Assembly: GCA_903858815.1 (NCBI GenBank)
Contig: CAIOKE010000119.1
Span: 1 to 64,000, forward strand
Length of the DNA stretch: 64,000 bases
Direction: 5' to 3'
Source of the DNA: an uncultured Planctomycetaceae bacterium
GTDB lineage: Bacteria > Planctomycetota > Planctomycetia > Planctomycetales > Planctomycetaceae
Shown: in pieces, positions 1 through 64,000 of the stretch
Layout of the letters: each line of letters opens with the position of its first letter
Position numbering within the stretch: position 1 is the first letter of the stretch
Notes under the pieces: model-generated
Told to the model about the DNA's origin: nothing
Databases searched by the model: none
Seen by the model: the letters and a program-made list of their open reading frames with translations, nothing else
Position numbers and translations under genes: made by a program

Positions 1-300
1 CCCGGGGATGGTGGTGTGACGAGGTTGGGGGTGTGTGGTGTTGTGGTACCGAGCTGGTGCTCGGTGGTCCCGGGGATGGGTGGTGTGACGAGGGTGGGGG
101 CGTGTGGTGTTTTGGTACCGAGCTGGTGCTCGGTGGTCCCGGGGATGGTGTTGTGACGAGGTTGGGGGTGTGAGGGGTTGTGTTACCGAGCTGGTGCTCG
201 GTGGTCCCGGGGATGGCTAGACGAGGTTGGGGGTGTGTGGTGTTGTGGTTACCGAGTTGGTGCTCGGTGGTCCCGGGGATGGTGGTGTGAGGCTGGGGTT
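1..300. repeat. Tandem hairpin repeat, 66-69 bp period
   Basis: Four copies of a 7-bp stem with a TGGT loop (ACCGAGC-TGGT-GCTCGGT) start at 48, 117, 185 and 251; the fourth has a T in the left arm that still pairs as G-U. Each is followed by GGTCCCGGGGATGG and a G/T-rich spacer containing GACGAGG(T/G)(T/G)GGGG. The window opens inside a further unit, so the array continues upstream. The same core recurs around 18.2 kb. Reading frames here simply translate the repeat. Function is unknown; the shape resembles a REP-type palindromic intergenic repeat. Confidence 0.85.
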
Positions 301-404
301 TTGCGGTTGCGGGTGTCGTTTGCAGGAACGAGATTGCCGAGAAGCGGGGGGCATCGCATAATGCGGTGCGGGTGTTGTTGTTCGTGGGGTGATTCCGTGG
401 TGTT

Positions 405-740
405 GTGGATTATTTTTTTGAAGTTTGTGCCGTGGCCAGTCCATTGAATCAGTTACCGGACTCTTCCTGCGGTGGTGGGCCGGGGTCCGTGCCGGTCTAT
501 AATTGTCTGGTGATTCTGGTGCGTGATTCGCAGACGGGCCGGGTCAGTGGTCGGGTGGCGAATCTGGCTGGCATCTCGGGTGAGGCTTCCAGTGAGCGAG
601 ATCTGCTGTTTCTGTTGACTCGCAGATTTCGCGAGCAGCTGCAGTTGTGTGTGCGTGAGGGCCGTGCGATTTCGTGGGTGGATCCTGCGGAGGTTCCGGG
701 TCCTGGTGAGCAGCAGCGTTTTATTCCGATTCATCTGTAG
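405..740 (+). CDS. Small conserved-looking protein of unknown function
   Basis: Up to 111 residues, ending 41 bases before pyruvate kinase on the same strand. The start is uncertain: GTG at 405, GTG at 432, or GTG at 489, which begins with VPVYNCLVILVRD. The likely folded part has a hydrophobic strand (YNCLVILVRD), a basic amphipathic stretch (LLFLLTRRFREQLQL) and a Pro-rich tail ending RFIPIHL. No domain, signal peptide or catalytic motif is recognised. Codon use resembles the neighbouring real genes and the frame escapes the upstream repeat, which argues that it is coding. It may be co-transcribed with pyk. Confidence 0.6.
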   Translation: MDYFFEVCAVASPLNQLPDSSCGGGPGSVPVYNCLVILVRDSQTGRVSGRVANLAGISGEASSERDLLFLLTRRFREQLQLCVREGRAISWVDPAEVPGPGEQQRFIPIHL

Positions 741-781
741 TGGCGACGATACGTCGTCCGTAACTGACGTGAGGGGCAGAG

Positions 782-2251
782 ATGGTTGCGGAGCCGAGTG
801 ATCGCCGACTGATGAAGCTTGTCAAGACTCGCATTGTGGCGACCCTTGGGCCGGCCAGTGAATCGCTGGAGGTTTTGCGGCAGCTGGTGCTTGAGGGTGT
901 GGATGTGTTTCGGCTGAATTTTGCGCACGGCAGTCATGCTTGGCTGGCTGAGCTGGTGCGGAAGATTCGGCAGGTATCGGCCGAGCTGGATCGGCCGATT
1001 GGTCTGCTGGGTGATCTGTCGGGTCCGAAGATTCGTCTGGGGGAGTTGGCGGGTGGCGAGACGTGGTGTGCTGAGGGCGCGTTGTTTCGGTTTATCCGTG
1101 GCACGGAATCGGCGAGTTCGACTGATCTGACGTGTACTTACGAGCCGTTGATCGATGACGTGCGTGTCGGCGATCGAATCCTGCTGGCGGATGGAACGGT
1201 GGCGATGCAGGTGGTTGAGAAGGATGTGTCGGCGTCCTGGGTACAGTGTCAGGTGGTGCAGGCGGGGCGAATTCGCAGTCGTCAGGGAGTGAATCTTCCG
1301 GGCGTGGCCCTGAGTACTCCCAGTGTAACGGAGAAGGATCGGCAGGATCTGGAGTGGGCTCTGCAGCAGCAGCTGGATTTCATTGGTCTGAGTTTCGTGC
1401 GTCGAGCGGACGACATTGTGCAGTTGCAGTCATTAATTCAGAGACTGAAGCCTCGGGTTGTGCCGCTGGTGGTGGCAAAGATTGAGAAGACGGAGGCGAT
1501 TGACGATCTGGATCAGATTCTGGCGGTGGCGGATGCGGTGATGGTGGCGCGGGGTGATCTGGGTGTGGAGGCTGAGATCAGTCGTGTTCCGGTGCTGCAG
1601 AAGCAGATTATTCGGCGATGCAATCAGCTGCGGATTCCGGTGATCACTGCGACTCAGATGCTGGACAGCATGCAATCGAACGAGTTGCCGACGCGTGCCG
1701 AGGTGACTGATGTGGCGAATGCGGTGCTGGATGGCACGGATGCGGTGATGCTGTCGGGAGAGACGGCGATTGGTCAGCATCCTGTGCAGTGTGTGCGGAT
1801 GATGGAGAAGATTGCGCGTGAGGCAGAGGTGCTGGTGCAGCCGCAGCAGCCGCAGGAGGCATCTGAGCAGGAATCGCGTCGTGCGCGTCCGATCACCGAA
1901 GCAGTGACTCGCGGGGCCGTAGCGGCTGCCGATTTTCTGAAGGCCGATCTGATTGTGGTGGCGACGGTCACGGGTCGGACTGCTTTGGCATTATCGCGAA
2001 TGCGGGGGAAGGTGCCGATTGTGGCGTTTACGGATCGCGAAGAAGTGTCACGTCGGATGTGTCTGTACTGGGGAGTGACTCCGCAGCTGAACCGTGCTGT
2101 GGCTCAGGCCCCGGATTCGCTGTTGAAGCATGTGATTGCGTGGGGGCGTCGGCATGGGGTGCTGGAGTCCGGCAGCCGGGTGATCCTGGTGGGTCATGCT
2201 GCGTGGCTGGGGGAGACTCACGATCTGATGATGGTGCACGTGGTACCGTAA
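782..2251 (+). CDS. pyk: Pyruvate kinase
   Basis: Transfers phosphate from phosphoenolpyruvate to ADP, the last step of glycolysis, in the cytoplasm. 489 residues, within the family range. The N-terminus has the family strand RIVATLGPAS and NFAHGSH; the barrel carries VAKIEKTEAIDDLDQI with the catalytic Lys, then the metal and PEP-binding MVARGDLGVE; ATQMLDSM and DAVMLSGETAIG follow. The C-terminal third is the allosteric domain (RPITEAVTRGAVAAADF). ATG at 782 follows a GAGGGGCAG ribosome site; an internal ATG at 812 is closer to the conserved start and is possible. Convergent with the next gene, with no space between the stops. Confidence 0.97.
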   Translation: MVAEPSDRRLMKLVKTRIVATLGPASESLEVLRQLVLEGVDVFRLNFAHGSHAWLAELVRKIRQVSAELDRPIGLLGDLSGPKIRLGELAGGETWCAEGALFRFIRGTESASSTDLTCTYEPLIDDVRVGDRILLADGTVAMQVVEKDVSASWVQCQVVQAGRIRSRQGVNLPGVALSTPSVTEKDRQDLEWALQQQLDFIGLSFVRRADDIVQLQSLIQRLKPRVVPLVVAKIEKTEAIDDLDQILAVADAVMVARGDLGVEAEISRVPVLQKQIIRRCNQLRIPVITATQMLDSMQSNELPTRAEVTDVANAVLDGTDAVMLSGETAIGQHPVQCVRMMEKIAREAEVLVQPQQPQEASEQESRRARPITEAVTRGAVAAADFLKADLIVVATVTGRTALALSRMRGKVPIVAFTDREEVSRRMCLYWGVTPQLNRAVAQAPDSLLKHVIAWGRRHGVLESGSRVILVGHAAWLGETHDLMMVHVVP

Positions 2252-2926
2252 TCACCGGGGCTGCAGCAGTTTCTGAATCACGGGTGTGAGTTGATCTGCA
2301 AGCTCTCGATGGCCGGCGGGATTGGGGTGGCACTGGTCGGTGGTCCAGGTGCCGAGATCGGTTCCCTGTTGTTCGGCGATGGTCCAGTGCTGGAAGTGGT
2401 CGACGAGTGGCAGCTGTTGTTGGCGGGCGACGGAGCGAGTGCGTTCGAGAAATTGTTCGAGTTTCACATTGGGGTGTTCTGCGGCGCCGTTGGGGTTGGC
2501 TGTTTTTCCCCAGCGGGGTTCGGTCATCAGGACGACTTTGATCTGCTGGCTGCGGAGTGACTGAATGATGGCCTGCAGGTTGTCTTCGAACTGTTGAGCG
2601 GAAATGCGGGTCTGGGATTGTCCGATATCGACGTAGCTGTCATTTGTGCCGTACATGACAACGACGATCGCGGGGCGGAGTGGGAGGATGTCCTGTGGCA
2701 GACGTTTCAGGGCCTGATCGGTGCGTTCCCCGCCGATGCCCTGATTGAGGACTTCGACATTCAGTCCAGCGGTTCTGAGATCCTGCTGCAGCAGGGCCCC
2801 GAATGTCTGTTCGGCCGTGACACCTGCGCGGACACCTTTGGTGATGGAATCACCGAGTAAGACGATACGATCTGGGGGATCGGCGAGGGGCGTCAGCAGG
2901 CCCAGCAGCAGTGCGGTGAGGAACAT
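2252..2926 (-). CDS. Secreted SGNH/GDSL-family hydrolase
   Basis: 224 residues with an N-terminal hydrophobic signal (MFLTALLLGLLTPLA), so probably exported. Block I is IVLLGDSITKG with the nucleophile Ser; the oxyanion Gly lies in NQGIGGERT; YGTNDSYVD gives block III; DQCHPNPAGHRELAD provides the Asp-x-x-His pair. All four SGNH blocks are therefore present and the enzyme should be active as an esterase, lipase or carbohydrate acetyl-esterase. The substrate cannot be told from sequence. It lies 62 bases downstream of leuD on the same strand, but the functions look unrelated. Confidence 0.9.
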   Translation of the reverse strand: MFLTALLLGLLTPLADPPDRIVLLGDSITKGVRAGVTAEQTFGALLQQDLRTAGLNVEVLNQGIGGERTDQALKRLPQDILPLRPAIVVVMYGTNDSYVDIGQSQTRISAQQFEDNLQAIIQSLRSQQIKVVLMTEPRWGKTANPNGAAEHPNVKLEQFLERTRSVARQQQLPLVDHFQHWTIAEQQGTDLGTWTTDQCHPNPAGHRELADQLTPVIQKLLQPR

Positions 2927-2988
2927 GGGTGGTTGATTCCTTAGAGCAGGGCTGCCGTGGTGGCGGCTGTTTCAGATTGTGGGGGTAT

Positions 2989-3588
2989 TCAGGCTTTGAA
3001 TCCGGCGATGTAGGGGATGGATTGTGCGTGGTGAGTGACCTGATCGGCAGCACTGAGCAGGCGGCCGAGGTAGTCCCACTGTCCGGTGACGAGGGCATCT
3101 CGGGCACTGTCGGCCAGTGCCACGGGGATACTGAGTGAGCCGACAGAAGCGGTGAGGCTGGTGAGGTCCACGGTGAGTTGTGCGGTGGGGTCCTGTTCGA
3201 TGACGGCTGCAAGTTTTTCGATATCAGAGCGACTGGCTTTGACGGCGGGGATTCCGAGTGAGTTGCAGTTCCCGAAGAAGATTTCGGCGAAGGATTCAGC
3301 GATGATCGCGCGGATGCCCCAGCGCATCAGTGACTGGGGGGCGTGTTCGCGGGAAGAACCGCAGCCGAAATTGCGACCTGCCAGCAGAATCCCGGCACCC
3401 TGAAACCGAGGTTGATCGAAGGGGTGGCCTGGATCCTGGAGTCGATCATCTTCGAAGGCATGTTCGCCGAGTCCGTCGAATGTGACACAGCGGAGAAAGC
3501 GTGCGGGGATGATGCGATCGGTGTCGATGTCATCGAGCAGCAGTGGAATAGCGGTTGCGGTGACAGAGCGAATTTCGCTGGCGGCCAT
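2989..3588 (-). CDS. leuD: 3-isopropylmalate dehydratase, small subunit
   Basis: Small subunit of the isomerase that converts 2- to 3-isopropylmalate in leucine synthesis; works with LeuC, which is not in this window. About 199 residues from ATG 3588 (MAASEIRSV); an in-frame extension to 3666 has no family similarity and is left out. Family signatures are seen: [14 protein letters not shown] near the start, [21 protein letters not shown], then [22 protein letters not shown]. The protein ends with a short tail (YIAGFKA). The 5' side faces the helicase gene across about 300 bases. Confidence 0.95.
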
Positions 3589-3895
3589 GGGTAACGGGCT
3601 TTTGTCTGGCGGACCTGATTTGGTGATCTGAGTGATTTGCGGGGCGTGGAGCCTGCTGGGGGTCATTCTTAGCGGTTGGAGGTCCGGGAATCAATCGGTG
3701 AAGGGGGGGAATTCGCGGGTGTCTCGCGGGAGGGTGTGAGATGTGCGCGGGGCTGAGGCGGTAGGGGTTGTAGGGGTTATGTGAGAGCGGAGATTTTCCC
3801 GGGGTTGTGATGTTCCGAAGCGGGGAGTCGTGGTATGTTGGGTGTTGGAGGCTGTTGAGGGTGTCCGGGACCGTGATTTTCTGTGGATTTCAGTG

Positions 3896-6589
3896 ATGGC
3901 AGAGCAGCCTTTGACGAATGAAGACATCGCTTTGCGGTATCTGGAGCAGCTGCCGTGGCCGCCGTATCCGTTTCAGGAGCAGGCGATTTTCAGCTGGTTT
4001 GAGGCGGAGGACGGCATTCTTGTGTGTGCTCCTACGGGCACGGGCAAGACGGTGATTGCAGAAACAGCGCTTTATCATGCCTTGATGACTGGTCGGCGTG
4101 CCTATTACACGACGCCCCTGATCGCGCTTTCCGAGCAGAAGTATCGTGAGTTGCGTGAGTCGGCAGTGCGTTGGGGTTTTTCCGAGGACAGCATTGGTCT
4201 GGTGACGGGCAATCGTCGAGAGAATGTGAAGGCTCAGATTCTGGTAGTGGTGGCAGAGATTCTGTTGAATCGTCTGCTGGATCCGCAGGAGGACACGTTT
4301 GAAGACGTTTCCGCGGTGGTGATGGATGAGTTTCACAGTTTCAACGATCCGGAGCGGGGGATAGTGTGGGAGCTGACGCTGGGGCTGCTGCCGCAGCACT
4401 GTCGTTTGCTGTTGATCAGTGCGACGGTGGGGAATGCGACGGACTTTGTGGTCTGGCTGGCTCGGGATCATGGTCGTCGTCTGCGTCTGCTGCAGAGTCA
4501 GGAGCGTCGAGTTCCGCTGGACTTTCGCTGGGTGACGGACGAGTTTCTGCCGGATCATCTGCAGCAGATGACGGCGGGCGATGAAACGTCCCGGTATACT
4601 CCGGCGCTGGTGTTCTGTTTTAACCGGAATGAGTGCTGGAGTGTGGCTGAGCAGATGCGTGGTCGGGATCTGCTGGCGGCGGGTCAGCAGCGGGCGATTC
4701 TGGAGGAGCTGGAGCTGCACGACTGGTCGGTGGGTGCGGGCGGTAAGCTGCGTCAGTTGTTGCTGCGGGGGATTGGTCTGCATCATGCGGGGCTTTTGCC
4801 GCGATATCGCCGGGTGGTGGAGTCCTTATTTCAGAAGAAGCTGTTAAGTCTGTGCATTTGCACTGAGACACTGGCGGCGGGAATCAATCTGCCTGCGCGT
4901 TCTGTGGTGATGACATCCTTATTGAAGGGGCCACCGCGAGCGATGAAGCTGATTGATGCCAGTTCAGCGCATCAGATGTTCGGGCGGGCTGGTCGTCCTC
5001 AGTTTGACGATCGGGGTTATGTCTTTGCTGTGGCTCATGAAGACGATGTGCGGTTATTCAAGTGGCAGGAGAAGTACGATCAGATTCCTGAGGACACGAA
5101 GGATCCGATGCTGATTCGGGCGAAAAAGAATCTGAAGAAGAAGATGCCGAAGCGGCGTGAGGGGATGCAGTACTGGTCTGAGCGTCAGCTGCAGCTGCTG
5201 CGTGAGGCACCGCCGGGAAGTCTGGCGAGTCGTGGGCGTTTTCCGTGGCGTCTGCTGGCGTGGCTGATCCGGAAGACGGGGACTGTGCAGACGGTGCAGG
5301 ATGCGGTGCGACAGCGGTTACTGGATCCGGTGGGCAAAGAGGAGTCGATGCGGGAGGTGACGCGGATGCTGATGACTCTGGAGGCCGGAGGTTTTCTGAC
5401 TCTGGAGCCACCGCCGCCACGTCGAGCGGCTGTGGTTGCGGCATCTGCTGCTGACGCGGACGTCGTGTTTCGATCGAAGGCAGCAGAGCGGGCTGCGCTG
5501 GAGTTGCTGCGGGCGATTGAGTCGCGAGCGGGCAGTGCGGAATCTCGGTGGCTGTCTGCAGCGCTGCCCCCGTTGTCTGAGGCAGAGTCTCTGCGGCTGG
5601 CGGAAGCGACAGTGGAGAGTGAGTTGGTGGCCTCTGCTGCGGAATTCGGTGAAGGAATTTTTTCGGGGGAGTCTGAGTCTGCACCTGACTCCGGGGGTCT
5701 GCCGGTTGCGGAGGTTGCTGGAGAGGCGGTCATGGCAGAGCCGGCGCCAGAGGAGTCAGTACCGGAGGAGTCGGGTGGAGGTTTGCTGGGGCGATTGATT
5801 CAGGAGGCTCGCAGCAGTGGCAAGGCGGGCAGTCGTGGCGGTCCGAAGGCGGCGCGGCCAGTGAAGCGTGAGGCTGTTGCGGCCCCGGTGTGGGATGAGT
5901 ATCAGCCGCGTCTGGCGATTGCGACTCCGCTGCTGCCGCTGATCAACTGTTTTCGCAGTATCAATCCGCTGTATGGTCTGTTTCTGGCTGAGCATATGCA
6001 TCTGGCCAGTCATGAAGAGCGACTGCAGTTGCTGGAGAGTGTGCTGGACATGCCATCGTCTGTGGCGGTGATGGTGCGGGTCCCTTTGCCGGATGCGATG
6101 CCGGCGGGTCCGCTGGCGTCGGAGTTTTTGAATCCGCGGCTGTTATCGCGGGGATTGCTGACGCCGCAGGATCTGACGGGTTACTTTGATGAAGTGGAGC
6201 GACGTCGAGTGTATCCGCTGCCGCTGGGTGATCGGATGCGGCTGTTGTTTCAGCATGAGTTTCCGGGGGTTGCCGATGTCTATCAGCGGAGTGTCTGGTG
6301 CATCGGGGATCTGCTGCGTTTTGGGGGGAATTTCGATCGATTTGTGCGAGCGCGGGATCTGACGCGTCAGGAGGGGGTCGTGTTTCGGCACTGCCTGCGG
6401 ATGATTCTGCTGCTGGGAGAATTTGCTGAAATTGAACCGCCATTGCTGGATCCTGTGGAGTGGCGGCGAGATCTTGCGGATCTGGCTTCGCTGTTGACGG
6501 ATTCCTGCCGAGCGGTGGACCCATCCAGCACTGACGAGGTTTTGACGACATTGCGGGGCCATGCGGAAGGCCTGGACACAGCGTTCTGA
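3896..6589 (+). CDS. Ski2-like superfamily 2 helicase
   Basis: 897 residues from ATG 3896 (MAEQPLTNEDIALRYL); the frame is open upstream to 3830. DEAD/DEAH-type core: Walker A CAPTGTGKT near residue 45, motif II DEFH in VMDEFHSFNDPERG near 143, motif III LLISATVGN, LHHAGLLPRYR, then ICTETLAAGINLPARSV and motif VI QMFGRAGRPQF near 360. These last motifs match Ski2/Mtr4-type helicases rather than RecQ or UvrB. The C-terminal half is unassigned and contains a long Ala/Glu/Ser-rich probably disordered stretch (about residues 515-660), followed by a second ordered part. Probable RNA or DNA unwinding; the substrate is unknown. Confidence 0.88.
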   Translation: MAEQPLTNEDIALRYLEQLPWPPYPFQEQAIFSWFEAEDGILVCAPTGTGKTVIAETALYHALMTGRRAYYTTPLIALSEQKYRELRESAVRWGFSEDSIGLVTGNRRENVKAQILVVVAEILLNRLLDPQEDTFEDVSAVVMDEFHSFNDPERGIVWELTLGLLPQHCRLLLISATVGNATDFVVWLARDHGRRLRLLQSQERRVPLDFRWVTDEFLPDHLQQMTAGDETSRYTPALVFCFNRNECWSVAEQMRGRDLLAAGQQRAILEELELHDWSVGAGGKLRQLLLRGIGLHHAGLLPRYRRVVESLFQKKLLSLCICTETLAAGINLPARSVVMTSLLKGPPRAMKLIDASSAHQMFGRAGRPQFDDRGYVFAVAHEDDVRLFKWQEKYDQIPEDTKDPMLIRAKKNLKKKMPKRREGMQYWSERQLQLLREAPPGSLASRGRFPWRLLAWLIRKTGTVQTVQDAVRQRLLDPVGKEESMREVTRMLMTLEAGGFLTLEPPPPRRAAVVAASAADADVVFRSKAAERAALELLRAIESRAGSAESRWLSAALPPLSEAESLRLAEATVESELVASAAEFGEGIFSGESESAPDSGGLPVAEVAGEAVMAEPAPEESVPEESGGGLLGRLIQEARSSGKAGSRGGPKAARPVKREAVAAPVWDEYQPRLAIATPLLPLINCFRSINPLYGLFLAEHMHLASHEERLQLLESVLDMPSSVAVMVRVPLPDAMPAGPLASEFLNPRLLSRGLLTPQDLTGYFDEVERRRVYPLPLGDRMRLLFQHEFPGVADVYQRSVWCIGDLLRFGGNFDRFVRARDLTRQEGVVFRHCLRMILLLGEFAEIEPPLLDPVEWRRDLADLASLLTDSCRAVDPSSTDEVLTTLRGHAEGLDTAF

Positions 6590-6622
6590 GAGATCGGGCA
6601 AGAGGGCAGAGGGAGACAGATT

Positions 6623-7546
6623 ATGCCACGTCGACTGCAGGGGGTTCTGCCGATTGTGCACACGCCGTTTACGGACAGTGATGAGATAGACGTGCCGGTG
6701 CTGCGTCGAGAGATTGACTGGGCATACTCCATGGGTGCTGACGGGCTGGGGTCAGGGATGGTATCAGAGACGTTTCGACTGACGTATTCCGAGCGTCTGC
6801 GACTGACGGAGCTGATGGCGGAGTTTTCGGCTGGTCGAGGTGCCGTGTTTGCGGCGGTTGGTGCTGAGAGTTCGAAGCAGGCAGTGGAGTACGCAGTGGC
6901 GGCGGAGCGGGCCGGCTGCGATGCTGTGATGGCGGTGCCACCGTTGACATCGCGATTGAGTACGGATTCGATGACGGGCTATTTTCGGGCGATCGCCGAC
7001 GGGACCGGGTTGCCTGTGATTGTGCAGGATGCATCGGGTTATGTGGGCCAGTCGATTCCGCTGCAGGTCAGTCTGAATCTGCTGGATCTGTATGGTGGTG
7101 AGAAGATCGTGTTCAAGCCGGAGGCATCTCCGATTGGTCCGTGTCTGTCAGCGCTGCGTGATGCTGCGGGCGGGCGAGCTCAGATTTTTGAGGGTTCGGG
7201 TGGTATTCATCTGGTGGACAGTTTTCGTCGTGGGGTGACGGGGACGATGCCGGGGATGGATTTATTGGACGGTATTGCGGCATTGTGGCGGGCGCTGCAG
7301 TCAGGTGAGGATGATCTGGCGTATCGGCTGTGGTACCCGATTTGTGGACTGGTGGCGCTGCAGCTGCAGGCGGGTCTGGACGGTTTTCTGGCGATTGAAA
7401 AGTATCTGCTGGTGAAGCGTGGTGTGTTTGTTTCGGCAGCGCGTCGGCAGCCGTATGGCTGGACGCTGGACTCGGAGACTGCGCTGGAGGTGGACCGTCT
7501 GTTTGTGCGTCTGCAGCAGGAGCTGGGGGCGATGCGGCGGGCGTGA
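6623..7546 (+). CDS. DapA/NanA-family class I aldolase
   Basis: 307 residues, dihydrodipicolinate synthase/N-acetylneuraminate lyase family TIM barrel. Opens with LQGVLPIVHTPFTDSDEID, which is typical of the family. The Tyr of DASGYVG (about residue 140) and the Lys of IVFKPEASP (about 165) match the proton-relay Tyr and Schiff-base Lys. The barrel ends with GGIHLVDSFRRGVTGTMPG. The family covers lysine synthesis, sialic acid cleavage and several keto-acid aldolases, and the divergent sequence and lack of lysine-pathway neighbours argue against naming it dapA. A good GAGGGAGAC ribosome site precedes ATG 6623; 33 bases after the helicase, possibly co-transcribed. Confidence 0.85.
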   Translation: MPRRLQGVLPIVHTPFTDSDEIDVPVLRREIDWAYSMGADGLGSGMVSETFRLTYSERLRLTELMAEFSAGRGAVFAAVGAESSKQAVEYAVAAERAGCDAVMAVPPLTSRLSTDSMTGYFRAIADGTGLPVIVQDASGYVGQSIPLQVSLNLLDLYGGEKIVFKPEASPIGPCLSALRDAAGGRAQIFEGSGGIHLVDSFRRGVTGTMPGMDLLDGIAALWRALQSGEDDLAYRLWYPICGLVALQLQAGLDGFLAIEKYLLVKRGVFVSAARRQPYGWTLDSETALEVDRLFVRLQQELGAMRRA

Positions 7547-7567
7547 GTGTGGCTGGCAGTGAGGCAG

Positions 7568-8026
7568 TCAGTGGCCACGCGGGAAGGCGCGGCGTCGGGG
7601 GCCGAACCCGAGGAAATCATCCAGCGGATTGACACGGTGGTCTGCTTCATACTGACCTTCGCCACCCTGCTGGTTGTTTCCGTGATACCAGTGCAGGTTG
7701 TAGTGGGAGTACCATGGCATGTAGTCGACGCCGAAGGTGCCTTCGCTGCTGCGGCGTCCTTCGCCGCGGAACGTGGTGGCGGGGAATCCGAACAGGGGTG
7801 CTCCGCCGCCAACGTAGTGTCCGCGGGTGCGACTGCCGGGCCAGGTGGTGGCCCATGGTGCAACGCGTCGGGGGTAGCCGGCACGAGCGGCCGGGTTTTC
7901 GGTGGCAGGCAGCGTGGCGCGGCCCGATTTTCTGCGGGGGTTTTCCGTACCGGCACTGGCAGTGACGGGTAACAGCAGTGTGACCAGCAGAGACCACAGC
8001 AGAGATGATCGGAAAGTGGGCTGCAT
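7568..8026 (-). CDS. Small exported Gly/Arg/aromatic-rich protein
   Basis: 152 residues from ATG 8026, chosen because it opens a clean signal peptide (MQPTFRSSLLWSLLVTLLLPVTASAG); the frame extends upstream to 8206 without protein-like sequence. The mature part is rich in Gly, Arg, Tyr, Trp and His, with RTRGHYVGGGAPLFG and YMPWYSHYNLHWYHGN, and ends in GFGPRRRAFPRGH. No domain recognised. It follows the matrixin/GlcG gene by 19 bases on the same strand, so the two exported proteins may be made together. Confidence 0.65.
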   Translation of the reverse strand: MQPTFRSSLLWSLLVTLLLPVTASAGTENPRRKSGRATLPATENPAARAGYPRRVAPWATTWPGSRTRGHYVGGGAPLFGFPATTFRGEGRRSSEGTFGVDYMPWYSHYNLHWYHGNNQQGGEGQYEADHRVNPLDDFLGFGPRRRAFPRGH

Positions 8027-8045
8027 GGATTGATCGCTCTTGTGC

Positions 8046-10757
8046 TCAGCCGAAAGGGACGCGGTTGAATTTGATGAATGGCAGTCGCACACCATCGACA
8101 GCGACGTCGTCGGCGCTGGTGATTCCGTTTTGTCGTGGCAGAAAGTTTTGTGCTGCCAGGAAGGTGACGACGTCGTCCTGATCGACACCATCTCCACTGA
8201 CGCCAAGACCTCCGATCAGCTGTCCATTGCGGTACAGTGGCGTACTGCCCGGGAAGAAGACAATTCCATTCTGGTGCAGGAGGCTGGTGGCGGCATCCTG
8301 AAAATTGCGACCCGGGTTGAAGGCATCGAAACCCAGCACGGTGTCATTCATGGCTGCTGCGGGCACTGGTGGTCCATTGTTTTCCGCGGTGCGTGGGTTG
8401 ATTTCGGGATTCTTCGCCTGATTCAGGGTTGAGAAGGACGGAGGATCGGAGCCTTCGACACCGGCGGGATAACGCGGTTCGGCGAGGAAGCGGAAAGTGC
8501 GATTGGTAAAAGCCGTCTGTGCCGGCACGCCATCAACGGTATCTGCTGGCTGCAGATTTGAGCCGGCGTAGTAGGACGTATTGCGTGCTTTGGCAACGGC
8601 GACGTCGATGGAGAAGAACGTGGCGTCCGGCATGCGATACAGTCCGACGACTTCACCCAGTGTGTCGGTGACTGCGAGGACCATTCTGGTGCGTGAACCG
8701 GCGGGCACACGAATCGCAGCACGCGTTTTGTCGGCAGCAAGAATCCCATTGTCGATGATCTGCTGGACTTCTGCAGCACTGATCCCGACTCCGTCTTTGG
8801 GTGTCACCAGCCAGCCGGACGGCACAGCACTGCCGGGCAACAGCTGAATGCCACCAGGTGCAACTGGTTGATTGATCCCATTGACGGTACCTGTCCCGAG
8901 GGCCTGTGCAAGTGCGACCGTCTGACGGACTCCTTCAATTCCCGGAGTGGGTCCGACGATTTCCAGATCGATTCCGACGAGCGTGATGTGGTCGAAGGGC
9001 AGATCGATATCGGGAATGGCCGATACACCGTCGATGGTGCCGATTTGTGCGCCCGGAGCCCCTGTACCGAAGTTGACAGCCGTGCGACTGCCTCCTGCGG
9101 CAGCCAGCGCGATGACTTCAGCCTCGAGGACCCTCGGGGCGTTCGTGCGAGTCACTTCGGATTGCCCGGCTGTGAATCCCTGTTCCCAGGTGGCGAAGCC
9201 CTCCGGGCCCGGAAAGAAGACTCCGATACCCCCGATCAGCGTATCGCCCACCGAGTCACTGTTGGTGTCACGGAACAATGGGATACCGCCGGGCAGCGTG
9301 GCAATGCCACGGGACTGCTGAGTGGGTGCCAGTCCTGACGCAAAGCCCCAGGATTCAGGAGCGGGCACGTCTTTGCCGGCAGCGAAAGTCGCATCAAAGC
9401 GGGCTGAAAGCAGCAGGTCATCGCCACCACCGTTTTCTCGCTGTCCATTCAGACCGGCATGGATCAGGCTGTCTCGATTGGTGTGTTCGATGGCAAACAG
9501 GTCGACTGGCGGCGTGTGCAGGATTTCCGGTGGAAAATGTCCACCGACTCCGATCGGGGCCACAAAGCCAGGCCCTTTCACGGCAGGATCGAGTGAGTTT
9601 GGATTGGCTTCCACTTCACGCTGTGTGATGGTGGTCTGACTGAGAAATCGAATGGTGCGTGAAGTCAGCGGCCCGACTGTTCCAGCAACCGGATCTCCGT
9701 TGGAAAACATGGCAGCGGTACGAGCTTTGGCCACGGCTCCGTCAATCATAAAGGCCAGTATCTGGTTATCGGGTGCCGAGACATTGCTTTCGGTGCGAAC
9801 GCCAAGGATTGTCCCTTCACGATCGACAACGGCGATGATGGCATCATTGCTTGGGGTGGCTGCTGAAGCGCGGTCCAGCAGAATGCCGACTTCAGCAGCG
9901 GTCAGTTGCGGGTCACCCAGCCCGTGCAGGGCAAAACCGGTGGTACCGATGCCGGCAGGAACCGGGGATACCACCGTGCCGGTCGTTGCCGGGGATTGAT
10001 TCGAGACGTTGCCCGTCACGGTGGTTGCCACAGTGACACCATTGCTGATGGCGGCGTTTCCGCTGCTGCTGCCTGCTGCGATATCCGGAAAGTCAGCCAG
10101 ACCGACAGGGCCCGAGTAACTGCCGTTCATCAGGCCACTGTGGGAATCTGCCAGCCCAAGGACGTGACCCGTTTCATGTGCGAATGCAGTGAACAGATCG
10201 GGGCCTGTGGAAGAGGAGCCTGTCTCTGACCAGTTCTCGGCAGAATCCAGCCAGACGAGCCCGTGTACGGAATGATTGTCCGAGCTGTTTGTGAGACTAC
10301 TGCCGCCAAACCCCAGCAACCCCCCCGGGGCCGATGATGTGCCGAAGGAATCGAGGGACCCGATTCCGATGTTTACGATGGACGAGAGCGGACTGGTTGT
10401 GTCTCGATAAAACAAAAATCGGCCGGCTGATGCCTGTTCCCACGCCTGCAGAGCCTGTGTGGCGATCTGCTGCTGTTTTTCAGTGATCACATTCGTGGTC
10501 TGCGGAGTGTCGCGGAAGTCGAAGGCGATACGCTGGACGCTTGAGTTGTCTGTGGGGCGTGCACTGGTTGTGGCAGACGCTTGTTCGTCGGTTTCTTCGA
10601 AGTGTTCGGGCAGCAGGTTCGGCAGTGCATTCAGGCTGCCGGCACACAGACGGGCTTCCAGAAACTCTGCAGCATTCAGCGAGGACGGCCTGCGTCGTCG
10701 CAGAAATTTCGCCGGCAGGGATTGAGTGAACACCCACGACATCATGGCAAGCCTCAC
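8046..10757 (-). CDS. Exported matrixin-type protease fused to two GlcG/HbpS-like domains
   Basis: About 903 residues. The N-terminus has FLRRRRPSSLNAAEFLEARL, like the Arg-rich/LExRL start of large exported planctomycete proteins. Residues 70-210 look like a zinc metalloprotease: HETGHVLGLAD (His194, His198, Asp204) followed by a Met-turn-like SGLMNGSY. A Ser/Thr/Gly linker leads to two GlcG/HbpS (DUF336) domains, about 285-530 and 655-870: each has an AAEV-led helix, a central strand with IIAVVDREGTILGV or MVLAVTDTLGEVVGLYR, AVAKART/N, and a final GGIGV or GGLGVSGDGVDQDD. Starts at 10757 or 10742 are both possible. The fusion is unusual; zinc binding and haem/cofactor binding are inferred from motifs only. 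Confidence 0.8.
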   Translation of the reverse strand: MRLAMMSWVFTQSLPAKFLRRRRPSSLNAAEFLEARLCAGSLNALPNLLPEHFEETDEQASATTSARPTDNSSVQRIAFDFRDTPQTTNVITEKQQQIATQALQAWEQASAGRFLFYRDTTSPLSSIVNIGIGSLDSFGTSSAPGGLLGFGGSSLTNSSDNHSVHGLVWLDSAENWSETGSSSTGPDLFTAFAHETGHVLGLADSHSGLMNGSYSGPVGLADFPDIAAGSSSGNAAISNGVTVATTVTGNVSNQSPATTGTVVSPVPAGIGTTGFALHGLGDPQLTAAEVGILLDRASAATPSNDAIIAVVDREGTILGVRTESNVSAPDNQILAFMIDGAVAKARTAAMFSNGDPVAGTVGPLTSRTIRFLSQTTITQREVEANPNSLDPAVKGPGFVAPIGVGGHFPPEILHTPPVDLFAIEHTNRDSLIHAGLNGQRENGGGDDLLLSARFDATFAAGKDVPAPESWGFASGLAPTQQSRGIATLPGGIPLFRDTNSDSVGDTLIGGIGVFFPGPEGFATWEQGFTAGQSEVTRTNAPRVLEAEVIALAAAGGSRTAVNFGTGAPGAQIGTIDGVSAIPDIDLPFDHITLVGIDLEIVGPTPGIEGVRQTVALAQALGTGTVNGINQPVAPGGIQLLPGSAVPSGWLVTPKDGVGISAAEVQQIIDNGILAADKTRAAIRVPAGSRTRMVLAVTDTLGEVVGLYRMPDATFFSIDVAVAKARNTSYYAGSNLQPADTVDGVPAQTAFTNRTFRFLAEPRYPAGVEGSDPPSFSTLNQAKNPEINPRTAENNGPPVPAAAMNDTVLGFDAFNPGRNFQDAATSLLHQNGIVFFPGSTPLYRNGQLIGGLGVSGDGVDQDDVVTFLAAQNFLPRQNGITSADDVAVDGVRLPFIKFNRVPFG

Positions 10758-10913
10758 GGAGAATCAGCGCAACCTCTCCTGTCTTTCCGATCGGAAAACT
10801 CATACCCGTCGCTCAAATCAATCCGACCGGTAAAGGTGGAATCCCTCGAAAAATCGTTAACGACAGCCGATTTTGCCCCGTCTTGCAGGCTTTCCACCGG
10901 GTGCGGACGGGAT

Positions 10914-10947
10914 GGGGGCCGGATCTTTGGGGGTTGGGGGTTGGGGG
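10914..10947 (+). other. Possible G-quadruplex tract
   Basis: Runs of five G at 10914-10918, 10929-10933, 10936-10940 and 10943-10947, separated by 10, 2 and 2 bases. The layout fits an intramolecular G-quadruplex on the + strand with one long loop. Lies between the divergent ends of the matrixin gene and the TRIC-like gene cluster. Confidence 0.45.
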
Positions 10948-10953
10948 AAACGC

Positions 10954-10976
10954 GTAGACCGGGCATTCCTGCCCGG
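10954..10976 (+). repeat. REP-like palindrome with GTAG head (copy 1)
   Basis: GTAG, one base, then CCGGGC-ATTCCT-GCCCGG, a perfect 6-bp stem. A 23-base element of identical architecture lies on the minus strand at 35380-35402 (GTAG, one base, CCGAACA-TTCC-TGTTCGG). The GTAG head plus imperfectly conserved palindrome is the layout of REP elements mobilised by RAYT (Y1) transposases; no such transposase is seen in this window. Confidence 0.55.
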
Positions 10977-11084
10977 ACCCACCTACAAAGACCATGGCGT
11001 TTTCAGCCGTAATGCGATGCGGTTTCGCGGGCTGAAGCGGAGGTTACGGATTTTTGTCGGGAGTGTGTGTGTTGACGAGGAGGG

Positions 11085-11714
11085 TTACGGGTTGTGTGTT
11101 TGTCCGTGGGGGTTGTCGGTTGAACGGAGAACGATGCGGAATTTCAGGGCTGCCAGTCGCATTGCGACAACGACAAAGGTGGCGGCTGGAAAGGCGACCG
11201 ATTCGCTGACGGCCAGCTGCTGCAGTGCGATCAGTCCCCAGCCACCAGCGAAGGCGCAGGTGGCATACAGCGGGGTGTCGGGCCGAAACAGGCCGGGAAC
11301 TTCGTTGCAGACGATGTCGGCAATCACTCCACCAAAGGATCCTGTGATGACTCCGAGAAGCACAGCTACGAACGGGGGCACCCCCTGATCAAGTGCCAGC
11401 TGAGTGCCGACGATGCTGAACAGTCCCAGACCAAGGGCATCGGTGAGGTCGAGCAGCCTGACAGCACGTTCGGGGATCCTTGGTAGCAGGGACAGACCGC
11501 AGGCAACGCTGAAGACGATCACGGGGTATCGCGAGTGTTCAATCCAGAACAGGGGGTGTCGGTCCAGCAGCAGATCCCGCAGGCTGCCACCGCCGAAGGC
11601 GGTCATCATCGCGACCGAGACGACTCCTACGAGGTCAAGTCCCTTGCGACGTGCTGCGAGGACTCCGAAGACAGCCCCGCTGATGACGGCCATCAGTTCG
11701 ATTGTTGAGATCAT
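11085..11714 (-). CDS. TRIC/UPF0126-family membrane channel protein
   Basis: 209 residues with about seven hydrophobic segments, matching the bacterial trimeric intracellular cation channel (UPF0126, YicG-like) family: an early GAVFGVLAARRKGLDLVGV, MTAFGGGSLRDLLLDRHPLFW, then the repeat-like DALGLGLFSIVGTQLAL and GVITGSFGGVIADIVCNEVP. The two Gly-rich, Arg/Asp-bearing helices are the family hallmark. Probably a cation channel of the inner membrane. Its ATG overlaps the stop of the upstream gene as ATGA, so translation is probably coupled. Confidence 0.88.
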   Translation of the reverse strand: MISTIELMAVISGAVFGVLAARRKGLDLVGVVSVAMMTAFGGGSLRDLLLDRHPLFWIEHSRYPVIVFSVACGLSLLPRIPERAVRLLDLTDALGLGLFSIVGTQLALDQGVPPFVAVLLGVITGSFGGVIADIVCNEVPGLFRPDTPLYATCAFAGGWGLIALQQLAVSESVAFPAATFVVVAMRLAALKFRIVLRSTDNPHGQTHNP

Positions 11715-12256
11715 GGGGTGGGTCCGGCTGTGGCAGCCGGTCGTGGCTTCTGCACAGTCGACTCAGCCCCACTATCACTCATTTGTTCCCAGTCCGCACC
11801 TGGCTGCATCTGAATATGCCATGCTCGTTTGCGAATCTGATCTTCCTTGAGCAGTTTGTAGACGTGTACTTCCAGTTCTTCGATTCCCGGTAACGGTTGC
11901 AGTTCGCGAGTCATCGCTTCGACTCGCTGTCTGAGGTGCAGCATGGCCTGCACATCGGCGGGGTCTTCGGAAGTGGGATCTGTTTCGGACTTGATGGCGA
12001 CTCGCAGCACGACAGGAGTCCGTTTGTGCATCTTGCGCTGCCCCCCGTTGACTCGTGGTGCCGAGCCCGGGAATTCCCGGACAATGGCCTCCTGCAGAGG
12101 CATGAAGGGGATCAGATGCAGTGTCCAGTAGGTGTAGAGGAAGGCAGTTGCCAGAATTCCAAGGACAAACATCAGCACGACCACGGTCCGACCAGTGACT
12201 GGCTTTCGGACAATGGCTGCTGGCGTTTGGACCGCCGCTGGTAGTGGCTCGCTCAT
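11711..12256 (-). CDS. Single-span membrane protein of unknown function
   Basis: 181 residues from ATG 12256 (MSEPLPAAVQTP). The frame stays open further upstream but there it overlaps thiG, so the shorter start is used. A cytoplasmic N-terminus is followed by one membrane helix (VVVLMFVLGILATAFLYTYW, about residues 23-42), then a soluble part with PFMPLQEAIVREFPGSAPRV and a charged helix RQRVEAMTRELQPLPGIEELEVHVYKLL. Ends in a low-complexity Pro/Ala tail. No family recognised. It lies 37 bases after thiG and overlaps the TRIC-like gene by 4 bases. Confidence 0.65.
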   Translation of the reverse strand: MSEPLPAAVQTPAAIVRKPVTGRTVVVLMFVLGILATAFLYTYWTLHLIPFMPLQEAIVREFPGSAPRVNGGQRKMHKRTPVVLRVAIKSETDPTSEDPADVQAMLHLRQRVEAMTRELQPLPGIEELEVHVYKLLKEDQIRKRAWHIQMQPGADWEQMSDSGAESTVQKPRPAATAGPTP

Positions 12257-12293
12257 GGGCCTGTGCTTTCTGGCGTTCTGGTACTGGCCGGGA

Positions 12294-13163
12294 TCAATTG
12301 CCGAGAGCCCGGCTGATAACGCCTTCAGTGGGGCTGGACGCGGTGGCGTACAATTTCTTCGGGATCCGTCCGGCCAGCAGGGCATCGCGTCCTGCGTGGC
12401 AGGCCATCCGCATCGCATGAGCCATTCTAAGTGGGTCACGAGCACTGGCAATGGCTGTATTGAGCAGTACGCCATCACAGCCCAGTTCCATCGCGGCAGC
12501 AACGTCACTGGCTGTCCCGACACCTGCATCGACAATGACCGGGTAATCCGGATCATTTTCCTTGAGGTATTCAAGGCAGATTCGGATGTTGTTGGGGTTC
12601 AGAATCCCCTGGCCACTGCCGATCGGGCTGCCGGCCGGCATCACCGAGGTGGCTCCTGCCTGCTTCAGGCGACGCGCCGTGATCGGGTCGTCCGATGTGT
12701 AGCACAGCACCTGAAACCCATCTGCAACCAGCTGCTCACAGGCCAGCACGGTGGCCACGGGATCGGGTAACAGTGTTCGAGTGTCGGCCAGAACTTCGAG
12801 CTTGACCCAGTCAGCGCCGGGATTCTCCAGTCCCCGCAGGATCTCTCGCCCCAGCCGGGCAACCCGCACAGCATCTTCCACATTGAAACAGCCTGCTGTG
12901 TTGGGCAGGATTGTGATTCGGCTCAGATCGATGAAGTCCAGAATATTCCGGCCGGATGCATCAACAAGGCGTTCACGGCGCACGGCGACAGTGACGACAT
13001 CGCTGGCGCTGGCCTCCAGACACTGCTGCATCAGTTCCAGCGTCGCATACTTGCCAGTCCCGGTGATCAATCGGGACTTCAGTGTATGACTGCCTACGAC
13101 CAGGGGCTTGTCTGCCAACTCTGAACTCATCGAATCCTGCTTTCCCACAAACACCGTGGACAC
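12294..13163 (-). CDS. thiG: Thiazole synthase
   Basis: Forms the thiazole phosphate moiety of thiamine from deoxyxylulose phosphate, dehydroglycine and ThiS thiocarboxylate. TIM barrel with family signatures [64 protein letters not shown] (Schiff-base Lys in the first VKLE), [16 protein letters not shown] and [31 protein letters not shown]. The GTG at 13163 follows the thiS stop directly; ATG at 13130 (MSSELADK) is the alternative and gives 278 residues, closer to the core. Co-transcribed with thiS. Confidence 0.96.
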
Positions 13164-13364
13164 TCACCCACCGCCCACCAGAGTCACGATTTCGACCTCG
13201 TCACCAGCCTGCAACTGGACGTGGCTGTGCGTTTCTCTGGGGACGACATGGCGGTTTCGTTCGACAGCACAATACCGACTTTCAATCTGCAGATCCTGCA
13301 GCAGGTCTGCGATTGTCCAGGCCTCAGGGACATCCCGCGGCGCACCATTCAGGGTAATGTGCAT
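13164..13364 (-). CDS. thiS: Sulfur carrier protein ThiS
   Basis: 66-residue ubiquitin-like sulfur carrier for thiazole synthesis. Starts MHITLNGAPRDVPEAWTIADLL and ends DEVEIVTLVGGG, the C-terminal Gly-Gly needed for adenylation and thiocarboxylate formation; here there are three Gly. Immediately upstream of its partner thiG. ThiF, which activates it, is not in the window. No TPP riboswitch is apparent in the short 27-base gap upstream. Confidence 0.94.
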   Translation of the reverse strand: MHITLNGAPRDVPEAWTIADLLQDLQIESRYCAVERNRHVVPRETHSHVQLQAGDEVEIVTLVGGG

Positions 13365-13391
13365 GGAAGTTCCTGTTCTGCCAGCAGGGCC

Positions 13392-13991
13392 TCAGAGTTC
13401 GAAATCCTCTTCGCCTTCGCTTTTGCCGCCGAAGGACTTTCGCAGGATTTCCGCCTGAGCCTTCACGGTGGCGTCCGGTCCAGTCAGTTTCAGGAAGTAG
13501 ACTTCCTCGGTGGGCAGCACCACGATGACTCCCAGCATGCGGTATCCCGGGGCTGGCTCGGTCTTCCGCAGAATCGGCGGGCCGACAGATTTCTGATAGG
13601 TCCCGGAAATGTCGGCTACGTAGTATTCGTTGGCGCCAGCTTTGCCTTTCTTTACGACGGCCTTGCGACCGGCCGCATCAAACTGCGAAATCCAGCGCTG
13701 CAGGTTAGGGGCGATCCCGCCACCGCCACCGGCAAATGTCGAGATTGCCAGTTCGCCCTTGTCCTTGTCCCCGGCGACTGCCGGAACGAAATAGGTCGCC
13801 AGTCTCATGGAACTCTGCTGATCGGACAAGGCCCACGATTTGGGCATGGTCAGGGACAGATCACGCAGTTTGACTGTTGTTGTTTCTTCGGCTTTCTCTG
13901 CCGCACCTTTTTTGGTTGATTCGTCGGCAGCCTGCAGGACGCAGGTGGCAGACAACAGCATTGCGAGGGCCATGGAACAGATCAGTTTCAT
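13392..13991 (-). CDS. Exported protein of unknown function
   Basis: 199 residues from ATG 13991, which begins a signal peptide (MKLICSMALAMLLSATCVLQAA). The mature protein has a Lys/Glu-rich start, then LRDLSLTMPKSWALSDQQSS, GELAISTFAGGGGGIAPNLQRWISQF, EYYVADISGTYQ and EVYFLKLTGPDATVKAQAEILRKSF. This pattern (a threatened-strand domain with a bound W in the first helix and a final amphipathic helix) is that of a common planctomycete secreted family, but I cannot name it. Upstream of thiS by 27 bases; probably the same transcript. Confidence 0.75.
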   Translation of the reverse strand: MKLICSMALAMLLSATCVLQAADESTKKGAAEKAEETTTVKLRDLSLTMPKSWALSDQQSSMRLATYFVPAVAGDKDKGELAISTFAGGGGGIAPNLQRWISQFDAAGRKAVVKKGKAGANEYYVADISGTYQKSVGPPILRKTEPAPGYRMLGVIVVLPTEEVYFLKLTGPDATVKAQAEILRKSFGGKSEGEEDFEL

Positions 13992-14046
13992 CAGTATTAA
14001 CTCCGGTTTGGGAAAGCTTACAGCACAGGAACGCTGGTCCCTGAGC

Positions 14047-14598
14047 CTATTGAGCGGATTTGGACTTGTCAGGTGCAGCAGGCTGAGCCGATTCGTCTGA
14101 TGCAGCCCTGGGTTTGGCTTTTTCAATTCGTCCGAACATGTGTCCTCCGACTTTGCCATGCTGCCACGTGCCGGCATAGCGGTCGTCATGAAACAGAACT
14201 CGGGCGGAAAAGCCTTCCCCGAGGCCTGGGATTGACGCGTCAGTCAGTGACACCATGGGTGTTTCTCCGGCCCACAGAAGTGGCACCGTGACGGGAAGTT
14301 TGGTATCCAGTTTCCCGTATTTAATCCGAACGGTGAACACCCACAGGTCTCCTGCAGCCTTGACGGCACTTTCAATCTCATATCGCTCGGGTTTCAGCGG
14401 ATCGCCTTCAGTCTGGCCATCGACGGTGAATGTGCCGACGAGGACACAATTCTGCATTTTCTGTGAGAACGCCTGTTCGCGCGGCGATGGTTCGTCGGCG
14501 AACAACTGGCTGCCCGCAGTACTGATGACCAACAGCACAGTCAACAGTTGCTGCACGCAGCGATGAACAAACAGGCGATATTGAGTTCTGGTGGTCAC
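14047..14598 (-). CDS. Exported protein of unknown function
   Basis: 183 residues from GTG 14598; chosen over an upstream start at 14682 because AGGAGT lies 6 bases before this GTG and a signal sequence follows (CVQQLLTVLLVISTAGSQLFA). The mature part reads NCVLVGTFTVDG, ERYEIESAVKAAGDLWVFTVRIKYG, VPLLWAGETPMVSLTD and WQHGKVGGHMFGRIEK, suggesting a compact beta-rich domain, then a low-complexity tail. First gene of the probable six-gene minus-strand cluster ending at 11085. Confidence 0.75.
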   Translation of the reverse strand: MTTRTQYRLFVHRCVQQLLTVLLVISTAGSQLFADEPSPREQAFSQKMQNCVLVGTFTVDGQTEGDPLKPERYEIESAVKAAGDLWVFTVRIKYGKLDTKLPVTVPLLWAGETPMVSLTDASIPGLGEGFSARVLFHDDRYAGTWQHGKVGGHMFGRIEKAKPRAASDESAQPAAPDKSKSAQ

Positions 14599-14604
14599 AA
14601 AAAA

Positions 14605-14610
14605 ACTCCT
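14605..14610 (-). promoter_or_regulatory. Ribosome binding site fixing a GTG start
   Basis: AGGAGT on the minus strand, six T residues before GTG 14598. It is the reason for preferring that start. Confidence 0.7.
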
Positions 14611-14950
14611 CAGGACAGTGGGATGCAGCGTGACAACCCGCCCGGACTGCAATCCGAAGTACTCACGATCATAGGCGAACAAGGCAGCGGGTTCAAATCC
14701 GTCTGCGGTCGCGGGAATTCCGGCGACTCAGCGGATGAAAACGGGTTATCGCTCAGTGCAAATGGCAGAAAACCTGTGCAACGAAGCCCCGGACTGCAGT
14801 TTTCAGCCGATCCGTGAAGACGTATTGAACCCTTTATGTGAGGTCCAGCTTAGACACATTGCAGCGGGATTCCTGCGCGATCGGTCGCGGGAATATACCT
14901 GCGAAGGCCGATTTGGTGGGGGTTTTCCAACTGTGGAGAGATTCTGGTTT

Positions 14951-15586
14951 ATGCTCATGCATCTGAAAACACTGTTCTGGCAGGTTGGCCTGACGGCCGC
15001 CAGTTTGTTGTTCCTCCCTGTGCTGTGTAACGGGCAGGAAAATGCTGGCCGAGGGGCGGGTTTGTCTGCGCGTCCCCCCGGCATTGCGTCAATGGCTATG
15101 TCCGCAACGCGTCCGTCGCTGCACAGTGGGCTCAGGCCAGTCGAATCGGCCAGTCAGCAGTCAGCGGTTTCGGAACCAGCGCCGCAGAGTGCGGTGAGGG
15201 CTGGGACTCAGGGAGCCGGAGACCAGCGATTAATCGACACTGGACGCGGACTGTTTCAAAAACGATGTGTGCAGTGTCATGACGCAGAGAAATCCCTGCA
15301 GAAATCCCGAACAGCAGCGGAATGGCGTGCGACGGTGGCACGTATGGCGCGGCAGGACGGGGCCGAGATTCCACGATCGGAGTGGGAACCTGTTTCCGTG
15401 TACCTTGCGGCGGTTCATGGACATTCGGCCACATCCACGGGCGCTACAGGCTTTGATGAAGGGGCTGGCTCGGAGATTACGATGTTCGGTACGATTTCTC
15501 CCACCTTTCGCAGCCATTCTCCGGCACTGCCTGTGCCGATGTCAGCGAACCAGTTTCTGCACTTCGGCGGTGAGTGTTTTGGGTGA
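14951..15586 (+). CDS. Exported protein with one c-type haem site
   Basis: 211 residues from ATG 14951 (a second ATG is at 14957), preceded by GGAGAG 10 bases upstream. Signal peptide TLFWQVGLTAASLLFLPVLCNGQ, a low-complexity Ser/Ala/Gln linker, then DTGRGLFQKRCVQCHDAEKSL with a CVQCH haem-attachment motif, and WRATVARMARQDGAEIP, whose Met could be the distal ligand. Resembles small cytochrome c-like domains in planctomycetes; it should act outside the cytoplasmic membrane. The last 45 bases overlap the convergent redoxin gene. Confidence 0.75.
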   Translation: MLMHLKTLFWQVGLTAASLLFLPVLCNGQENAGRGAGLSARPPGIASMAMSATRPSLHSGLRPVESASQQSAVSEPAPQSAVRAGTQGAGDQRLIDTGRGLFQKRCVQCHDAEKSLQKSRTAAEWRATVARMARQDGAEIPRSEWEPVSVYLAAVHGHSATSTGATGFDEGAGSEITMFGTISPTFRSHSPALPVPMSANQFLHFGGECFG

Positions 15587-16909
15587 CACACTGGTCGAGA
15601 CGACTTTGCCGGTGCCGTCGACAAGCCACATGGAGGGGCAGCGGGCCAGTCCCCACCACGTGACGATGGGGCTGTTCCATGAGCGTTGTTCGGCATCCGG
15701 GAAGAAGACCTGCTGCCCGGGGACGGTGTGCATGTCGAGGAATCGATTCAGCCGATCCTCTTCGTCATCCATCGCCACTCCGACGACTCGCAGCCGTTCG
15801 CCCGTCACAGATTGCACGGCCGCATTGATTGCTGGCAGGAACTGCTGTGAGAAGAGTTCGTTTTCAGAGTCCCAGAAGTAAATCAGTGTCGCTTTGCCGC
15901 GGAAGTCATCTGCGGAGAGTTGTCCACCGTCAATCGTGGGGCCGGAGAACTGCGTCAGTTTTTTCCCAACGACGGACAGTCGCCGCAGGGAGGCCGCGGC
16001 TTCCTGTCCCTGATCTGTGGAGGACAGTTTTTCTGAGAGTGTGACATAGCACAGCCGACTTTCCGTCAGAAGCCGCTGTCTCAGTTCGGGATCGGCGGTG
16101 GCGTCAGCGTGCAGTTCACAGCTGCGGGCGGCTCCGAACAGCAGTGAGGCCGCTCGATTCTGCTGTTCCGGGAAGCGATCAGCGAATTCCCGAGCCCAGC
16201 GTGACAGTGTTTCAAACCACACCGGTTGTGTTGCTCCGACCAGCCCGGCACGCGTATGGGCAAAGCGTGCCATGTAGTACACGCCTTCAGCGGCTGCTGC
16301 GGACTTCGGATCACGTTCACTAAGGGCCTGGACATCAGAGCAGAAGATGTCGACGTCTGCATCATCGCCGGAGAGGGCCATCTGAAAGCGGGCTTCCAGC
16401 AGCTGGCTGATGGCGGCCTGGAACTGAGGCTTCTTAGCCTCGTCGTTCATGGTCAGTCGGATGACTCGCGTGGCCATCTCGATGATGCGTTCATTACGGT
16501 CGCGGCGGACAGTTTTGGCTTCGTCGAGATTATTCGGGACGGGCGAGACTCGCAGCTTCTGGATTTCGCGGAGTGTGGCGGTGGCTTCATCGGCAGGGGC
16601 GGCAGATGCGCCAGCAGCAGCGGTCGCCGACGAGTCGGGGCTGCCCTTCGCAGACTTCCCGGCGGCTGTTTCACTGCCATTTTTTCGGCTGAGAGTGGCC
16701 GGTCGGATTGCGGAGCCGGCGTCCGTGGAATTCCCGGAGACGGTCGTTACAGAGGCTGCCTCGGTTGTGCTGGTGGTTGCCGGGGCGGTTGATTCTGTGG
16801 CCGCACCTGCTGCTGCGGTCACGGGTGCGTCTGATCCACCTCCGCAACCTGCCAAAATGCACAATCCACTCAGTAATACACCACGGTTCCGGACGGTTGA
16901 GAGGCGCAT
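15542..16909 (-). CDS. Lipoprotein with a TlpA/redoxin-like domain lacking the CxxC
   Basis: 455 residues. Lipobox LAGC at 19-22 marks a lipoprotein. A Thr/Ala/Ser-rich linker (about 25-110) leads to a helical region (115-310), then a C-terminal thioredoxin-like fold: FSGPTIDGGQLSADDFRGKATLIYFW at about 321-346, RLRVVGVAMDDEEDRLNRFLD, and CPSMWLVDGTGKVVS with the cis-Pro. Where TlpA/ResA proteins have WCxxC, this has WDSENEL (346-352), so it has no redox pair and cannot act as a disulfide reductase by the usual mechanism. Possibly a binding or scaffold protein. Confidence 0.82.
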   Translation of the reverse strand: MRLSTVRNRGVLLSGLCILAGCGGGSDAPVTAAAGAATESTAPATTSTTEAASVTTVSGNSTDAGSAIRPATLSRKNGSETAAGKSAKGSPDSSATAAAGASAAPADEATATLREIQKLRVSPVPNNLDEAKTVRRDRNERIIEMATRVIRLTMNDEAKKPQFQAAISQLLEARFQMALSGDDADVDIFCSDVQALSERDPKSAAAAEGVYYMARFAHTRAGLVGATQPVWFETLSRWAREFADRFPEQQNRAASLLFGAARSCELHADATADPELRQRLLTESRLCYVTLSEKLSSTDQGQEAAASLRRLSVVGKKLTQFSGPTIDGGQLSADDFRGKATLIYFWDSENELFSQQFLPAINAAVQSVTGERLRVVGVAMDDEEDRLNRFLDMHTVPGQQVFFPDAEQRSWNSPIVTWWGLARCPSMWLVDGTGKVVSTSVSPKTLTAEVQKLVR

Positions 16910-17219
16910 AACCTTCGATCCTTCGGTCTGTTTCTGCAGTCACGACCTGCCCTGGTCATGAGTCGATCTGCGGACGATAGAAGAAATTCCGACGCCTGGG
17001 AAGATCGAGATCTTTGACCAGGAATCGGGTCGCGAATGGGGAAGTGGTTAATTCGGTCACGTTCGAGCGGTTCTCTGCGAGGGCGGCGGAATGTGGAATT
17101 GGAGCGGTAAGGAAAACCGGCAACTCCCTTCCCTGGCTCGCTCGACTGTCTGCCGGACCCGGCTAAAATCCGGGCTATCGCTTCAAAGCTTGTCCTCGTC
17201 GACCCGGGAAACTGCTGGA
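16910..17219. other. Divergent intergenic region before mqnD
   Basis: About 310 bases with no supported gene. A possible sigma-70-like promoter for mqnD is TCGACT (17142-17147), 16 bases, TAAAAT (17164-17169). CCCGG and CCGGG flank the TAAAAT as short inverted arms. Nothing else was recognised. Confidence 0.35.
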
Positions 17220-18068
17220 ATGAATGCTGAAAAACAATTGATCCGTGTTGGCCATAGTCCTGACCCGGATGATGCCTTTATGTTTCACGCGCTGGCCAAC
17301 GACGCAATCGACACCGGGCGGTACCAGTTTGTGCACGAGCTGCAGGACATTGAGACGCTGAATCGTCGTGCCTTCGCAGGTGAACTTGAGCTGACGGCAG
17401 TCAGTATTCATGGTTTCGCCTTTATTGATGACCTGTACGCATTGTGTGCCTGTGGTGCCAGCATGGGGGACAACTACGGTCCCATGGTGGTTGCTCGCGA
17501 AAATCTGCAGATTTCCGATCTGCGCGGTCGCAGGATCGCGGTCCCCGGAACACTGACGAGCGCGTTTCTGTCGCTGAAACTGCTGCTGGGTGATACTTTT
17601 GAGTATCAGGTTGAGCCGTTTGATGAGATTCTGAATCTGGTGGCTGCTGGCGAGTACGATGCGGGACTGATCATTCATGAAGGCCAGTTGACATATTCAA
17701 ATCAGGGTTTGAAGCTGATTGTGGATCTTGGTCGCTGGTGGTACGACGAAACTGGCGGATTGCCCTTGCCTCTGGGGGGAAACGCTATCCGCCGGGATCT
17801 TGGCCCGCAGGCCATGCTGGAAGTCACGGCATTGTTGAAGCAGAGCATTCAGTATGGTCTGGCGCACCGTGAGGCGGCGTTGCAGCACGCGATGAAGTAC
17901 GGTCGTGATCTGGATCATGCGAAGACGGACCGTTTTGTGGGAATGTATGTCAACGACTGGACGGTGGACTTTGGTCCTCGAGGACGTGAAGCCGTGCGGT
18001 TGTTGCTGCGTCGTGGATACGAGAGTGGCATCATTCCGAAACTTGTGGTGCCCGAGTTCATCGGCTAG
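17220..18068 (+). CDS. mqnD: 1,4-dihydroxy-6-naphthoate synthase
   Basis: 282 residues from ATG 17220 (MNAEKQLIRVGHSPDPDD). Converts cyclic dehypoxanthinyl futalosine to 1,4-dihydroxy-6-naphthoate in the futalosine route to menaquinone. Periplasmic-binding-protein-like fold with the family start GHSPDPDDAFMFHAL, then ELTAVSIHGFAFIDDLYALCACGASMGDNYGP, and later YDAGLIIHEGQLTY, in which the His is conserved. Adjacent to no other mqn gene; the pathway implies mqnA/B/C elsewhere. Stop is shortly before the 142-bp repeat array. Confidence 0.95.
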   Translation: MNAEKQLIRVGHSPDPDDAFMFHALANDAIDTGRYQFVHELQDIETLNRRAFAGELELTAVSIHGFAFIDDLYALCACGASMGDNYGPMVVARENLQISDLRGRRIAVPGTLTSAFLSLKLLLGDTFEYQVEPFDEILNLVAAGEYDAGLIIHEGQLTYSNQGLKLIVDLGRWWYDETGGLPLPLGGNAIRRDLGPQAMLEVTALLKQSIQYGLAHREAALQHAMKYGRDLDHAKTDRFVGMYVNDWTVDFGPRGREAVRLLLRRGYESGIIPKLVVPEFIG

Positions 18069-18084
18069 GGGGAAGTTCGCTTCA

Positions 18085-18500
18085 GGAGGGCGAGGCTCCT
18101 GCCGAGCCGAGCGTCCCGCCGCGCCCCGGCCGCGCTGGCGAGCCGTTTGCGTCAGCGTACGGGTGTTGCTGCTGTGCGTGACCGAGCTGGTGCTCGGTGG
18201 TCCCGGGTTGTGTTGTGCTCTCGTTGGGAGGGCGGGGCTCCTGCCGAGCTGAACGGCCCGCCGCTGCCCGGCCGCGCTGGCGAGCCGTTTGCGTCAGCGT
18301 ACGGGTGTTGCTGCTGTGCGCGACCGAGCTGGTGCTCGGTGGTCCCGGGTTGTGTTGTGCTCCCGTTGGGAGGGCGAGGCTGCTGCCGAGCCGAGAGTCC
18401 CGCCGCGCCCCGGCCTCGCTCGCGAGCCGTTTGCGTCAGCGTTTGGGTGGTGTTGCTGGGCGTGACCGAGGTGGTGTTCGGTGGTCCCGGGGGGAGGGTG
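18085..18500. repeat. Three tandem copies of a 142-bp repeat
   Basis: Copies begin near 18085, 18227 and 18369 with GGAGGGCGAGGCTCCTGCCGAG; the ACCGAGCTGGTGCTCGGT hairpin recurs at 18181 and 18323, and a diverged copy is at 18465, always 142 bases apart. Each unit also has GAGCCGTTTGCGTCAGCG. The hairpin plus GGTCCCGGG matches the core of the array at the window start. Frames at 18147-18629 translate the repeat and are not counted as genes. Lies between the mqnD stop and the rimI terminator. Confidence 0.88.
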
Positions 18501-18600
18501 AAGCGCCTCTTTTGGCGGGTGAGGTACTTCGCAGCTCGCCGGTCTGATCACGATGTCGGCCTGGCGTGTGAGGTCTGTGTTTTCCCGCAGCGGGCGCATG

Positions 18601-18627
18601 AAAAAACCGCCAGCAGGAGTGGCGGTT
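18601..18627 (-). terminator. Rho-independent terminator of rimI
   Basis: Read on the minus strand: an 8-bp perfect stem AACCGCCA/TGGCGGTT with a 7-base loop, running into TTTTTT (the A-run at 18601-18606 on the + strand). It starts 28 bases after the rimI stop. Confidence 0.8.
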
Positions 18628-18654
18628 GAGAATTCATTCTGTGCGTTCTGACTG

Positions 18655-19224
18655 TCAGGCTGCGTCGACGTCTGCGATTCGATTGCGTGGAACGTACAGT
18701 TCGGCGGCATCCTGATGCAGGCAGTACCGCATGTAGTAGGCGTCTTCGCTGGTATCGTTGTAGTGGCCGCGGAGCACGGTGACAGCGCGGAAGCCACTGG
18801 ACGCAAAGAACAGCTGGGCCGGCACGTTGGTCTCGCGAACTTCCAGCACAATTTCGTTCCGTCGCTGTTGGGACAGCTTATCGATCAGTCGCTGCACCAT
18901 CTGTTTTCCGATGCCATTTCTGCGGACATCCGGAGCGACGGCAAAATTCAGAATCCGCAGCAGTGATTTGTGCAGTTCGTAGATGATGAATCCGACGATG
19001 CGGTGATCGAGTTCGGCCACGGTTCCGATGCAGTTGCGTTGGCGCAGGCAGCACAGGAATTCTTCTTCAGTCCAGGGAAACTGAAAACTGGCCCGTTCGA
19101 TCGCCAGAACATCATCCATATCGCGGCGGATGAGCCAGCGAATCTGGGTGCGTGACGCTTCGAGGCGTGGACGGTCGTCGTTGCCTTCGGCCGGATTCTG
19201 TTGAGCTGATCGTTTTACTGCCAT
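18655..19224 (-). CDS. rimI: RimI-type N-acetyltransferase
   Basis: 189 residues, GNAT fold: RRDMDDVLAIERASFQFPWTEEEFL, then CIGTVAELDHRIVGFIIYELH and the acetyl-CoA-binding ILNFAVAPDVRRNGIGKQMVQRLIDKL with the R-x-x-G-x-G loop; EIVLEVRETNVPAQLFFASSGF is the RimI-like finish. Acetylates the N-terminus of a ribosomal protein or another protein N-terminus. The N-terminal 25 residues are basic and non-conserved. Followed by a clear terminator, so probably a single-gene unit. Confidence 0.88.
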   Translation of the reverse strand: MAVKRSAQQNPAEGNDDRPRLEASRTQIRWLIRRDMDDVLAIERASFQFPWTEEEFLCCLRQRNCIGTVAELDHRIVGFIIYELHKSLLRILNFAVAPDVRRNGIGKQMVQRLIDKLSQQRRNEIVLEVRETNVPAQLFFASSGFRAVTVLRGHYNDTSEDAYYMRYCLHQDAAELYVPRNRIADVDAA

Positions 19225-19619
19225 ACCGGCCTCCGTGCCGATAAGAACCTGTCACACCGAAAATTGCAGGCCTGCCCTGGACGAATCCTGATGAGCTGTT
19301 GTCAGCCCATGTGCAGCGATCCCTGCTGCAGACACGCTTTGGGCAGGAGAGAACACAGGACATCCTGTCCTGTTCCGGCATGGCGGACCGCGCCGGCTGT
19401 GCGGGAGGTTAGCAAACCTGTGCGGACTCGTCTACAGAAATGAGGGCAGTCCGGAGCGACTTCAGCGGGGTGGGGGCGAAGGTTGGAATTCCTGCGGCAG
19501 ATCCTGCCAGACCTGGATTCTCACGGCGGAATTGACGGCGAAGCCGGAAGATATTAGAGACAGGGGTTCAGTGGGCTGCACAAGCAGCGGAGTCAGCTGT
19601 CAGCAACGGGGTCAGCAGC
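19225..19619. other. Divergent intergenic region, rimI/plsC
   Basis: About 395 bases without a supported gene. Holds an imperfect hairpin GAACACAGGAC/GTCCTGTTC near 19351-19375 with a CAGGA core like the REP-like elements but without a GTAG head. TTGACG at 19532 with AT-rich ATATTAG downstream is a weak promoter candidate for plsC (spacing not ideal). Confidence 0.35.
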
Positions 19620-20402
19620 ATGAGTGACTCATTGACGGAACTTCTGGTGATAGTGGTGCTGGCGGCGGTGTTTCTGCTGGCTATTGCATGGTGGCGAGTG
19701 CGTGTTGGTCGGGCAGGCTGGCCGGCGTGGATCTGCTACCAGATTGCTCGCGTGCATCGTCTGTGTTTTGTCAGTGTGCAGCAGGTTGGTGAGTGCAGTA
19801 TCCCGGAGCGCGGTCCGGCGATTATTGTGGCGAACCACACCAGTCCGGTGGACCCGGTGCTGATCTGGACTCGGCATTTCGTGAATTTTCGTCGTCCGCA
19901 TCTGCGTGTGATTGGTTATCTGACAGCGCGCGAGTATTTCGAGCTGCCGGGCTTTGTGAACTGGGTCTGTCGTGCGATGGAATGTATTCCGGTGGATCGT
20001 AACGGGCGGGACATGCAGTCGGTTCGCAGCGCTCTGGAGCGGCTGAAACAGGGGCGATTGCTGGGTTTGTTTCCGGAGGGGCGATTGAATGAGGAGACTC
20101 CGAGTGAGCAGCTGCTGGTGGGTGATACGGGGATCGCGTGGCTGGCATTGAAGGCGGCAGTACCGGTGATCCCGATCTTTATCGAGAATGCTCCACGGTC
20201 GCCGTCGATGGTCTGGGTGTTCTTTCGACGTTCGCGAGTGCGACTGATTTATGGACAGCCTCTGGATCTGTCAGCGTGGCAGGGGAAACGGACCAGTCCG
20301 GAGCTGTTGGCGGAGGTGACGGATCACATCATGGGCAGCCTCGCCCGTCTGGGAGGAATTCGCTACAGTCCGCATCCTCGGCCCCCGGCACAATCCGCCT
20401 GA
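19620..20402 (+). CDS. plsC: 1-acyl-glycerol-3-phosphate acyltransferase family (PlsC-like)
   Basis: 260 residues. N-terminal membrane helix (LLVIVVLAAVFLLAIAWW). Acyltransferase block I NHTSPVDP (the H-x4-D catalytic pair), block II VIGYLTAREYF, block III FPEGRLNEE and IPIFIENAP. Uses acyl-CoA or acyl-ACP to make phosphatidic acid at the inner membrane; other PLSC-fold acyltransferases cannot be ruled out. Followed 33 bases later by the uvrA homologue. Confidence 0.85.
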   Translation: MSDSLTELLVIVVLAAVFLLAIAWWRVRVGRAGWPAWICYQIARVHRLCFVSVQQVGECSIPERGPAIIVANHTSPVDPVLIWTRHFVNFRRPHLRVIGYLTAREYFELPGFVNWVCRAMECIPVDRNGRDMQSVRSALERLKQGRLLGLFPEGRLNEETPSEQLLVGDTGIAWLALKAAVPVIPIFIENAPRSPSMVWVFFRRSRVRLIYGQPLDLSAWQGKRTSPELLAEVTDHIMGSLARLGGIRYSPHPRPPAQSA

Positions 20403-20435
20403 CGGCTGCGTCAGTATCAGCAGGATTTGGCGGTC

Positions 20436-23054
20436 ATGTCGGAAGCATCATCAGTTGCTGAGTTGGAAGTGTCGGCTGGACCGGCAGTTCGCTGGCTGCG
20501 GATTCGTGGTGCAAGGACTCACAATCTGCAGAACGTGGACGCAGACCTGCCCCTGGGACGGTTGACGGTGGTGACGGGTGTCAGCGGATCGGGCAAGAGT
20601 TCGCTGGTTTTTGACACCTTGTTTGCGGAGAGCCAGCGGCGGTATCTGGAATGTGTCTCGATTCGGACTCGCGGTTTGCTGCAGCAACTGCCACGTGCCG
20701 ATGTGGACGAAATCTCGGGACTGGCGCCAGCCATCTGTGTGGATCAGCGAGTCTCGACGGCACCTGTGCGCAGTACTCTGGCGGTGATCACGGATCTGCA
20801 TGACTATCTGCGTCTGCTGTACGCGCGGGCGGGGACTGTGCACTGCACCGCATGTGCTCGTCCAGTGCGACAGCAATCTGTCGATCAGATTGTGGCTCAG
20901 GTGCTGGAATTGCCCGAGCGGACTCGCCTGATGGTCCTTGCGCCGATGGTCCGCGAACGTCGCGGCGGTCATGCGGATGTGCTGGAGCGAATTGTCCGCA
21001 ACGGATTTGTGCGAGCGCGGATTGATGGGGTGCTGGTGGATGTCGCTGAGGCTGGCCCGCTGTCGCCAGGGAAGATTCACAGTATTGATGCGGTGGTTGA
21101 CCGGATCGTGGTGAAGGAGGGAGTTCTGGGTCGGCTGCGGGAGTCGGTGGACCTCGCGTGTCGCGAGAGTGCGGGGACGTGTCTGATCAGCTGCGAGGTG
21201 GCGGGTGAGTGGCGCGAGACCTTTTATAGTACTCGATTTGTCTGTCCGGACTGCAGTCTCAGCTTTCCGACTCCGGAACCCGCCAGTCTGAGTCATTTGT
21301 CGGTTCGTGGTGCGTGTCCGGAGTGTCGAGGTCTGGGGCGAATTTCGGTGGCGGAGGAGTCTGCGGCCAGTCTCTCGCAGGCTCCGGTGTGTCCGAGCTG
21401 CAGTGGTGAGCGATTGAATCCGGTGTCGCGGGGAATCCAGTTTCTGGGGCTGACACTGCCCCAGTTCTGTCGTCTGTCGGTGGTGGAGGCGACGGAGGTG
21501 GTGCGGGGCTGGCAGCAGCAGCTGCAGGCTGCGGGCACACAGCCTCGTGAAGCGGTGCTGGTGGCCGAGCGTACGTTACCCGAGCTGTTATCTCGGCTGC
21601 AGTGTCTGCAGGAAATCGGAGTGGGCTATCTGACGCTGGATCGGCCGGCCGGGACATTATCGGGGGGTGAGTATCAGCGAGCGCGGCTGGCGTCCAGTCT
21701 GTCAGCGGGAGTGCATGGGGCTCAATATGTTCTGGATGAGCCGACAGCCGGACTGCATCCTCGCGATACGCAGCGGCTGCTGACTGCGTTGCGGAAGCTG
21801 CGGGATCAGGGTGGCACGGTGATTGTGGTGGAGCATGATCCGGAGGTGATGCTGGCGGCGGACTGGCTGCTGGATCTGGGGCCGGGGGCTGGCCGCGACG
21901 GTGGCCGGCTGTTGTTTGCGGGGGCACCGGCGACCTGTCGCAGCACCGCAGAGACACCGACCGGTCGTTTTCTGCGATTGCGACGGGAGCAGACGGCTGT
22001 GGCAAGTCCGGCGGAATCATTCCGTCCCGGGGCGGCCGGCTGGTTGCGAATTGAGCGGGCCAGTCTGAATAATCTGCGGGGTGTGACGACCGAGTTGCCA
22101 TTGGGATGTCTGACAGTGGTGACTGGTGTCAGTGGGTCGGGGAAGAGTTCGTTGATTCGTGGGACACTGGTTCCCTGTCTCAGCGGAGTCCTGGGAGTTG
22201 AGGGTGTGTCTGAGGAGCAGCAGCGGAGGTTGGCGGAGCGAGTGAGCTGTGGTGGGATTACAGGCTGGCAGCAGCTGCAGCGACTGGTCTCGATTGATCA
22301 GTCACCACCGGGGCGATCAACGCGATCCTGTCCGGCGACTTTGGGTTCGATCTGGACAGAGATACGTCGGTTATATGCGAAGACTCGTGAATCGCGGGCG
22401 CGCGGACTGGGGGCTCAGTTCTTCAGTTTCAACGCGGGCAGCGGACGTTGTGCGGAATGTCAGGGACTGGGGACTCGGAGTCTGCGGACGCCATTTTTCC
22501 CGCTGGCCGCCACGGTGTGTCCAGCCTGCCAGGGCTCGCGGTTTGGTCCGCTGGCAGCATCGATTCGGTATCGAGGAAAGTCGGTGTCGGACATTCTGAG
22601 GATGCGTGTGGACGAGGCTTGTGAGTTTTTTTCTGAGTTGTCGCAGTTGCGTACGGCGTTGAGTACGTGGTGTGAGGTGGGGTTGGGTTATCTGCAGCTG
22701 GGTCAGCCGACCAGTACGTTTTCGGGTGGCGAGAATCAGCGTGCGCGACTGGCGACGGAATTAACGGGTGTGGCGGGTCCGCGGACGTTGTTTGTGCTGG
22801 ACGAACCGACGAGTGGCATGCATCCGACGGACGTGTCGATGCTGATGCGGCATCTGCGAGTGTTGTGTCAGCACGGGCATTCGGTGGTGGTGATTGAGCA
22901 CAATCTGGAGGTTTTGCGGGGGGCGGACTGGGTGCTGGACCTGGGGCCGGATGCGGCGGCTGGCGGTGGCGAGCTGGTGTTCAGTGGGTTGCCATCGGAT
23001 CTGCTGCAGGTGTGTGGCAGTGCGACGGCGGAGGCACTGCGGGGGGTGAATTGA
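20436..23054 (+). CDS. uvrA: UvrA-like ABC ATPase
   Basis: 872 residues from ATG 20436 (TTG 20427 is an in-frame alternative). Two ABC halves: Walker A VSGSGKSSL near residue 48 and VSGSGKSSL near 563; signatures LSGGEYQRARLA near 408 and FSGGENQRARLATEL near 762; Walker B LDEPTAGLHP and LDEPTSGMHP. Zinc-binding Cys pairs are in VCPDC, ACPECRG, VCPSC, RCAECQG and VCPACQG. Nucleotide excision repair damage recognition is expected. It is shorter than standard UvrA (about 940), and replaces the usual SFNSPYGACP with LSHLSVRGACP, so it may be a UvrA2-type paralogue rather than the main repair protein. Confidence 0.88.
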   Translation: MSEASSVAELEVSAGPAVRWLRIRGARTHNLQNVDADLPLGRLTVVTGVSGSGKSSLVFDTLFAESQRRYLECVSIRTRGLLQQLPRADVDEISGLAPAICVDQRVSTAPVRSTLAVITDLHDYLRLLYARAGTVHCTACARPVRQQSVDQIVAQVLELPERTRLMVLAPMVRERRGGHADVLERIVRNGFVRARIDGVLVDVAEAGPLSPGKIHSIDAVVDRIVVKEGVLGRLRESVDLACRESAGTCLISCEVAGEWRETFYSTRFVCPDCSLSFPTPEPASLSHLSVRGACPECRGLGRISVAEESAASLSQAPVCPSCSGERLNPVSRGIQFLGLTLPQFCRLSVVEATEVVRGWQQQLQAAGTQPREAVLVAERTLPELLSRLQCLQEIGVGYLTLDRPAGTLSGGEYQRARLASSLSAGVHGAQYVLDEPTAGLHPRDTQRLLTALRKLRDQGGTVIVVEHDPEVMLAADWLLDLGPGAGRDGGRLLFAGAPATCRSTAETPTGRFLRLRREQTAVASPAESFRPGAAGWLRIERASLNNLRGVTTELPLGCLTVVTGVSGSGKSSLIRGTLVPCLSGVLGVEGVSEEQQRRLAERVSCGGITGWQQLQRLVSIDQSPPGRSTRSCPATLGSIWTEIRRLYAKTRESRARGLGAQFFSFNAGSGRCAECQGLGTRSLRTPFFPLAATVCPACQGSRFGPLAASIRYRGKSVSDILRMRVDEACEFFSELSQLRTALSTWCEVGLGYLQLGQPTSTFSGGENQRARLATELTGVAGPRTLFVLDEPTSGMHPTDVSMLMRHLRVLCQHGHSVVVIEHNLEVLRGADWVLDLGPDAAAGGGELVFSGLPSDLLQVCGSATAEALRGVN

Positions 23055-23213
23055 GGAGTTGGCTGGTCAGATCGGCCATTTTTTCGTCTCGCATCTCGAG
23101 ACTCGCCCGAATTCCCCGTCTTTCATTCGACTGTCGCGAATTCTCTGAGTAGGATCTGAAGCTTCGACCCTGCCGACTCGGCCCTTTTTCCGTTCATTCT
23201 GATTCCGTTGTCC

Positions 23214-24728
23214 ATGAATACCGACCGAACCTGCCGCCTGGTGACTCTGGGCTGCAAAGTCAACCAGTATGAGACTCAGTTGGTGCGTGAGGCACTGCTG
23301 CAGAGTGGTTATCGGGAAGCGGCGGAGGGCGAGGCTGCGGACCTGTGTGTTGTGAACACGTGCACGGTCACCAACACCGGCGATTCCAAATCGCGGCAGG
23401 TGATTCGGCAGCTGGGGCGGCAGAATCCGGGGACAAAGACGATCGTGATGGGCTGCTACGCAACTCGCGATGCCGCCGCAGTGGCAGCACTGCCGAACGT
23501 GATTGAGGTCGTGCAGGACAAACGCGAGTTGCCTGACGTGCTGTCGCGTTTTGGCGTGTCAGAGCTGCCGGCTGGGATTACGGATTTTGAGGGCCGTCAG
23601 CGGGCCTTCGTGAAGATTCAGGATGGCTGCATTCTGAAATGTTCGTACTGCATTATCCCGACGGTTCGTCCGGGTCTGCGCAGTCGGGATCCTCAGGTGA
23701 TTGAGGATGAGGTGCGGGCTTTGATTGACCATGGTTACCGCGAGATCGTGCTGAGCGGGATTCACATGGGTCACTTCGGGGTGGATACGAACAATCTGTC
23801 GGCTGGCAGCCGCCCTGAGCGGTTGTGGCATCTGCTGCGTCGCCTGGATCGCATTCCGGGTGATTGGCGGATGCGTTTGAGCAGTATTGAAGCGGTGGAG
23901 GTGAACGAAGAGTTTATTCGGGCCTGTGGTGACTGTCAGCATTTGTGTCCGCAGTTTCATCCGGCACTGCAGAGTGGCAGTGATTCGGTTCTGACTCGGA
24001 TGCGTCGGCGATATCGAGTGCAGCGGTTCCTTGAGCGTCTGCAGCAGATGCGCGATCTGCTGGGGCCGCAGACAGCCTTCAGTACGGATGTGATCGTCGG
24101 ATTTCCGGGTGAGACGGAGCGTGAGTTTGAAGAGACGCTTGAGACGTGTCGAGTGGCTCGGTTCATGAAGGTGCATGTGTTTCCTTTCAGTCGCCGCGAT
24201 GGAACTCCGGCAGCCACCATGGACGGCCAGATTTCGCCTCAGGAGATCCGTCGTCGCGTGCAGGTGCTGGGGGATCTGGAGCGTGGGTTGGCCGAGCAGT
24301 ACTATCTGGAGCGAGTCGCGGATTCGCGGCCTGCTGTGCAGTCCGGGGCAGGGCAGCACGAGGCCGATCTGCAGGTACTGGCTGAGCGTCCGGCGGAGCG
24401 TGGCGAGGGCTGGTTGCGAGGAACGGACCGCTGGTACATGCCGGTGGAATTCCCGGGTACGCTGGCGGATCTGGGAAATTTTGTTCGCTGTCGGGCGGTG
24501 TCGGCTGATCGCACGGGGGTGCTGGCCAGTCGACTTGACCCGCTGCGTTCCGAAGAATCCGGGCGCGTGCAGATTTCGGCTGCGGCAGAGGCTGGCAGCG
24601 ATGACGTGGCGGACGATGGGGTGACAGAGGCGGATTCGTGCTGTGGTTCGGGCCTGTCGGGCTGCGATGTGTCGGAATTGCCGTTGGTTTCGCTGGGAAC
24701 TGCGGGATTCACGGGAGTGCGGTTATGA
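23214..24728 (+). CDS. mtaB: tRNA t6A37 methylthiotransferase MtaB-like
   Basis: 504 residues from ATG 23214 (TTG 23208 also in frame). Radical SAM methylthiotransferase: N-terminal cluster cysteines in VTLGCKVNQYE, VVNTCTVTN and VMGCYATRD; the radical SAM CxxxCxxC in GCILKCSYC near residue 138; GYREIVLSGIHMGHFG and TDVIVGFPGETEREFEETL are typical of the MtaB subgroup. Adds a methylthio group to N6-threonylcarbamoyladenosine in tRNA. The last about 70 residues, beyond the TRAM-like part, are Asp/Ala/Ser-rich with CCGSGLSGCD and look like an unrelated tail. Overlaps tmk by ATGA. Confidence 0.92.
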   Translation: MNTDRTCRLVTLGCKVNQYETQLVREALLQSGYREAAEGEAADLCVVNTCTVTNTGDSKSRQVIRQLGRQNPGTKTIVMGCYATRDAAAVAALPNVIEVVQDKRELPDVLSRFGVSELPAGITDFEGRQRAFVKIQDGCILKCSYCIIPTVRPGLRSRDPQVIEDEVRALIDHGYREIVLSGIHMGHFGVDTNNLSAGSRPERLWHLLRRLDRIPGDWRMRLSSIEAVEVNEEFIRACGDCQHLCPQFHPALQSGSDSVLTRMRRRYRVQRFLERLQQMRDLLGPQTAFSTDVIVGFPGETEREFEETLETCRVARFMKVHVFPFSRRDGTPAATMDGQISPQEIRRRVQVLGDLERGLAEQYYLERVADSRPAVQSGAGQHEADLQVLAERPAERGEGWLRGTDRWYMPVEFPGTLADLGNFVRCRAVSADRTGVLASRLDPLRSEESGRVQISAAAEAGSDDVADDGVTEADSCCGSGLSGCDVSELPLVSLGTAGFTGVRL

Positions 24729-25408
24729 CGCGGCTGATCGCAATTGAGGGGATTGATGGTGCCGGCAAGGGGACTCAGGCCAGTCGACTGAAGGAAGCGC
24801 TGGTCAGTCGTGGTCTGAAAGCGGCGGTGCTGCAGTTTCCGCGGTATTCGGCAACCAGTTTCGGTGCGGCGATCGGTGATTTTCTGAATGGTCGTTTTGG
24901 GTCGCTGGCTGAGGTTCATCCGCAGCTGGCAGCGGTGCTGTATGCCGGCGATCGTTTTGAATCTCGCGGACTGCTGCTGGAACTGATGCAGCAGAATGAT
25001 GTGGTGGTGCTGGACCGTTTTGTCGGTTCGAATCTGGCCCATCAGGCATCGCGGCTGGCGGGAGCTGAGCGTCAATCGCTGATTGAGTGGATTGAGCGGG
25101 TGGAGTTCGGAGTTTTCCAGTTACCGCGTCCTGACCTGACGGTGTTGATTGATATGTCCAGTCAGATGAGTCGCGAGCTGGTATCGCGAAAGGGTCAGCG
25201 GGACTATACCGAGCGTGAGGCGGACCTGCAGGAGTCTGATCTGCCGTATCTGGAGCGAGTCCGGCGTTGTTATCTGACGCTGTCATCCGGGCGTGAGGAC
25301 TGGTGTACGGTGCATGGTCTGGACGCGGACGGTCGACTGCGGACGATTGACGACGTCGCGTCTGAGATTCTGGCACATACGATGACGCTGCTGAATGCAG
25401 CTGTCTGA
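24725..25408 (+). CDS. tmk: Thymidylate kinase
   Basis: 227 residues from ATG 24725, whose ATGA overlaps the mtaB stop. P-loop IEGIDGAGKGTQASRL; AVLQFPRYS; nucleotide site VVLDRFVGSNLAHQASRL (DR motif); and DLTVLIDMS, followed by a LID segment SRKGQRDYTEREADLQ with basic residues. Phosphorylates dTMP to dTDP. Some features are close to eukaryote-like tmk. The last 14 bases overlap the next gene. Confidence 0.92.
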   Translation: MTRLIAIEGIDGAGKGTQASRLKEALVSRGLKAAVLQFPRYSATSFGAAIGDFLNGRFGSLAEVHPQLAAVLYAGDRFESRGLLLELMQQNDVVVLDRFVGSNLAHQASRLAGAERQSLIEWIERVEFGVFQLPRPDLTVLIDMSSQMSRELVSRKGQRDYTEREADLQESDLPYLERVRRCYLTLSSGREDWCTVHGLDADGRLRTIDDVASEILAHTMTLLNAAV

Positions 25409-26402
25409 CGATCCTGAAAGGGAGCCTTTGCGAAGTCGATTTGCCGGAGCTGTGGTCATGTGCAGTCTGCTGATACTGGTCGGCTCGTGCCTGCTGCTGG
25501 GAACCGGCTTTGGTGGCTTTTCTGCGGCCTTTGTCTATGGCCTGACGGACGAACCGCCTGCTGTGGGCAGTGTGGCAGCGCAGCGGCTGTGCATGGTGCA
25601 GGACTGGAGCATTACTGAGTCCAGTGGGCTGGCGATCAGTCGTCGTCATGCCGGTTGCTTCTGGACTCATAATGATTCCGGGGATGGCCCTCGGCTGTTT
25701 CTGGTGGATGCTGCCGGCAGGACCTGTGGGACTCTGACTGTCGACACTGCGGCACCGGTGGACTGGGAAGATGTCTGTACTTTTGAGCTGGACGGAGAGA
25801 GCTGGTTGTTGATTGCCGATGTGGGAGACAATGCGGCGGACCGGGGTCGGGAGCGGCGAGCATGTCGGCTGCTGCTGGTCGTGGAACCGGGTGCTGGCGA
25901 GTCGGTATCGGCGGCTCAGAAACGTGACTGGCGGGGCGAGGTGCGTGCGGAGATTGAACTGACGTATCCCGAAGGGCCGCGGGACTGTGAAAGTGTGGCG
26001 GTCGACGTGACCAGTCGCATGATTCTGCTGGTCAGCAAGCGGGCGGCGGGAAAGGCCGCATTGTATGGGCTGCCACTGGAGTTACAGACGCGTGAGCAGC
26101 GGGGGCAGCTGCGGGAACTGGCGACGATGTCGATCCCGTATGCCACGGGCATGGATATTTCGGTGGATGGACAGTCGCTGGTGCTGGTGAACCCGGTAAG
26201 CGGCCTGTTGTATCGGCGGCGTTCCGGTGAAGGCTGGGTGGAAGCTGTCGGTCGGTCGCCCGACATTCTGACATTACCGCTGCGGAAGCAGGGGGAATCG
26301 GTCTGTTTTGAACGAGATGGGAAATCTGTCCTCGTTGGCAGCGAGGGACGCTGGCAGGCGGTGTGGCGAGTGTCATTACCGGAACCGGTTGCTGAGGAGT
26401 GA
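25395..26402 (+). CDS. Membrane-anchored beta-propeller-like protein of unknown function
   Basis: 335 residues. One N-terminal hydrophobic segment (AVVMCSLLILVGSCLLLGTG) is an anchor or signal. Then SSGLAISRRHAGCFWTHNDSGDGPRLFLVDAAG, DWEDVCTF and LLIADVGDNAADRG: the HNDSG...DWED...DIGDN-like pattern is seen in uncharacterised exported proteins with propeller-type blades. Repeating strands such as GMDISVDGQSLVLVNP follow. The start overlaps the end of tmk by 14 bases, suggesting translational coupling. No enzyme activity is assigned. Confidence 0.7.
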   Translation: MQLSDDPEREPLRSRFAGAVVMCSLLILVGSCLLLGTGFGGFSAAFVYGLTDEPPAVGSVAAQRLCMVQDWSITESSGLAISRRHAGCFWTHNDSGDGPRLFLVDAAGRTCGTLTVDTAAPVDWEDVCTFELDGESWLLIADVGDNAADRGRERRACRLLLVVEPGAGESVSAAQKRDWRGEVRAEIELTYPEGPRDCESVAVDVTSRMILLVSKRAAGKAALYGLPLELQTREQRGQLRELATMSIPYATGMDISVDGQSLVLVNPVSGLLYRRRSGEGWVEAVGRSPDILTLPLRKQGESVCFERDGKSVLVGSEGRWQAVWRVSLPEPVAEE

Positions 26403-26549
26403 TTCCGGGGCTTGTCTTATCGCAAGGCTTGTCAGGGCAGTCCGGGAACTTAGGATACGCGGCAGACCGCTGCGGCAGTCACTGTTGCTGAGTGGGTGTT
26501 TGGGGATGTAAACGAGTTGTCGGGCGGTGCAGGAGTACGGGGCAGACTG

Positions 26550-26837
26550 ATGGAACAGGCAGACGTTGAGAAGGTCGCGCGATTGGCAAGATTATCGCTG
26601 CAGCCATCTGAGGTGGCTGAGTATCAGCAGCGTCTGGGGGCGGTGCTGGATTACGTCCGGCTGCTGGATGAGGCGCAGTTGCAGGGTGTGCAGCCGCTGT
26701 ATCACCCGGTTCCGTTGCAGAATGTTTTTCGCGAGGATGTGGCGGGCGCATCATTGAGTCGGGAGGACGCGTTGTCGAACGCGTGCAGAACAGATGGTCA
26801 GTATTTCCTGGTCCCGCGGATTCTTGAGGAGAAGTAG
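26550..26837 (+). CDS. gatC: Glu/Asp-tRNA amidotransferase subunit C
   Basis: 95 residues from ATG 26550 (MEQADVEKVARLARLSL), which matches the family start; the frame extends upstream to 26496 without similarity. GatC stabilises the GatA amidase in the GatCAB complex that converts Glu-tRNA(Gln) and/or Asp-tRNA(Asn) to the amides. C-terminal FREDVAGASLSREDALSNA and FLVPRILEEK are the usual finish. gatA and gatB are not nearby in the window. Confidence 0.93.
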   Translation: MEQADVEKVARLARLSLQPSEVAEYQQRLGAVLDYVRLLDEAQLQGVQPLYHPVPLQNVFREDVAGASLSREDALSNACRTDGQYFLVPRILEEK

Positions 26838-27008
26838 TGCGGGGCGGATCTGAGGTTGGATTGGTGGGGATAATCCTGATCTGCGGGCCTTAGTTGCCGC
26901 ATTTTTGATGGATTTTCCTGTTTCCTGCTGGAAACCACTCAGTCGAACATGATTTTCCGGTCCCGTCGACAGAATCCGTCTTTGCCCCCATGATTTTCCC
27001 TGACTGTC

Positions 27009-27038
27009 TGTGACATCTGCGGTATTCAAAGGTAGAAT
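27009..27038 (+). promoter_or_regulatory. Possible promoter of the tatA pair
   Basis: TGTGAC (27009-27014), an 18-base spacer and TAGAAT (27033-27038), about 45 bases before the first tatA. Match to the sigma-70 consensus is moderate and read by eye only. Confidence 0.3.
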
Positions 27039-27082
27039 ACGGACGTTGAATTTCCTGAAAACTGACCTGGTGGGTGACTGAC

Positions 27083-27292
27083 ATGGCCTCAAGCATTCTG
27101 CAACTGGTTTCGTCGTCCGTGCTGGCCTGGACGCCTGGTATGGGTGAGCTGGCCATTATTCTGGTGATTTGTCTGGTGTTATTTGGCAGTCGATTGCCTT
27201 CGACGATGCGTTCCCTTGGTACCAGTCTGAAAGAGTTCAAGAAGGGGATGCGTGACGGTGAAGGCGAAGGTTCGGCCGATCGTCTGCAGTAA
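27083..27292 (+). CDS. tatA: Sec-independent translocase TatA/E-like subunit (copy 1)
   Basis: 69 residues from ATG 27083 (GTG 27074 is in frame too, 72 residues). Short N-terminus, one membrane helix (GELAIILVICLVLFGSRLP) with the family FG-x-x-LP hinge, then an amphipathic helix TMRSLGTSLKEFKKGMRDG. Forms the pore-type oligomer of the twin-arginine export pathway. Followed by a second TatA-like gene 111 bases on. tatC is not in the window. Confidence 0.92.
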   Translation: MASSILQLVSSSVLAWTPGMGELAIILVICLVLFGSRLPSTMRSLGTSLKEFKKGMRDGEGEGSADRLQ

Positions 27293-27403
27293 GGCTGACT
27301 ACTGTTTTTCGAAGCCCTGTTCGCGGATGCTCAGTTTTCCGCTGGCAGGGCATTCGGACGTCTCTTTCCTTCGATTGAAAACTGCCCTGCGGGGACCCTT
27401 TGT

Positions 27404-27700
27404 ATGCTCGGGCTACCAGGCGTCGGCACAGCAGAGATGCTGATTGTGGGCATCATTGCCTTGCTGTTGTTCGGGAAGAACCTGCCCAGTGTTGCGCGCA
27501 ACATGGGCAAAAGCATGGCCGAACTGAAGAAGGGTTTGTCTGGCTTCCAGGAAGAATTCCGTGCAGTGACTCGTGAGGCCGAGCGCAGCATGACGGTGGA
27601 CATGCATGACACTGCCCCTGCCGAACGATCTCGCCCGGCACCCAGGCCTGCTGCCTCTGCGGCGGACGATTTTGCGGCGCCAAAATTCGATCTTGAATAA
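27404..27700 (+). CDS. tatA: TatA/B-like translocase subunit (copy 2)
   Basis: 98 residues. Membrane helix AEMLIVGIIALLLFGKNLPSVARNMGK with FGKNLP hinge, amphipathic helix ELKKGLSGFQEEFRAVTREAE, then a Pro/Ala-rich tail ending PKFDLE. Longer than copy 1 and with a longer acidic/low-complexity tail, so it may have a TatB-like role; the Glu at the helix start seen in TatB is here GTAEM. Two adjacent paralogues suggest a duplicated or specialised Tat system. Confidence 0.88.
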   Translation: MLGLPGVGTAEMLIVGIIALLLFGKNLPSVARNMGKSMAELKKGLSGFQEEFRAVTREAERSMTVDMHDTAPAERSRPAPRPAASAADDFAAPKFDLE

Positions 27701-27709
27701 GCTGGCCCC

Positions 27710-28126
27710 ATGGCGGATCTGCTGCATGACGATCCATGGCAGGTATCGGCAGTTGAAGGTGTGTCGCAGTCCGGGCGTGCAGCGGTCTGTGGATCTGTGG
27801 CTGTCACGCTGTTTGCGCTGGTTGCCTCGATTGGTACAGTCTGGATCCTGTGTCTGCTGATCGCCGTCGTTGCGGGTCTGGCGTGGTATGCAGACGCGTT
27901 GATTGTTGTGCAACTTCTGCTGCGTCCGTGGACCCTGATTGGTCTGACTCTGATCAGCGTCATGCCAGGGATCCTGCTGGGTGTCTGGCAGCTTGATCGT
28001 CGTCGCAGGGTGCGGGATTCCCTGCAGAGACTTCTTGAGCGGCGGCAGGGGCTGCCTCGTGATCTTCAGTTTGAGTTGCAGCGATGCAGGGCAGAGGCGG
28101 CAGCGCGCGTGCAGAAACCTTCTTAA
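27710..28126 (+). CDS. Small membrane protein of unknown function
   Basis: 138 residues, 9 bases after copy 2 of tatA. Two hydrophobic segments (TLFALVASIGTVWILCLLIAVVAGLAW and PWTLIGLTLISVMPGILLGVWQL) flank a short loop, followed by a basic amphipathic C-terminus (DRRRRVRDSLQRLLERRQGL). Tight spacing suggests co-transcription with the Tat genes. No family recognised; a membrane-associated accessory is a guess. Confidence 0.6.
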   Translation: MADLLHDDPWQVSAVEGVSQSGRAAVCGSVAVTLFALVASIGTVWILCLLIAVVAGLAWYADALIVVQLLLRPWTLIGLTLISVMPGILLGVWQLDRRRRVRDSLQRLLERRQGLPRDLQFELQRCRAEAAARVQKPS

Positions 28127-28144
28127 GGTCTGGACAGCATAGCG

Positions 28145-29131
28145 ATGGAAACAGCAGAATACGCGGTCACATTTGCGGACGTGCAGCAGGCTGCCGAGCG
28201 GACTGCGGGCTTGCTTCGCAGGACTCCGGTGCTGCCGGTCTGCGGGATTCCGGGGTGTGCCGACCTGCAACTGAGTCTGAAGTGTGAAAACCTGCAATTT
28301 GGCTCGGCCTTCAAAGCGCGGGGCGCAACGAACGCCGTGATGAGTCTCAGTGAGCAGCAGGCGACCTGCGGTGTGGTGACGCATTCTTCGGGCAATCATG
28401 CTGCGGCATTGGGGCGTGCTGCACTGCAGCGGGGCATTGCTGCGCACATCGTGATGCCTCGGAATTCTGCCGGGGTCAAGCTGCAGGCTGTGCGACAGCT
28501 GGGGATTCAGCCCATTCTCTGCGAGCCAACGGCGGCCGCACGGGAAGCGGCTGCAATCGAGGTGCAGCAGCGGACCGGTGCGGTCCTGATTCATCCGTTC
28601 AATGATGTTCGCGTGATTGCCGGACAGGGTACGGCGGCTCTGGAGATTCTGCAGCAGGCACCCGAGGTTCAGGATCTGATTGTGCCGGTCGGAGGTGGTG
28701 GGTTGCTGGCGGGAACTCTGCTGGCGGTTCGAGCGTTGCGTCCGGACGTGCGCGTCTTCGGGGCAGAGCCCGCGTGGGCCGATGATGCTCGCCGAAGTCT
28801 GCAGTCCGGCCGAATTGAACCGGCGCTCCGGACGGACTCCATCGCGGATGGCCTCAGAACGCCCCTTGGGACGCTGACGTTCCCGATCATTCGCGGACTG
28901 GTCAACGAGATTCTGTGTGCGGACGAGCAGCAGATTGTAGCTGCAACCGGACATCTGGCGGCGCATGGGCGGCTGATCAGTGAACCGTCAGGGGCGGTGC
29001 CACTGGCAGTGCTGCAGCAGCACGCGGACATCTTTCGGGGGCGCCGTGTTGTGCTGCTGATATCCGGCGGAAACCTCGATGATCCGTCACTGATCGCACC
29101 AGCGCTGACGGCTGACGTTCAGTCACCCTGA
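28145..29131 (+). CDS. Threonine/serine dehydratase-like PLP enzyme
   Basis: 328 residues, fold-type II PLP enzyme. Schiff-base Lys in NLQFGSAFKARGATNAV (FKARGA), substrate loop SSGNHAAAL, HIVMPRNSAGVKLQAV, and the phosphate-binding Gly loop VPVGGGGLLAG. EPSGAVPLAVL occurs near the C-terminus. Matches threonine ammonia-lyase/serine racemase-like enzymes without the regulatory ACT domain. Its role (catabolic dehydration of Thr/Ser or racemisation) is open. Ends 13 bases into the convergent redoxin gene. Confidence 0.85.
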   Translation: METAEYAVTFADVQQAAERTAGLLRRTPVLPVCGIPGCADLQLSLKCENLQFGSAFKARGATNAVMSLSEQQATCGVVTHSSGNHAAALGRAALQRGIAAHIVMPRNSAGVKLQAVRQLGIQPILCEPTAAAREAAAIEVQQRTGAVLIHPFNDVRVIAGQGTAALEILQQAPEVQDLIVPVGGGGLLAGTLLAVRALRPDVRVFGAEPAWADDARRSLQSGRIEPALRTDSIADGLRTPLGTLTFPIIRGLVNEILCADEQQIVAATGHLAAHGRLISEPSGAVPLAVLQQHADIFRGRRVVLLISGGNLDDPSLIAPALTADVQSP

Positions 29132-29691
29132 ACCAGTTTTGTAATGGCTGGCAGGGGATCAGCGACAGGCCGCGGAAACTGCCCGTTCAGTTCGATCAGA
29201 CCGTCCTGACTGATCAGGAACAGGGCCGGAGTGATCTGAGCAGCTTTGCCTGCAGTCGGTGGCTGTTGACAGACGCCCCAGCGGAAACAGCACGATTCGG
29301 GAGTTCCGGCAATGGTGTCTCGCAGGACCGGAAACGGGTAGGACAGGGTCTGAGGTTTCAGCTGTGGATTGAGGGGCGTTGAAACGGCCAGGATTCGAAT
29401 ATTGTTTCTGCGCAGGGCACCGCTGAATTGTTTCAGTGACTGCATGATCGGATCCGCATCCGGTCCGGTTTGACCATCAAAAAATGCCACCAGCACTTGA
29501 AAGCGGTTCAGGTAGCCCTGCAGTCGAACCGGGCGATTATTCTGGTCAAGCAGCTGGAAATCAGGAGCCGTACCGCGGATCAGCCGAGAGATATCCACTG
29601 TCTGTCCCCGCGGCGGATTCCGCATACGCCAGCCCGTGACCGCCACGACAGCGGACAGCAGCAGCAGCAGAATCAGAAACCTCGGTTTCAT
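29119..29691 (-). CDS. Membrane-anchored redoxin-like protein lacking the active-site Cys
   Basis: 190 residues. N-terminal hydrophobic anchor (FLILLLLLSAVVAVTGW). AhpC/TSA-like fold: GTAPDFQLLDQNNRPVRLQGYL, FQVLVAFFDGQTGPDADPIMQSL, IRILAVSTPLN. Where peroxiredoxins and TlpA proteins have a TxxC or CxxC the sequence is FFDGQTGPDADP, with no Cys. A later CCFRWGVCQ holds three Cys and could be the functional replacement. The start overlaps the DegT stop as TGATG, so translation is coupled. Confidence 0.7.
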   Translation of the reverse strand: MKPRFLILLLLLSAVVAVTGWRMRNPPRGQTVDISRLIRGTAPDFQLLDQNNRPVRLQGYLNRFQVLVAFFDGQTGPDADPIMQSLKQFSGALRRNNIRILAVSTPLNPQLKPQTLSYPFPVLRDTIAGTPESCCFRWGVCQQPPTAGKAAQITPALFLISQDGLIELNGQFPRPVADPLPAITKLVQGD

Positions 29692-30863
29692 CAGGCAGCC
29701 ATTCGTCGACGGGCATGCTTGTCGCGGATGTCCAGCACTGCATCAATCACATCTGCCACATCCTGATCGGACATGGATGGTGACAATGGCAGGCTCAGCA
29801 TCGAGCGGAACGCGGTGTGGGCCACCGGAAAGTCGTCCGGATGGTAGCCATAGCGATCGCGATAGTACGAATGCATGTGAATCGGAATGAAATGGACCGA
29901 TGTGCCAATATTGCGAGCAGTCATCTCGTCAATGAACTGATTGCGATCGATCGTCAGTTCGCCGGCTCGCAATCGCAGCACATACAGATGCCACGCATTT
30001 TCCACATGACTGCGACTGGATGGTGTCAGGAATGCGGCATGGCGTGAGAACGCTTCGTTGTACTGCATCACAATTTCACGACGTCGCGCCTGCATCCGAT
30101 CGAATCGCCGCAATTGCTGCAGGCCCAGCGCTGCCTGCAGGTCTGTCATGTTGTACTTGAAGCCAGGCTCCACAATGTCATAGGCCCATTTGCCCCCCGC
30201 TGCATAGCGACTCCATGCTTCCCGATTCATACCGTGCAGGCTGACCACCCGAGCCCGATCCAGCAGCTCCTGACTGCCGGTCAGCATTCCGCCTTCTCCC
30301 GTCGTCAGGTTCTTGGTGGCGTAGAAGCTGAAGGCTGTGAAGTTCGTGCCAGCGCCAATTGGAGTTCCTTCATATCGAGCACCAACCGCATGCGCAGCGT
30401 CCTCGATCAGTTCCAGGCGAAACTCGTCAGCGATCGCACGCAGCGAATTCAGCTCCACCGGATGACCGGCATAATGAACTGCGATGATGGCTTTCGTGGC
30501 TGGAGTCACAGCTGCAGCAACTGCATCCGGTTGCAGATTCAGTGTGTCCGGCTCCACGTCAACAAGTACAGGCCGGGCACCCACGTGCTCGATGACGTTC
30601 ACCGACGCAGCGAATGTCATCGGCGTCGAAATCACTTCATCGCCCGGGCCAATGTTCAGTACCTTGAGCGCGACGTGCAGTCCGGCCGTACAGGAATTCA
30701 GGGCCAGAGCACCAGGGCAGCTGAACGCCGTACGAAATTCCTGCTCGAACTGGCGAGTCCTTGGACCAGCAGTCAGCCAGCCGGACTTCAATGCCTCGAC
30801 CACTTCGTCGATCTCTTCTGCACCTACCAGCGGTAATGAGAACGACAGAAACTTGTCACGCAC
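29691..30863 (-). CDS. DegT/DnrJ/EryC1-family PLP aminotransferase
   Basis: 390 residues, type I fold sugar aminotransferase family. Starts MRDKFLSFSLPLVGAEEIDEVVEAL. Family marks: GWLTAGPRTRQFEQEF, ALNSCTAGLHVALK, GDEVISTPMTFAASVN, and the Schiff-base Lys in FYATKNLTTGEGGML; HMHSYYRDRYGY near the end. These enzymes aminate keto-sugars in polysaccharide or glycan synthesis, here of unknown product. Coupled to the downstream redoxin by TGATG; the upstream region is a 618-base gap. Confidence 0.9.
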   Translation of the reverse strand: MRDKFLSFSLPLVGAEEIDEVVEALKSGWLTAGPRTRQFEQEFRTAFSCPGALALNSCTAGLHVALKVLNIGPGDEVISTPMTFAASVNVIEHVGARPVLVDVEPDTLNLQPDAVAAAVTPATKAIIAVHYAGHPVELNSLRAIADEFRLELIEDAAHAVGARYEGTPIGAGTNFTAFSFYATKNLTTGEGGMLTGSQELLDRARVVSLHGMNREAWSRYAAGGKWAYDIVEPGFKYNMTDLQAALGLQQLRRFDRMQARRREIVMQYNEAFSRHAAFLTPSSRSHVENAWHLYVLRLRAGELTIDRNQFIDEMTARNIGTSVHFIPIHMHSYYRDRYGYHPDDFPVAHTAFRSMLSLPLSPSMSDQDVADVIDAVLDIRDKHARRRMAA

Positions 30864-31481
30864 AGCTGAACCTCCGTGTACATGGGCAAAGGCGGGATAC
30901 CGTCCAGCGTCCCCTTCAGGCCGTTGCCAGTCTTTCAGGGCAAAAGCTTATCAGGAACCAATCCAACCTGCCAGACCAGGGACGGGACGGTTGGATTCGG
31001 AGCGGAAAATTCGGACAGACAATGCCGGCCGCGAGTTCCCGCCAGATCCCCAATAGACGAACCGCAGCTCAGGCCCGGATTTCACTCGTTCAGAACCGGT
31101 TTCATGTGTCCGTTGGTGAGTTATGGCATGTGAACATATGGATATGTTTGGGGCCTGTCATAGCCCAAGTTGCTTTGGGCGCAAGTTTCAGGGTGTTGCG
31201 TGAGTGGGTTGTGCGACACAAGTTGAGACTCCCCAGCCCAGCAAAAGTCGGGAATTCGAACGAGTTTTGATTGAAGGCCCCCGGTTGGTCGGTATGATTG
31301 TTGAGAATGAGTCTCAGTTGCAACATAAGGTTTTGTTTTGGAAAGATGGTTCCTGGTGTTCTGCGTGCTGCTGCTACCAGTCGGGAAGATTTGGTGGCCA
31401 ATCACGCTTTGTGTCAGTCGTCGTAAGACTGCAATCTGCGATCTTTGCTGCTTTTGTGCGCCAGAATAAGGTGACTCGCCC
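30864..31481. other. Intergenic region upstream of DUF1559 and DegT genes
   Basis: 618 bases with no credible gene; open frames here lack protein-like composition. A Fur-box-like palindrome lies at 31302-31316 (listed). AAGGTG at 31468-31473 serves the DUF1559 start. Nothing resembling tRNA or a known riboswitch was recognised. Confidence 0.5.
31302..31316. promoter_or_regulatory. Fur-box-like palindrome
   Basis: TGAGAATGAGTCTCA, a 7-1-7 arrangement matching the Fur consensus TGATAATnATTATCA at 11 of 14 fixed positions. Located 166 bases before the DUF1559 start, far for an operator at the core promoter, and no iron gene is nearby, so the assignment is tentative. Confidence 0.4.
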
Positions 31482-32540
31482 ATGTCGTCTGTCAGTTTGT
31501 TTCGCGTTCATCAGTCCGATTCATTGCCGACTGCGGGTGACAGGACAACCCGCCGCGGTTTTACTTTGATCGAGCTGTTGGTGGTGATTGCCATCATCGC
31601 GATTCTGGTTTCTCTGCTGTTGCCGGCAGTCCAGCAGGCTCGCGAGGCCGCTCGCAGAACTCAATGCCGCAATAATCTCAAACAACTGGGCCTGGCCCTG
31701 CACAACTACGCCGGTACGCACATGCAGTTCCCCCCATCCACGATCGTGGATCGTGATCGGATTCGGCAGCCATGGAGTGCTCAGGCGATGCTTTTGCCAT
31801 TTATTGAAGGGGGCAACGAGTATTCAAAGATTGACTTCAGCCTCGGCTATCACGACGCCGGAAATCGTTCCAATTTTCCTCCCAACGGCATCGCCACTCA
31901 GCGAATTTCCGTGTTGCTTTGTCCCAGTGAGATCAATGACAAAGTGCGGCTGAATGCTGCTGGCCAGCCGGAACATCACCCGTTGAACTATGTCATGAAC
32001 ATGGGGCTGTATCTGATTTTCAATCCGCTGGGCCAGCAGGATGGCGGCGGCGCATTTGCTCCGAACGGTCGCATTCGTGATCGCGATTTCACGGACGGTC
32101 TCAGCAATACGCTTGGGCTGGCGGAAGTCAAAGCCTATCAGCCGCGCATTCAGGATGCCGTTCTGCCACCTGCTCCACCTGTCAATCCGCAGGCTGTTGC
32201 CAGTCTCGTGACCGGCGGGGCCTTTGCCGCCTCCGGTCATACGGAATGGGTGTGTGGGCGAGCCCTGCATGCCGGGTTTACGACCGTCTTCGGTCCCAAC
32301 ACTGTTGTTCCGCTCAGCATCAACGGCCAGGCTGTCGATGCCGACTTTGGCAGCAGTCGCGAGGGCAACAGTGCGACGCTGCCAACCATGGGTGTAATCA
32401 CTTCACGCAGTTATCACTCCGGCATGGTCAATGCTCTGCTGATGGACGGTTCGGTGCGTTCCATCACCAGCAATATTGACCTCGCCACGTGGCAGCGTCT
32501 GGGAGCGCGGAGTGATGGGCAGGTCGTCGGTGAATTCTGA
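31482..32540 (+). CDS. DUF1559 prepilin-like protein (copy 1)
   Basis: 352 residues, planctomycete-expanded family. After a short leader ([23 protein letters not shown]) comes a type IV prepilin-like cleavage/membrane helix, then [26 protein letters not shown]. The H-X9-DG motif ([18 protein letters not shown]) lies near the C-terminus. Likely exported via the type II/pilus-like processing route and located on or outside the cell. Start ATG 31482 follows AAGGTG by 8 bases; a DNA-proximal Fur-like box lies upstream. Confidence 0.92.
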
Positions 32541-32562
32541 CTGAACTGATCCCACAGCGGGC

Positions 32563-33789
32563 TTACTTCGGCTGCGGTGTCATCATCTCTGATGTGCCTT
32601 CCCCCGGCATTTTCTCTGCCGACAGCATCTTCATCGTCTCGCCGAACTTGTCTTCCACGGCAGCGGCCGGGGCGGCATCCGGGGCGGCGCCGGATTTTTC
32701 CATGCTGCTGTCAGGATCCGTGTCAGAGGCCCCTTCAGGCTGCTCCTCAATGGTCGGCTCGGTCGTCGGTGCCGGAGCGATCATGACCGTGTAATGCCCC
32801 GGAAACAGAATCCCTGTGCTGCTGTTGCGGCCGGCCAGTGCCACAGTCTGGGTCGTTGCCGGCACGCAGATAAACAGCTGTCCTTTTTCATTTTCCATGG
32901 CTGGTCGCACGGCTTTGTTTCCGACTCTGGCTGCCAGGCTGAATCCCAGCGCGTCGACTCCGGAATTCAAAGCCACTGCGTCGCGAGTCTGACCGGCATC
33001 TATCGCCAGTTCTTCACCACTGGCCTGTCTGAGCTTATCGCGACAGTACCGGCTCAGAGCGTCCAGTAATTCTGTTCGTCGCAGCGCATTCAGTCGCGGA
33101 CGTTCCTTCTTCAGCCACAGTGATAATGGCTTCACTTCGTCAGAGACTGCATCGATCCGACACCATGCAGCACTGGCCGTGGCTGTCCACTGTACGGCGA
33201 TGCCGGCATCCGTTCCGATCAGTCGGCAGTTGACCAGTTCACTGGAGAGCGTTTCGGCGTTTTCCGCAAGGATATCCTGCAGGGTTCGACGATCGGCAGG
33301 ACCGAGGCCGGTGTCTGACCACGGGATGATGACGCGGGGCAGGGATTTTTCGGCCAGCATGCTGCCTGCGAGGTTCCCGTTCAGCTCGGGCAGCTGATTG
33401 GTCAGGCTCCACGCAATGATCCCCAGCAACAGCAGAAATCCGATCACGGGGATCCCGATCACCAGAGCTCGGGACGGCCTGCGACGGGATCGATGGCGTC
33501 GCGGTGTGCGTCCGGGCTGAGGTTTTTCTGCTGTGACAGCAGGAATACCAGCAAAAGCTGCAATGGCCGCACCGCTTTTGGCTGTTTCGCTTCCGGGGGC
33601 GTGTGCCGGCTGCTGCACAGCAGTGCCGGATGCATTGTTTTCAGAGGTGTCCGCGGCCTGTCCCGGGCGGGCAACGACGGGCACCAGCAGTCGCGTTTCG
33701 CACTGCGGGCAGCGCCCCTGCTTGCCCGCATAGGCATCCGGAACTCGCATCACAGCGGCACACTGCGGACACTCAAATTCAATTGCCAT
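32563..33789 (-). CDS. Zinc-ribbon protein with a membrane helix
   Basis: 408 residues. N-terminal zinc ribbon: FECPQCAAVMRVPDAYAGKQGRCPQCE (CxxC...CxxC). Then a Pro/Ala/Glu-rich linker, RRHRSRRRPSRALVIGIPVIGFLLLLGIIAW with one membrane span, and a large presumably extracytoplasmic domain with WTATASAAWCRIDAVSDEVKP, RLNALRRTELLDAL and TVMIAPAPTTEPTI. A zinc-ribbon-then-membrane-span arrangement is common in planctomycete proteins of unknown role. Tail is Glu/Ala/Pro-rich. No enzyme signature seen. Confidence 0.75.
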   Translation of the reverse strand: MAIEFECPQCAAVMRVPDAYAGKQGRCPQCETRLLVPVVARPGQAADTSENNASGTAVQQPAHAPGSETAKSGAAIAAFAGIPAVTAEKPQPGRTPRRHRSRRRPSRALVIGIPVIGFLLLLGIIAWSLTNQLPELNGNLAGSMLAEKSLPRVIIPWSDTGLGPADRRTLQDILAENAETLSSELVNCRLIGTDAGIAVQWTATASAAWCRIDAVSDEVKPLSLWLKKERPRLNALRRTELLDALSRYCRDKLRQASGEELAIDAGQTRDAVALNSGVDALGFSLAARVGNKAVRPAMENEKGQLFICVPATTQTVALAGRNSSTGILFPGHYTVMIAPAPTTEPTIEEQPEGASDTDPDSSMEKSGAAPDAAPAAAVEDKFGETMKMLSAEKMPGEGTSEMMTPQPK

Positions 33790-34003
33790 GTCAGGCAGGA
33801 TCCTTCAGGGGAAGCGGTCTATTTCGCTGGTGATGCGAAAACCGGCGACAAACTTTGCCCGGATTGCCAAATCTTCCGGTTGAGAGGTGGAATGAGTCCA
33901 GTTACAACGGGGCCCTCGCCGATTCTTTCCAATATTTTCGACTGCGGGGTCCCTTTTTCTGAAGTTCGATCACGTCTGAATCTCAAGTAGCGGCTGACCT
34001 GAC

Positions 34004-34750
34004 ATGATGCTGGCGGAATATCGGGTGGAGACAGGCCTGTTTGCCGGGCCCGTGGAACTGCTGCTGTATCTTGTACGGCGGCAGGAAGTGGACATCTGTG
34101 GCATTTCCGTGTCCCGCATCGCCCAGGAATTTGAATCGTGGTTTGACCGGTCTGGGACGCCGGATTTCGAAGTGCTGGGGGACTTTGCCGTCGTCGGCAG
34201 TACACTTCTGGAAATCAAAAGTCGCGAGGTGCTGCCGGCTGAGGCTGATGCTGATCAGCCGGACGAGGTGGTCGAGGATTCGGACAATGATCTGGTGCGG
34301 CGCCTGATGCAGTTCCGGCGGTACAAGGAGGCTGCGAAACTGCTGGAAGATCATGCCGCTGAGTGGATGGAACGGTATCCGCGACTCAGTCGACATCGCC
34401 CGGCTGTCGCTCGCGATGCCTCTGAGGACCGGATTCGCGAAGTCGAAATCTGGGACCTGGTCAGTGCCCTTGCGCGCATCGTGCAGATCCCTGATCTGCA
34501 GAAAACCATTGCTGTACGGATGGATGAGACCCCGATGTCGGTGTTTCAGGAGCAGATTCGCGGCCGGATTGCTCAGGAAGGGCGAGTCGCGTTCAGTTCG
34601 TTCTTCAGTGGTGAAAAGAATCAGTCGCGGATCGTGGGGATCTTTCTGGCGATTCTGGAACTGGTGCGGCACGAGGGTTATCGGGCCGAGCAGCCCGTGG
34701 ATTATGACGAAATCTGGATCCTGTCACCCGTGGCGCGAGCCGGCTACTGA
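34004..34750 (+). CDS. scpA: Segregation and condensation protein A
   Basis: 248 residues. Kleisin of the SMC-ScpAB complex that organises and segregates chromosomes. Starts MMLAEYRVETGLFAGPVELLLYLVRRQEVDICGISVSRIAQEF, a typical ScpA N-terminal helix that binds the SMC neck; YKEAAKLLEDHAAEW; the C-terminal winged-helix end is RVAFSSFFSGEKNQSRIVGIFLAILELVR. The start may be ATG 34004 or 34007. smc and scpB are not in the window. Confidence 0.93.
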   Translation: MMLAEYRVETGLFAGPVELLLYLVRRQEVDICGISVSRIAQEFESWFDRSGTPDFEVLGDFAVVGSTLLEIKSREVLPAEADADQPDEVVEDSDNDLVRRLMQFRRYKEAAKLLEDHAAEWMERYPRLSRHRPAVARDASEDRIREVEIWDLVSALARIVQIPDLQKTIAVRMDETPMSVFQEQIRGRIAQEGRVAFSSFFSGEKNQSRIVGIFLAILELVRHEGYRAEQPVDYDEIWILSPVARAGY

Positions 34751-34818
34751 TCTGCTCCTGCGGCTTCCAGCGACCATCAGCCGGCCGTGGGCAGAGAGCA
34801 GATCGGTACCTGAGACCG

Positions 34819-35331
34819 TTACCGCAGCTGTTCAAGTTCTTTCGGCAGTTGCAGCTTTGAATTTGTACTTCGGGCCTGCTTGACTGCGTCTTTTGCTGCC
34901 GCGGTGTTGCCCTTTTTCAGTTCCAGTTCGGCCACTGCCAGCCAGTACTGATCCATCTCGGCCGCTCCGGCCTTAAGTTCCTGCAGATCGGCTTCGGCTT
35001 CGGATGTCCTGCCCTGAGCCGTCCGTGCCCGGGCCCGCAGACGCAGGGCCGCTTCCGCAAGATCCGGCTGCAGTGATCCAGCGGTGATCGCCGCTGTCAA
35101 TTGAGCCTCAGCCGCGGCTGCATCACCCTGCTGAAAGGCGGCCAGACCGGCTTCATAGCTGCCTTCCGTTGCGGCAATGCTTGAGGCTGAAGCCCCGCTG
35201 TCACCGCAACCTGCGAGATTCAACAGCAGCACAGGTGCGAAGGCCAGCAGCAGTCTGCTGAAAGGCAGCCAGCCGCTGGTCCGTTTTGACGCGAGGGACA
35301 AAAGTCGTTGTCTGGGCCTTATCCCACGCAC
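34819..35331 (-). CDS. Lipoprotein with TPR-like repeats
   Basis: About 170 residues from GTG 35331; TTG 35301 gives a cleaner signal peptide (SLASKRTSGWLPFSRLLLAF). An ATG at 35442 is in frame, but then the REP-like hairpin at 35380-35402 would be inside the coding sequence, which is unlikely. Lipobox LLLNLAGC. The mature part has alternating helices SYEAGLAAFQQGDAAAAEAQL, AEAALRLRARARTAQGR and WLAVAELELKKGNTAAAK, consistent with tetratricopeptide repeats and protein binding at the cell envelope. Confidence 0.75.
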   Translation of the reverse strand: MRGIRPRQRLLSLASKRTSGWLPFSRLLLAFAPVLLLNLAGCGDSGASASSIAATEGSYEAGLAAFQQGDAAAAEAQLTAAITAGSLQPDLAEAALRLRARARTAQGRTSEAEADLQELKAGAAEMDQYWLAVAELELKKGNTAAAKDAVKQARSTNSKLQLPKELEQLR

Positions 35332-35379
35332 AAATTTCTCGGCAACCTCGCAATTCCCCGTGTCTTTTAAAGGATGGGG

Positions 35380-35402
35380 CCGAACAGGAATGTTCGGGCT
35401 AC
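35380..35402 (-). repeat. REP-like palindrome with GTAG head (copy 2)
   Basis: On the minus strand GTAG, one base, CCGAACA-TTCC-TGTTCGG: a 7-bp stem with a TTCC loop. Same length and layout as the element at 10954-10976. Confidence 0.55.
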
Positions 35403-35445
35403 CGTTTGTCCTGACTAAGAAGCACTGTGGGCTGTCTGTCATTGT

Positions 35446-36594
35446 TCACCACTCCCCAATCGCTTCGCCGGTGTCGCGAGTACCGACACTGCGCCAGACG
35501 TTGAGGTCAATGCTGTCGCTGGCGAATCGTACGCTGCCGTCAGCCAGCATCACGTTCACACCACCTGTGTGCATGCTGCGGGCTGAGATGATTGCATGTT
35601 CGCCGGGAGTGTCGGCAATGGCGCTCCAGTTGCCGCAGTCCTGACCGCGCCAGTTGGGCGTGGCGACGTGGTTATACATCGTGCCTGAGTAGGCCGCAAA
35701 GGGCCAGCCGTTGGAATAGTCACTGCCCTGAGCCCAGCGTCCAAAAGTTGTGAAGTTGAAGCTGCTGGCCACTTTGGGAGCATTCAGGCAGTCGTTGTAC
35801 ATGATGTTCGGGTCGAGCATCACGTTCTGCCGGTTGGGTGATGTGATGATGTCGGCGGGGGTTGGCGGTGAGCTGGCCGCGGCTCGCGCTGAACCCTTGG
35901 TGCGTTCGGCAAACATCGCTGTGTTGGACATGCCGTCCGTGAAGTCGCGATCGGCGAGGGAACCGGCGGTGAATGCGCCATTGCCAAGGCACGAAAGAAC
36001 TCGACCACCGAAGGTGCCTGTGGCCGAGTTACTGGTCTGGGCAGCAGCATTCGCGGCACCCTGATAGGGGGTACTGCCGCCGAAGTTGTACACGTAGTTG
36101 TTTTCTGAGATGACCACGCCGGTGTTTGCATCGGAGGGGCAGAGGAACAGCCCGGCGGCCTGAGCGTAGGCCGTGTAATTCGGGTTGCTGGGTGTCCCCG
36201 AGGTGGTCATGCGGGTCGAATTCGGTCCGTTGAAATTGATCAGGTTGTAGATGTTGGCCTGTTCCATAAATGGCAGGATGAAGATGTGGACTGAGCGGTT
36301 ACCGGTCCAGATGTTGGTGGCGTTGCTGGAGTAGCTGGTGTAGCTGGCCTGTGGGACACCGCCGATCGTCAGGTCCGGCAGCAGTCGTCCGGGGGGAAAT
36401 TTTGAGTGGGTTGAGAGGTAGTTGTGCAGGCCCAGCCCAATTTGTTTCAGGTTGTTCTTGCACTGCGTGCGGCGGGCGGCTTCACGGGCCTGCTGGACCG
36501 CTGGCAGCAGAAGTGCGACGAGGATTGCGATGATCGCTATGACCACCAGCAGTTCGATCAGAGTGAACGCACGACGTCTTCCCAGTTTTCCCAT
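35446..36594 (-). CDS. DUF1559 prepilin-like protein (copy 2)
   Basis: 382 residues. Leader [18 protein letters not shown], prepilin-type helix and [28 protein letters not shown]9-[20 protein letters not shown]. The ends are FRRN-less and the protein is longer than copy 1 in the middle. Two paralogues within about 5 kb, on opposite strands. As in copy 1, likely a processed, surface-exposed prepilin-like protein of unknown role. Confidence 0.93.
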
Positions 36595-37108
36595 GTTCTC
36601 AGACTCCAGGCTTGTCAGTAATGATTCCCGTTATTTCGGCTGCGGGTTTGTCCGGCATTTCGTCTGCACGATGTACCTGACTGCGAATACAGTTTGGCCG
36701 TGCGTATTTTAGCTGTGCGGGAGCAATGGCTGTGCCATGCTGGCCGTGGGCGGTTCGGCAGCGTGTGTGCGTTTGAGAAAAACGCGAGAAAAATTTCGCT
36801 GAACGTGGCGATTCCGTTCTGTGGGAATCCGAGGTGTGAGCTGGGATTCCAGTCGCTGGGGTGCCTGATTGGTGTGCAGTGCAGTCTGGAATCAGAGCCT
36901 CAATCCCAATCTGATATATTGCCTGCTGCAAATTGCCGCCGACGGTGGCTGGAAGACTTTCCCCAGAATCTCTGTTTTATTAGAGTTCCCGTAGGCAGGC
37001 AGTTTACCATAGCTGCGTTGTCTGGTGTTTGCGGGCCGGTATTCGTGTGCCTGGTGCTGCCGGTCTGCAGTTTTTTCCGGAAGGCGTGTTCAGAAGGGAT
37101 TCTGTGCG
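36595..37108. other. Intergenic region upstream of the SbcD-like gene
   Basis: 514 bases between the DUF1559 start and the SbcD-like start, divergent. Open frames (for example from 36694) lack plausible composition. AAGGGA at about 37093-37099 serves ATG 37109. Nothing else recognised. Confidence 0.5.
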
Positions 37109-38785
37109 ATGGCTTTTCGATCGCAGCGATTCATTCAGGCTGCCAATCTGCGTCTGGATGTTCCGGTCAGCGTCAGTCTGGCCGAATTTCCTGACGATGC
37201 CATGCGGATGGCTCTGGAAGATGCGACATTAGTGGCATTTGACGAAGTGATTCAGCACTGTATCCGTCACGATGTGGATTTTCTGTTGCTGTCCGGGAAT
37301 GTCTTTATCGAGGCTGACCGCAGTCTGCGTGCACGGCTGGCGATTCAGCGGTGTTTTCAGCAACTTCATGACGTTGGTATTCATGTGTTTGTGCTGCCGG
37401 GTGACAGTGATCCGGCGGAAGCGTGGCGGCTGGTCCCGGATCTGCCTGACAACGTAACGATCTGTTACAGTTCCAATCCTGAACCTGAAAGTCTGGTCGA
37501 CGCGGATACTGAACTCCCGATGACGCTGGTGTCATCGGCCTTATGGATTGGTGCGGCGGACGACTTCGGAATTCAGGTGATTGCTCGTGGTGGCCAGCAG
37601 CTGCAGCCGTTTCGGATCGGCGTTGTCTCGCGATCTCGCTACGAAGAGGCGCAGCGGATGGCGGCCCTCGCGGCTTCAGCGACGGATGATGTTCTGCTGG
37701 ATCTTGCGGTCAATCCCAGCAGCGGAGAAAAGGTCACAGAGGTGCAGCCTCCAGCGGATCCTCATGCTACGCATGTGTCGGTCTGGCGTTCAGTGGAAGT
37801 CGAGCAGGGGCAGCGTCCGGCTCGCCTGCCGGAACAGACGATGCGACGTCTGCACAACAGGTCTGAGACAGGTGAGGCTGCAGCGGGTGGTCTCGATCGT
37901 GGTTTTCTCTCGTTTGCGGACGAAGTCCTGCGGGACGGCCAGCTGAATTTTCTGGCGTTGCTGGGCGAGTCAGACCGTGTGACATTATGGCGTGATCAGG
38001 GAGTAGTGCATTGTCCCGGCACAACGCAGCCACGCACACAACTGGAATCAGCATCCGGCGTCTGTTCGCTGGTGCAGGTTTCGGACCAGGGTGAGGTGAC
38101 GATTTCGCCGCTGGATACCAGCTGCATCGACTGGAAGCAGATTGAGCTGCACGTCGGGGCTCACACGGACACATCAACTCTGCTGCAGCAGATGCGCAGT
38201 CGTCTGCTTGAGGAGCGGTGTGGTGCGGCCGATCGAATCTGGTCGGTACAGTGGATTCTGCGAGGTTCGCTGCCTGTTCTGCGGATGCTGCGGGAATGCG
38301 AGTTTGACACATTGCTGTCGCTTGAGCTGGACCAGCTGCAGGCAACCGGGCGGGCTTTGCAGTTGCTGCATGATGTGCGGTATCTGCCGGATTCGTGGCC
38401 GGCCGGAAATCCGGCGGGTGGCTTACCTGATCAGTATCAGCAGCACGTGTCGCGACCGGCGATGCTGGGTGATGCTGAATTAACTCGGGTGATCGAGTCG
38501 GATCGTGAACTTTCAACAGCGTGGAAACAGCGGTTGCTGGCTGTGCTTTCTGCGTTGGATCCTGAGCAGATTCTGGCTCGCATACGCGAAGACGGTGCTG
38601 CGTGGTTCGAGCCTCGATTCGACCTGCAGGCAGCGGAGGAGGCGGAGGATCCGGAGAATGATTCTGCGGATTATTCTCCGGGGCCGACGGAAGTGACTGC
38701 TGAGGATCTGGATGCGGAACGGGAAGCTGCGGGTGAGGCAGAATCTGAAGAGTCGGAACCGGATGATGAGCGTGAGCGGGACTGA
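37109..38785 (+). CDS. SbcD/YhaO-like protein with lost metal ligands
   Basis: 558 residues from ATG 37109 (AAGGGA upstream). Alignment by eye with Mre11/SbcD-type nucleases: RFIQAANLRLD (residues 7-17) replaces FIHxADLHLD, so H, D and H become Q, N and R; LLLSGNVF (60-66) replaces the GD motif; VFVLPGDSDP (94-102) replaces GNHD; and LLGESDRVTLW (284-294) replaces GHIH. All metal-binding His/Asp positions that I can place are changed, so the nuclease is predicted inactive. The C-terminal part is a domain with many acidic residues ending in EESEPDDERERD. Forms a two-gene unit with the following SMC-like ATPase, 24 bases away. Confidence 0.8.
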   Translation: MAFRSQRFIQAANLRLDVPVSVSLAEFPDDAMRMALEDATLVAFDEVIQHCIRHDVDFLLLSGNVFIEADRSLRARLAIQRCFQQLHDVGIHVFVLPGDSDPAEAWRLVPDLPDNVTICYSSNPEPESLVDADTELPMTLVSSALWIGAADDFGIQVIARGGQQLQPFRIGVVSRSRYEEAQRMAALAASATDDVLLDLAVNPSSGEKVTEVQPPADPHATHVSVWRSVEVEQGQRPARLPEQTMRRLHNRSETGEAAAGGLDRGFLSFADEVLRDGQLNFLALLGESDRVTLWRDQGVVHCPGTTQPRTQLESASGVCSLVQVSDQGEVTISPLDTSCIDWKQIELHVGAHTDTSTLLQQMRSRLLEERCGAADRIWSVQWILRGSLPVLRMLRECEFDTLLSLELDQLQATGRALQLLHDVRYLPDSWPAGNPAGGLPDQYQQHVSRPAMLGDAELTRVIESDRELSTAWKQRLLAVLSALDPEQILARIREDGAAWFEPRFDLQAAEEAEDPENDSADYSPGPTEVTAEDLDAEREAAGEAESEESEPDDERERD

Positions 38786-38809
38786 GTATTTCCGGGAGGG
38801 GAGTGCAGC

Positions 38810-41800
38810 ATGAGGCTGACCGAGATTGATATTGATCGATTTCGCATCTGGCGCAGTCTTCTGCTGCGTCTGGATCCGCGTGGGCTGAATGTGATTTATG
38901 GCCCGAATGAAGCGGGCAAAACAACGTTGATGCGGTTCATTCGTTCGACATTGTACGGTTACGAGCCGCTGGAGACTGAGCCGGCGTGGCATCGTCCGGA
39001 TCCCAGTCAGCCGTGGCGTGGTGCGTTGCGTTGTGAGCATGGTGGACGCACGTGGCGGATTTTTCGCCGCGCTGAACTGAGTGGTCGCGGTCGACTGCGT
39101 CTGTCTGGTGGTCCTGATGGGCAGGATCGCGATGTCGCCCTCAGCGGTATTCTCTCGGAGACCTCTGAGGACGTTTATGCGGACGTCTTTGCTGTTGGTG
39201 TGCGGGAGCTGAATCAGCTCTCGACTCTGGGGACCGGCCAGGTTGCTCAGTACATCTACGGTTTGTCTCTGGGGCCGCAGGGGCGGCAGATTCTGAGTGC
39301 ACTGTCTGATCTGCGTCGTCGTGGTGACGCTTTGTTTGCGGTGGATCAGGCGGGCGGCCAGCTGCCGGAGCTGTTTGAGCAGTATGCAAAGATCGCCTCG
39401 GTGCGTCCGCAGACCGGCGCACTTCGCGATCAGCATACACGACTGACACGTCGTCGTGCGGAATTGCAGTCGGAACTTGAAGAGCTGCAGAACCGCGAGG
39501 CAGCATTAAAGAATGAGCAGCGAGGTTTGCAGCACTTGCAGCGCTGTCACAAGCCATGGAATCGGATCCGGGAGTTGAAGGATGAGCTGGCGAAGCTGCC
39601 TCTGACGACGGTGGATCCGGCGGAATCGCTGCGTCTGCTGACGACTGCGGATAAGGATGCGACAGAGGCCACTGCGCGCCGCGATCGGCTGGCTGCGGAA
39701 GCCGCATCACTGAAGACTCAGGCCGACCGTCTGCAGCTCGATGCGGCATTTGAGCGTGAGCGGCATGTGCTGCAGAGTCTGGTGGATCAGGCGGACTGGC
39801 TGCGTCAGATTGACGAGTCGATTCGAGCTGCAGAAGAGCGTGCCGGGGAACTCAAACGAGAGCTTGGACATCAGCTGACGCAGCTGGGAGAAGGCTGGAC
39901 ACTTGAGCGTCTGAGTGCAGTGGATACCAGTCCGGCTGCGCACCATCGGTTGCTGGTCATGGCACGCCGATACCAGGACGCACTGCAGCGCCGTGGTAAG
40001 CTCCGTCGCTGGACTCGCAGCATGGGCCGCCGCAGTGGACGGGAAGTCCTCGAACTGAACAAGCTGCTGGATGAACTGGGGGTGCCAGTCGATGAGGCGA
40101 TTGATCGTGAGCAGGCTCGACTGAAGGAACTGGAGAACCTCGGTCGATTGCGGTTGCAGGAAGAGCAGCTGGCACTGAAGATTCAGACGGTGCGACGGGT
40201 GCTGGATCGTGTTGATGTGGAGGAGTCGATACCGGCGTGGGTGGATCAGGCGATTTCACTGATGGGCTGGTTCGGCGTGGCATTGAGTCTGTTTGGTGTA
40301 GCGACCTACGCTGTGGGCGGCGATGCTCGACGTTCGCTGGGCGGGGCACTGGCTGCTGCCGCAATTGCGCTGGCCGGCATGTTGTGGTGGGCAGTCCGCA
40401 ATGGATTGCGAAATCACTTCGATGCCACCACGGGAGTTCGGCTGGAGGATCTGGCAGACGAGGCGCGGCAGGCGGATCGGCAGTTGCGTCTGATTCAGGA
40501 GCGGATTCAGCGGATGGCGGTGGCCGATGGCGGTCGTGAGGATGTGGCTGAGGGGGAATGGCGTTCCTCGACGGCCGAGATGGTGGATCGGATTGGTGAC
40601 TGTTCCGCGCGGATCGCAGAACTGGAAGTGCTGCAGCGCCGGCAGTTCCGTGCCGCCGCCCGACGACTGCGTTTGAAGGCTCTGCGAGATCGTTTTCGTG
40701 CTGCGCAACAGGACCTGACGCTGGTGCGGCAGGAATGGTGTCGGCTGTTGTCAGCCACGGGCATGCAGGAAACACTGCAGACGGAAGAGGCCTTTGAGTG
40801 GTGGCATCGGCTGCAGGATGTCCGCGAGCTGGCGGCACAGTGGCGCAATTCAGCCCCCGAGGTCGAGGGCTTGCGACGAATGTTCGACTCGATGCGGCAG
40901 CGAGTTGAACAGTTGGGGGGGCGGCTGAAGGGCCCCACGAAGTACGATTATTCGCGTCCGCTTGAAGTGCTGGCCAACTGGCAACAGCAATTGAAGACTC
41001 ACGATCGCGATCGTGCAGAACGTGAGCGAATGCTGACGGAATCGGAGTCGAAGCAGCGGGATTCTCAGCATGCTCAGCATCAGGCAGAGGCGGCGGAGCT
41101 GCGACGTGGTGCAGTGCTGGCTCGCGCCGGTGTCGCCACTCGCGAGGAAATCCAGAAGCAGCAGGAAACGCAGCAGCGCAGGCTGCGTTCCGAAAAAGAT
41201 CTGAAGGTCGCTGCTGACGATCTGCTGGAAGCCGGTCGTCAGGAGACTGAACTGGCCATTGTGGAGGAAGATTTGCTGCGATTTGATGCGCAGCGGACAC
41301 GTGAACGCCTGCAGTTACTGCAGGCTGAGGTGCAGGATGTTGAACAGGGATTGCGAAAACGACATGAAGAACTGGGCAGCCTGCGACAGGAAATACGGCT
41401 GCTTGAATCACGCCGTGACTCGCATGCCGAATTCTTCCGTCGTTCCCGACTGGCGACTGACATTTATCGAGCGGTGGAAGAATGGTTGGCGCTGCAGTTT
41501 GAGCATGATGCTGTGCTGCAGATGCGGAAGAAATTCGAGCAGGAAAACATCTCGGGCACACTGGTGGCGGCCTCCGGCTACATGCACCGCATGACGGCCG
41601 GTCGCTACCATCGAATCTGGGCGCCCCTGGGCGAAGATTACCTGTGCATCGATGACGAATTCGGTCAGACGTTTCGTGTGGAACAGCTCAGCGGAGGGAC
41701 TCGCGAGCAGCTGTTCCTTGCGATTCGTTTTGCGCTGGTCCGCGAGTTCGCGCGACGAGGTATCGAACTGCCGCTGATTATGGATGACCTGTTCGTCAAT

Positions 41801-42037
41801 TTCGATCAGGAGCGAACTGAGGCAGCTGCCGATTGTCTGATTGAGGTCGCTCGAGAAGGCCAGCAGGTGCTGTTCTTCACATGTCATGAACACATCGCCG
41901 GTATGTTTCAGCGAAAGCAGGTTGAGCCTCTGTGGCTGCCCGGGCATCGCGTGGCGTTTGATGCCATGAAGCCGGAAGCCGAGGGGCAGGATGAGACGGG
42001 ATTCATGGCCAATTCGGATGAATTACTGGACAGCTGA
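38810..42037 (+). CDS. SbcC/YhaN-like SMC ATPase with membrane segments
   Basis: 1075 residues. Walker A VIYGPNEAGKTTL (GPNEAGKT at 31-38), signature LSGGTREQLFLAIRFAL near 959, Walker B LPLIMDDLFVNFD near 986, so an ABC-type SMC head split by long coiled coils (Glu/Arg/Gln/Leu-rich, about 180-900). At about residues 477-535, two hydrophobic segments (WFGVALSLFGVATYAVGG, GALAAAAIALAGMLWWAV) interrupt the coil, suggesting membrane insertion. YhaN-type ATPases similarly carry hydrophobic segments and pair with YhaO-like nucleases. GGGAGGGGAG precedes the start; only 24 bases separate it from the SbcD-like gene. Probably one complex. Confidence 0.85.
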   Translation: MRLTEIDIDRFRIWRSLLLRLDPRGLNVIYGPNEAGKTTLMRFIRSTLYGYEPLETEPAWHRPDPSQPWRGALRCEHGGRTWRIFRRAELSGRGRLRLSGGPDGQDRDVALSGILSETSEDVYADVFAVGVRELNQLSTLGTGQVAQYIYGLSLGPQGRQILSALSDLRRRGDALFAVDQAGGQLPELFEQYAKIASVRPQTGALRDQHTRLTRRRAELQSELEELQNREAALKNEQRGLQHLQRCHKPWNRIRELKDELAKLPLTTVDPAESLRLLTTADKDATEATARRDRLAAEAASLKTQADRLQLDAAFERERHVLQSLVDQADWLRQIDESIRAAEERAGELKRELGHQLTQLGEGWTLERLSAVDTSPAAHHRLLVMARRYQDALQRRGKLRRWTRSMGRRSGREVLELNKLLDELGVPVDEAIDREQARLKELENLGRLRLQEEQLALKIQTVRRVLDRVDVEESIPAWVDQAISLMGWFGVALSLFGVATYAVGGDARRSLGGALAAAAIALAGMLWWAVRNGLRNHFDATTGVRLEDLADEARQADRQLRLIQERIQRMAVADGGREDVAEGEWRSSTAEMVDRIGDCSARIAELEVLQRRQFRAAARRLRLKALRDRFRAAQQDLTLVRQEWCRLLSATGMQETLQTEEAFEWWHRLQDVRELAAQWRNSAPEVEGLRRMFDSMRQRVEQLGGRLKGPTKYDYSRPLEVLANWQQQLKTHDRDRAERERMLTESESKQRDSQHAQHQAEAAELRRGAVLARAGVATREEIQKQQETQQRRLRSEKDLKVAADDLLEAGRQETELAIVEEDLLRFDAQRTRERLQLLQAEVQDVEQGLRKRHEELGSLRQEIRLLESRRDSHAEFFRRSRLATDIYRAVEEWLALQFEHDAVLQMRKKFEQENISGTLVAASGYMHRMTAGRYHRIWAPLGEDYLCIDDEFGQTFRVEQLSGGTREQLFLAIRFALVREFARRGIELPLIMDDLFVNFDQERTEAAADCLIEVAREGQQVLFFTCHEHIAGMFQRKQVEPLWLPGHRVAFDAMKPEAEGQDETGFMANSDELLDS

Positions 42038-42051
42038 CGTCAACGGATGAA

Positions 42052-43488
42052 TCAGCCCGTAAGGATTTCATGGATCACACGACCATGGACGTCCGTCAGG
42101 CGACGGTCAATCCCTGAATTACGGAACGTCAGCTGCCGGTGATCAATTCCCATCAGGTGCAGGATCGTTGCATGCAGGTCGTAACCCCATGTGCGATCTT
42201 CTGCCGTCTGCCACGCCAGATCGTCACTGCGTCCGAAATTTGTGCCCTTGCGAATGCCGGCACCCGCCAGCCACGTGACGAAAGTGCCACTGTTGTGGTC
42301 TCGTCCGAGTGAACCCTGGGCGAAGGGAGTGCGCCCGAATTCTGTTGTCCAGATCAGCAGCGTGTCCTCGAACAGGCCACGCTGTTTGAGATCGGTCAGC
42401 AGCGCTGCGATCGGTTGATCCACGCTGAGAGCCATCGGGGGCAGCTCAGTCTGGATGTTGCCGTGATTATCCCAGTTGTTCACCGCTCCCTGCGGACCGC
42501 TCCAGACCTGTACGAAGCGGGTGCCCCGTTCAATCAGCCGACGAGCCAGCAGACAACGCTGGCCGAAATCCCGCGTTTCCTGACGATCCATTCCATAGGC
42601 CTGCTGCATCGATGCAGATTCTGCTGTCAGATCAAAGGCCTCCGGAGCACTCAACTGCATGGCTGCTGCAAGTTCCGCTGCGGCAATGCGAGCCGCAAAT
42701 CGGCTGTCACTTTCACGCTGCGCTGCATGCCGCCGATTGAGCTGCTGCAGGGCGTCAAAGGTCGCTTTGTCGGCAGCTCCCTGAGCAAAGCCAAATCGCG
42801 CCTCGGCCTGCAGGTCGGGGATCGGTGGACTGACCGATGCGTCGACGATCGTGCCCTGATGATTGGACGGCAGAAATCCGGCACTGAAGTTCCCCTTCTG
42901 ATTGTACGGCAGGCCTCGAGGATCCGGCAGTACGATGAATGATGGCAGGTTGCGAGACAGACTGCCGAGCCCGTAGGAGACCCACGCGCCAAAGCAGGGA
43001 AAACCAGGCAGCGTGAAACCGGTACACGCAAGATAACTGGCCGGACCGTGCACGTTGGTTCGACCAGTCATTGCCATCAGAAACGCCGGCTCGTCGATCA
43101 CCTTCGCCTGATGCGGGAACAGCTCACTGACCCATCGACCCGTCTCGCCATGCTGAGCAAACCGGAATGGGCTTTTCATCACCGCGCCGGCAGGAGCAGT
43201 AAACCCCTCCGGTTTCTCCTTAGGCCCAATCATCTGACCGTGCAGACGTTCAAGCTCAGGCTTGTAGTCAAACAGGTCCATCGGGCTGGCTCCGCCCGTC
43301 ATGAACAGCTGGATCACGCGACGAACTTTGGCCGGATGATGCAGTCCCGGTTTCGGGGGGGACAGTGAGGACTCGTCGGCAGCCAGCAGGTCAACCAGAG
43401 CCGTGAGTCCGAGTCCTCCACCGCACTCCGCCAGCAGAGACCGGCGGTGCAGAGGGACAGAACGATCGGAGCGTTCGAGTGATTGCAT
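42052..43488 (-). CDS. DUF1501 protein (sulfatase-like fold)
   Basis: 478 residues from ATG 43488 (MQSLERSDRSVPLHRRSLL); the frame extends upstream to 43803 without family similarity. Twin-arginine-like PLHRRSLLAECGGGLGLTAL suggests Tat or Sec export. Family signature: VRRVIQLFMTGGASPMDLFDYKPEL, GKSPFRFAQHGE-like MKSPFRFAQHGETGRWVSELFPHQAKV, PSYLACTGF and a C-terminal NWDNHGNIQTELPPMALSVDQPIAALLTDLKQRGL followed by FGRTPFAQGSLGRDHN. The NWDNHG and GRDHN His residues are characteristic. DUF1501 proteins are often paired with DUF1553-type cytochromes elsewhere; here no partner is adjacent. Confidence 0.9.
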   Translation of the reverse strand: MQSLERSDRSVPLHRRSLLAECGGGLGLTALVDLLAADESSLSPPKPGLHHPAKVRRVIQLFMTGGASPMDLFDYKPELERLHGQMIGPKEKPEGFTAPAGAVMKSPFRFAQHGETGRWVSELFPHQAKVIDEPAFLMAMTGRTNVHGPASYLACTGFTLPGFPCFGAWVSYGLGSLSRNLPSFIVLPDPRGLPYNQKGNFSAGFLPSNHQGTIVDASVSPPIPDLQAEARFGFAQGAADKATFDALQQLNRRHAAQRESDSRFAARIAAAELAAAMQLSAPEAFDLTAESASMQQAYGMDRQETRDFGQRCLLARRLIERGTRFVQVWSGPQGAVNNWDNHGNIQTELPPMALSVDQPIAALLTDLKQRGLFEDTLLIWTTEFGRTPFAQGSLGRDHNSGTFVTWLAGAGIRKGTNFGRSDDLAWQTAEDRTWGYDLHATILHLMGIDHRQLTFRNSGIDRRLTDVHGRVIHEILTG

Positions 43489-43904
43489 GGTAACAAAGCT
43501 GTAAGGATGGAACACCGGCAGTAACTGGCGGGCACTCAGCCCCCTGCGACCACGGGAATCAAACACATGAAGCAGGGTGGGTGTGCGATGGACCGTGGGG
43601 GAGTGAATCGAATGTTGGAGAGCAGCACGAGAGCACGTGATTGACCACCAGACAACCCAGCGTTGCCGGGAAATCTGCAAACCCGGATTACACAGTGGCT
43701 GCACACCGAATGCAAGTGCTCTGCAACGGACCCGATTCTGTTTGAGGAGTGCGTTTGCTGGTGGAGTATGCGTGATGCTGGGAGGGTGGGCACTCCGCTG
43801 CAAAACCAGACTCTACGTAAAATGAAGTGTCCGGTGTTCTTGTGGCGTTCGAGTGTTGGCGATGTTTCTGCCCAGGCAGGACACGAAAAGCGGTTTTCAG
43901 TGGT

Positions 43905-45820
43905 CAGTGGTGCACATTTGCTGGGGACACATTTGCTGGGGACACACGACGCGGCGACCCTCAGACAGACAGGCCGGCGCGATTTGATGATTCTGCTGCG
44001 ACGCTGATCCAGGGACTGGCTCGGTCCGAGGTATCGCGGTGCTTTGTGGTGGGGCTGGTTGTACTGAGTTTGCCGCGGTGTTTGTTTTTGGGGACATGAG
44101 CAGAGGTCTGAACATTGGATGGCCCCGGGGCTTGGTCACACTCCGCAAAGTGTCATTGTGCTGTGTCCCCCAGTCTGCCGACGGCCCGCTGGGACGGACT
44201 CAAGAGTGGTGTGTCCCCAACTGCTCCTGGCGCGGCTTTACGCCATTTCGTGGCGGCTCCTTGAACGCTCCTGCTGAATCGGAGTGTCCCCAGGGCAGTC
44301 CACCAGGGCAGTCCAAGTGATGTGTCCCCGCGTCGAGAGACGCCATCTTGTCGATTGAGTGAACAAACAGGTGAACAAAGGATGGCCCCGGAGGATGGCC
44401 CCACCAGGTAGCGCCCGATTGTGCTGTGTCCCCCATTGGTGTGTCCACGCTGGACGCAATTGCAAGACGGCCCCCTGAACGCCCACCTGACTGGGTGTGT
44501 CCCCGTATGCTCAAGGTTCCCCAATTGCTGCAGTTGCTTGCGGGCTAAGTGAACAATTCAGTGAACAAAGGATGGCCCCGGGGGATGGCCACATCTGGCG
44601 TTGCCCGCTAGTGCTATGCTCCCCCGTCGCAGATGGCCCTCCGGTACGGGCTCACAAAGTGGTGTGTCCCCGCTTGGCCCCCCGCGTTGAGAGACGCCAT
44701 CTTGTCGATTGAGTGAACAAACAGGTGAACAAAGGATGGCCCCGGAGGATGGCCCCATCTGGCATCGCTCGATTGTGGTGTGTCCCCGTGTGATCCAGGT
44801 TCCCCAACTGCTGCAGTTACTTGTGGGCTAAGTGAACAAATCGGTGAACAAAGGATGGCCCGGGGGATGGCCACATCTGGCGTTGCCCGGTGATGCGATG
44901 CTCCCCCCCTCCGTCGCAGATGGCCCGCCGGGACGGGCTCACAAAGTGGTGTGTCCCCGCTTGGCCCCCCGCTTGGCCTCCCAACTGACTGGGTGTGTCC
45001 CCGTGTGCCCTAGGTTCCCCAATTGCTGCAGTTGCTTGCGGGCTAAGTGAACAATTCAGTGAACAAAGGATGGCCCCGGGGGATGGCCACATCTGGCGTT
45101 GCCCGCTAGTGCTATGCTCCCCCGTCGCAGATGGCCCTCCGGTACGGGTTCACAAACGTGGTGTGTCCCCGCTTGGCCCCCCCCCCCGCGTTGAGAGACG
45201 CCACCGCGTTGATTGAGTGAACAAACAGGTGAACATAGGATGGCCCCGGAGGATGGCCCCATGTGATGGCGCTCGGACCTGCCGTGTCCCGCGGTCTGCC
45301 GACCGTCTGCCGACCGTCTGCCGACGGCCCGCTGGGACGGGCTCAAGAGTGGTGTGTCCCCAACTGCTCCAACTGCTCCAACTGCTTGCTTACTAAGTGA
45401 ACAAATTAGTGAACAAAGGATGGCCCCGGGGGACGGCCACATCAGGGGTTGCCCGGTTATGCGATGCCCCCCCCCGTCGCAGATGGCCCTCCGGTACGGG
45501 CTCAGAAAGTGGTGTGTCCCCGCTTGGCCCAGAAAGTGGTGTGTCCCCGCTTGGCCCAGAAAGTGGTGTGTCCCCGCTTGGCCCAGAAAGTAGTGTGTCC
45601 CCGCTTGGCCCCCGCTTGGCCCCTGTCCCCGCTTGGCCCCCCATTGGATGGCCCCAACAGGTGGTCCCAAGGTACGCCAACTGATGCCAACTGAATATGC
45701 TGTGTCCCCCACTCTAAAGAATATGCTGTGTCCCTCCGACTGCTTGAACCGCCCAATGCGGTGTGTCCCCGCTTGAACCGCCCGGCCCCGCCCGGCACCC
45801 GTGGGCTCAATCTGCCGAGG
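43905..45820. repeat. GTGTCCCC/GTGAACAA higher-order repeat
   Basis: The octamer GTGTCCCC occurs 18 times by my count on the + strand from 44163 to 45770, and its complement GGGGACAC occurs twice at the left end (43923-43955), in opposite orientation. Seven GTGAACAA doublets (44359, 44549, 44713, 44832, 45047, 45217, 45397), each with second copy 12 bases on, head modules followed by GGATGGCCCCGGRGGATGGCC. Modules of type A (44549-44712, 44832-45046, 45047-45216, 45397-) and type B (44359-44548, 44713-44831, 45217-45396) partly alternate. C-rich runs are common. No transposase, RNA or promoter family is recognised. Confidence 0.9.
45504..45611 (+). repeat. Four tandem 27-bp units
   Basis: AGAAAGT(G/A)GTGTGTCCCCGC then TTGGCCC, repeated at 45504, 45531, 45558 and 45585 with one change. 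Nested within the larger repeat; each unit contains one GTGTCCCC. Confidence 0.9.
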
Positions 45821-45891
45821 TGGTGGATCGGCAGCAAATGCTTCTTTGCGGGGTAACTGTCGGAATCGTTAAGGTCGGTGTGACCGTGAAG

Positions 45892-45928
45892 TTCCGCTTA
45901 AACCTCCCAGATGCCTGGTTCCGCTTAA
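45892..45928 (+). promoter_or_regulatory. Paired TTCCGCTTAA motifs
   Basis: TTCCGCTTAA at 45892-45901 and again at 45919-45928, 27 bases apart, about 150-185 bases before the DUF11-like protein start. Could be a regulator binding pair, but I recognise no family. Confidence 0.3.
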
Positions 45929-46076
45929 GCTGTGCGACTGGAAAATTCGATCTGAAGTCTGGTGCGGGGAAATTGCGCTCCTGGTATTCGCGAGATTCTG
46001 CAACCGGCCGATGCGGGGCAGAGGGCGCGAGTTTACGGGCGGGCCGAGTGGGACTGGATCTGACAGGAGACTGAGC

Positions 46077-48038
46077 ATGACTTTGAAAAAACTGTACGTG
46101 CTGGCGGCCCTTGCCGGCTTACTTGTCAGCGACTCGGTCGCAGCCCAACAGTCAGGGAGTTCTGATCGCATGCGTCACCAGACAGTTCGTCCGGTGCAGA
46201 AACGCCAACCCGCGTCCCGACTTGCAACATTCTCCGGAACTTCTGCTAAGTCGGACGGCACCGCCACCACGGCTGACACAACTGCCGACAAAGCTGCAGA
46301 AGACGCACGGTCCGTTGCCAGTGACGCATCGCAGGTCCAGCAGATTCCATTGCGTGAAAAGATTCGCCCGGCAGTCATGACTCGAGTGCTGGAGCAGTCG
46401 CCCGACAACTCAGCCACCAGTCGTCGTCCGATTGAACTGACCGGGTTTGCTCCCGAGAGTGAAGACGATGGTGACTTTCTGAAGTCCCTTGACGCCACTC
46501 CGACCCCCGTACCCACGCTGAAGAAATCGCCCGTCGTGCTTCAGAAGAAGACTCGCCAGCAGGCTTCAGTCGCTGACCACCCGGTGGCCGCACCACAGCC
46601 AAACCGCAGTGTTCCGCCGTTGCCAGCCACGGCCACGGCCACGAGGGGGGCCTCAGAGGCCATGGGACCCCAGCGACCGGCAGCAAATCTGGAATGGGTG
46701 TACCCCACCGAGACGACTCCTGGCACCGAATGTCCCGTGAAACTTGTGATCAGCAATCCGGGAACAGCCACTTTGTTCGGAGCTGTGGCAGATGTCCTGA
46801 TTCCTGCCGGTGTCGAGATTCTCGGAACCAATCCGCCTGCTGTCGATGCCTCTGCGACCGAGATGCGGTGGGAACTGGGAAACCTGCGTGCCGGTGAATC
46901 CCGCGAGATTGCGATGCAGATTCGTGCGCGGTCTGCTGGTGAGCAACAACTGGAAGCTTCGGTGTCGCTGAGTGCCGCCGCCACCTGCCGCCTGAATATC
47001 ACCGAGCCGAAGCTGGCAATTCAAGTCACGGCTCCCGAGGATTCGGAACTTGGGCAGCAGACTTCAGTGACGGTGGATGTCAGCAACCCCGGCACAGGTC
47101 GGGCCGAGGATGTTGTGCTTGTGGCCAGTTTGCCAGAAGGTCTGGAGCATAAGTCGGGGGCTGTGGTGACCATCGACATCGGCACATTGAATCCCGGAGA
47201 GGCTCGCCGCGCAAGACTGTCCCTGACCGCGATTGCGGGCGGTGGTCAGCAGATTGAGCTTAAAGCCGCAGGAACGGGCGATCTCCTGGCTGAGACGACC
47301 GCTACCGTGGAGGTTGCGGAGCCCGAACTGCAGCTGGCGATGCAGGTTCCGGATCAGGAGATTTCCGGTCAGAGTGGCACTTACGTTGTGCAGCTCGAGA
47401 ATACCGGTCTGGTGCCGGCGGCGAATGTGCGGGCGAGGTATCTGCTGCCAGCGGGGTTTGAATTCCTGTCGGCAGACCGTGGCGGGCGTTTCGTGCCCGC
47501 TGACCGTGCAGTCGAGTGGTTTGTTGGAACTGTCAATGCGGGTGAGACAACAGGCTTTACGGCGATTCTGAAAGCCGGCCGCAGCGGTCGTTCAGAGCAC
47601 CGCGTCAGTGCTCAAACGGATTTCGGTGAAATCGCAGCGACTGAAGAGGTGACGCAGGTTGAGGGCAGCGCAGACCTGAAGCTTGAACTGGCAACCCTGA
47701 ACGCAACAGTCGGCACAACGCTGCGGAATGGTCAGCAGACAACACTGCGAATCCTGATCCGAAATGCAGGATCCGAAGCGGCTCGATCGGTGGGCATGTC
47801 ATGTGAGCTGCCGGCCGGATTCACGCTGATCGACGTCGAAGGGCCGGCTGACTACATCGCGGAGAATGGCGTGCTGGTCTTCCGCTCTCTGCCTGAAATT
47901 GCGGCGGGTGATTCCGCTGAGTTCCTGTTGCAGGTGCGCTGCGGTCGGGGTGGCGTTCAGAGCAGTCGAATTCGAATCGCCAGTGCGTCAACGGCTCAAC
48001 CATTGATTGGTGAGCTCCAGACTGAAGTCCAGAACTGA
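46077..48038 (+). CDS. Exported protein with four DUF11-like beta-sandwich repeats
   Basis: 653 residues from ATG 46077, preceded by AGGAGA. Signal peptide LKKLYVLAALAGLLVSDSVAAQ. A basic Pro/Ala/Ser-rich region (about 24-210) precedes four similar blocks: LEWVYPTETTPGTECPVKLV, ITEPKLAIQVTAPEDSELGQ, PELQLAMQVPDQEISGQ and LKLELATLNATVGTTLRNGQ, each with NPGTA/NPGTG/NTGLV/NAGSE and an L-P-A/E-G turn (LIPAGVEIL, LPEGLEHKS, LPAGFEFLS, LPAGFTLID), as in DUF11/CARDB-like cell-surface domains. Probable structural or adhesion role at the cell surface; not an enzyme as far as seen. Confidence 0.85.
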   Translation: MTLKKLYVLAALAGLLVSDSVAAQQSGSSDRMRHQTVRPVQKRQPASRLATFSGTSAKSDGTATTADTTADKAAEDARSVASDASQVQQIPLREKIRPAVMTRVLEQSPDNSATSRRPIELTGFAPESEDDGDFLKSLDATPTPVPTLKKSPVVLQKKTRQQASVADHPVAAPQPNRSVPPLPATATATRGASEAMGPQRPAANLEWVYPTETTPGTECPVKLVISNPGTATLFGAVADVLIPAGVEILGTNPPAVDASATEMRWELGNLRAGESREIAMQIRARSAGEQQLEASVSLSAAATCRLNITEPKLAIQVTAPEDSELGQQTSVTVDVSNPGTGRAEDVVLVASLPEGLEHKSGAVVTIDIGTLNPGEARRARLSLTAIAGGGQQIELKAAGTGDLLAETTATVEVAEPELQLAMQVPDQEISGQSGTYVVQLENTGLVPAANVRARYLLPAGFEFLSADRGGRFVPADRAVEWFVGTVNAGETTGFTAILKAGRSGRSEHRVSAQTDFGEIAATEEVTQVEGSADLKLELATLNATVGTTLRNGQQTTLRILIRNAGSEAARSVGMSCELPAGFTLIDVEGPADYIAENGVLVFRSLPEIAAGDSAEFLLQVRCGRGGVQSSRIRIASASTAQPLIGELQTEVQN

Positions 48039-48070
48039 TCGTCGTCAGGGGCGGGGTAAGGAAGCTGTCA

Positions 48071-48427
48071 GTGTCGCGTCAGCAGTCTGAGCGTGATCGT
48101 CGCAGCCGGGAGAGATCCCGGTCGGTGGGAGAGGCCTACAGGACGGCTCATGAACTGCTGAGTGCATCACTGACAGCAGGCCTGCTGATTTATGGTGGCT
48201 ACTGGCTGGATAAACGCTGGGGTTATCTGCCGTTACTGACGGCCTGTGGTGGTGTGTTGGGTGCGATTTCGGCAGTGGCGGCTGTACGGCAGGTGCTGCG
48301 ACGACTGGAACTGCAGTCCGCGCGAGAGCGGGCAGTTCGAAGCAGAAACGCCCCAATGAACACTGGAAATCCCGCGTCTCCGGTTGATTCTCCGCAACGA
48401 ACCACGTTTGATACCGAGGGCTCGTAA
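48071..48427 (+). CDS. Small AtpZ-like membrane protein at head of the ATP synthase cluster
   Basis: 118 residues from GTG 48071 (AAGGAAG upstream). Basic start (SRQQSERDRRSRERSRSVGEAYRTA), then two membrane helices, ASLTAGLLIYGGYWLDKRWG and LLTACGGVLGAISAVAAVRQV, the G-x-x-LDxxxG hairpin of the AtpZ/AtpI-type family often found ahead of atpB. C-terminal tail is hydrophilic. Followed by another small membrane protein and atpB, so a role in F0 assembly or Mg2+ supply is plausible. Confidence 0.7.
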   Translation: MSRQQSERDRRSRERSRSVGEAYRTAHELLSASLTAGLLIYGGYWLDKRWGYLPLLTACGGVLGAISAVAAVRQVLRRLELQSARERAVRSRNAPMNTGNPASPVDSPQRTTFDTEGS

Positions 48428-48454
48428 GCCGCAGGCACGGGGGTGGGCTGAGGC

Positions 48455-48898
48455 ATGGAGTGTTTCGAGGCGGAAGGGGTTAGTTTGTTGAATACATCAG
48501 ACACCGCAAACAGGAGACCTCCTGCGATTCTTGCATCCGCCTTCAATCTGCTGTTGCTCAGCCTCGGTTTGTGGGTTCTGGGGTGGTGGCCTGCGGGCTG
48601 GCTGAATCCGCAGCTGGGAGTTCGCTGGATGACGACGGCTCTGCTGATTGTGGCAATTCCCGGATTTGTCAATCTGGCGCTCTGCGGATTGCCGATTTTC
48701 AGGGACCCGCTGAAGTCCATGCTGGTCCAGATGGGGTTGCGTGTGTCGGTGCTGCTGGTTGCCGTGCTGGCGGTGAAATTCCGCTGGCCGGACGTGGGAA
48801 TTCAGCTGTTTTATGGATGGTTGATGGGTTTTTACCTTGTAAGTTTGGCGTGGGAGTCGTGGGATTTCAGCCGCCGGATTCGCCGCAGGATGAATTGA
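48455..48898 (+). CDS. AtpI-like membrane protein
   Basis: 147 residues with about four membrane helices (AFNLLLLSLGLWVLGWWP, WMTTALLIVAIPGFVNLALC, MGLRVSVLLVAVLAVKF, FYGWLMGFYLVSLAWES), ending DFSRRIRRRMN. The size, topology and position before atpB fit the ATP synthase accessory AtpI family, but similarity is not strong. ATG 48455 is used; other starts exist. Lies 28 bases after the AtpZ-like gene. Confidence 0.6.
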   Translation: MECFEAEGVSLLNTSDTANRRPPAILASAFNLLLLSLGLWVLGWWPAGWLNPQLGVRWMTTALLIVAIPGFVNLALCGLPIFRDPLKSMLVQMGLRVSVLLVAVLAVKFRWPDVGIQLFYGWLMGFYLVSLAWESWDFSRRIRRRMN

Positions 48899-49247
48899 GG
48901 AGCGTGGCAGACTACGCGGACTGAACCAACTGTCGGTCTGGCTTGCATTCCAATGACTGAACGGGTCCGGCAGATTTTGGCTATTGAGTGAGAATTTACC
49001 CGGCCTGTTGCCTCTCGAATTCGGGATTTCCTTTCCGCCTTTGCCTGTAACTGTCGATTGACTGGAATTTCCTGGGGCCACCTGGGATAACTATGCTAAT
49101 CTGCGGTTTACTCGACGGTGGCTCAGCCTCAGCGTGCCCTGCATCGGTGCTGACAGTATCATGAACGTGTCGTATGTGGCTGTTTTGGCGTGAAACCTGG
49201 TGTCCGGTGTGTTCCGGTTCACAGATTTTGGTGGAATCGATCGCAAG
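48899..49247 (+). other. Intergenic region upstream of atpB
   Basis: 349 bases with no gene. TTGACT at 49058 and a TATGCTAAT tract at 49092 are promoter-like pieces but their spacing is too long to claim a promoter. It separates the AtpI-like gene from atpB. Confidence 0.35.
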
Positions 49248-50285
49248 ATGAGTGCTGAAGATCATTTTCATCACGTTCGCGATTTCGGCTACTTTGAAGT
49301 GCCGCAGTTTCTGACCTCACGGCACACCTATGACGCCATTGGCAATGTCCCGTGGCACGTCAAGCACGTTCTGCATCTCAGCCAGGATGCAACCCTGGAA
49401 CAGGTGAACGGTGCTCTTGTGGGCAAAGTGTTGCTGCCTCAGCCATTTGCTGGCAGTGCAGCGCACCCCGGTCTGTTCGTGACCAAGTTCATGGTTCTGC
49501 AGGTTGTTGTTCTTGTTCTGTGTCTGGTAATTTTCCGCGGCCTCGCAACTCGAATTCGCTCTGGTCAGCCGGCCAAAGGGCGATTCTGGAACTTCTGGGA
49601 AGCTTTTGCTCTGGTCATTCGTGACCAGGTGGTGCGTCCCACAATCGGCGATCATTCGCACGACCATGACGACCACGGCCACGATGAACACGGTTCTCAC
49701 GGTGCTCATGGCCACGGTGCTCACGGTCATCATGCCGTGGCAACCGGCGCGCATGCTGCGGACAGGTATCTGCCGTTCGTCTGGAGTTGTTTCTTTTACG
49801 TGTTGTTCTGCAATCTGCTGGGTGCAGTGCCGTCGCTGGGTTCGGCAACTGGTAACATCAACGTAACCGGTGCTTTGGCTCTGACTGCCTTTCTTGCCAG
49901 TTTCGTGTTTGGTGTGCAGGCGATGGGTGTGGGCGGATTTTTTGCGAATCTGATCCCGAATACGGGGATGACCGGATTCGGAAATGTGGCGATGTCAGCT
50001 TTGATGTTTCCGATCGAGTTGATGGGTTTCGTGATCAAGCACACGATTCTTGCTCTGCGACTTTTTGGTAACATCATGGGCGGTCATACCGCACTGGGCG
50101 TGATTCTGGGTTTTATCGGCACGGCGTCGAAGGGGCACATAGCCCTGTGGGGCGTAGTGACGGTTGGCAGTGTGCTGGGGCAGATTGGCGTGGGCTTGCT
50201 GGAGCTGCTTGTTGCGGTGTTGCAGGCTTATGTGTTTTCGTTCCTGGCAACGATCTTTATCTCAGGTGCCGTGCACAAACACTAA
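49248..50285 (+). CDS. atpB: ATP synthase F0 subunit a, with His-rich insertion
   Basis: 345 residues from ATG 49248 (AAGATGAG). Proton channel subunit; the essential Arg is in ILALRLFGNIMGGH. LGAVPSLGSATGNINVTGALALTAF and HTALGVILGF are family marks. Between the first-span region (RDQVVRPTIG) and the next helix (RYLPFVWSCFFYVLFCNLLG) lies a His-rich insert with about 13 His, at 49648-49755: roughly H-x-H-D-H-D-D-H-G-H, then repeating G-H and G-A-H. By comparison with E. coli topology the insert should lie in the cytoplasmic loop before the second span. N-terminus is also long (MSAEDHFHHVRDFGYFEVPQF). Confidence 0.95.
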   Translation: MSAEDHFHHVRDFGYFEVPQFLTSRHTYDAIGNVPWHVKHVLHLSQDATLEQVNGALVGKVLLPQPFAGSAAHPGLFVTKFMVLQVVVLVLCLVIFRGLATRIRSGQPAKGRFWNFWEAFALVIRDQVVRPTIGDHSHDHDDHGHDEHGSHGAHGHGAHGHHAVATGAHAADRYLPFVWSCFFYVLFCNLLGAVPSLGSATGNINVTGALALTAFLASFVFGVQAMGVGGFFANLIPNTGMTGFGNVAMSALMFPIELMGFVIKHTILALRLFGNIMGGHTALGVILGFIGTASKGHIALWGVVTVGSVLGQIGVGLLELLVAVLQAYVFSFLATIFISGAVHKH

Positions 50286-50402
50286 GATTTCGGTTGCTGA
50301 CTGAAATTGCTGGTGCGGTGTGTGTGGTGTGTCATTCTTGAAGTTGTAGCCTGTCGGCCGATGTGGGCAGGTGGTTTGCAGACGTGGGTCGTTTCTGACA
50401 AA

Positions 50403-50408
50403 GAGGAG
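50403..50408 (+). promoter_or_regulatory. Ribosome binding site for atpE
   Basis: GAGGAG six bases before GTG 50415; decides that start over upstream in-frame codons. Confidence 0.7.
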
Positions 50409-50414
50409 TGTGTT

Positions 50415-50732
50415 GTGGCTCAGATTCTGAAGTATGCGATGATGTTTGCTTGTGCATTTCTGGCTCTGACTGTGCCGGCAATGGCTCAGGAAGGTGCCGC
50501 CGCCGCAGCCGCCGCTGCCGGTCAGCCGCTGATCAACCTGACAGCGACCTTTGGTGCAGGGTTGGTTGTAATCGGTGCTGGTCTGGGCATTTCTCGCCTG
50601 TCAGCCGCAGCATTTGAGAGCATGGCTCGTCAGCCGGAAGTCGCCGGTGACATCCGTGGTGCGATGGTGATCGTGGCCGCGATGATTGAAGGTGCCGCTG
50701 TGATTGGTCTGATCGTTTGTATGATTAAGTGA
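50415..50732 (+). CDS. atpE: ATP synthase F0 subunit c
   Basis: 105 residues from GTG 50415. Begins with a signal-peptide-like stretch (VAQILKYAMMFACAFLALTVPAMA-Q), then GAAAAAAAAGQ, and two ring helices: LINLTATFGAGLVVIGAGLG and MVIVAAMIEGAAVIGLIVCM, joined by the R-Q-P loop SMARQPEV. The ion-carrying Glu sits in AMIEGAAV, followed by Gly rather than Ser/Thr, so a proton rather than Na+ is expected. The family is usually 70-85 residues; the extra N-terminus is probably cleaved. Confidence 0.95.
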   Translation: MAQILKYAMMFACAFLALTVPAMAQEGAAAAAAAAGQPLINLTATFGAGLVVIGAGLGISRLSAAAFESMARQPEVAGDIRGAMVIVAAMIEGAAVIGLIVCMIK

Positions 50733-51056
50733 TGATGCGACGTTCGGCGGTGAAACGAAATCTCTATGGCCGACGCGTTGCTTCGGCGTTCAGGGTTCGG
50801 TGAGCCGTCGGTCGCGAACAGTGTGTTGGGGAAGTCTGGTTGTCGCAAGGCGTCTCAGGGGTTCTCAACAACAAACGTCGCAGTGCAGTGCGAACTGGCG
50901 ATGACTGTGGCTGGCTCTGCCTGCAACAGATTTTCAGGGAAGTCGATTGGTTCAATCAATAACTTCTGTCAGTGGCTTCGCATTGTGTTTCGTCGTTGGG
51001 CTTCGTGTGGTGTCGACAGGCACCAGGAGATGTCACCTGTGTCCGGGGTAGTAGCA
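50733..51056 (+). other. Intergenic region between atpE and atpF
   Basis: About 324 bases. The atpF frame is open from 50766, but the 97-residue extension has no b-subunit character, so it is left as non-coding. No terminator hairpin recognised; nothing else seen. Confidence 0.4.
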
Positions 51057-51719
51057 ATGATGTCCGCGGGTCTGATTGCTGGTAAGTTTCGTCCTGCAGG
51101 TTTGTTGTTCCTGCTTTCGGTCGCGTTTCTGGCCTGTTGTGCGCCGGCAAATGCTGTTGCTGCAATGGTTGAGACAGGTGCGGCCTCGGAGGCTCATGCT
51201 GACGATGCACATGGCGGCGGTCATGAGACGGGCGTTCCGATGGACCCCAAGGGTGATCTCGCTCTTTGGTCGTTCGTGGTCTTTTTGCTGTTTCTGGGTG
51301 TGTTGGGCAAGTTTGCCTGGAAGCCGATGATTGAAGGTTTGGACAAGCGTGAGGCGGGTATCCGCAGTGCGATTGTTGAGGCTGAAGAGAATCGGAAGAA
51401 GGCTGAAGCGATGCTGGCGGATTACCAGAAAAAGTTGAAAGAGGCTGAGCAGCATGTCCAGTCCATGATCGCGGAGGCTCGGCGTGACGCCGAGCGAACC
51501 AGTCAGGATCTGATTGCTGCGGCTCAGCGTGACGTTGACCTGCTGCGGCAGCGAACGAAGGACGAGATTCGGCAGGCGAAGGACGCAGCTTTGGCTGATG
51601 TCTTCAGTCAGCTGAACACTCAGGTTGTTCTGGCAACCGAGCATGTCCTTGGTCGGGCGCTGCAGGATTCGGATCAGGAGCGTCTGGTTTCTGAGGCTTT
51701 GGCTTCGATTGCTCGTTGA
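51057..51719 (+). CDS. atpF: ATP synthase F0 subunit b, with signal peptide
   Basis: 220 residues from ATG 51057; ATG 51060 and 51030 are alternatives. Signal-peptide-like start (FRPAGLLFLLSVAFLACCAPANAVAAM), an acidic/His-rich link (HADDAHGGGHETG), the b-subunit membrane helix ALWSFVVFLLFLGVLGKFAWKPM, GLDKREAGIRSAIVEAEENRKKAEAMLADYQKKLKEAE and a long charged coil to the end. Peripheral stalk. Followed 36 bases later by atpH. The two-hydrophobic-segment layout is unlike the single-span b of E. coli. Confidence 0.9.
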   Translation: MMSAGLIAGKFRPAGLLFLLSVAFLACCAPANAVAAMVETGAASEAHADDAHGGGHETGVPMDPKGDLALWSFVVFLLFLGVLGKFAWKPMIEGLDKREAGIRSAIVEAEENRKKAEAMLADYQKKLKEAEQHVQSMIAEARRDAERTSQDLIAAAQRDVDLLRQRTKDEIRQAKDAALADVFSQLNTQVVLATEHVLGRALQDSDQERLVSEALASIAR

Positions 51720-51755
51720 TAGTTCAGTCTGTCGGTCAAAGGTTGAAAGCTGTCC

Positions 51756-53862
<2,107 letters not shown>

Positions 53863-53920
53863 TGGTAGTGTTCCGGTGCAGTGGCGGGTTTCGTTAACCT
53901 TTCTGCGGTGTGGCTGATTC

Positions 53921-54796
53921 ATGGCGAACAGACGTTTGCTGGTAAAGCGGCTCAAGGCCGTGCGCAATATCCGCAAGATTACGCGCACGATGGAGCTGAT
54001 TGCGACCAGTCGCTTCAAGAAGGCGATGGACCGTGCCACTGAGGCGGCCGAGTACACTCGCAAGATTTCGGAGATCGTCGGAGATCTGGGGCAGGCCGAC
54101 CTGCGTTTTTCACATCCGCTGCTGGAGAAGCATGCGGAGGAGAAGCGGTCGGTGCTGTTGGTCCTGACTGCGAACCGTGGGTTGTGTGGTGGCTACAACG
54201 CTGGTGTCCTGCGGCAGTCGATTGCTCATCTGCGTGGCTTGCGTGAGCGGGGTGTTGACGTATCTCTGGAGGTATCCGGGAAGCGTGGCATCAAGTTCCT
54301 GAACTTCCAGAAGATTGCGATGGCTCAGTCTTACATGCACTTCGAGGACAAGACGACGTTTGCGGAAGTGAACGTCCTTGCGACTCGGTATGTAGACGAT
54401 TACATCGCGGGTCGCATCGACCGTCTCGACGTCGCGTATACTCGTTTTGAGTCGTCTTCGAAGCAGTCTGCTGTGGTGGAAACGATCCTGCCGATTGCCA
54501 GCCTTGCGGGGTCTGGTGGTGGTGCGGGCAGTGGTCGAGTGGATTACGAGTTTCTTCCGTCTGCAGAAGAGATCCTTTCAGAGATTGTGCCGGCAGCTTT
54601 CCGTGCCAGATTGTTCAAGTGTTTTCTGGACGCCATTGTCAGCGAGCAGATTGCACGAATGGTGGCGATGAAGGGTGCGACAGAGAATGCGGACGAGATG
54701 GCCGGCAGTCTGAAGCAGCAATACAACAGAGCTCGTCAGGCCGGGATTACTTCCGAGCTGGCGGAGATTATTGGTGGGGCGGCGGCACTTGGTTAA
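53921..54796 (+). CDS. atpG: ATP synthase F1 gamma subunit
   Basis: 291 residues. Central stalk. N-terminal ANRRLLVKRLKAVRNIRKITRTMELIATSRFKKAMDR and LTANRGLCGGYNAGVLR are family marks; the C-terminus is the long helix ending NRARQAGITSELAEIIGGAAAL. Contains a non-family stretch SLAGSGGGAGSGRVDYE in the middle. 58 bases after atpA. Confidence 0.96.
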   Translation: MANRRLLVKRLKAVRNIRKITRTMELIATSRFKKAMDRATEAAEYTRKISEIVGDLGQADLRFSHPLLEKHAEEKRSVLLVLTANRGLCGGYNAGVLRQSIAHLRGLRERGVDVSLEVSGKRGIKFLNFQKIAMAQSYMHFEDKTTFAEVNVLATRYVDDYIAGRIDRLDVAYTRFESSSKQSAVVETILPIASLAGSGGGAGSGRVDYEFLPSAEEILSEIVPAAFRARLFKCFLDAIVSEQIARMVAMKGATENADEMAGSLKQQYNRARQAGITSELAEIIGGAAALG

Positions 54797-54871
54797 GGCT
54801 GGTGAAAGCTGGTCTGTAATCCGGTGGTGTGCTGCGAAGTGTCAGCTGAAGAGTTTGAATCAAACTGGTAA

Positions 54872-56344
<1,473 letters not shown>

Positions 56345-56391
56345 TTCTGATGTCAATTGGTTCGCTTGTGCTCTGAGTTCTGGAGCTGGTT

Positions 56392-56790
56392 ATGGCAGAT
56401 CTTCGGTTGGTGCTGGTAACTCCAGAGAAGACTCTTTTCGATCGTCCGGTGGCTTCCCTGCAGGTGCCATTGTTTGACGGTGGTGCTGGGTTTTATCCGG
56501 GTCGTGCACCGCTGGTAGGGCGACTGGGTGCGGGTGTGTTGCTGTTGAGGGGGGCATCTGGCGAGTCCGAGTCGTATTTTATCGATGGTGGCTTTGTGCA
56601 GGTGAAGGGCCCGGTGGTTTCGGTACTGACGAATTCTGCTGTGGAGTGTGGTCAGATCAGCCGTCGAACGGCTCAGCAGCAACTGACGGATGTGCTTGGC
56701 GAGCGTGCGGTGTCTGACGAAGAGTACCGCAGCAAGGCACGTCGGATCGAGACTGCTCGTCGAAGACTGACTGCTGCCGGTCGGGAATAG
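56392..56790 (+). CDS. atpC: ATP synthase F1 epsilon subunit
   Basis: 132 residues. N-terminal beta-sandwich DLRLVLVTPEKTLFDRPVASLQVPLFDGGAGFYPGRAPLVGRLGAG, and the usual VIKVxxGFVxVxxxxVSVLTxxA motif here reads IDGGFVQVKGPVVSVLTNSAV. The C-terminal helical part is short. Last gene of the ATP synthase cluster, followed by a strong terminator. Confidence 0.94.
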   Translation: MADLRLVLVTPEKTLFDRPVASLQVPLFDGGAGFYPGRAPLVGRLGAGVLLLRGASGESESYFIDGGFVQVKGPVVSVLTNSAVECGQISRRTAQQQLTDVLGERAVSDEEYRSKARRIETARRRLTAAGRE

Positions 56791-56834
56791 TCCCTTCCTG
56801 CTGGGATTTCTTCCTCGCGGAGGCTAGGATACTG

Positions 56835-56867
56835 GAGTCCGACATGTTCGCATGTCGGACTCTTTTT
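56835..56867 (+). terminator. Rho-independent terminator of the ATP synthase operon
   Basis: A perfect 12-bp stem GAGTCCGACATG / CATGTCGGACTC closed by a TTCG tetraloop (56847-56850), followed directly by five T. Only 45 bases after the atpC stop. Confidence 0.92.
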
Positions 56868-56889
56868 GTTTCAGTTCGGAGTGTTACAG

Positions 56890-57120
56890 ATGGATAAGTT
56901 TGATCCGCGTATTGATTCGCTGGTGATGGAAACCCGGACGGTTTGGGATAAGTCTGTAGGGAATCTTTCGGACGAAGATCGCCGCTGGGTGGCTCAGTCG
57001 ATTCACGATCAGCCGCAGCTGGCTTCGAAGGTTTCCTATGAGCGAACTCATACCGGGTTTGCTCGAACGATCCATGTGACGGTGGAAGACATTCAAAGAT
57101 TGTATCTGGCAAAGACGTGA
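56890..57120 (+). CDS. Small protein of unknown function
   Basis: 76 residues from ATG 56890 (MDKFDPRIDSLVMETRTVW). Acidic/amphipathic, with LSDEDRRWVAQSIHDQPQ and a C-terminal VTVEDIQRLYL. It lies 22 bases after the ATP synthase terminator and before a lactonase-family gene; the terminator makes co-transcription with atpC unlikely. No family recognised. Confidence 0.55.
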   Translation: MDKFDPRIDSLVMETRTVWDKSVGNLSDEDRRWVAQSIHDQPQLASKVSYERTHTGFARTIHVTVEDIQRLYLAKT

Positions 57121-57149
57121 GTGGTGAGAAGCCGGGGGAGGGGTGACGT

Positions 57150-58292
57150 ATGAGTCTTGTCTCTCGGTTTTTTATCACTGCGATTTTGCGTTGGTTGCAG
57201 CTTTTGGCAGGTTTGTGGACCGTGTCTGGCGCCCTGTCGAGTTTGCTGTTGGGTGCTGACGAGAGCAGTGCAAGGCCGCCGGTTTATCTGTACTGCAGCG
57301 TTGCTGATGCTCGCTTGATCCAGGTATTGTCGTTTGACTCACAGACCGGCAAGGTTGCGAAAAGCTCCAGCCTTGGGACTCCGGGTGAGCCGGCTGCATT
57401 GACCTCTTCGGCCGATGGTCGTTATCTGTTTGCCTCGATGCGTGATACCGGGCGACTCTGCAGTTTCCGGATTGACTCGACGACGGGTGCCCTGACATTG
57501 CTCAGTGATGTTGTGGCTGGTGCTGACCCTGCTCAGATTACGCTTGATCGTTCGGGTCAGTATCTGTTCGCGGCGTATTATGAGGCGGCGAAGATCTCGG
57601 TGCATCGAGTTGGTGCGGACGGTCGTCTTTCGGACGCTGCGGTGCAGGAGATCGCCACAGCAGAAAAGGCTCATGCGATCGTACCTGATCCGACGAATCG
57701 TCTGGTGTTTGTTCCTCATACGGGTCCGAATCGCATTTATCAGTTTCGATTTGAGGAATTTGTGGGGCGACTACTGCCCGGAATTCCACCGTATCTGCAG
57801 TGTCCTGAGCAGACTGGTCCTCGGCATCTTGCGTGGCATCCCAGTCTGCCGTTTGCTTATGTGGATAACGAGCAGGGCAATTCGGTGACGGTGTATGCGC
57901 TGCGTGGCAGCAGTCTTGTACCGGGCCAGACGTCATCGACGCTGCCTGATGACTTTCGTGGTCAGAATGCGACGGCCGAAGTTCGAGTGCATCCGGATGG
58001 TCGGCATTTGATTGTTTCGAACAGGGGCGCGAATTCGCTGGCGATTTTTCAGATCAACGCTGGTGGTGATCAGTTGTCACCGAAGGAAATTGTGCCGTGT
58101 GAGCCTGTGCCTCGCTGTTTTGACCTGACGTCTGACGGGCGATATCTGTTGCTGGCCGGTGAAGGATCGGGCAACCTGCAGGTCTTTCGGATCGGGGACC
58201 TGCGCGGTTATCTGACGGAGGTTGACAAGCTGCAGGTTGGGCCACGGTTGTGGTGGGTTCATGCGGTGCAGGTTCCTGCAGCCAATCGCTGA
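57150..58292 (+). CDS. Exported lactonase-family beta-propeller protein
   Basis: 380 residues. N-terminal hydrophobic signal (FFITAILRWLQLLAGLW). Seven-bladed 6-phosphogluconolactonase (YkgB/Pgl)-like propeller with repeated short blades: VYLYCSVADARLIQVLSFD, GRYLFASMRDTGRLCSFRID, GQYLFAAYYEAAKISVHRV, RLVFVPHTGPNRIYQF, HPSLPFAYVDNEQGNSVTVYAL, HPDGRHLIVSNRGANSLAIF and DGRYLLLAGEGSGNLQVFRI. If active it would hydrolyse a sugar lactone outside or at the envelope. GGGGAGGGG ribosome site. Substrate is not determined. Confidence 0.85.
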   Translation: MSLVSRFFITAILRWLQLLAGLWTVSGALSSLLLGADESSARPPVYLYCSVADARLIQVLSFDSQTGKVAKSSSLGTPGEPAALTSSADGRYLFASMRDTGRLCSFRIDSTTGALTLLSDVVAGADPAQITLDRSGQYLFAAYYEAAKISVHRVGADGRLSDAAVQEIATAEKAHAIVPDPTNRLVFVPHTGPNRIYQFRFEEFVGRLLPGIPPYLQCPEQTGPRHLAWHPSLPFAYVDNEQGNSVTVYALRGSSLVPGQTSSTLPDDFRGQNATAEVRVHPDGRHLIVSNRGANSLAIFQINAGGDQLSPKEIVPCEPVPRCFDLTSDGRYLLLAGEGSGNLQVFRIGDLRGYLTEVDKLQVGPRLWWVHAVQVPAANR

Positions 58293-58307
58293 AACCTGGA
58301 TTCGGTA

Positions 58308-59855
58308 TCAGAAGACAGGTCCGGGCATCCATGGGCAGAATTCTTCGTCGCCGATTCCCTGTTGTTCGCTGAGTGTCTGTTCGCCGCTGGCAACGGCGAC
58401 GATTTTTTCGAAGATACGGGAGCCGGCCGATTCGAGGGTTTCGCCGTCGATGATGGAGCCGGCATTGATATCCATATCCTCCTGCATGCGGTTGAACAGC
58501 GGGGAATTGGTGGCCACTTTGATGGTTGGTGCCGGCTTGCATCCAAAACAGCTGCCGCGTCCGGTTGTGAAGACAACGAGCTGGCAGCCACCGGCGACAA
58601 GCCCGGTGACAGAGATGGGGTCATATCCGGGGGTATCCATGAAAGTGAAGCCTTTCGATGTGATGGCTTCAGCGAACTGGTAGACGTCGCGCAGCGGTGC
58701 CGTCCCCCCTTTGGCGACCGCTCCGAGGGATTTTTCGATGATGGTTGTCAGGCCACCCTGCTTGTTGCCATAGGACGGATTGTTATCGATAGATGCATTA
58801 TTTCGCCGTGCGTAGTCTTCCCACCAGCGGATACGTTCCAGCAGTTTTTCGCCGACTTCGCGGCTGACGGATCGACGTGTCAGTAGTTGTTCTGCCCCGT
58901 AGACTTCCGGGGTTTCTGCCAGAACTGAGCCCCCACCATGTGCGACCAGCAGATCGCTGGCGTACCCGAGTGCTGGATTGGCCGTGATGCCACTGGCCCC
59001 ATCACTGCCCCCACACTGCAGGCCAAGAATCAATTCTGAAAGCGGGATGGGTTCCCGTTTCACGTCATTGGCTGCCGGCAGCAATTCTCTGAGGACACCC
59101 ACCGCGCGGTCAACTGTCCTGCGGACGCCACCGACTTCCTGGATATTGAGGATCATTGGCAGGTCATCGCGACCACCGGCCGAAGCGCCGCCCAGCTGGA
59201 TCAGTCCCTGTGTCTGCTGCAGGTGTGAGGCTTGAGCGGTTTCGCAGCCAAGTCCCAGTACGATGCAGGCAGCGATGTTTGGATGTCTGGCAAATCCGGC
59301 CAGCGTACGATTCAGCAGCAGATGGTCGTCGCTGTTGTAGGCAAATGCACAGCCACTTTTGTGGACGATGGGAATTACGCCATCGATATTTGGGTAGCGG
59401 CTGAGATCTGTCCGTGCCAGTTCCTGAGCGACGTATCGTGACGTGGTTGCAGAGCAGTTGACTGTGCTGATGACTGCGATGTAGTTGCGAGTTCCGGCGG
59501 CCCCATTACGGCGTCGAAAGCCCTGAAATGTGCGGGGGAGGGGAGCAGGAAACTGCTGCAGTTCTGTTCCGAATTCGTAGCCCGCCCGTTCGCGTTCGAG
59601 GCTGACATTGTGCGTGTGGACCCATTGTCCGGCCGCGATGTCTGTGGCGGCCGATCCGATGGGTTGTCCGAACTTGCGAATCGTGCTGCCTTTGGGAATC
59701 GGGCGAACAGCGACTTTATGGAACAGCGGAATGGGTTCAGCGGCCAGCAGGTGGCTGTCGCTGGTGGTGATGACATCCCCCGCCTGCAGGGCTCGACGAG
59801 CGACGACAATGTTGTCTGAGGGGTGCAGAATCAGAACGGAGGAGATATCTGACAC
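58308..59855 (-). CDS. uxaA: Altronate dehydratase (UxaA) family protein
   Basis: 515 residues from GTG 59855. N-terminal SAF-type domain (IVVARRALQAGDVITTS...GSAATDIAAGQWVHTHN), then the UxaA core: GFRRRNGAAGTRNYIAVISTVNCSATTSRYVA, GVIPIVHKSGCAF, ACIVLGLGCET, NKQGGLTTIIEKSLGAVAKGGTAPL and the metal-binding CFGCKPAPTIKVATN. Removes water from sugar acids such as altronate; galactarate-type members (GarD) are similar, so the substrate is open. The adjacent sugar-isomerase-like gene supports carbohydrate metabolism. Confidence 0.88.
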   Translation of the reverse strand: MSDISSVLILHPSDNIVVARRALQAGDVITTSDSHLLAAEPIPLFHKVAVRPIPKGSTIRKFGQPIGSAATDIAAGQWVHTHNVSLERERAGYEFGTELQQFPAPLPRTFQGFRRRNGAAGTRNYIAVISTVNCSATTSRYVAQELARTDLSRYPNIDGVIPIVHKSGCAFAYNSDDHLLLNRTLAGFARHPNIAACIVLGLGCETAQASHLQQTQGLIQLGGASAGGRDDLPMILNIQEVGGVRRTVDRAVGVLRELLPAANDVKREPIPLSELILGLQCGGSDGASGITANPALGYASDLLVAHGGGSVLAETPEVYGAEQLLTRRSVSREVGEKLLERIRWWEDYARRNNASIDNNPSYGNKQGGLTTIIEKSLGAVAKGGTAPLRDVYQFAEAITSKGFTFMDTPGYDPISVTGLVAGGCQLVVFTTGRGSCFGCKPAPTIKVATNSPLFNRMQEDMDINAGSIIDGETLESAGSRIFEKIVAVASGEQTLSEQQGIGDEEFCPWMPGPVF

Positions 59856-59970
59856 AGGACGAGTTCCCCGGGGGGTGCGATGGAGCGGAATTGGTTAGAA
59901 TTCTGGAGGTTCTGCGGAATTCGCACAAGGCGTGAATTCGGCAGTCTGAGAATCCGGGAGTTCTGGTGTT

Positions 59971-60882
59971 TCAGAGCTGACAGACCGACGCGGCGTGTCG
60001 CAGGGCAAGCACTGGATCGGGCCAGGTTGGCAGAAACTCATGTGCTATGAAGCCGTTGTAACCGGTTTTCAGGATTGCCGCCATGACCGCCGGATAGTTG
60101 ATCTCCTGCAGCAGATCCAGTTCCCGTCGACCGGGATTTCCGGCAGTGTGGTAATGCCCAATCAGGGCGTGATTCTTTTCAATTCTGCGGATGACATCGC
60201 CGTTCATGATCTGCACATGGTAGATATCGAACAGCAGTCGGAATGCGGGGGAGTCCATGCGGCGAACAAGTTCAAAACAGCGTTCGACATCATCTCCGAA
60301 GTAGCCCGGGTGTCCTTTCATCGGGTGTGAGTTATCGACGGAGTTGAGATGTTCGAGGCACAGTGTGATGTTGCGTTCTTCGGCGTAGGGGAGCACTTTT
60401 TTCCAGAGTTCGAGGCAGTTGGTCTCGGCCGTTGTTTCTGACATGCCTCGGACCGTCATTCCGGTGAATGTGATGACTCTGGAGCATTCGTTCTGGACGG
60501 CCGCATCGATTGCGGATTTCAGTTTTGCTTCACATTCTGCATGATTGCCGCGATCAACTGGTCCTGTGGCAAACCCATGGCTGCTGACCAGTGAGATCTG
60601 CAGCCCGCGGCGACGGGCTTCGGGGTAGAATTTCCGATCAATTCCCTCGATCCCGGTGAGCCCGATGCTGACGCAGTGTCCGATGAGTTCGCTGGTGGGC
60701 ATGGGATTGAAGCACCAGCCCATAACGGACTGGTGAATCTGTTGTCTGGTGATCTGGAAGTCCGCTGCGACCTGCGGTGGTTCGTATTGAGTTTTTGCGA
60801 CAGCGGCGGTCCGGGATCCGGCAGCAGTGGCAAGGGCAGTGCAGGCGACTGTTCTGCGTGAGACGCGTGGCAGCAATGTCAT
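59971..60882 (-). CDS. Tat-exported sugar isomerase/epimerase-like TIM barrel
   Basis: 303 residues from ATG 60882, which opens a twin-arginine-like signal (LLPRVSRRTVACTALATAAGSRT). The body is an AP-endonuclease-2/xylose-isomerase-like barrel: HCVSIGLTGIEGIDRKFYP, ISLVSSHGF, VITFTGMTVRG, ITLCLEHLNSV, FRLLFDIYHVQIMNGDV, GHYHTAGNPGR and FIAHEFLPTW, giving the usual Glu/Asp/His/Glu metal ligand order. Resembles hydroxypyruvate isomerase-type families. Shares a divergent promoter region with the C45 protein. Confidence 0.82.
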   Translation of the reverse strand: MTLLPRVSRRTVACTALATAAGSRTAAVAKTQYEPPQVAADFQITRQQIHQSVMGWCFNPMPTSELIGHCVSIGLTGIEGIDRKFYPEARRRGLQISLVSSHGFATGPVDRGNHAECEAKLKSAIDAAVQNECSRVITFTGMTVRGMSETTAETNCLELWKKVLPYAEERNITLCLEHLNSVDNSHPMKGHPGYFGDDVERCFELVRRMDSPAFRLLFDIYHVQIMNGDVIRRIEKNHALIGHYHTAGNPGRRELDLLQEINYPAVMAAILKTGYNGFIAHEFLPTWPDPVLALRHAASVCQL

Positions 60883-61004
60883 GAGGCGGGTTCCATTTCC
60901 GGTTGAACGGGTGTGGCAGGGCAGGCTGCAGTTTGACGGAATGTGCCTTGAATGGAATACTGTCTGCGTCAGAATTTTTCTCACCCAGTAGTGGATTTCC
61001 TGTC

Positions 61005-62252
61005 ATGTTGCGAAGTTTGTCATGGCTGTTGGTTTGTGGGTGTGTGGCTGTGAGTGCGGTTGCTGACGAATCCGCGGGTGACAAGTCTGCGGCACTGACG
61101 GGGCAGGGGCCTGCGACTGCCGTCGCAGAGACAGCTGATTTTTTTACGCGTCCGGCGGTGCAGAGCGAGGCTCGGGTGAGCATCGTGCGGCAGGGTGATG
61201 CCGAGATTCCGCTGGTTGTTGTCAAGGGGACGCCGTATGAGATGGGGCGGCAGCTTGGTCAAGCGCTCAAACAGCAGATCACCACTTTTCTGCCGGCGGC
61301 TTTGCCGGCCATCTGTAAAGAGCTGGGTTTGACAGAGGAGCAGTTGCAGGAGGTCTGGAGTCGTTCCTCGGCGTACTCTGACGATCGTCTTGAGCAGGAG
61401 CTGGCGGGGGTTGCAGATGGTACGGGGTTACCGCTTCGAACGCTGCAGGCGATGCATGCTGTGCCGCTGCTGATGCCGTATTCGTGCAGCAGTATCGCGG
61501 CGTGGGGGGAGGCAACGGAGGATGGTCATCTGTATCAGACGCGAAATCTGGACTGGAATCTGGAACTTGGTGCTCACAATTTTGCCGCCATTGTGATTTA
61601 TGTGCCGGATGTGGGTTCGCCACACGTGGTACCGACATTTGCGGGATTCAGTGGGGCGCACACGGGCATGAATTTTCATGGGATCGCCCTGTCAGAAATG
61701 GGTGATGCGTCTGGCAAGGAGGCTCCTTATTTCGTGCATGCACCGCATTTCACGGCGTTCTTTCGAACCATGCTGTACGACGCGGATTCGCTGACCGAGG
61801 CGCTGGAGATTTTTCGTCAGCAGCCGATGACGAAGCGTTATCACTTTGTATTCGGTGATGGTCGTACGGATCGTCGAGCCGTCAAGGTGCGGGCGCACTC
61901 ACCTGAGCCTGCAGATCGACGTTTGATGATCTGGAAGGATAACGATGCCACTGATGAGTTCGCTCCGAACGTGCTGAGCTGTGTGGTTTATAATGACGAG
62001 GGGCGGGGCGCGTTTCCGACCCTGAAAAGTGGTCACGGAAAGCTGAATGGTGAGTCGCTGGTGAAGCTGGCCAATCAGATTCCGATCAAGGGGGGCAACG
62101 TGATTAACGTGGTCTACGATGCAACGGATCTGAAAATGTGGGTCACCTACGCGCATGGCAGCGAAGAGGCGTACCAGCGACCTTCGGTGCTGATCGATCT
62201 GCATCAGGCGGTCGGTCCTGAGGTTTCGAAGACTCGGACTGCTGCGCCCTGA
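61005..62252 (+). CDS. Exported C45-family Ntn-hydrolase-like protein
   Basis: 415 residues from ATG 61005 (signal MLRSLSWLLVCGCVAVSAVA). PYEMGRQLGQALKQQ near the start is typical of the C45 family (acyl-CoA:6-aminopenicillanate acyltransferase-like). The candidate catalytic Cys is in MPYSCSSIAAWGEATEDGHLYQTRNLDW, which normally becomes N-terminal by autocleavage; NLDW is also a family mark. Suggests an amidohydrolase/acylase outside the cytoplasm; acts on an unknown substrate. The stop abuts the aldo/keto reductase stop. Confidence 0.82.
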   Translation: MLRSLSWLLVCGCVAVSAVADESAGDKSAALTGQGPATAVAETADFFTRPAVQSEARVSIVRQGDAEIPLVVVKGTPYEMGRQLGQALKQQITTFLPAALPAICKELGLTEEQLQEVWSRSSAYSDDRLEQELAGVADGTGLPLRTLQAMHAVPLLMPYSCSSIAAWGEATEDGHLYQTRNLDWNLELGAHNFAAIVIYVPDVGSPHVVPTFAGFSGAHTGMNFHGIALSEMGDASGKEAPYFVHAPHFTAFFRTMLYDADSLTEALEIFRQQPMTKRYHFVFGDGRTDRRAVKVRAHSPEPADRRLMIWKDNDATDEFAPNVLSCVVYNDEGRGAFPTLKSGHGKLNGESLVKLANQIPIKGGNVINVVYDATDLKMWVTYAHGSEEAYQRPSVLIDLHQAVGPEVSKTRTAAP

Positions 62253-63176
62253 TCAGTCGGTGACGCTGCAGGCCTGCCGGATTTCGTTGGACTCAGCAAA
62301 TCCGATGATGGCAGAGCAGACTGCCGGGTGTTTCAGGACGAACCGGATGGCCTGCGGTACAGCGTTATCCGGCCGAGTGGCTTCCGGCAATGTTTGGGCC
62401 TGACGCAGATCCTGTTCATATAAAGACAGCGGAAAGAATGGCGTGGTCAGCGTGTGCGCGCTGGGTGATCTGCCCGCGATTGCTCCACCGGCAAGCACCC
62501 GGATAGCAAATGCACCCAACTGCAGGCGCTGGCAGTCGGCCAGCAGATTGCCGTAGTCCGTCGGCACAGAATTGGGTGGCAGGAGCACGCCGGCACTGGG
62601 ATTGAGCCGGTTGAAGGGGATCTGCAGTGTGTCGAAGAGTCCGCTGTTCAGCACTCGACGCAGCGATGTTGGTGAGCCCGTGCCTGTCAGTCCGCAGCAG
62701 CGGATCAGGCCTGCACGGCGCAGCTCGGAAAAGGCAGCCGCCACACCGGTGGGCCCAAGGACTTCCTCCGGCGTCAGCGAAAACGGTTCCTGATCCGGCT
62801 GATCGGTGATGGCATTGTGCAGCTGCAGCAGGGTGACGTGCGGTCGCTGCAGTCGCTGCAGTGAGTCTGTGATCCCGGTGCGAATCTGTTCAGAGATCGA
62901 GACTGAAGAATTGCGCTGGATCCGGACTTTGGTTGCGATCTGGATGTGCTGACAGGAGTCCAGCTGCTGCAGTGCGTTGCCGAGAGCTCGTTCGGACGCT
63001 CCGTTGCCGTAGCCGGCTGCTGTGTCGATCCAGTTGATTCCGGTGTCGAATGCTGTCTGCAGAACCTGCAGCTGCTGCTCGAAGGCAGTTCCGGTCATCA
63101 GTCCCGCTACTGGTCCTGCTCCGAAGCTGATCTCTGACACTTCAAGACCGGTGCTGCCGAGTGGGCGATATTTCAT
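62253..63176 (-). CDS. Aldo/keto reductase family protein
   Basis: 307 residues from ATG 63176 (MKYRPLGSTGLEVSEISFGAGP). NADPH-dependent aldehyde/ketone reductase fold: NWIDTAAGYGNGASERALG with catalytic Asp and Tyr, IQIATKVRIQ with the Lys, and VTLLQLHNAI with the His. These four positions agree with the family tetrad. The C-terminal VIIGFAE-like ending AIIGFAESNEI is normal. Substrate unknown; 32 bases separate its start from the upstream MFS gene stop, so probably the same transcript. Confidence 0.88.
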   Translation of the reverse strand: MKYRPLGSTGLEVSEISFGAGPVAGLMTGTAFEQQLQVLQTAFDTGINWIDTAAGYGNGASERALGNALQQLDSCQHIQIATKVRIQRNSSVSISEQIRTGITDSLQRLQRPHVTLLQLHNAITDQPDQEPFSLTPEEVLGPTGVAAAFSELRRAGLIRCCGLTGTGSPTSLRRVLNSGLFDTLQIPFNRLNPSAGVLLPPNSVPTDYGNLLADCQRLQLGAFAIRVLAGGAIAGRSPSAHTLTTPFFPLSLYEQDLRQAQTLPEATRPDNAVPQAIRFVLKHPAVCSAIIGFAESNEIRQACSVTD

Positions 63177-63207
63177 CGGAGCATTCCGTGACTGGGGGGC
63201 AGGCGTT

Positions 63208-64000
63208 TCAGGTCTGCGAATTCTGTGGGGCTGTCTGTGGCTTTCGTGAGTCTGTCGGAGCCAGCCAGATGACCAGCATTCCGACCGCATAAATCAGCCC
63301 GGTCCAGAGTCCGATAGCCGAATAGTCACCTCCGAAGGAGCTCATGCGCAGCCCGACAAAAATACTGACGGCAGCGGCAGCGATTCGTCCTGAATTGAAG
63401 GAGATACCGCTGCCGGTGGCGCGGACATTGACCGGGAACAACTCTGGTAAGAACAGTGGCAGCCAGCCGAAGTACGCGACGCCGAAAAATCCCAGAAGGA
63501 ATACGGCCCAGTCAAACCACGGATCATCCGGCTGCATGGTGCCAAACAGCAGCGAGCTGACCGCGAAGGTGGCGAGGCTGATGAGAAAGTAGGAGAGGCG
63601 TGGGCCGGCGAGCGTCGCAATAAGGCCCCCGAGGAGGCTGCCGAAGATAGCGCCGCTGGAGCGGCTGATCATAGTGCGAGCTTTGTCGCGGGGGTTCTGT
63701 CCGGTCTTCTTCTTCGCAGGTGTTGCGATGCCATCGGCAGGGGCAGCGCTGGCCGCCAGCTCGGCCTGCCGAGCGGCGACCTGGTCGCGCCACGGCACGA
63801 CCCAGTTGGCGTTGGCGGCCGTTCCGATGACTGGAACTGCACCCAGCAGGATTCCGATCAGCGTGCGTGACAGCAGTGGTGGTTTGAAGAGCTGGCCGGT
63901 GACAGAGCTTCGGAGTGGTGCACCATTGGTGGAACCCGCAACGCTGCTGGCCCGCTGTGTCAGCCAGCGTCGCGATTCCGGGACCAGCCACAGGATCAGC
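63208..64000 (-). CDS. MFS transporter, partial (N-terminus beyond the window)
   Basis: The frame is open to the window edge: the visible part begins ...LILWLVPESRRWL, the loop after the sixth helix of sugar-porter-like MFS proteins, so the first half lies beyond 64000. A GTG at 63798 is not the real start. Later parts: RSSGAIFGSLLGGLIATLAGPR, YFLISLATFAVSSLLFGTM, GFFGVAYFGWLPLFLPELFPVNVRATGSGISFNSGRIAAAAVSIFVG and GLIYAVGMLVIWLAP. The loop PELFPVNVRATGSGIS matches MFS motifs. A substrate such as a carboxylate or sugar is possible but not determined. Confidence 0.85.
   Translation of the reverse strand, partial: LILWLVPESRRWLTQRASSVAGSTNGAPLRSSVTGQLFKPPLLSRTLIGILLGAVPVIGTAANANWVVPWRDQVAARQAELAASAAPADGIATPAKKKTGQNPRDKARTMISRSSGAIFGSLLGGLIATLAGPRLSYFLISLATFAVSSLLFGTMQPDDPWFDWAVFLLGFFGVAYFGWLPLFLPELFPVNVRATGSGISFNSGRIAAAAVSIFVGLRMSSFGGDYSAIGLWTGLIYAVGMLVIWLAPTDSRKPQTAPQNSQT

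Follow-up and report, generated by a model that had tools for sequence, protein, structure and literature searches.

The YhaO-YhaN (SbcEF) system of Bacillota consists of an SbcD-like protein and an SMC-like ATPase. SbcE corresponds to YhaN according to the title of a reference cited in PMC3896406, and a passage of PMC6452273 implicates SbcEF in DSB repair while describing its role as poorly characterised. In the B-subunits of eukaryotic DNA polymerases alpha and delta, the calcineurin-like phosphodiesterase fold has been inactivated and now serves as a scaffold, as a passage of PMC4996933 states.

Here we describe a gene pair in a 64,000-nucleotide stretch of DNA from an uncultured Planctomycetaceae bacterium, the whole of which is called the window. 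As in the YhaO-YhaN (SbcEF) system, an SbcD-like protein is paired with an SMC-like ATPase, and the ATPase matches AAA_27 (PF13514; 45.1 bits vs a cut-off of 22), whereas the YhaO-like partner has 0/8 of the ligand and catalytic residues; the likeness to Bacillota is drawn from the gene pairing and the family profile. With SbcCD and Mre11-Rad50 the pair shares the nuclease and capping fold and the ATPase head motifs, but it lacks the metal ligands and the CxxC hook and has a hydrophobic apex instead, and a canonical SbcD (193 bits) is encoded separately in the window's genome. Intact YhaO-YhaN pairs of the phylum (e.g., L103, L105, and L117-L120) have the same gene order and family as the window pair, yet they keep 8/8 of these residues. 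Unlike the polymerase B-subunits, the window protein is partnered by an SMC-like ATPase and not a polymerase, and no OB domain was identified, none having been specifically sought. Pol zeta and Pol delta chains superpose on the SbcD-like model with VIA Z of about 14, and DNA_pol_E_B matches are weak and found in 6/37 rows, with none in the window protein. The inactivation in the window lineage is separate from that of the polymerase B-subunits. No description of this degenerate family was found among the literature matches listed, most subscription papers lying beyond the scope of the search.

Fold and lost catalytic positions of the SbcD-like protein

The SbcD-like gene and the positions discussed below are as follows.

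37109..38785, + strand: degenerate YhaO/SbcD/Mre11-like protein (putative pseudonuclease), 558 aa (ORF, AF2 model, Foldseek, VIA, hhalign)
37136..37159, + strand: motif I position, QAANLRLD (canonical HxADxHLD), Asp to Asn and His to Arg (alignments)
37295..37300, + strand: motif II position, GN (canonical GD), bridging Asp to Asn (alignments)
37400..37411, + strand: motif III position, GDSD (canonical GNHD), Asn to Asp and catalytic His to Ser (alignments)
37961..37972, + strand: motif V position, LGES (canonical GHxH), both His lost (alignments)

The ORF begins with ATG and, like that of the ATPase, is preceded by a purine-rich ribosome-binding-like stretch. Single-sequence matches to TIGR00619 (E 6.6e-5, far below the family cut-off) and to a PDB SbcD (E 0.042) are weak, and a Pfam search with the protein gave no match. 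Global hhalign alignment with fully intact YhaO/SbcD proteins reaches E 2e-66 over 414 columns, with the motifs free of gaps. The AF2 model (pLDDT 80.9, pTM 0.77) places the nuclease-fold and capping domains at residues 3-429, followed by C-terminal helices at 439-512 and an acidic tail. The calcineurin-like nuclease and capping fold is present, as VIA gives Z of 18-21.6 to Mre11/SbcD chains, mostly over residues 3-429; over these residues, Z is 21.6 to Mre11 (4fbw) and 20.5 to Mn-bound E. coli SbcD (4m0v). Alignment and superposition bear out the original prediction that the protein aligns with Mre11/SbcD/YhaO. Foldseek matches of the model also include SbcD/Mre11, with modest query-normalised TM-scores (0.31-0.39 among the 50 matches listed). 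The predicted helices at 439-512 may correspond to the C-terminal ATPase-binding helices of Mre11/SbcD, and VIA aligned SbcD chain 7yzp out to residue 523, where the sequence match is poor.

The loss of every visible ligand had been predicted, and none of the eight scored positions (seven metal ligands D, H, D, N, H, H, and H, plus the catalytic His) is kept in the window protein, whereas E. coli SbcD and the canonical SbcD of the window's own genome each score 8/8. The scored set agrees with the seven metal ligands and essential His given in a passage of PMC4996933. In the hhalign pairing, the window and intact proteins read QAANLRLD/HAADIHLD, SGNVF/AGDLY, PGDSDP/SGNHDA, and ALLGESDR/ALGHVHTR, and the fourth His (LLH) position is likewise lost. 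One detail of the prediction required correction, since LGES, and not the GESD first assigned one residue to its right, occupies the GHxH position; this shift of register rescues no His. Misalignment was rejected because MAFFT, phmmer (motifs II and III), and hhalign (all motifs, no gaps) are concordant. From the aligned sequences, we infer that the window protein lacks nuclease activity.

Relatives and the pattern of loss

Loci from the class and phylum were hand-picked from match tables, favouring stronger matches and a spread of family codes, and the proportions below are therefore no census. L031 and L032, the two nearest relatives, were left out of row counts as near-copies, L046 and L047 are one gene split by contig ends, and L060 was left out of the alignment and later counts for its unclear start. 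L060 keeps the motif I and II Asp and lacks the GNHD and GHxH residues.

The alignment comprises 118 rows, 71 of them degenerate and 47 intact; the GNHD Asn is kept in 0/71 of the former vs 47/47 of the latter. The loss is thus conserved among planctomycete homologues, and degeneration of one species only is rejected, as relatives show the same loss. Homologues with intact motifs (the 47 rows) occur only in other YhaO clades and, as sampled, never within this one; the phylum's other classes contribute 27 rows, every one of them intact. A core set of 37 degenerate rows retains the complete first-metal set in 0/37, the second-metal set likewise in none, the catalytic His in 3/37, and the first His of GHxH in 0/37. 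Among the 34 degenerate rows outside this core, 13 have a complete first-metal set and none a complete second-metal set, L202 and L207 being examples of apparent one-metal relatives. Judging from these alignments, the second metal site and catalytic His look to have been lost first, and the first metal site later.

It is conceivable that the protein is a divergent enzyme whose altered site still hydrolyses something (e.g., with N13, D99, E287, D289, or another metal). The replacements N, R, N, and D at four positions are conserved in 14/14 close rows (the window's subclade), and one-metal chemistry would be possible in the 13 rows with the full first-metal set. However, the motif I His is now Arg, the core rows have the losses given above, and the replacements vary widely between genera of the window's family, so that we judge such an enzyme unlikely. 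An Arg-Asp pair (R15 with D99) filling the metal site was considered and is not claimed, since the D99 partner is not conserved alongside the Arg beyond the close subclade.

In three trees of the SbcD-like protein, the degenerate rows form one clade with moderate support; the first tree omits L109 and L110, and the second omits 11 rows (near-copies, L109, and L110). The most careful tree (55/118 rows) supports the single clade at 85/76 and recovers it in 84% of bootstrap trees. A tree of a different protein, the ATPase head (50 rows), also places the degenerate rows in one clade, with support of 98; the rows of both these trees were hand-picked, with long branches mostly left out. In the rows sampled, the clade is confined to the window's class, Planctomycetia. 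The whole paralogue is degenerate, to varying degree, across the window's family and other families of the class, and by this sequence comparison degeneracy is therefore a property of the lineage.

Both genes are under purifying selection. Against L031 and L032, dN/dS of the SbcD-like gene is 0.094 and 0.101, and that of the ATPase part present on their contigs is 0.067 and 0.068; at larger, near-saturated distances, values are 0.13-0.17. A related-locus scan of genome contigs matched these two nearest named relatives only, and profile matches (E 1e-3) occur in 139/150 sampled genomes of the window's family, the weakest possibly being other YhaO copies. The loss of every catalytic position and the long branches of some very divergent degenerate relatives could be read as signs of a decaying pseudogene pair. 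The aligned relatives are open frames, but they were chosen as such, and open frames alone therefore prove nothing on this point. Against decay stand the breadth of the profile matches, the kept ATPase motifs, and above all the dN/dS values, on which a pseudogene was rejected as hardly tenable.

The paired ATPase, its surroundings, and its coiled-coil tip

The features of the ATPase gene are listed here.

38794..38803, + strand: ribosome-binding-like GGGAGGGGAG ahead of the ATPase start, inside the 24-base intergenic gap (sequence)
38810..42037, + strand: YhaN/SbcE/Rad50-type ABC ATPase, 1075 aa, two head halves and a long coiled coil (ORF, AAA_27, AF2 model, Foldseek)
38900..38923, + strand: Walker A, GPNEAGKT (sequence)
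40250..40396, + strand: hydrophobic hairpin at the coiled-coil tip, about residues 481-529, replacing the CxxC zinc hook (Kyte-Doolittle, AF2 model)
41687..41710, + strand: ABC signature, LSGGTREQ (sequence)
41771..41788, + strand: Walker B, PLIMDD (sequence)

The ATPase ORF starts with ATG 24 bases from the SbcD-like ORF. As originally predicted, it keeps Walker A, the signature, and Walker B; the H-loop is kept too. Its AF2 model has pLDDT of 81.1 and pTM of 0.41, and Foldseek matches include SMC/Rad50. A same-strand downstream ATPase is present in 41/42 loci, including the window, the exception (L046) being a contig end. A partner ORF and its Walker A are found for 71/71 degenerate rows. 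A crude motif pattern missed the signature in 13/71 partners, Walker B in 6/71, and the H-loop in 7/71; reading the alignment of twelve such rows recovered the signature and Walker B in 12/12, and L059, L064, and L068 are cut by contig ends. The H-loop His is absent from the ATPases of L104, L107, L109, and L110 on this reading, and the signature, Walker B, and H-loop are conserved in the complete hairpin-type ATPases read. The intact locus L212 has no ATPase match within about 6 kb downstream. The pairing, known from gene order, suggests that the two proteins form one complex.

Membership in an anti-phage defence system of the Lamassu/SMC-like type would accord with LmuB as the best PADLOC match of the ATPase (E 3.3e-14), and with a Lamassu chain (E 2.3e-5) and Wadjet chains among the Foldseek matches of its model. 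However, the LmuB match has a sole stretch at residues 19-50 (P-loop), a second LmuB model has three matching stretches, the best at 22-44, and PADLOC has no match to the SbcD-like protein. The family is widely present, and no defence-like cluster occurs among neighbours common to at least three loci. This PADLOC pattern leaves the defence assignment unsupported, and we regard it as very unlikely.

In the window's family, clusters common to at least three loci include no conserved neighbours that point to function, and a fixed operon with a third gene was rejected on this ground; ScpA forms no shared cluster among neighbours of the loci. By eye, DUF1501-like genes lie at varying places near six loci of the family, and a CinA-type gene lies just downstream on the opposite strand in L054, L055, and L065 (in L065, Pfam confirms this assignment). 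Outside the family, a PcrA/UvrD-type helicase is nearby in 7/70 degenerate vs 0/44 intact loci, the flanks differing in length. In L181, L183, L197, and L202 its gene immediately precedes the locus on the same strand, in L184 it lies 1.7 kb upstream, and L111 and L204 have it on the other flank. Its family was tested by profile for L181, L202, and L111, all below curated cut-offs, and the 64 kb window has no match to such a helicase.

The hairpin was missed in the original prediction. Model helices 476-501 and 506-572 meet at it, and the central part of the window ATPase has no CxxC zinc hook, whereas E. coli SbcC has CPLC. A hairpin was scored where the Kyte-Doolittle mean over 19 residues reached 1.5 or more at a distance from both ends of a partner at least 880 aa long. 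By this criterion, one is found in partners of 67/71 degenerate rows, the remaining four being L104, L107, L109, and L110. Among intact rows, L118-L120 and the split ATPase of L117 have one, nine have no partner meeting the 880-aa criterion, and within the window's class all 17 with a full partner are without it. Rad50 apices normally dimerise, and the hairpin could be an apex-apex dimer contact replacing the zinc hook in a soluble, non-cutting DNA bridge. The window hairpin is among the weaker ones (peaks of 1.73 and 1.76), only moderately hydrophobic, with a charged turn, GGDARRS, that holds two Arg. In many homologues, however, neighbouring stretches of about 20 residues reach peaks of 2.0-2.8, and YhaN of Staphylococcus haemolyticus is given the predicted location 'Membrane (SPI)' in a surface-shaving study (PMC7137321); a soluble bridge is thus rather unlikely. 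Taken from the Kyte-Doolittle profile and the helix pair of the model, the window ATPase may be inserted in the membrane via this apex hairpin, which would tether the complex.

Proposed mechanism and significance

We consider it reasonably likely that the pair is a Mre11-Rad50-type complex of the YhaO-YhaN (SbcEF) branch, in which the nuclease subunit is a non-catalytic scaffold and the whole acts as a DNA clamp, probably membrane-tethered. The ATPase would dimerise via its ATP-bound heads and would open and close around DNA, as in Rad50/SMC proteins. Pseudo-YhaO would bridge the heads, help to hold DNA, and set head conformation; with neither metal site nor the catalytic His left, it would be unable to cut. 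At the opposite end of the coiled coil, the hairpin would secure the arms either in the membrane or to a second apex, and overall the complex would serve as an ATP-gated DNA-to-membrane tether or a DNA sensor, not a nuclease. We infer both the geometry of the complex and the tethering of DNA. The original prediction of a tethering, scaffold, or regulatory role for a dead partner beside a motif-intact ATPase gains from the conserved loss and the purifying selection, but the case is no oddity of a single protein. With many relatives in the class showing milder forms of loss, the pair appears to be a long-established, functional form of the Mre11-Rad50 machine that does not cut. More tentatively, and with somewhat less than even confidence, we propose a Mre11-Rad50-type lineage of old standing within the class, in which ordered loss of cutting led to a membrane-anchored, ATP-gated DNA clamp or sensor beside an active SbcCD. 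Some genomes also hold an intact, hairpin-less YhaO-YhaN pair beside the degenerate one.

How much of Mre11-Rad50 function lies in cutting and how much in tethering or signalling is a long-standing question, usually approached via engineered nuclease-dead mutants. Here, a natural lineage has apparently long been without its nuclease site, yet the gene pair is under selection; apparent one-metal intermediates are alive, intact relatives exist in sister groups, and sometimes both versions occur in one genome. The complex is also a candidate DNA-to-membrane link in planctomycetes, provided that the hairpin does anchor it in a membrane. If ordered loss did lead to a membrane clamp, the lineage would stand as a bacterial counterpart of the eukaryotic polymerase B-subunits, one in which evolution had uncoupled the architectural role of Mre11 from its nuclease.

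The gene pair and its YhaO-like protein

The SbcD-like gene and the SMC-like ATPase gene are adjacent on the forward strand, separated by 24 bases and flanked by DUF1559 and DUF1501 genes, two families that are frequent in planctomycetes. The closest named relatives are two planctomycete MAGs (82–84% protein identity). A gene for ScpA lies 2.4 kb upstream of the pair; in the neighbour-gene comparison of fetched loci, ScpA formed no common cluster among relatives of the pair.

Features of the pair and its surroundings
34004-34750, + strand: ScpA, kleisin partner of SMC (PF02616, E 6.4e-22)
35446-36594, - strand: DUF1559 gene with pilin-like N terminus, flanking the pair (domain match)
37109-38785, + strand: SbcD-like gene, 558 aa
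38810-42037, + strand: ATPase gene, 1075 aa
42052-43803, - strand: DUF1501 gene, flanking the pair (domain match)
44150-45840: repeat-rich stretch with several repetitive frames, probably non-coding
45499-45611: tandem array within that stretch, 27-base unit, 4.2 copies, 97% matches

A single-sequence search of the SbcD-like protein returned no Pfam family and weak matches to TIGR00619 (E 6.6e-5) and, in the PDB, E. coli SbcD (E 0.042). A profile of 37 homologues aligned by hhalign with intact YhaO/SbcD proteins at E 2e-66 across 414 columns. The AlphaFold2 model built from a 37-row alignment (pLDDT 80.9, pTM 0.77) found Mre11/SbcD as its best Foldseek matches (7yzo, E 1.9e-10), with a query-normalised TM of only 0.31–0.39 among the matches listed. 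The predicted fold also superposed on S. pombe Mre11 (4fbw; VIA-align Z 21.6, 311 residues, rmsd 5.8) and on Mn-containing E. coli SbcD (4m0v; Z 20.5, 288 residues, rmsd 5.1), the matches spanning the nuclease and capping domains (model residues 3–429), and other phosphoesterases ranked below (Z <=16.4).

Taking E. coli SbcD together with intact YhaO proteins as reference, we scored eight positions: the catalytic His and the seven residues that bind metal. PMC4996933 gives these seven ligand residue types for PolD DP1, a homologue, notes their conservation in P. furiosus Mre11 and describes the Mre11 His as essential. In the window protein the eight positions are N R N D S S G S, compared with D H D N H H H H in the reference, such that none is kept. 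The hhalign pairs (window/canonical) are QAANLRLD/HAADIHLD, SGNVF/AGDLY, PGDSDP/SGNHDA and ALLGESDR/ALGHVHTR. The original prediction, that the metal ligands are lost beside an intact ATPase, is confirmed. Its readings QAANLR, GN and GDSD stand at their positions; GESD was out of register, because the last pairing places LGES at that motif.

Distribution, apparent order of loss and origin

Within the window's family, 139 of the 150 sampled genomes have an SbcD-like match at E <=1e-3, although the weakest may be other YhaO copies. We fetched 120 stretches (two being 100-base fillers). The scored set comprised 118 SbcD-like rows, with E. coli SbcD and the canonical SbcD of the window's own genome among them; the loci were picked from match tables, so the proportions are no census. 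Seventy-one rows were degenerate (<=5/8 positions kept) and 47 intact (7 or 8). Loss is conserved among homologues, with the GNHD Asn kept in 0/71 degenerate rows versus 47/47 intact rows. Degenerate rows made up 44 of 52 in the window's family (8 intact) and 27 of 37 in other families of its class (10 intact), and the phylum's other classes contributed 27 rows, all intact; we infer that these family, class and phylum groups are planctomycete groups. Both forms occur together in seven scored genomes (G040, G018, G042, G265, G345, G527 and G542). In a second stretch of G042 (L212), the YhaO-like gene is intact and no ATPase match lies within ~6 kb downstream. Two otherwise intact YhaO-like proteins, L131 and L134, have the catalytic His of GNHD replaced by E and A, possibly the start of a separate loss.

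In metallophosphoesterases, the motif II Asp bridges two metals. The first is also bound by the Asp and His of motif I together with the final His of GHxH; the second is also bound by the Asn of GNHD, the LLH-type His and the leading His of GHxH. Of the 71 degenerate rows, 37 form a core set. Across the other 34, with the bridging Asp left out, residues of the first site survive in 60/102 cells and those of the second in 9/102; these rows share ancestry, and a Fisher value is therefore no fair probability. The first-site set is complete in 13 of these 34 rows and the second-site set in none, while neither is complete in the core set (0/37). The alignments suggest a sequence of forms from two-metal through one-metal to no-metal.

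SbcD-like trees, built after removing the ligand columns, require one change for the intact/degenerate split. Support for the degenerate clade was 97 and 91 (SH-aLRT) in quick trees and 85/76 in a careful tree, with the clade in 84% of bootstrap trees. A tree of ATPase heads, a separate protein, gave the same split with support of 98 (quick, 50 chosen rows). A single origin of the degenerate forms is favoured by these trees, though not proved. In the SbcD-rooted tree the degenerate clade and the intact YhaO clade are sisters, with intact outgroups; therefore, ligand loss is the derived state.

For the SbcD-like gene, dN/dS between the window and its two nearest relatives was 0.094 and 0.101, and these relatives gave 0.086 against each other; L035 versus L036 (related loci) gave 0.121. 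The window versus L034 and L035 gave 0.172 and 0.132 at near-saturated synonymous sites, and window versus L036 was saturated. Corresponding ATPase values were 0.067 and 0.068 for the nearest relatives (partial genes), 0.056 for L035 versus L036, and 0.12 and 0.09 for the window versus L034 and L035. Judged by these ratios, the pair is still under selection.

The partner ATPase and its apex hairpin

As predicted, the window ATPase retains Walker A, signature and Walker B, and the H-loop too. Walker A is present in the partners of 71/71 degenerate rows, and the complete hairpin-type partners inspected by alignment likewise retain the other three motifs. The ATPase was modelled (pLDDT 81.1, pTM 0.41) as two head halves with long helices; SMC and Rad50 proteins are the best Foldseek matches of this model, with Wadjet and Lamassu chains also among the matches listed. 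The middle of the protein contains no CxxC hook. It has instead two neighbouring hydrophobic spans (residues about 481–529), where model helices 476–501 and 506–572 meet.

This hairpin occurs in 67/71 degenerate rows versus 8/38 intact rows with a full partner. All eight lie outside the window's class, so hairpin ATPases combined with intact nuclease motifs exist elsewhere in the phylum. Within the class, 0/17 intact rows with a full partner bear it, and the hairpin lineage there is therefore the one that lost the metal sites. In the window's family, L104, L107, L109 and L110 represent another degenerate YhaO-like lineage; their ATPase partners lack the hairpin, Walker B reads DE and the H-loop His is replaced by Q or R. 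At L117 (2842-7000), the ATPase of an intact pair is divided between two frames (818 and 627 aa), reflecting a frameshift, an assembly error or a true split.

Genomic setting and possible role

The window's own genome encodes a canonical SbcD (193 bits, above the curated cut-off), as do 12 of 13 sampled genomes of the genus with this one counted. A close relative (E <=1e-20) of the intact YhaO of L103, a locus without hairpin, occurs in 63/150 family genomes (ligands read in a minority of these matches) and is absent at that threshold from the own genome and ten other sampled genomes of its genus.

No neighbour cluster pointing to function was found in the window's family. A PcrA/UvrD-type helicase lies near 7/70 degenerate versus 0/44 intact loci, all seven in other families of the class. 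In L181, L183, L197 and L202 it is the immediate upstream neighbour on the same strand, and it is also close in L184, L111 and L204. Within the window's family, a CinA-type gene follows on the opposite strand in L054, L055 and L065 (Pfam match in L065), 17–70 bases past the end of the ATPase frame. Because flank lengths differ between loci, these neighbours are hints of DNA work only.

Mre11 bridges the Rad50 heads, which ATP opens and closes on DNA. The pseudo-YhaO probably retains such a structural role without cutting. The apex hairpin of its partner would anchor the coiled-coil arms either in the membrane or at another apex, and the pair would work as a DNA tether or sensor gated by ATP. 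As a precedent for this kind of fold serving as a scaffold, the B-subunit of eukaryotic DNA polymerases comes closest, being described as converted to that role (PMC4996933). SbcEF, whose SbcE is YhaN, is described as implicated in DSB repair, its role being called poorly characterised (PMC6452273), and a surface-shaving study lists a predicted location of 'Membrane (SPI)' for S. haemolyticus YhaN (PMC7137321). Our literature search, covering part of the match lists and few subscription papers, found no description of a degenerate YhaO–YhaN family.

The proposal of a tethering, sensing or regulatory complex rather than a nuclease is partly supported by conserved loss, selection on the genes and retained ATPase motifs, and is widened from one pair to a lineage. 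Within the window's class, a degenerate hairpin lineage is set apart from intact hairpin-less YhaO forms of the same class, and one genome can hold both kinds.
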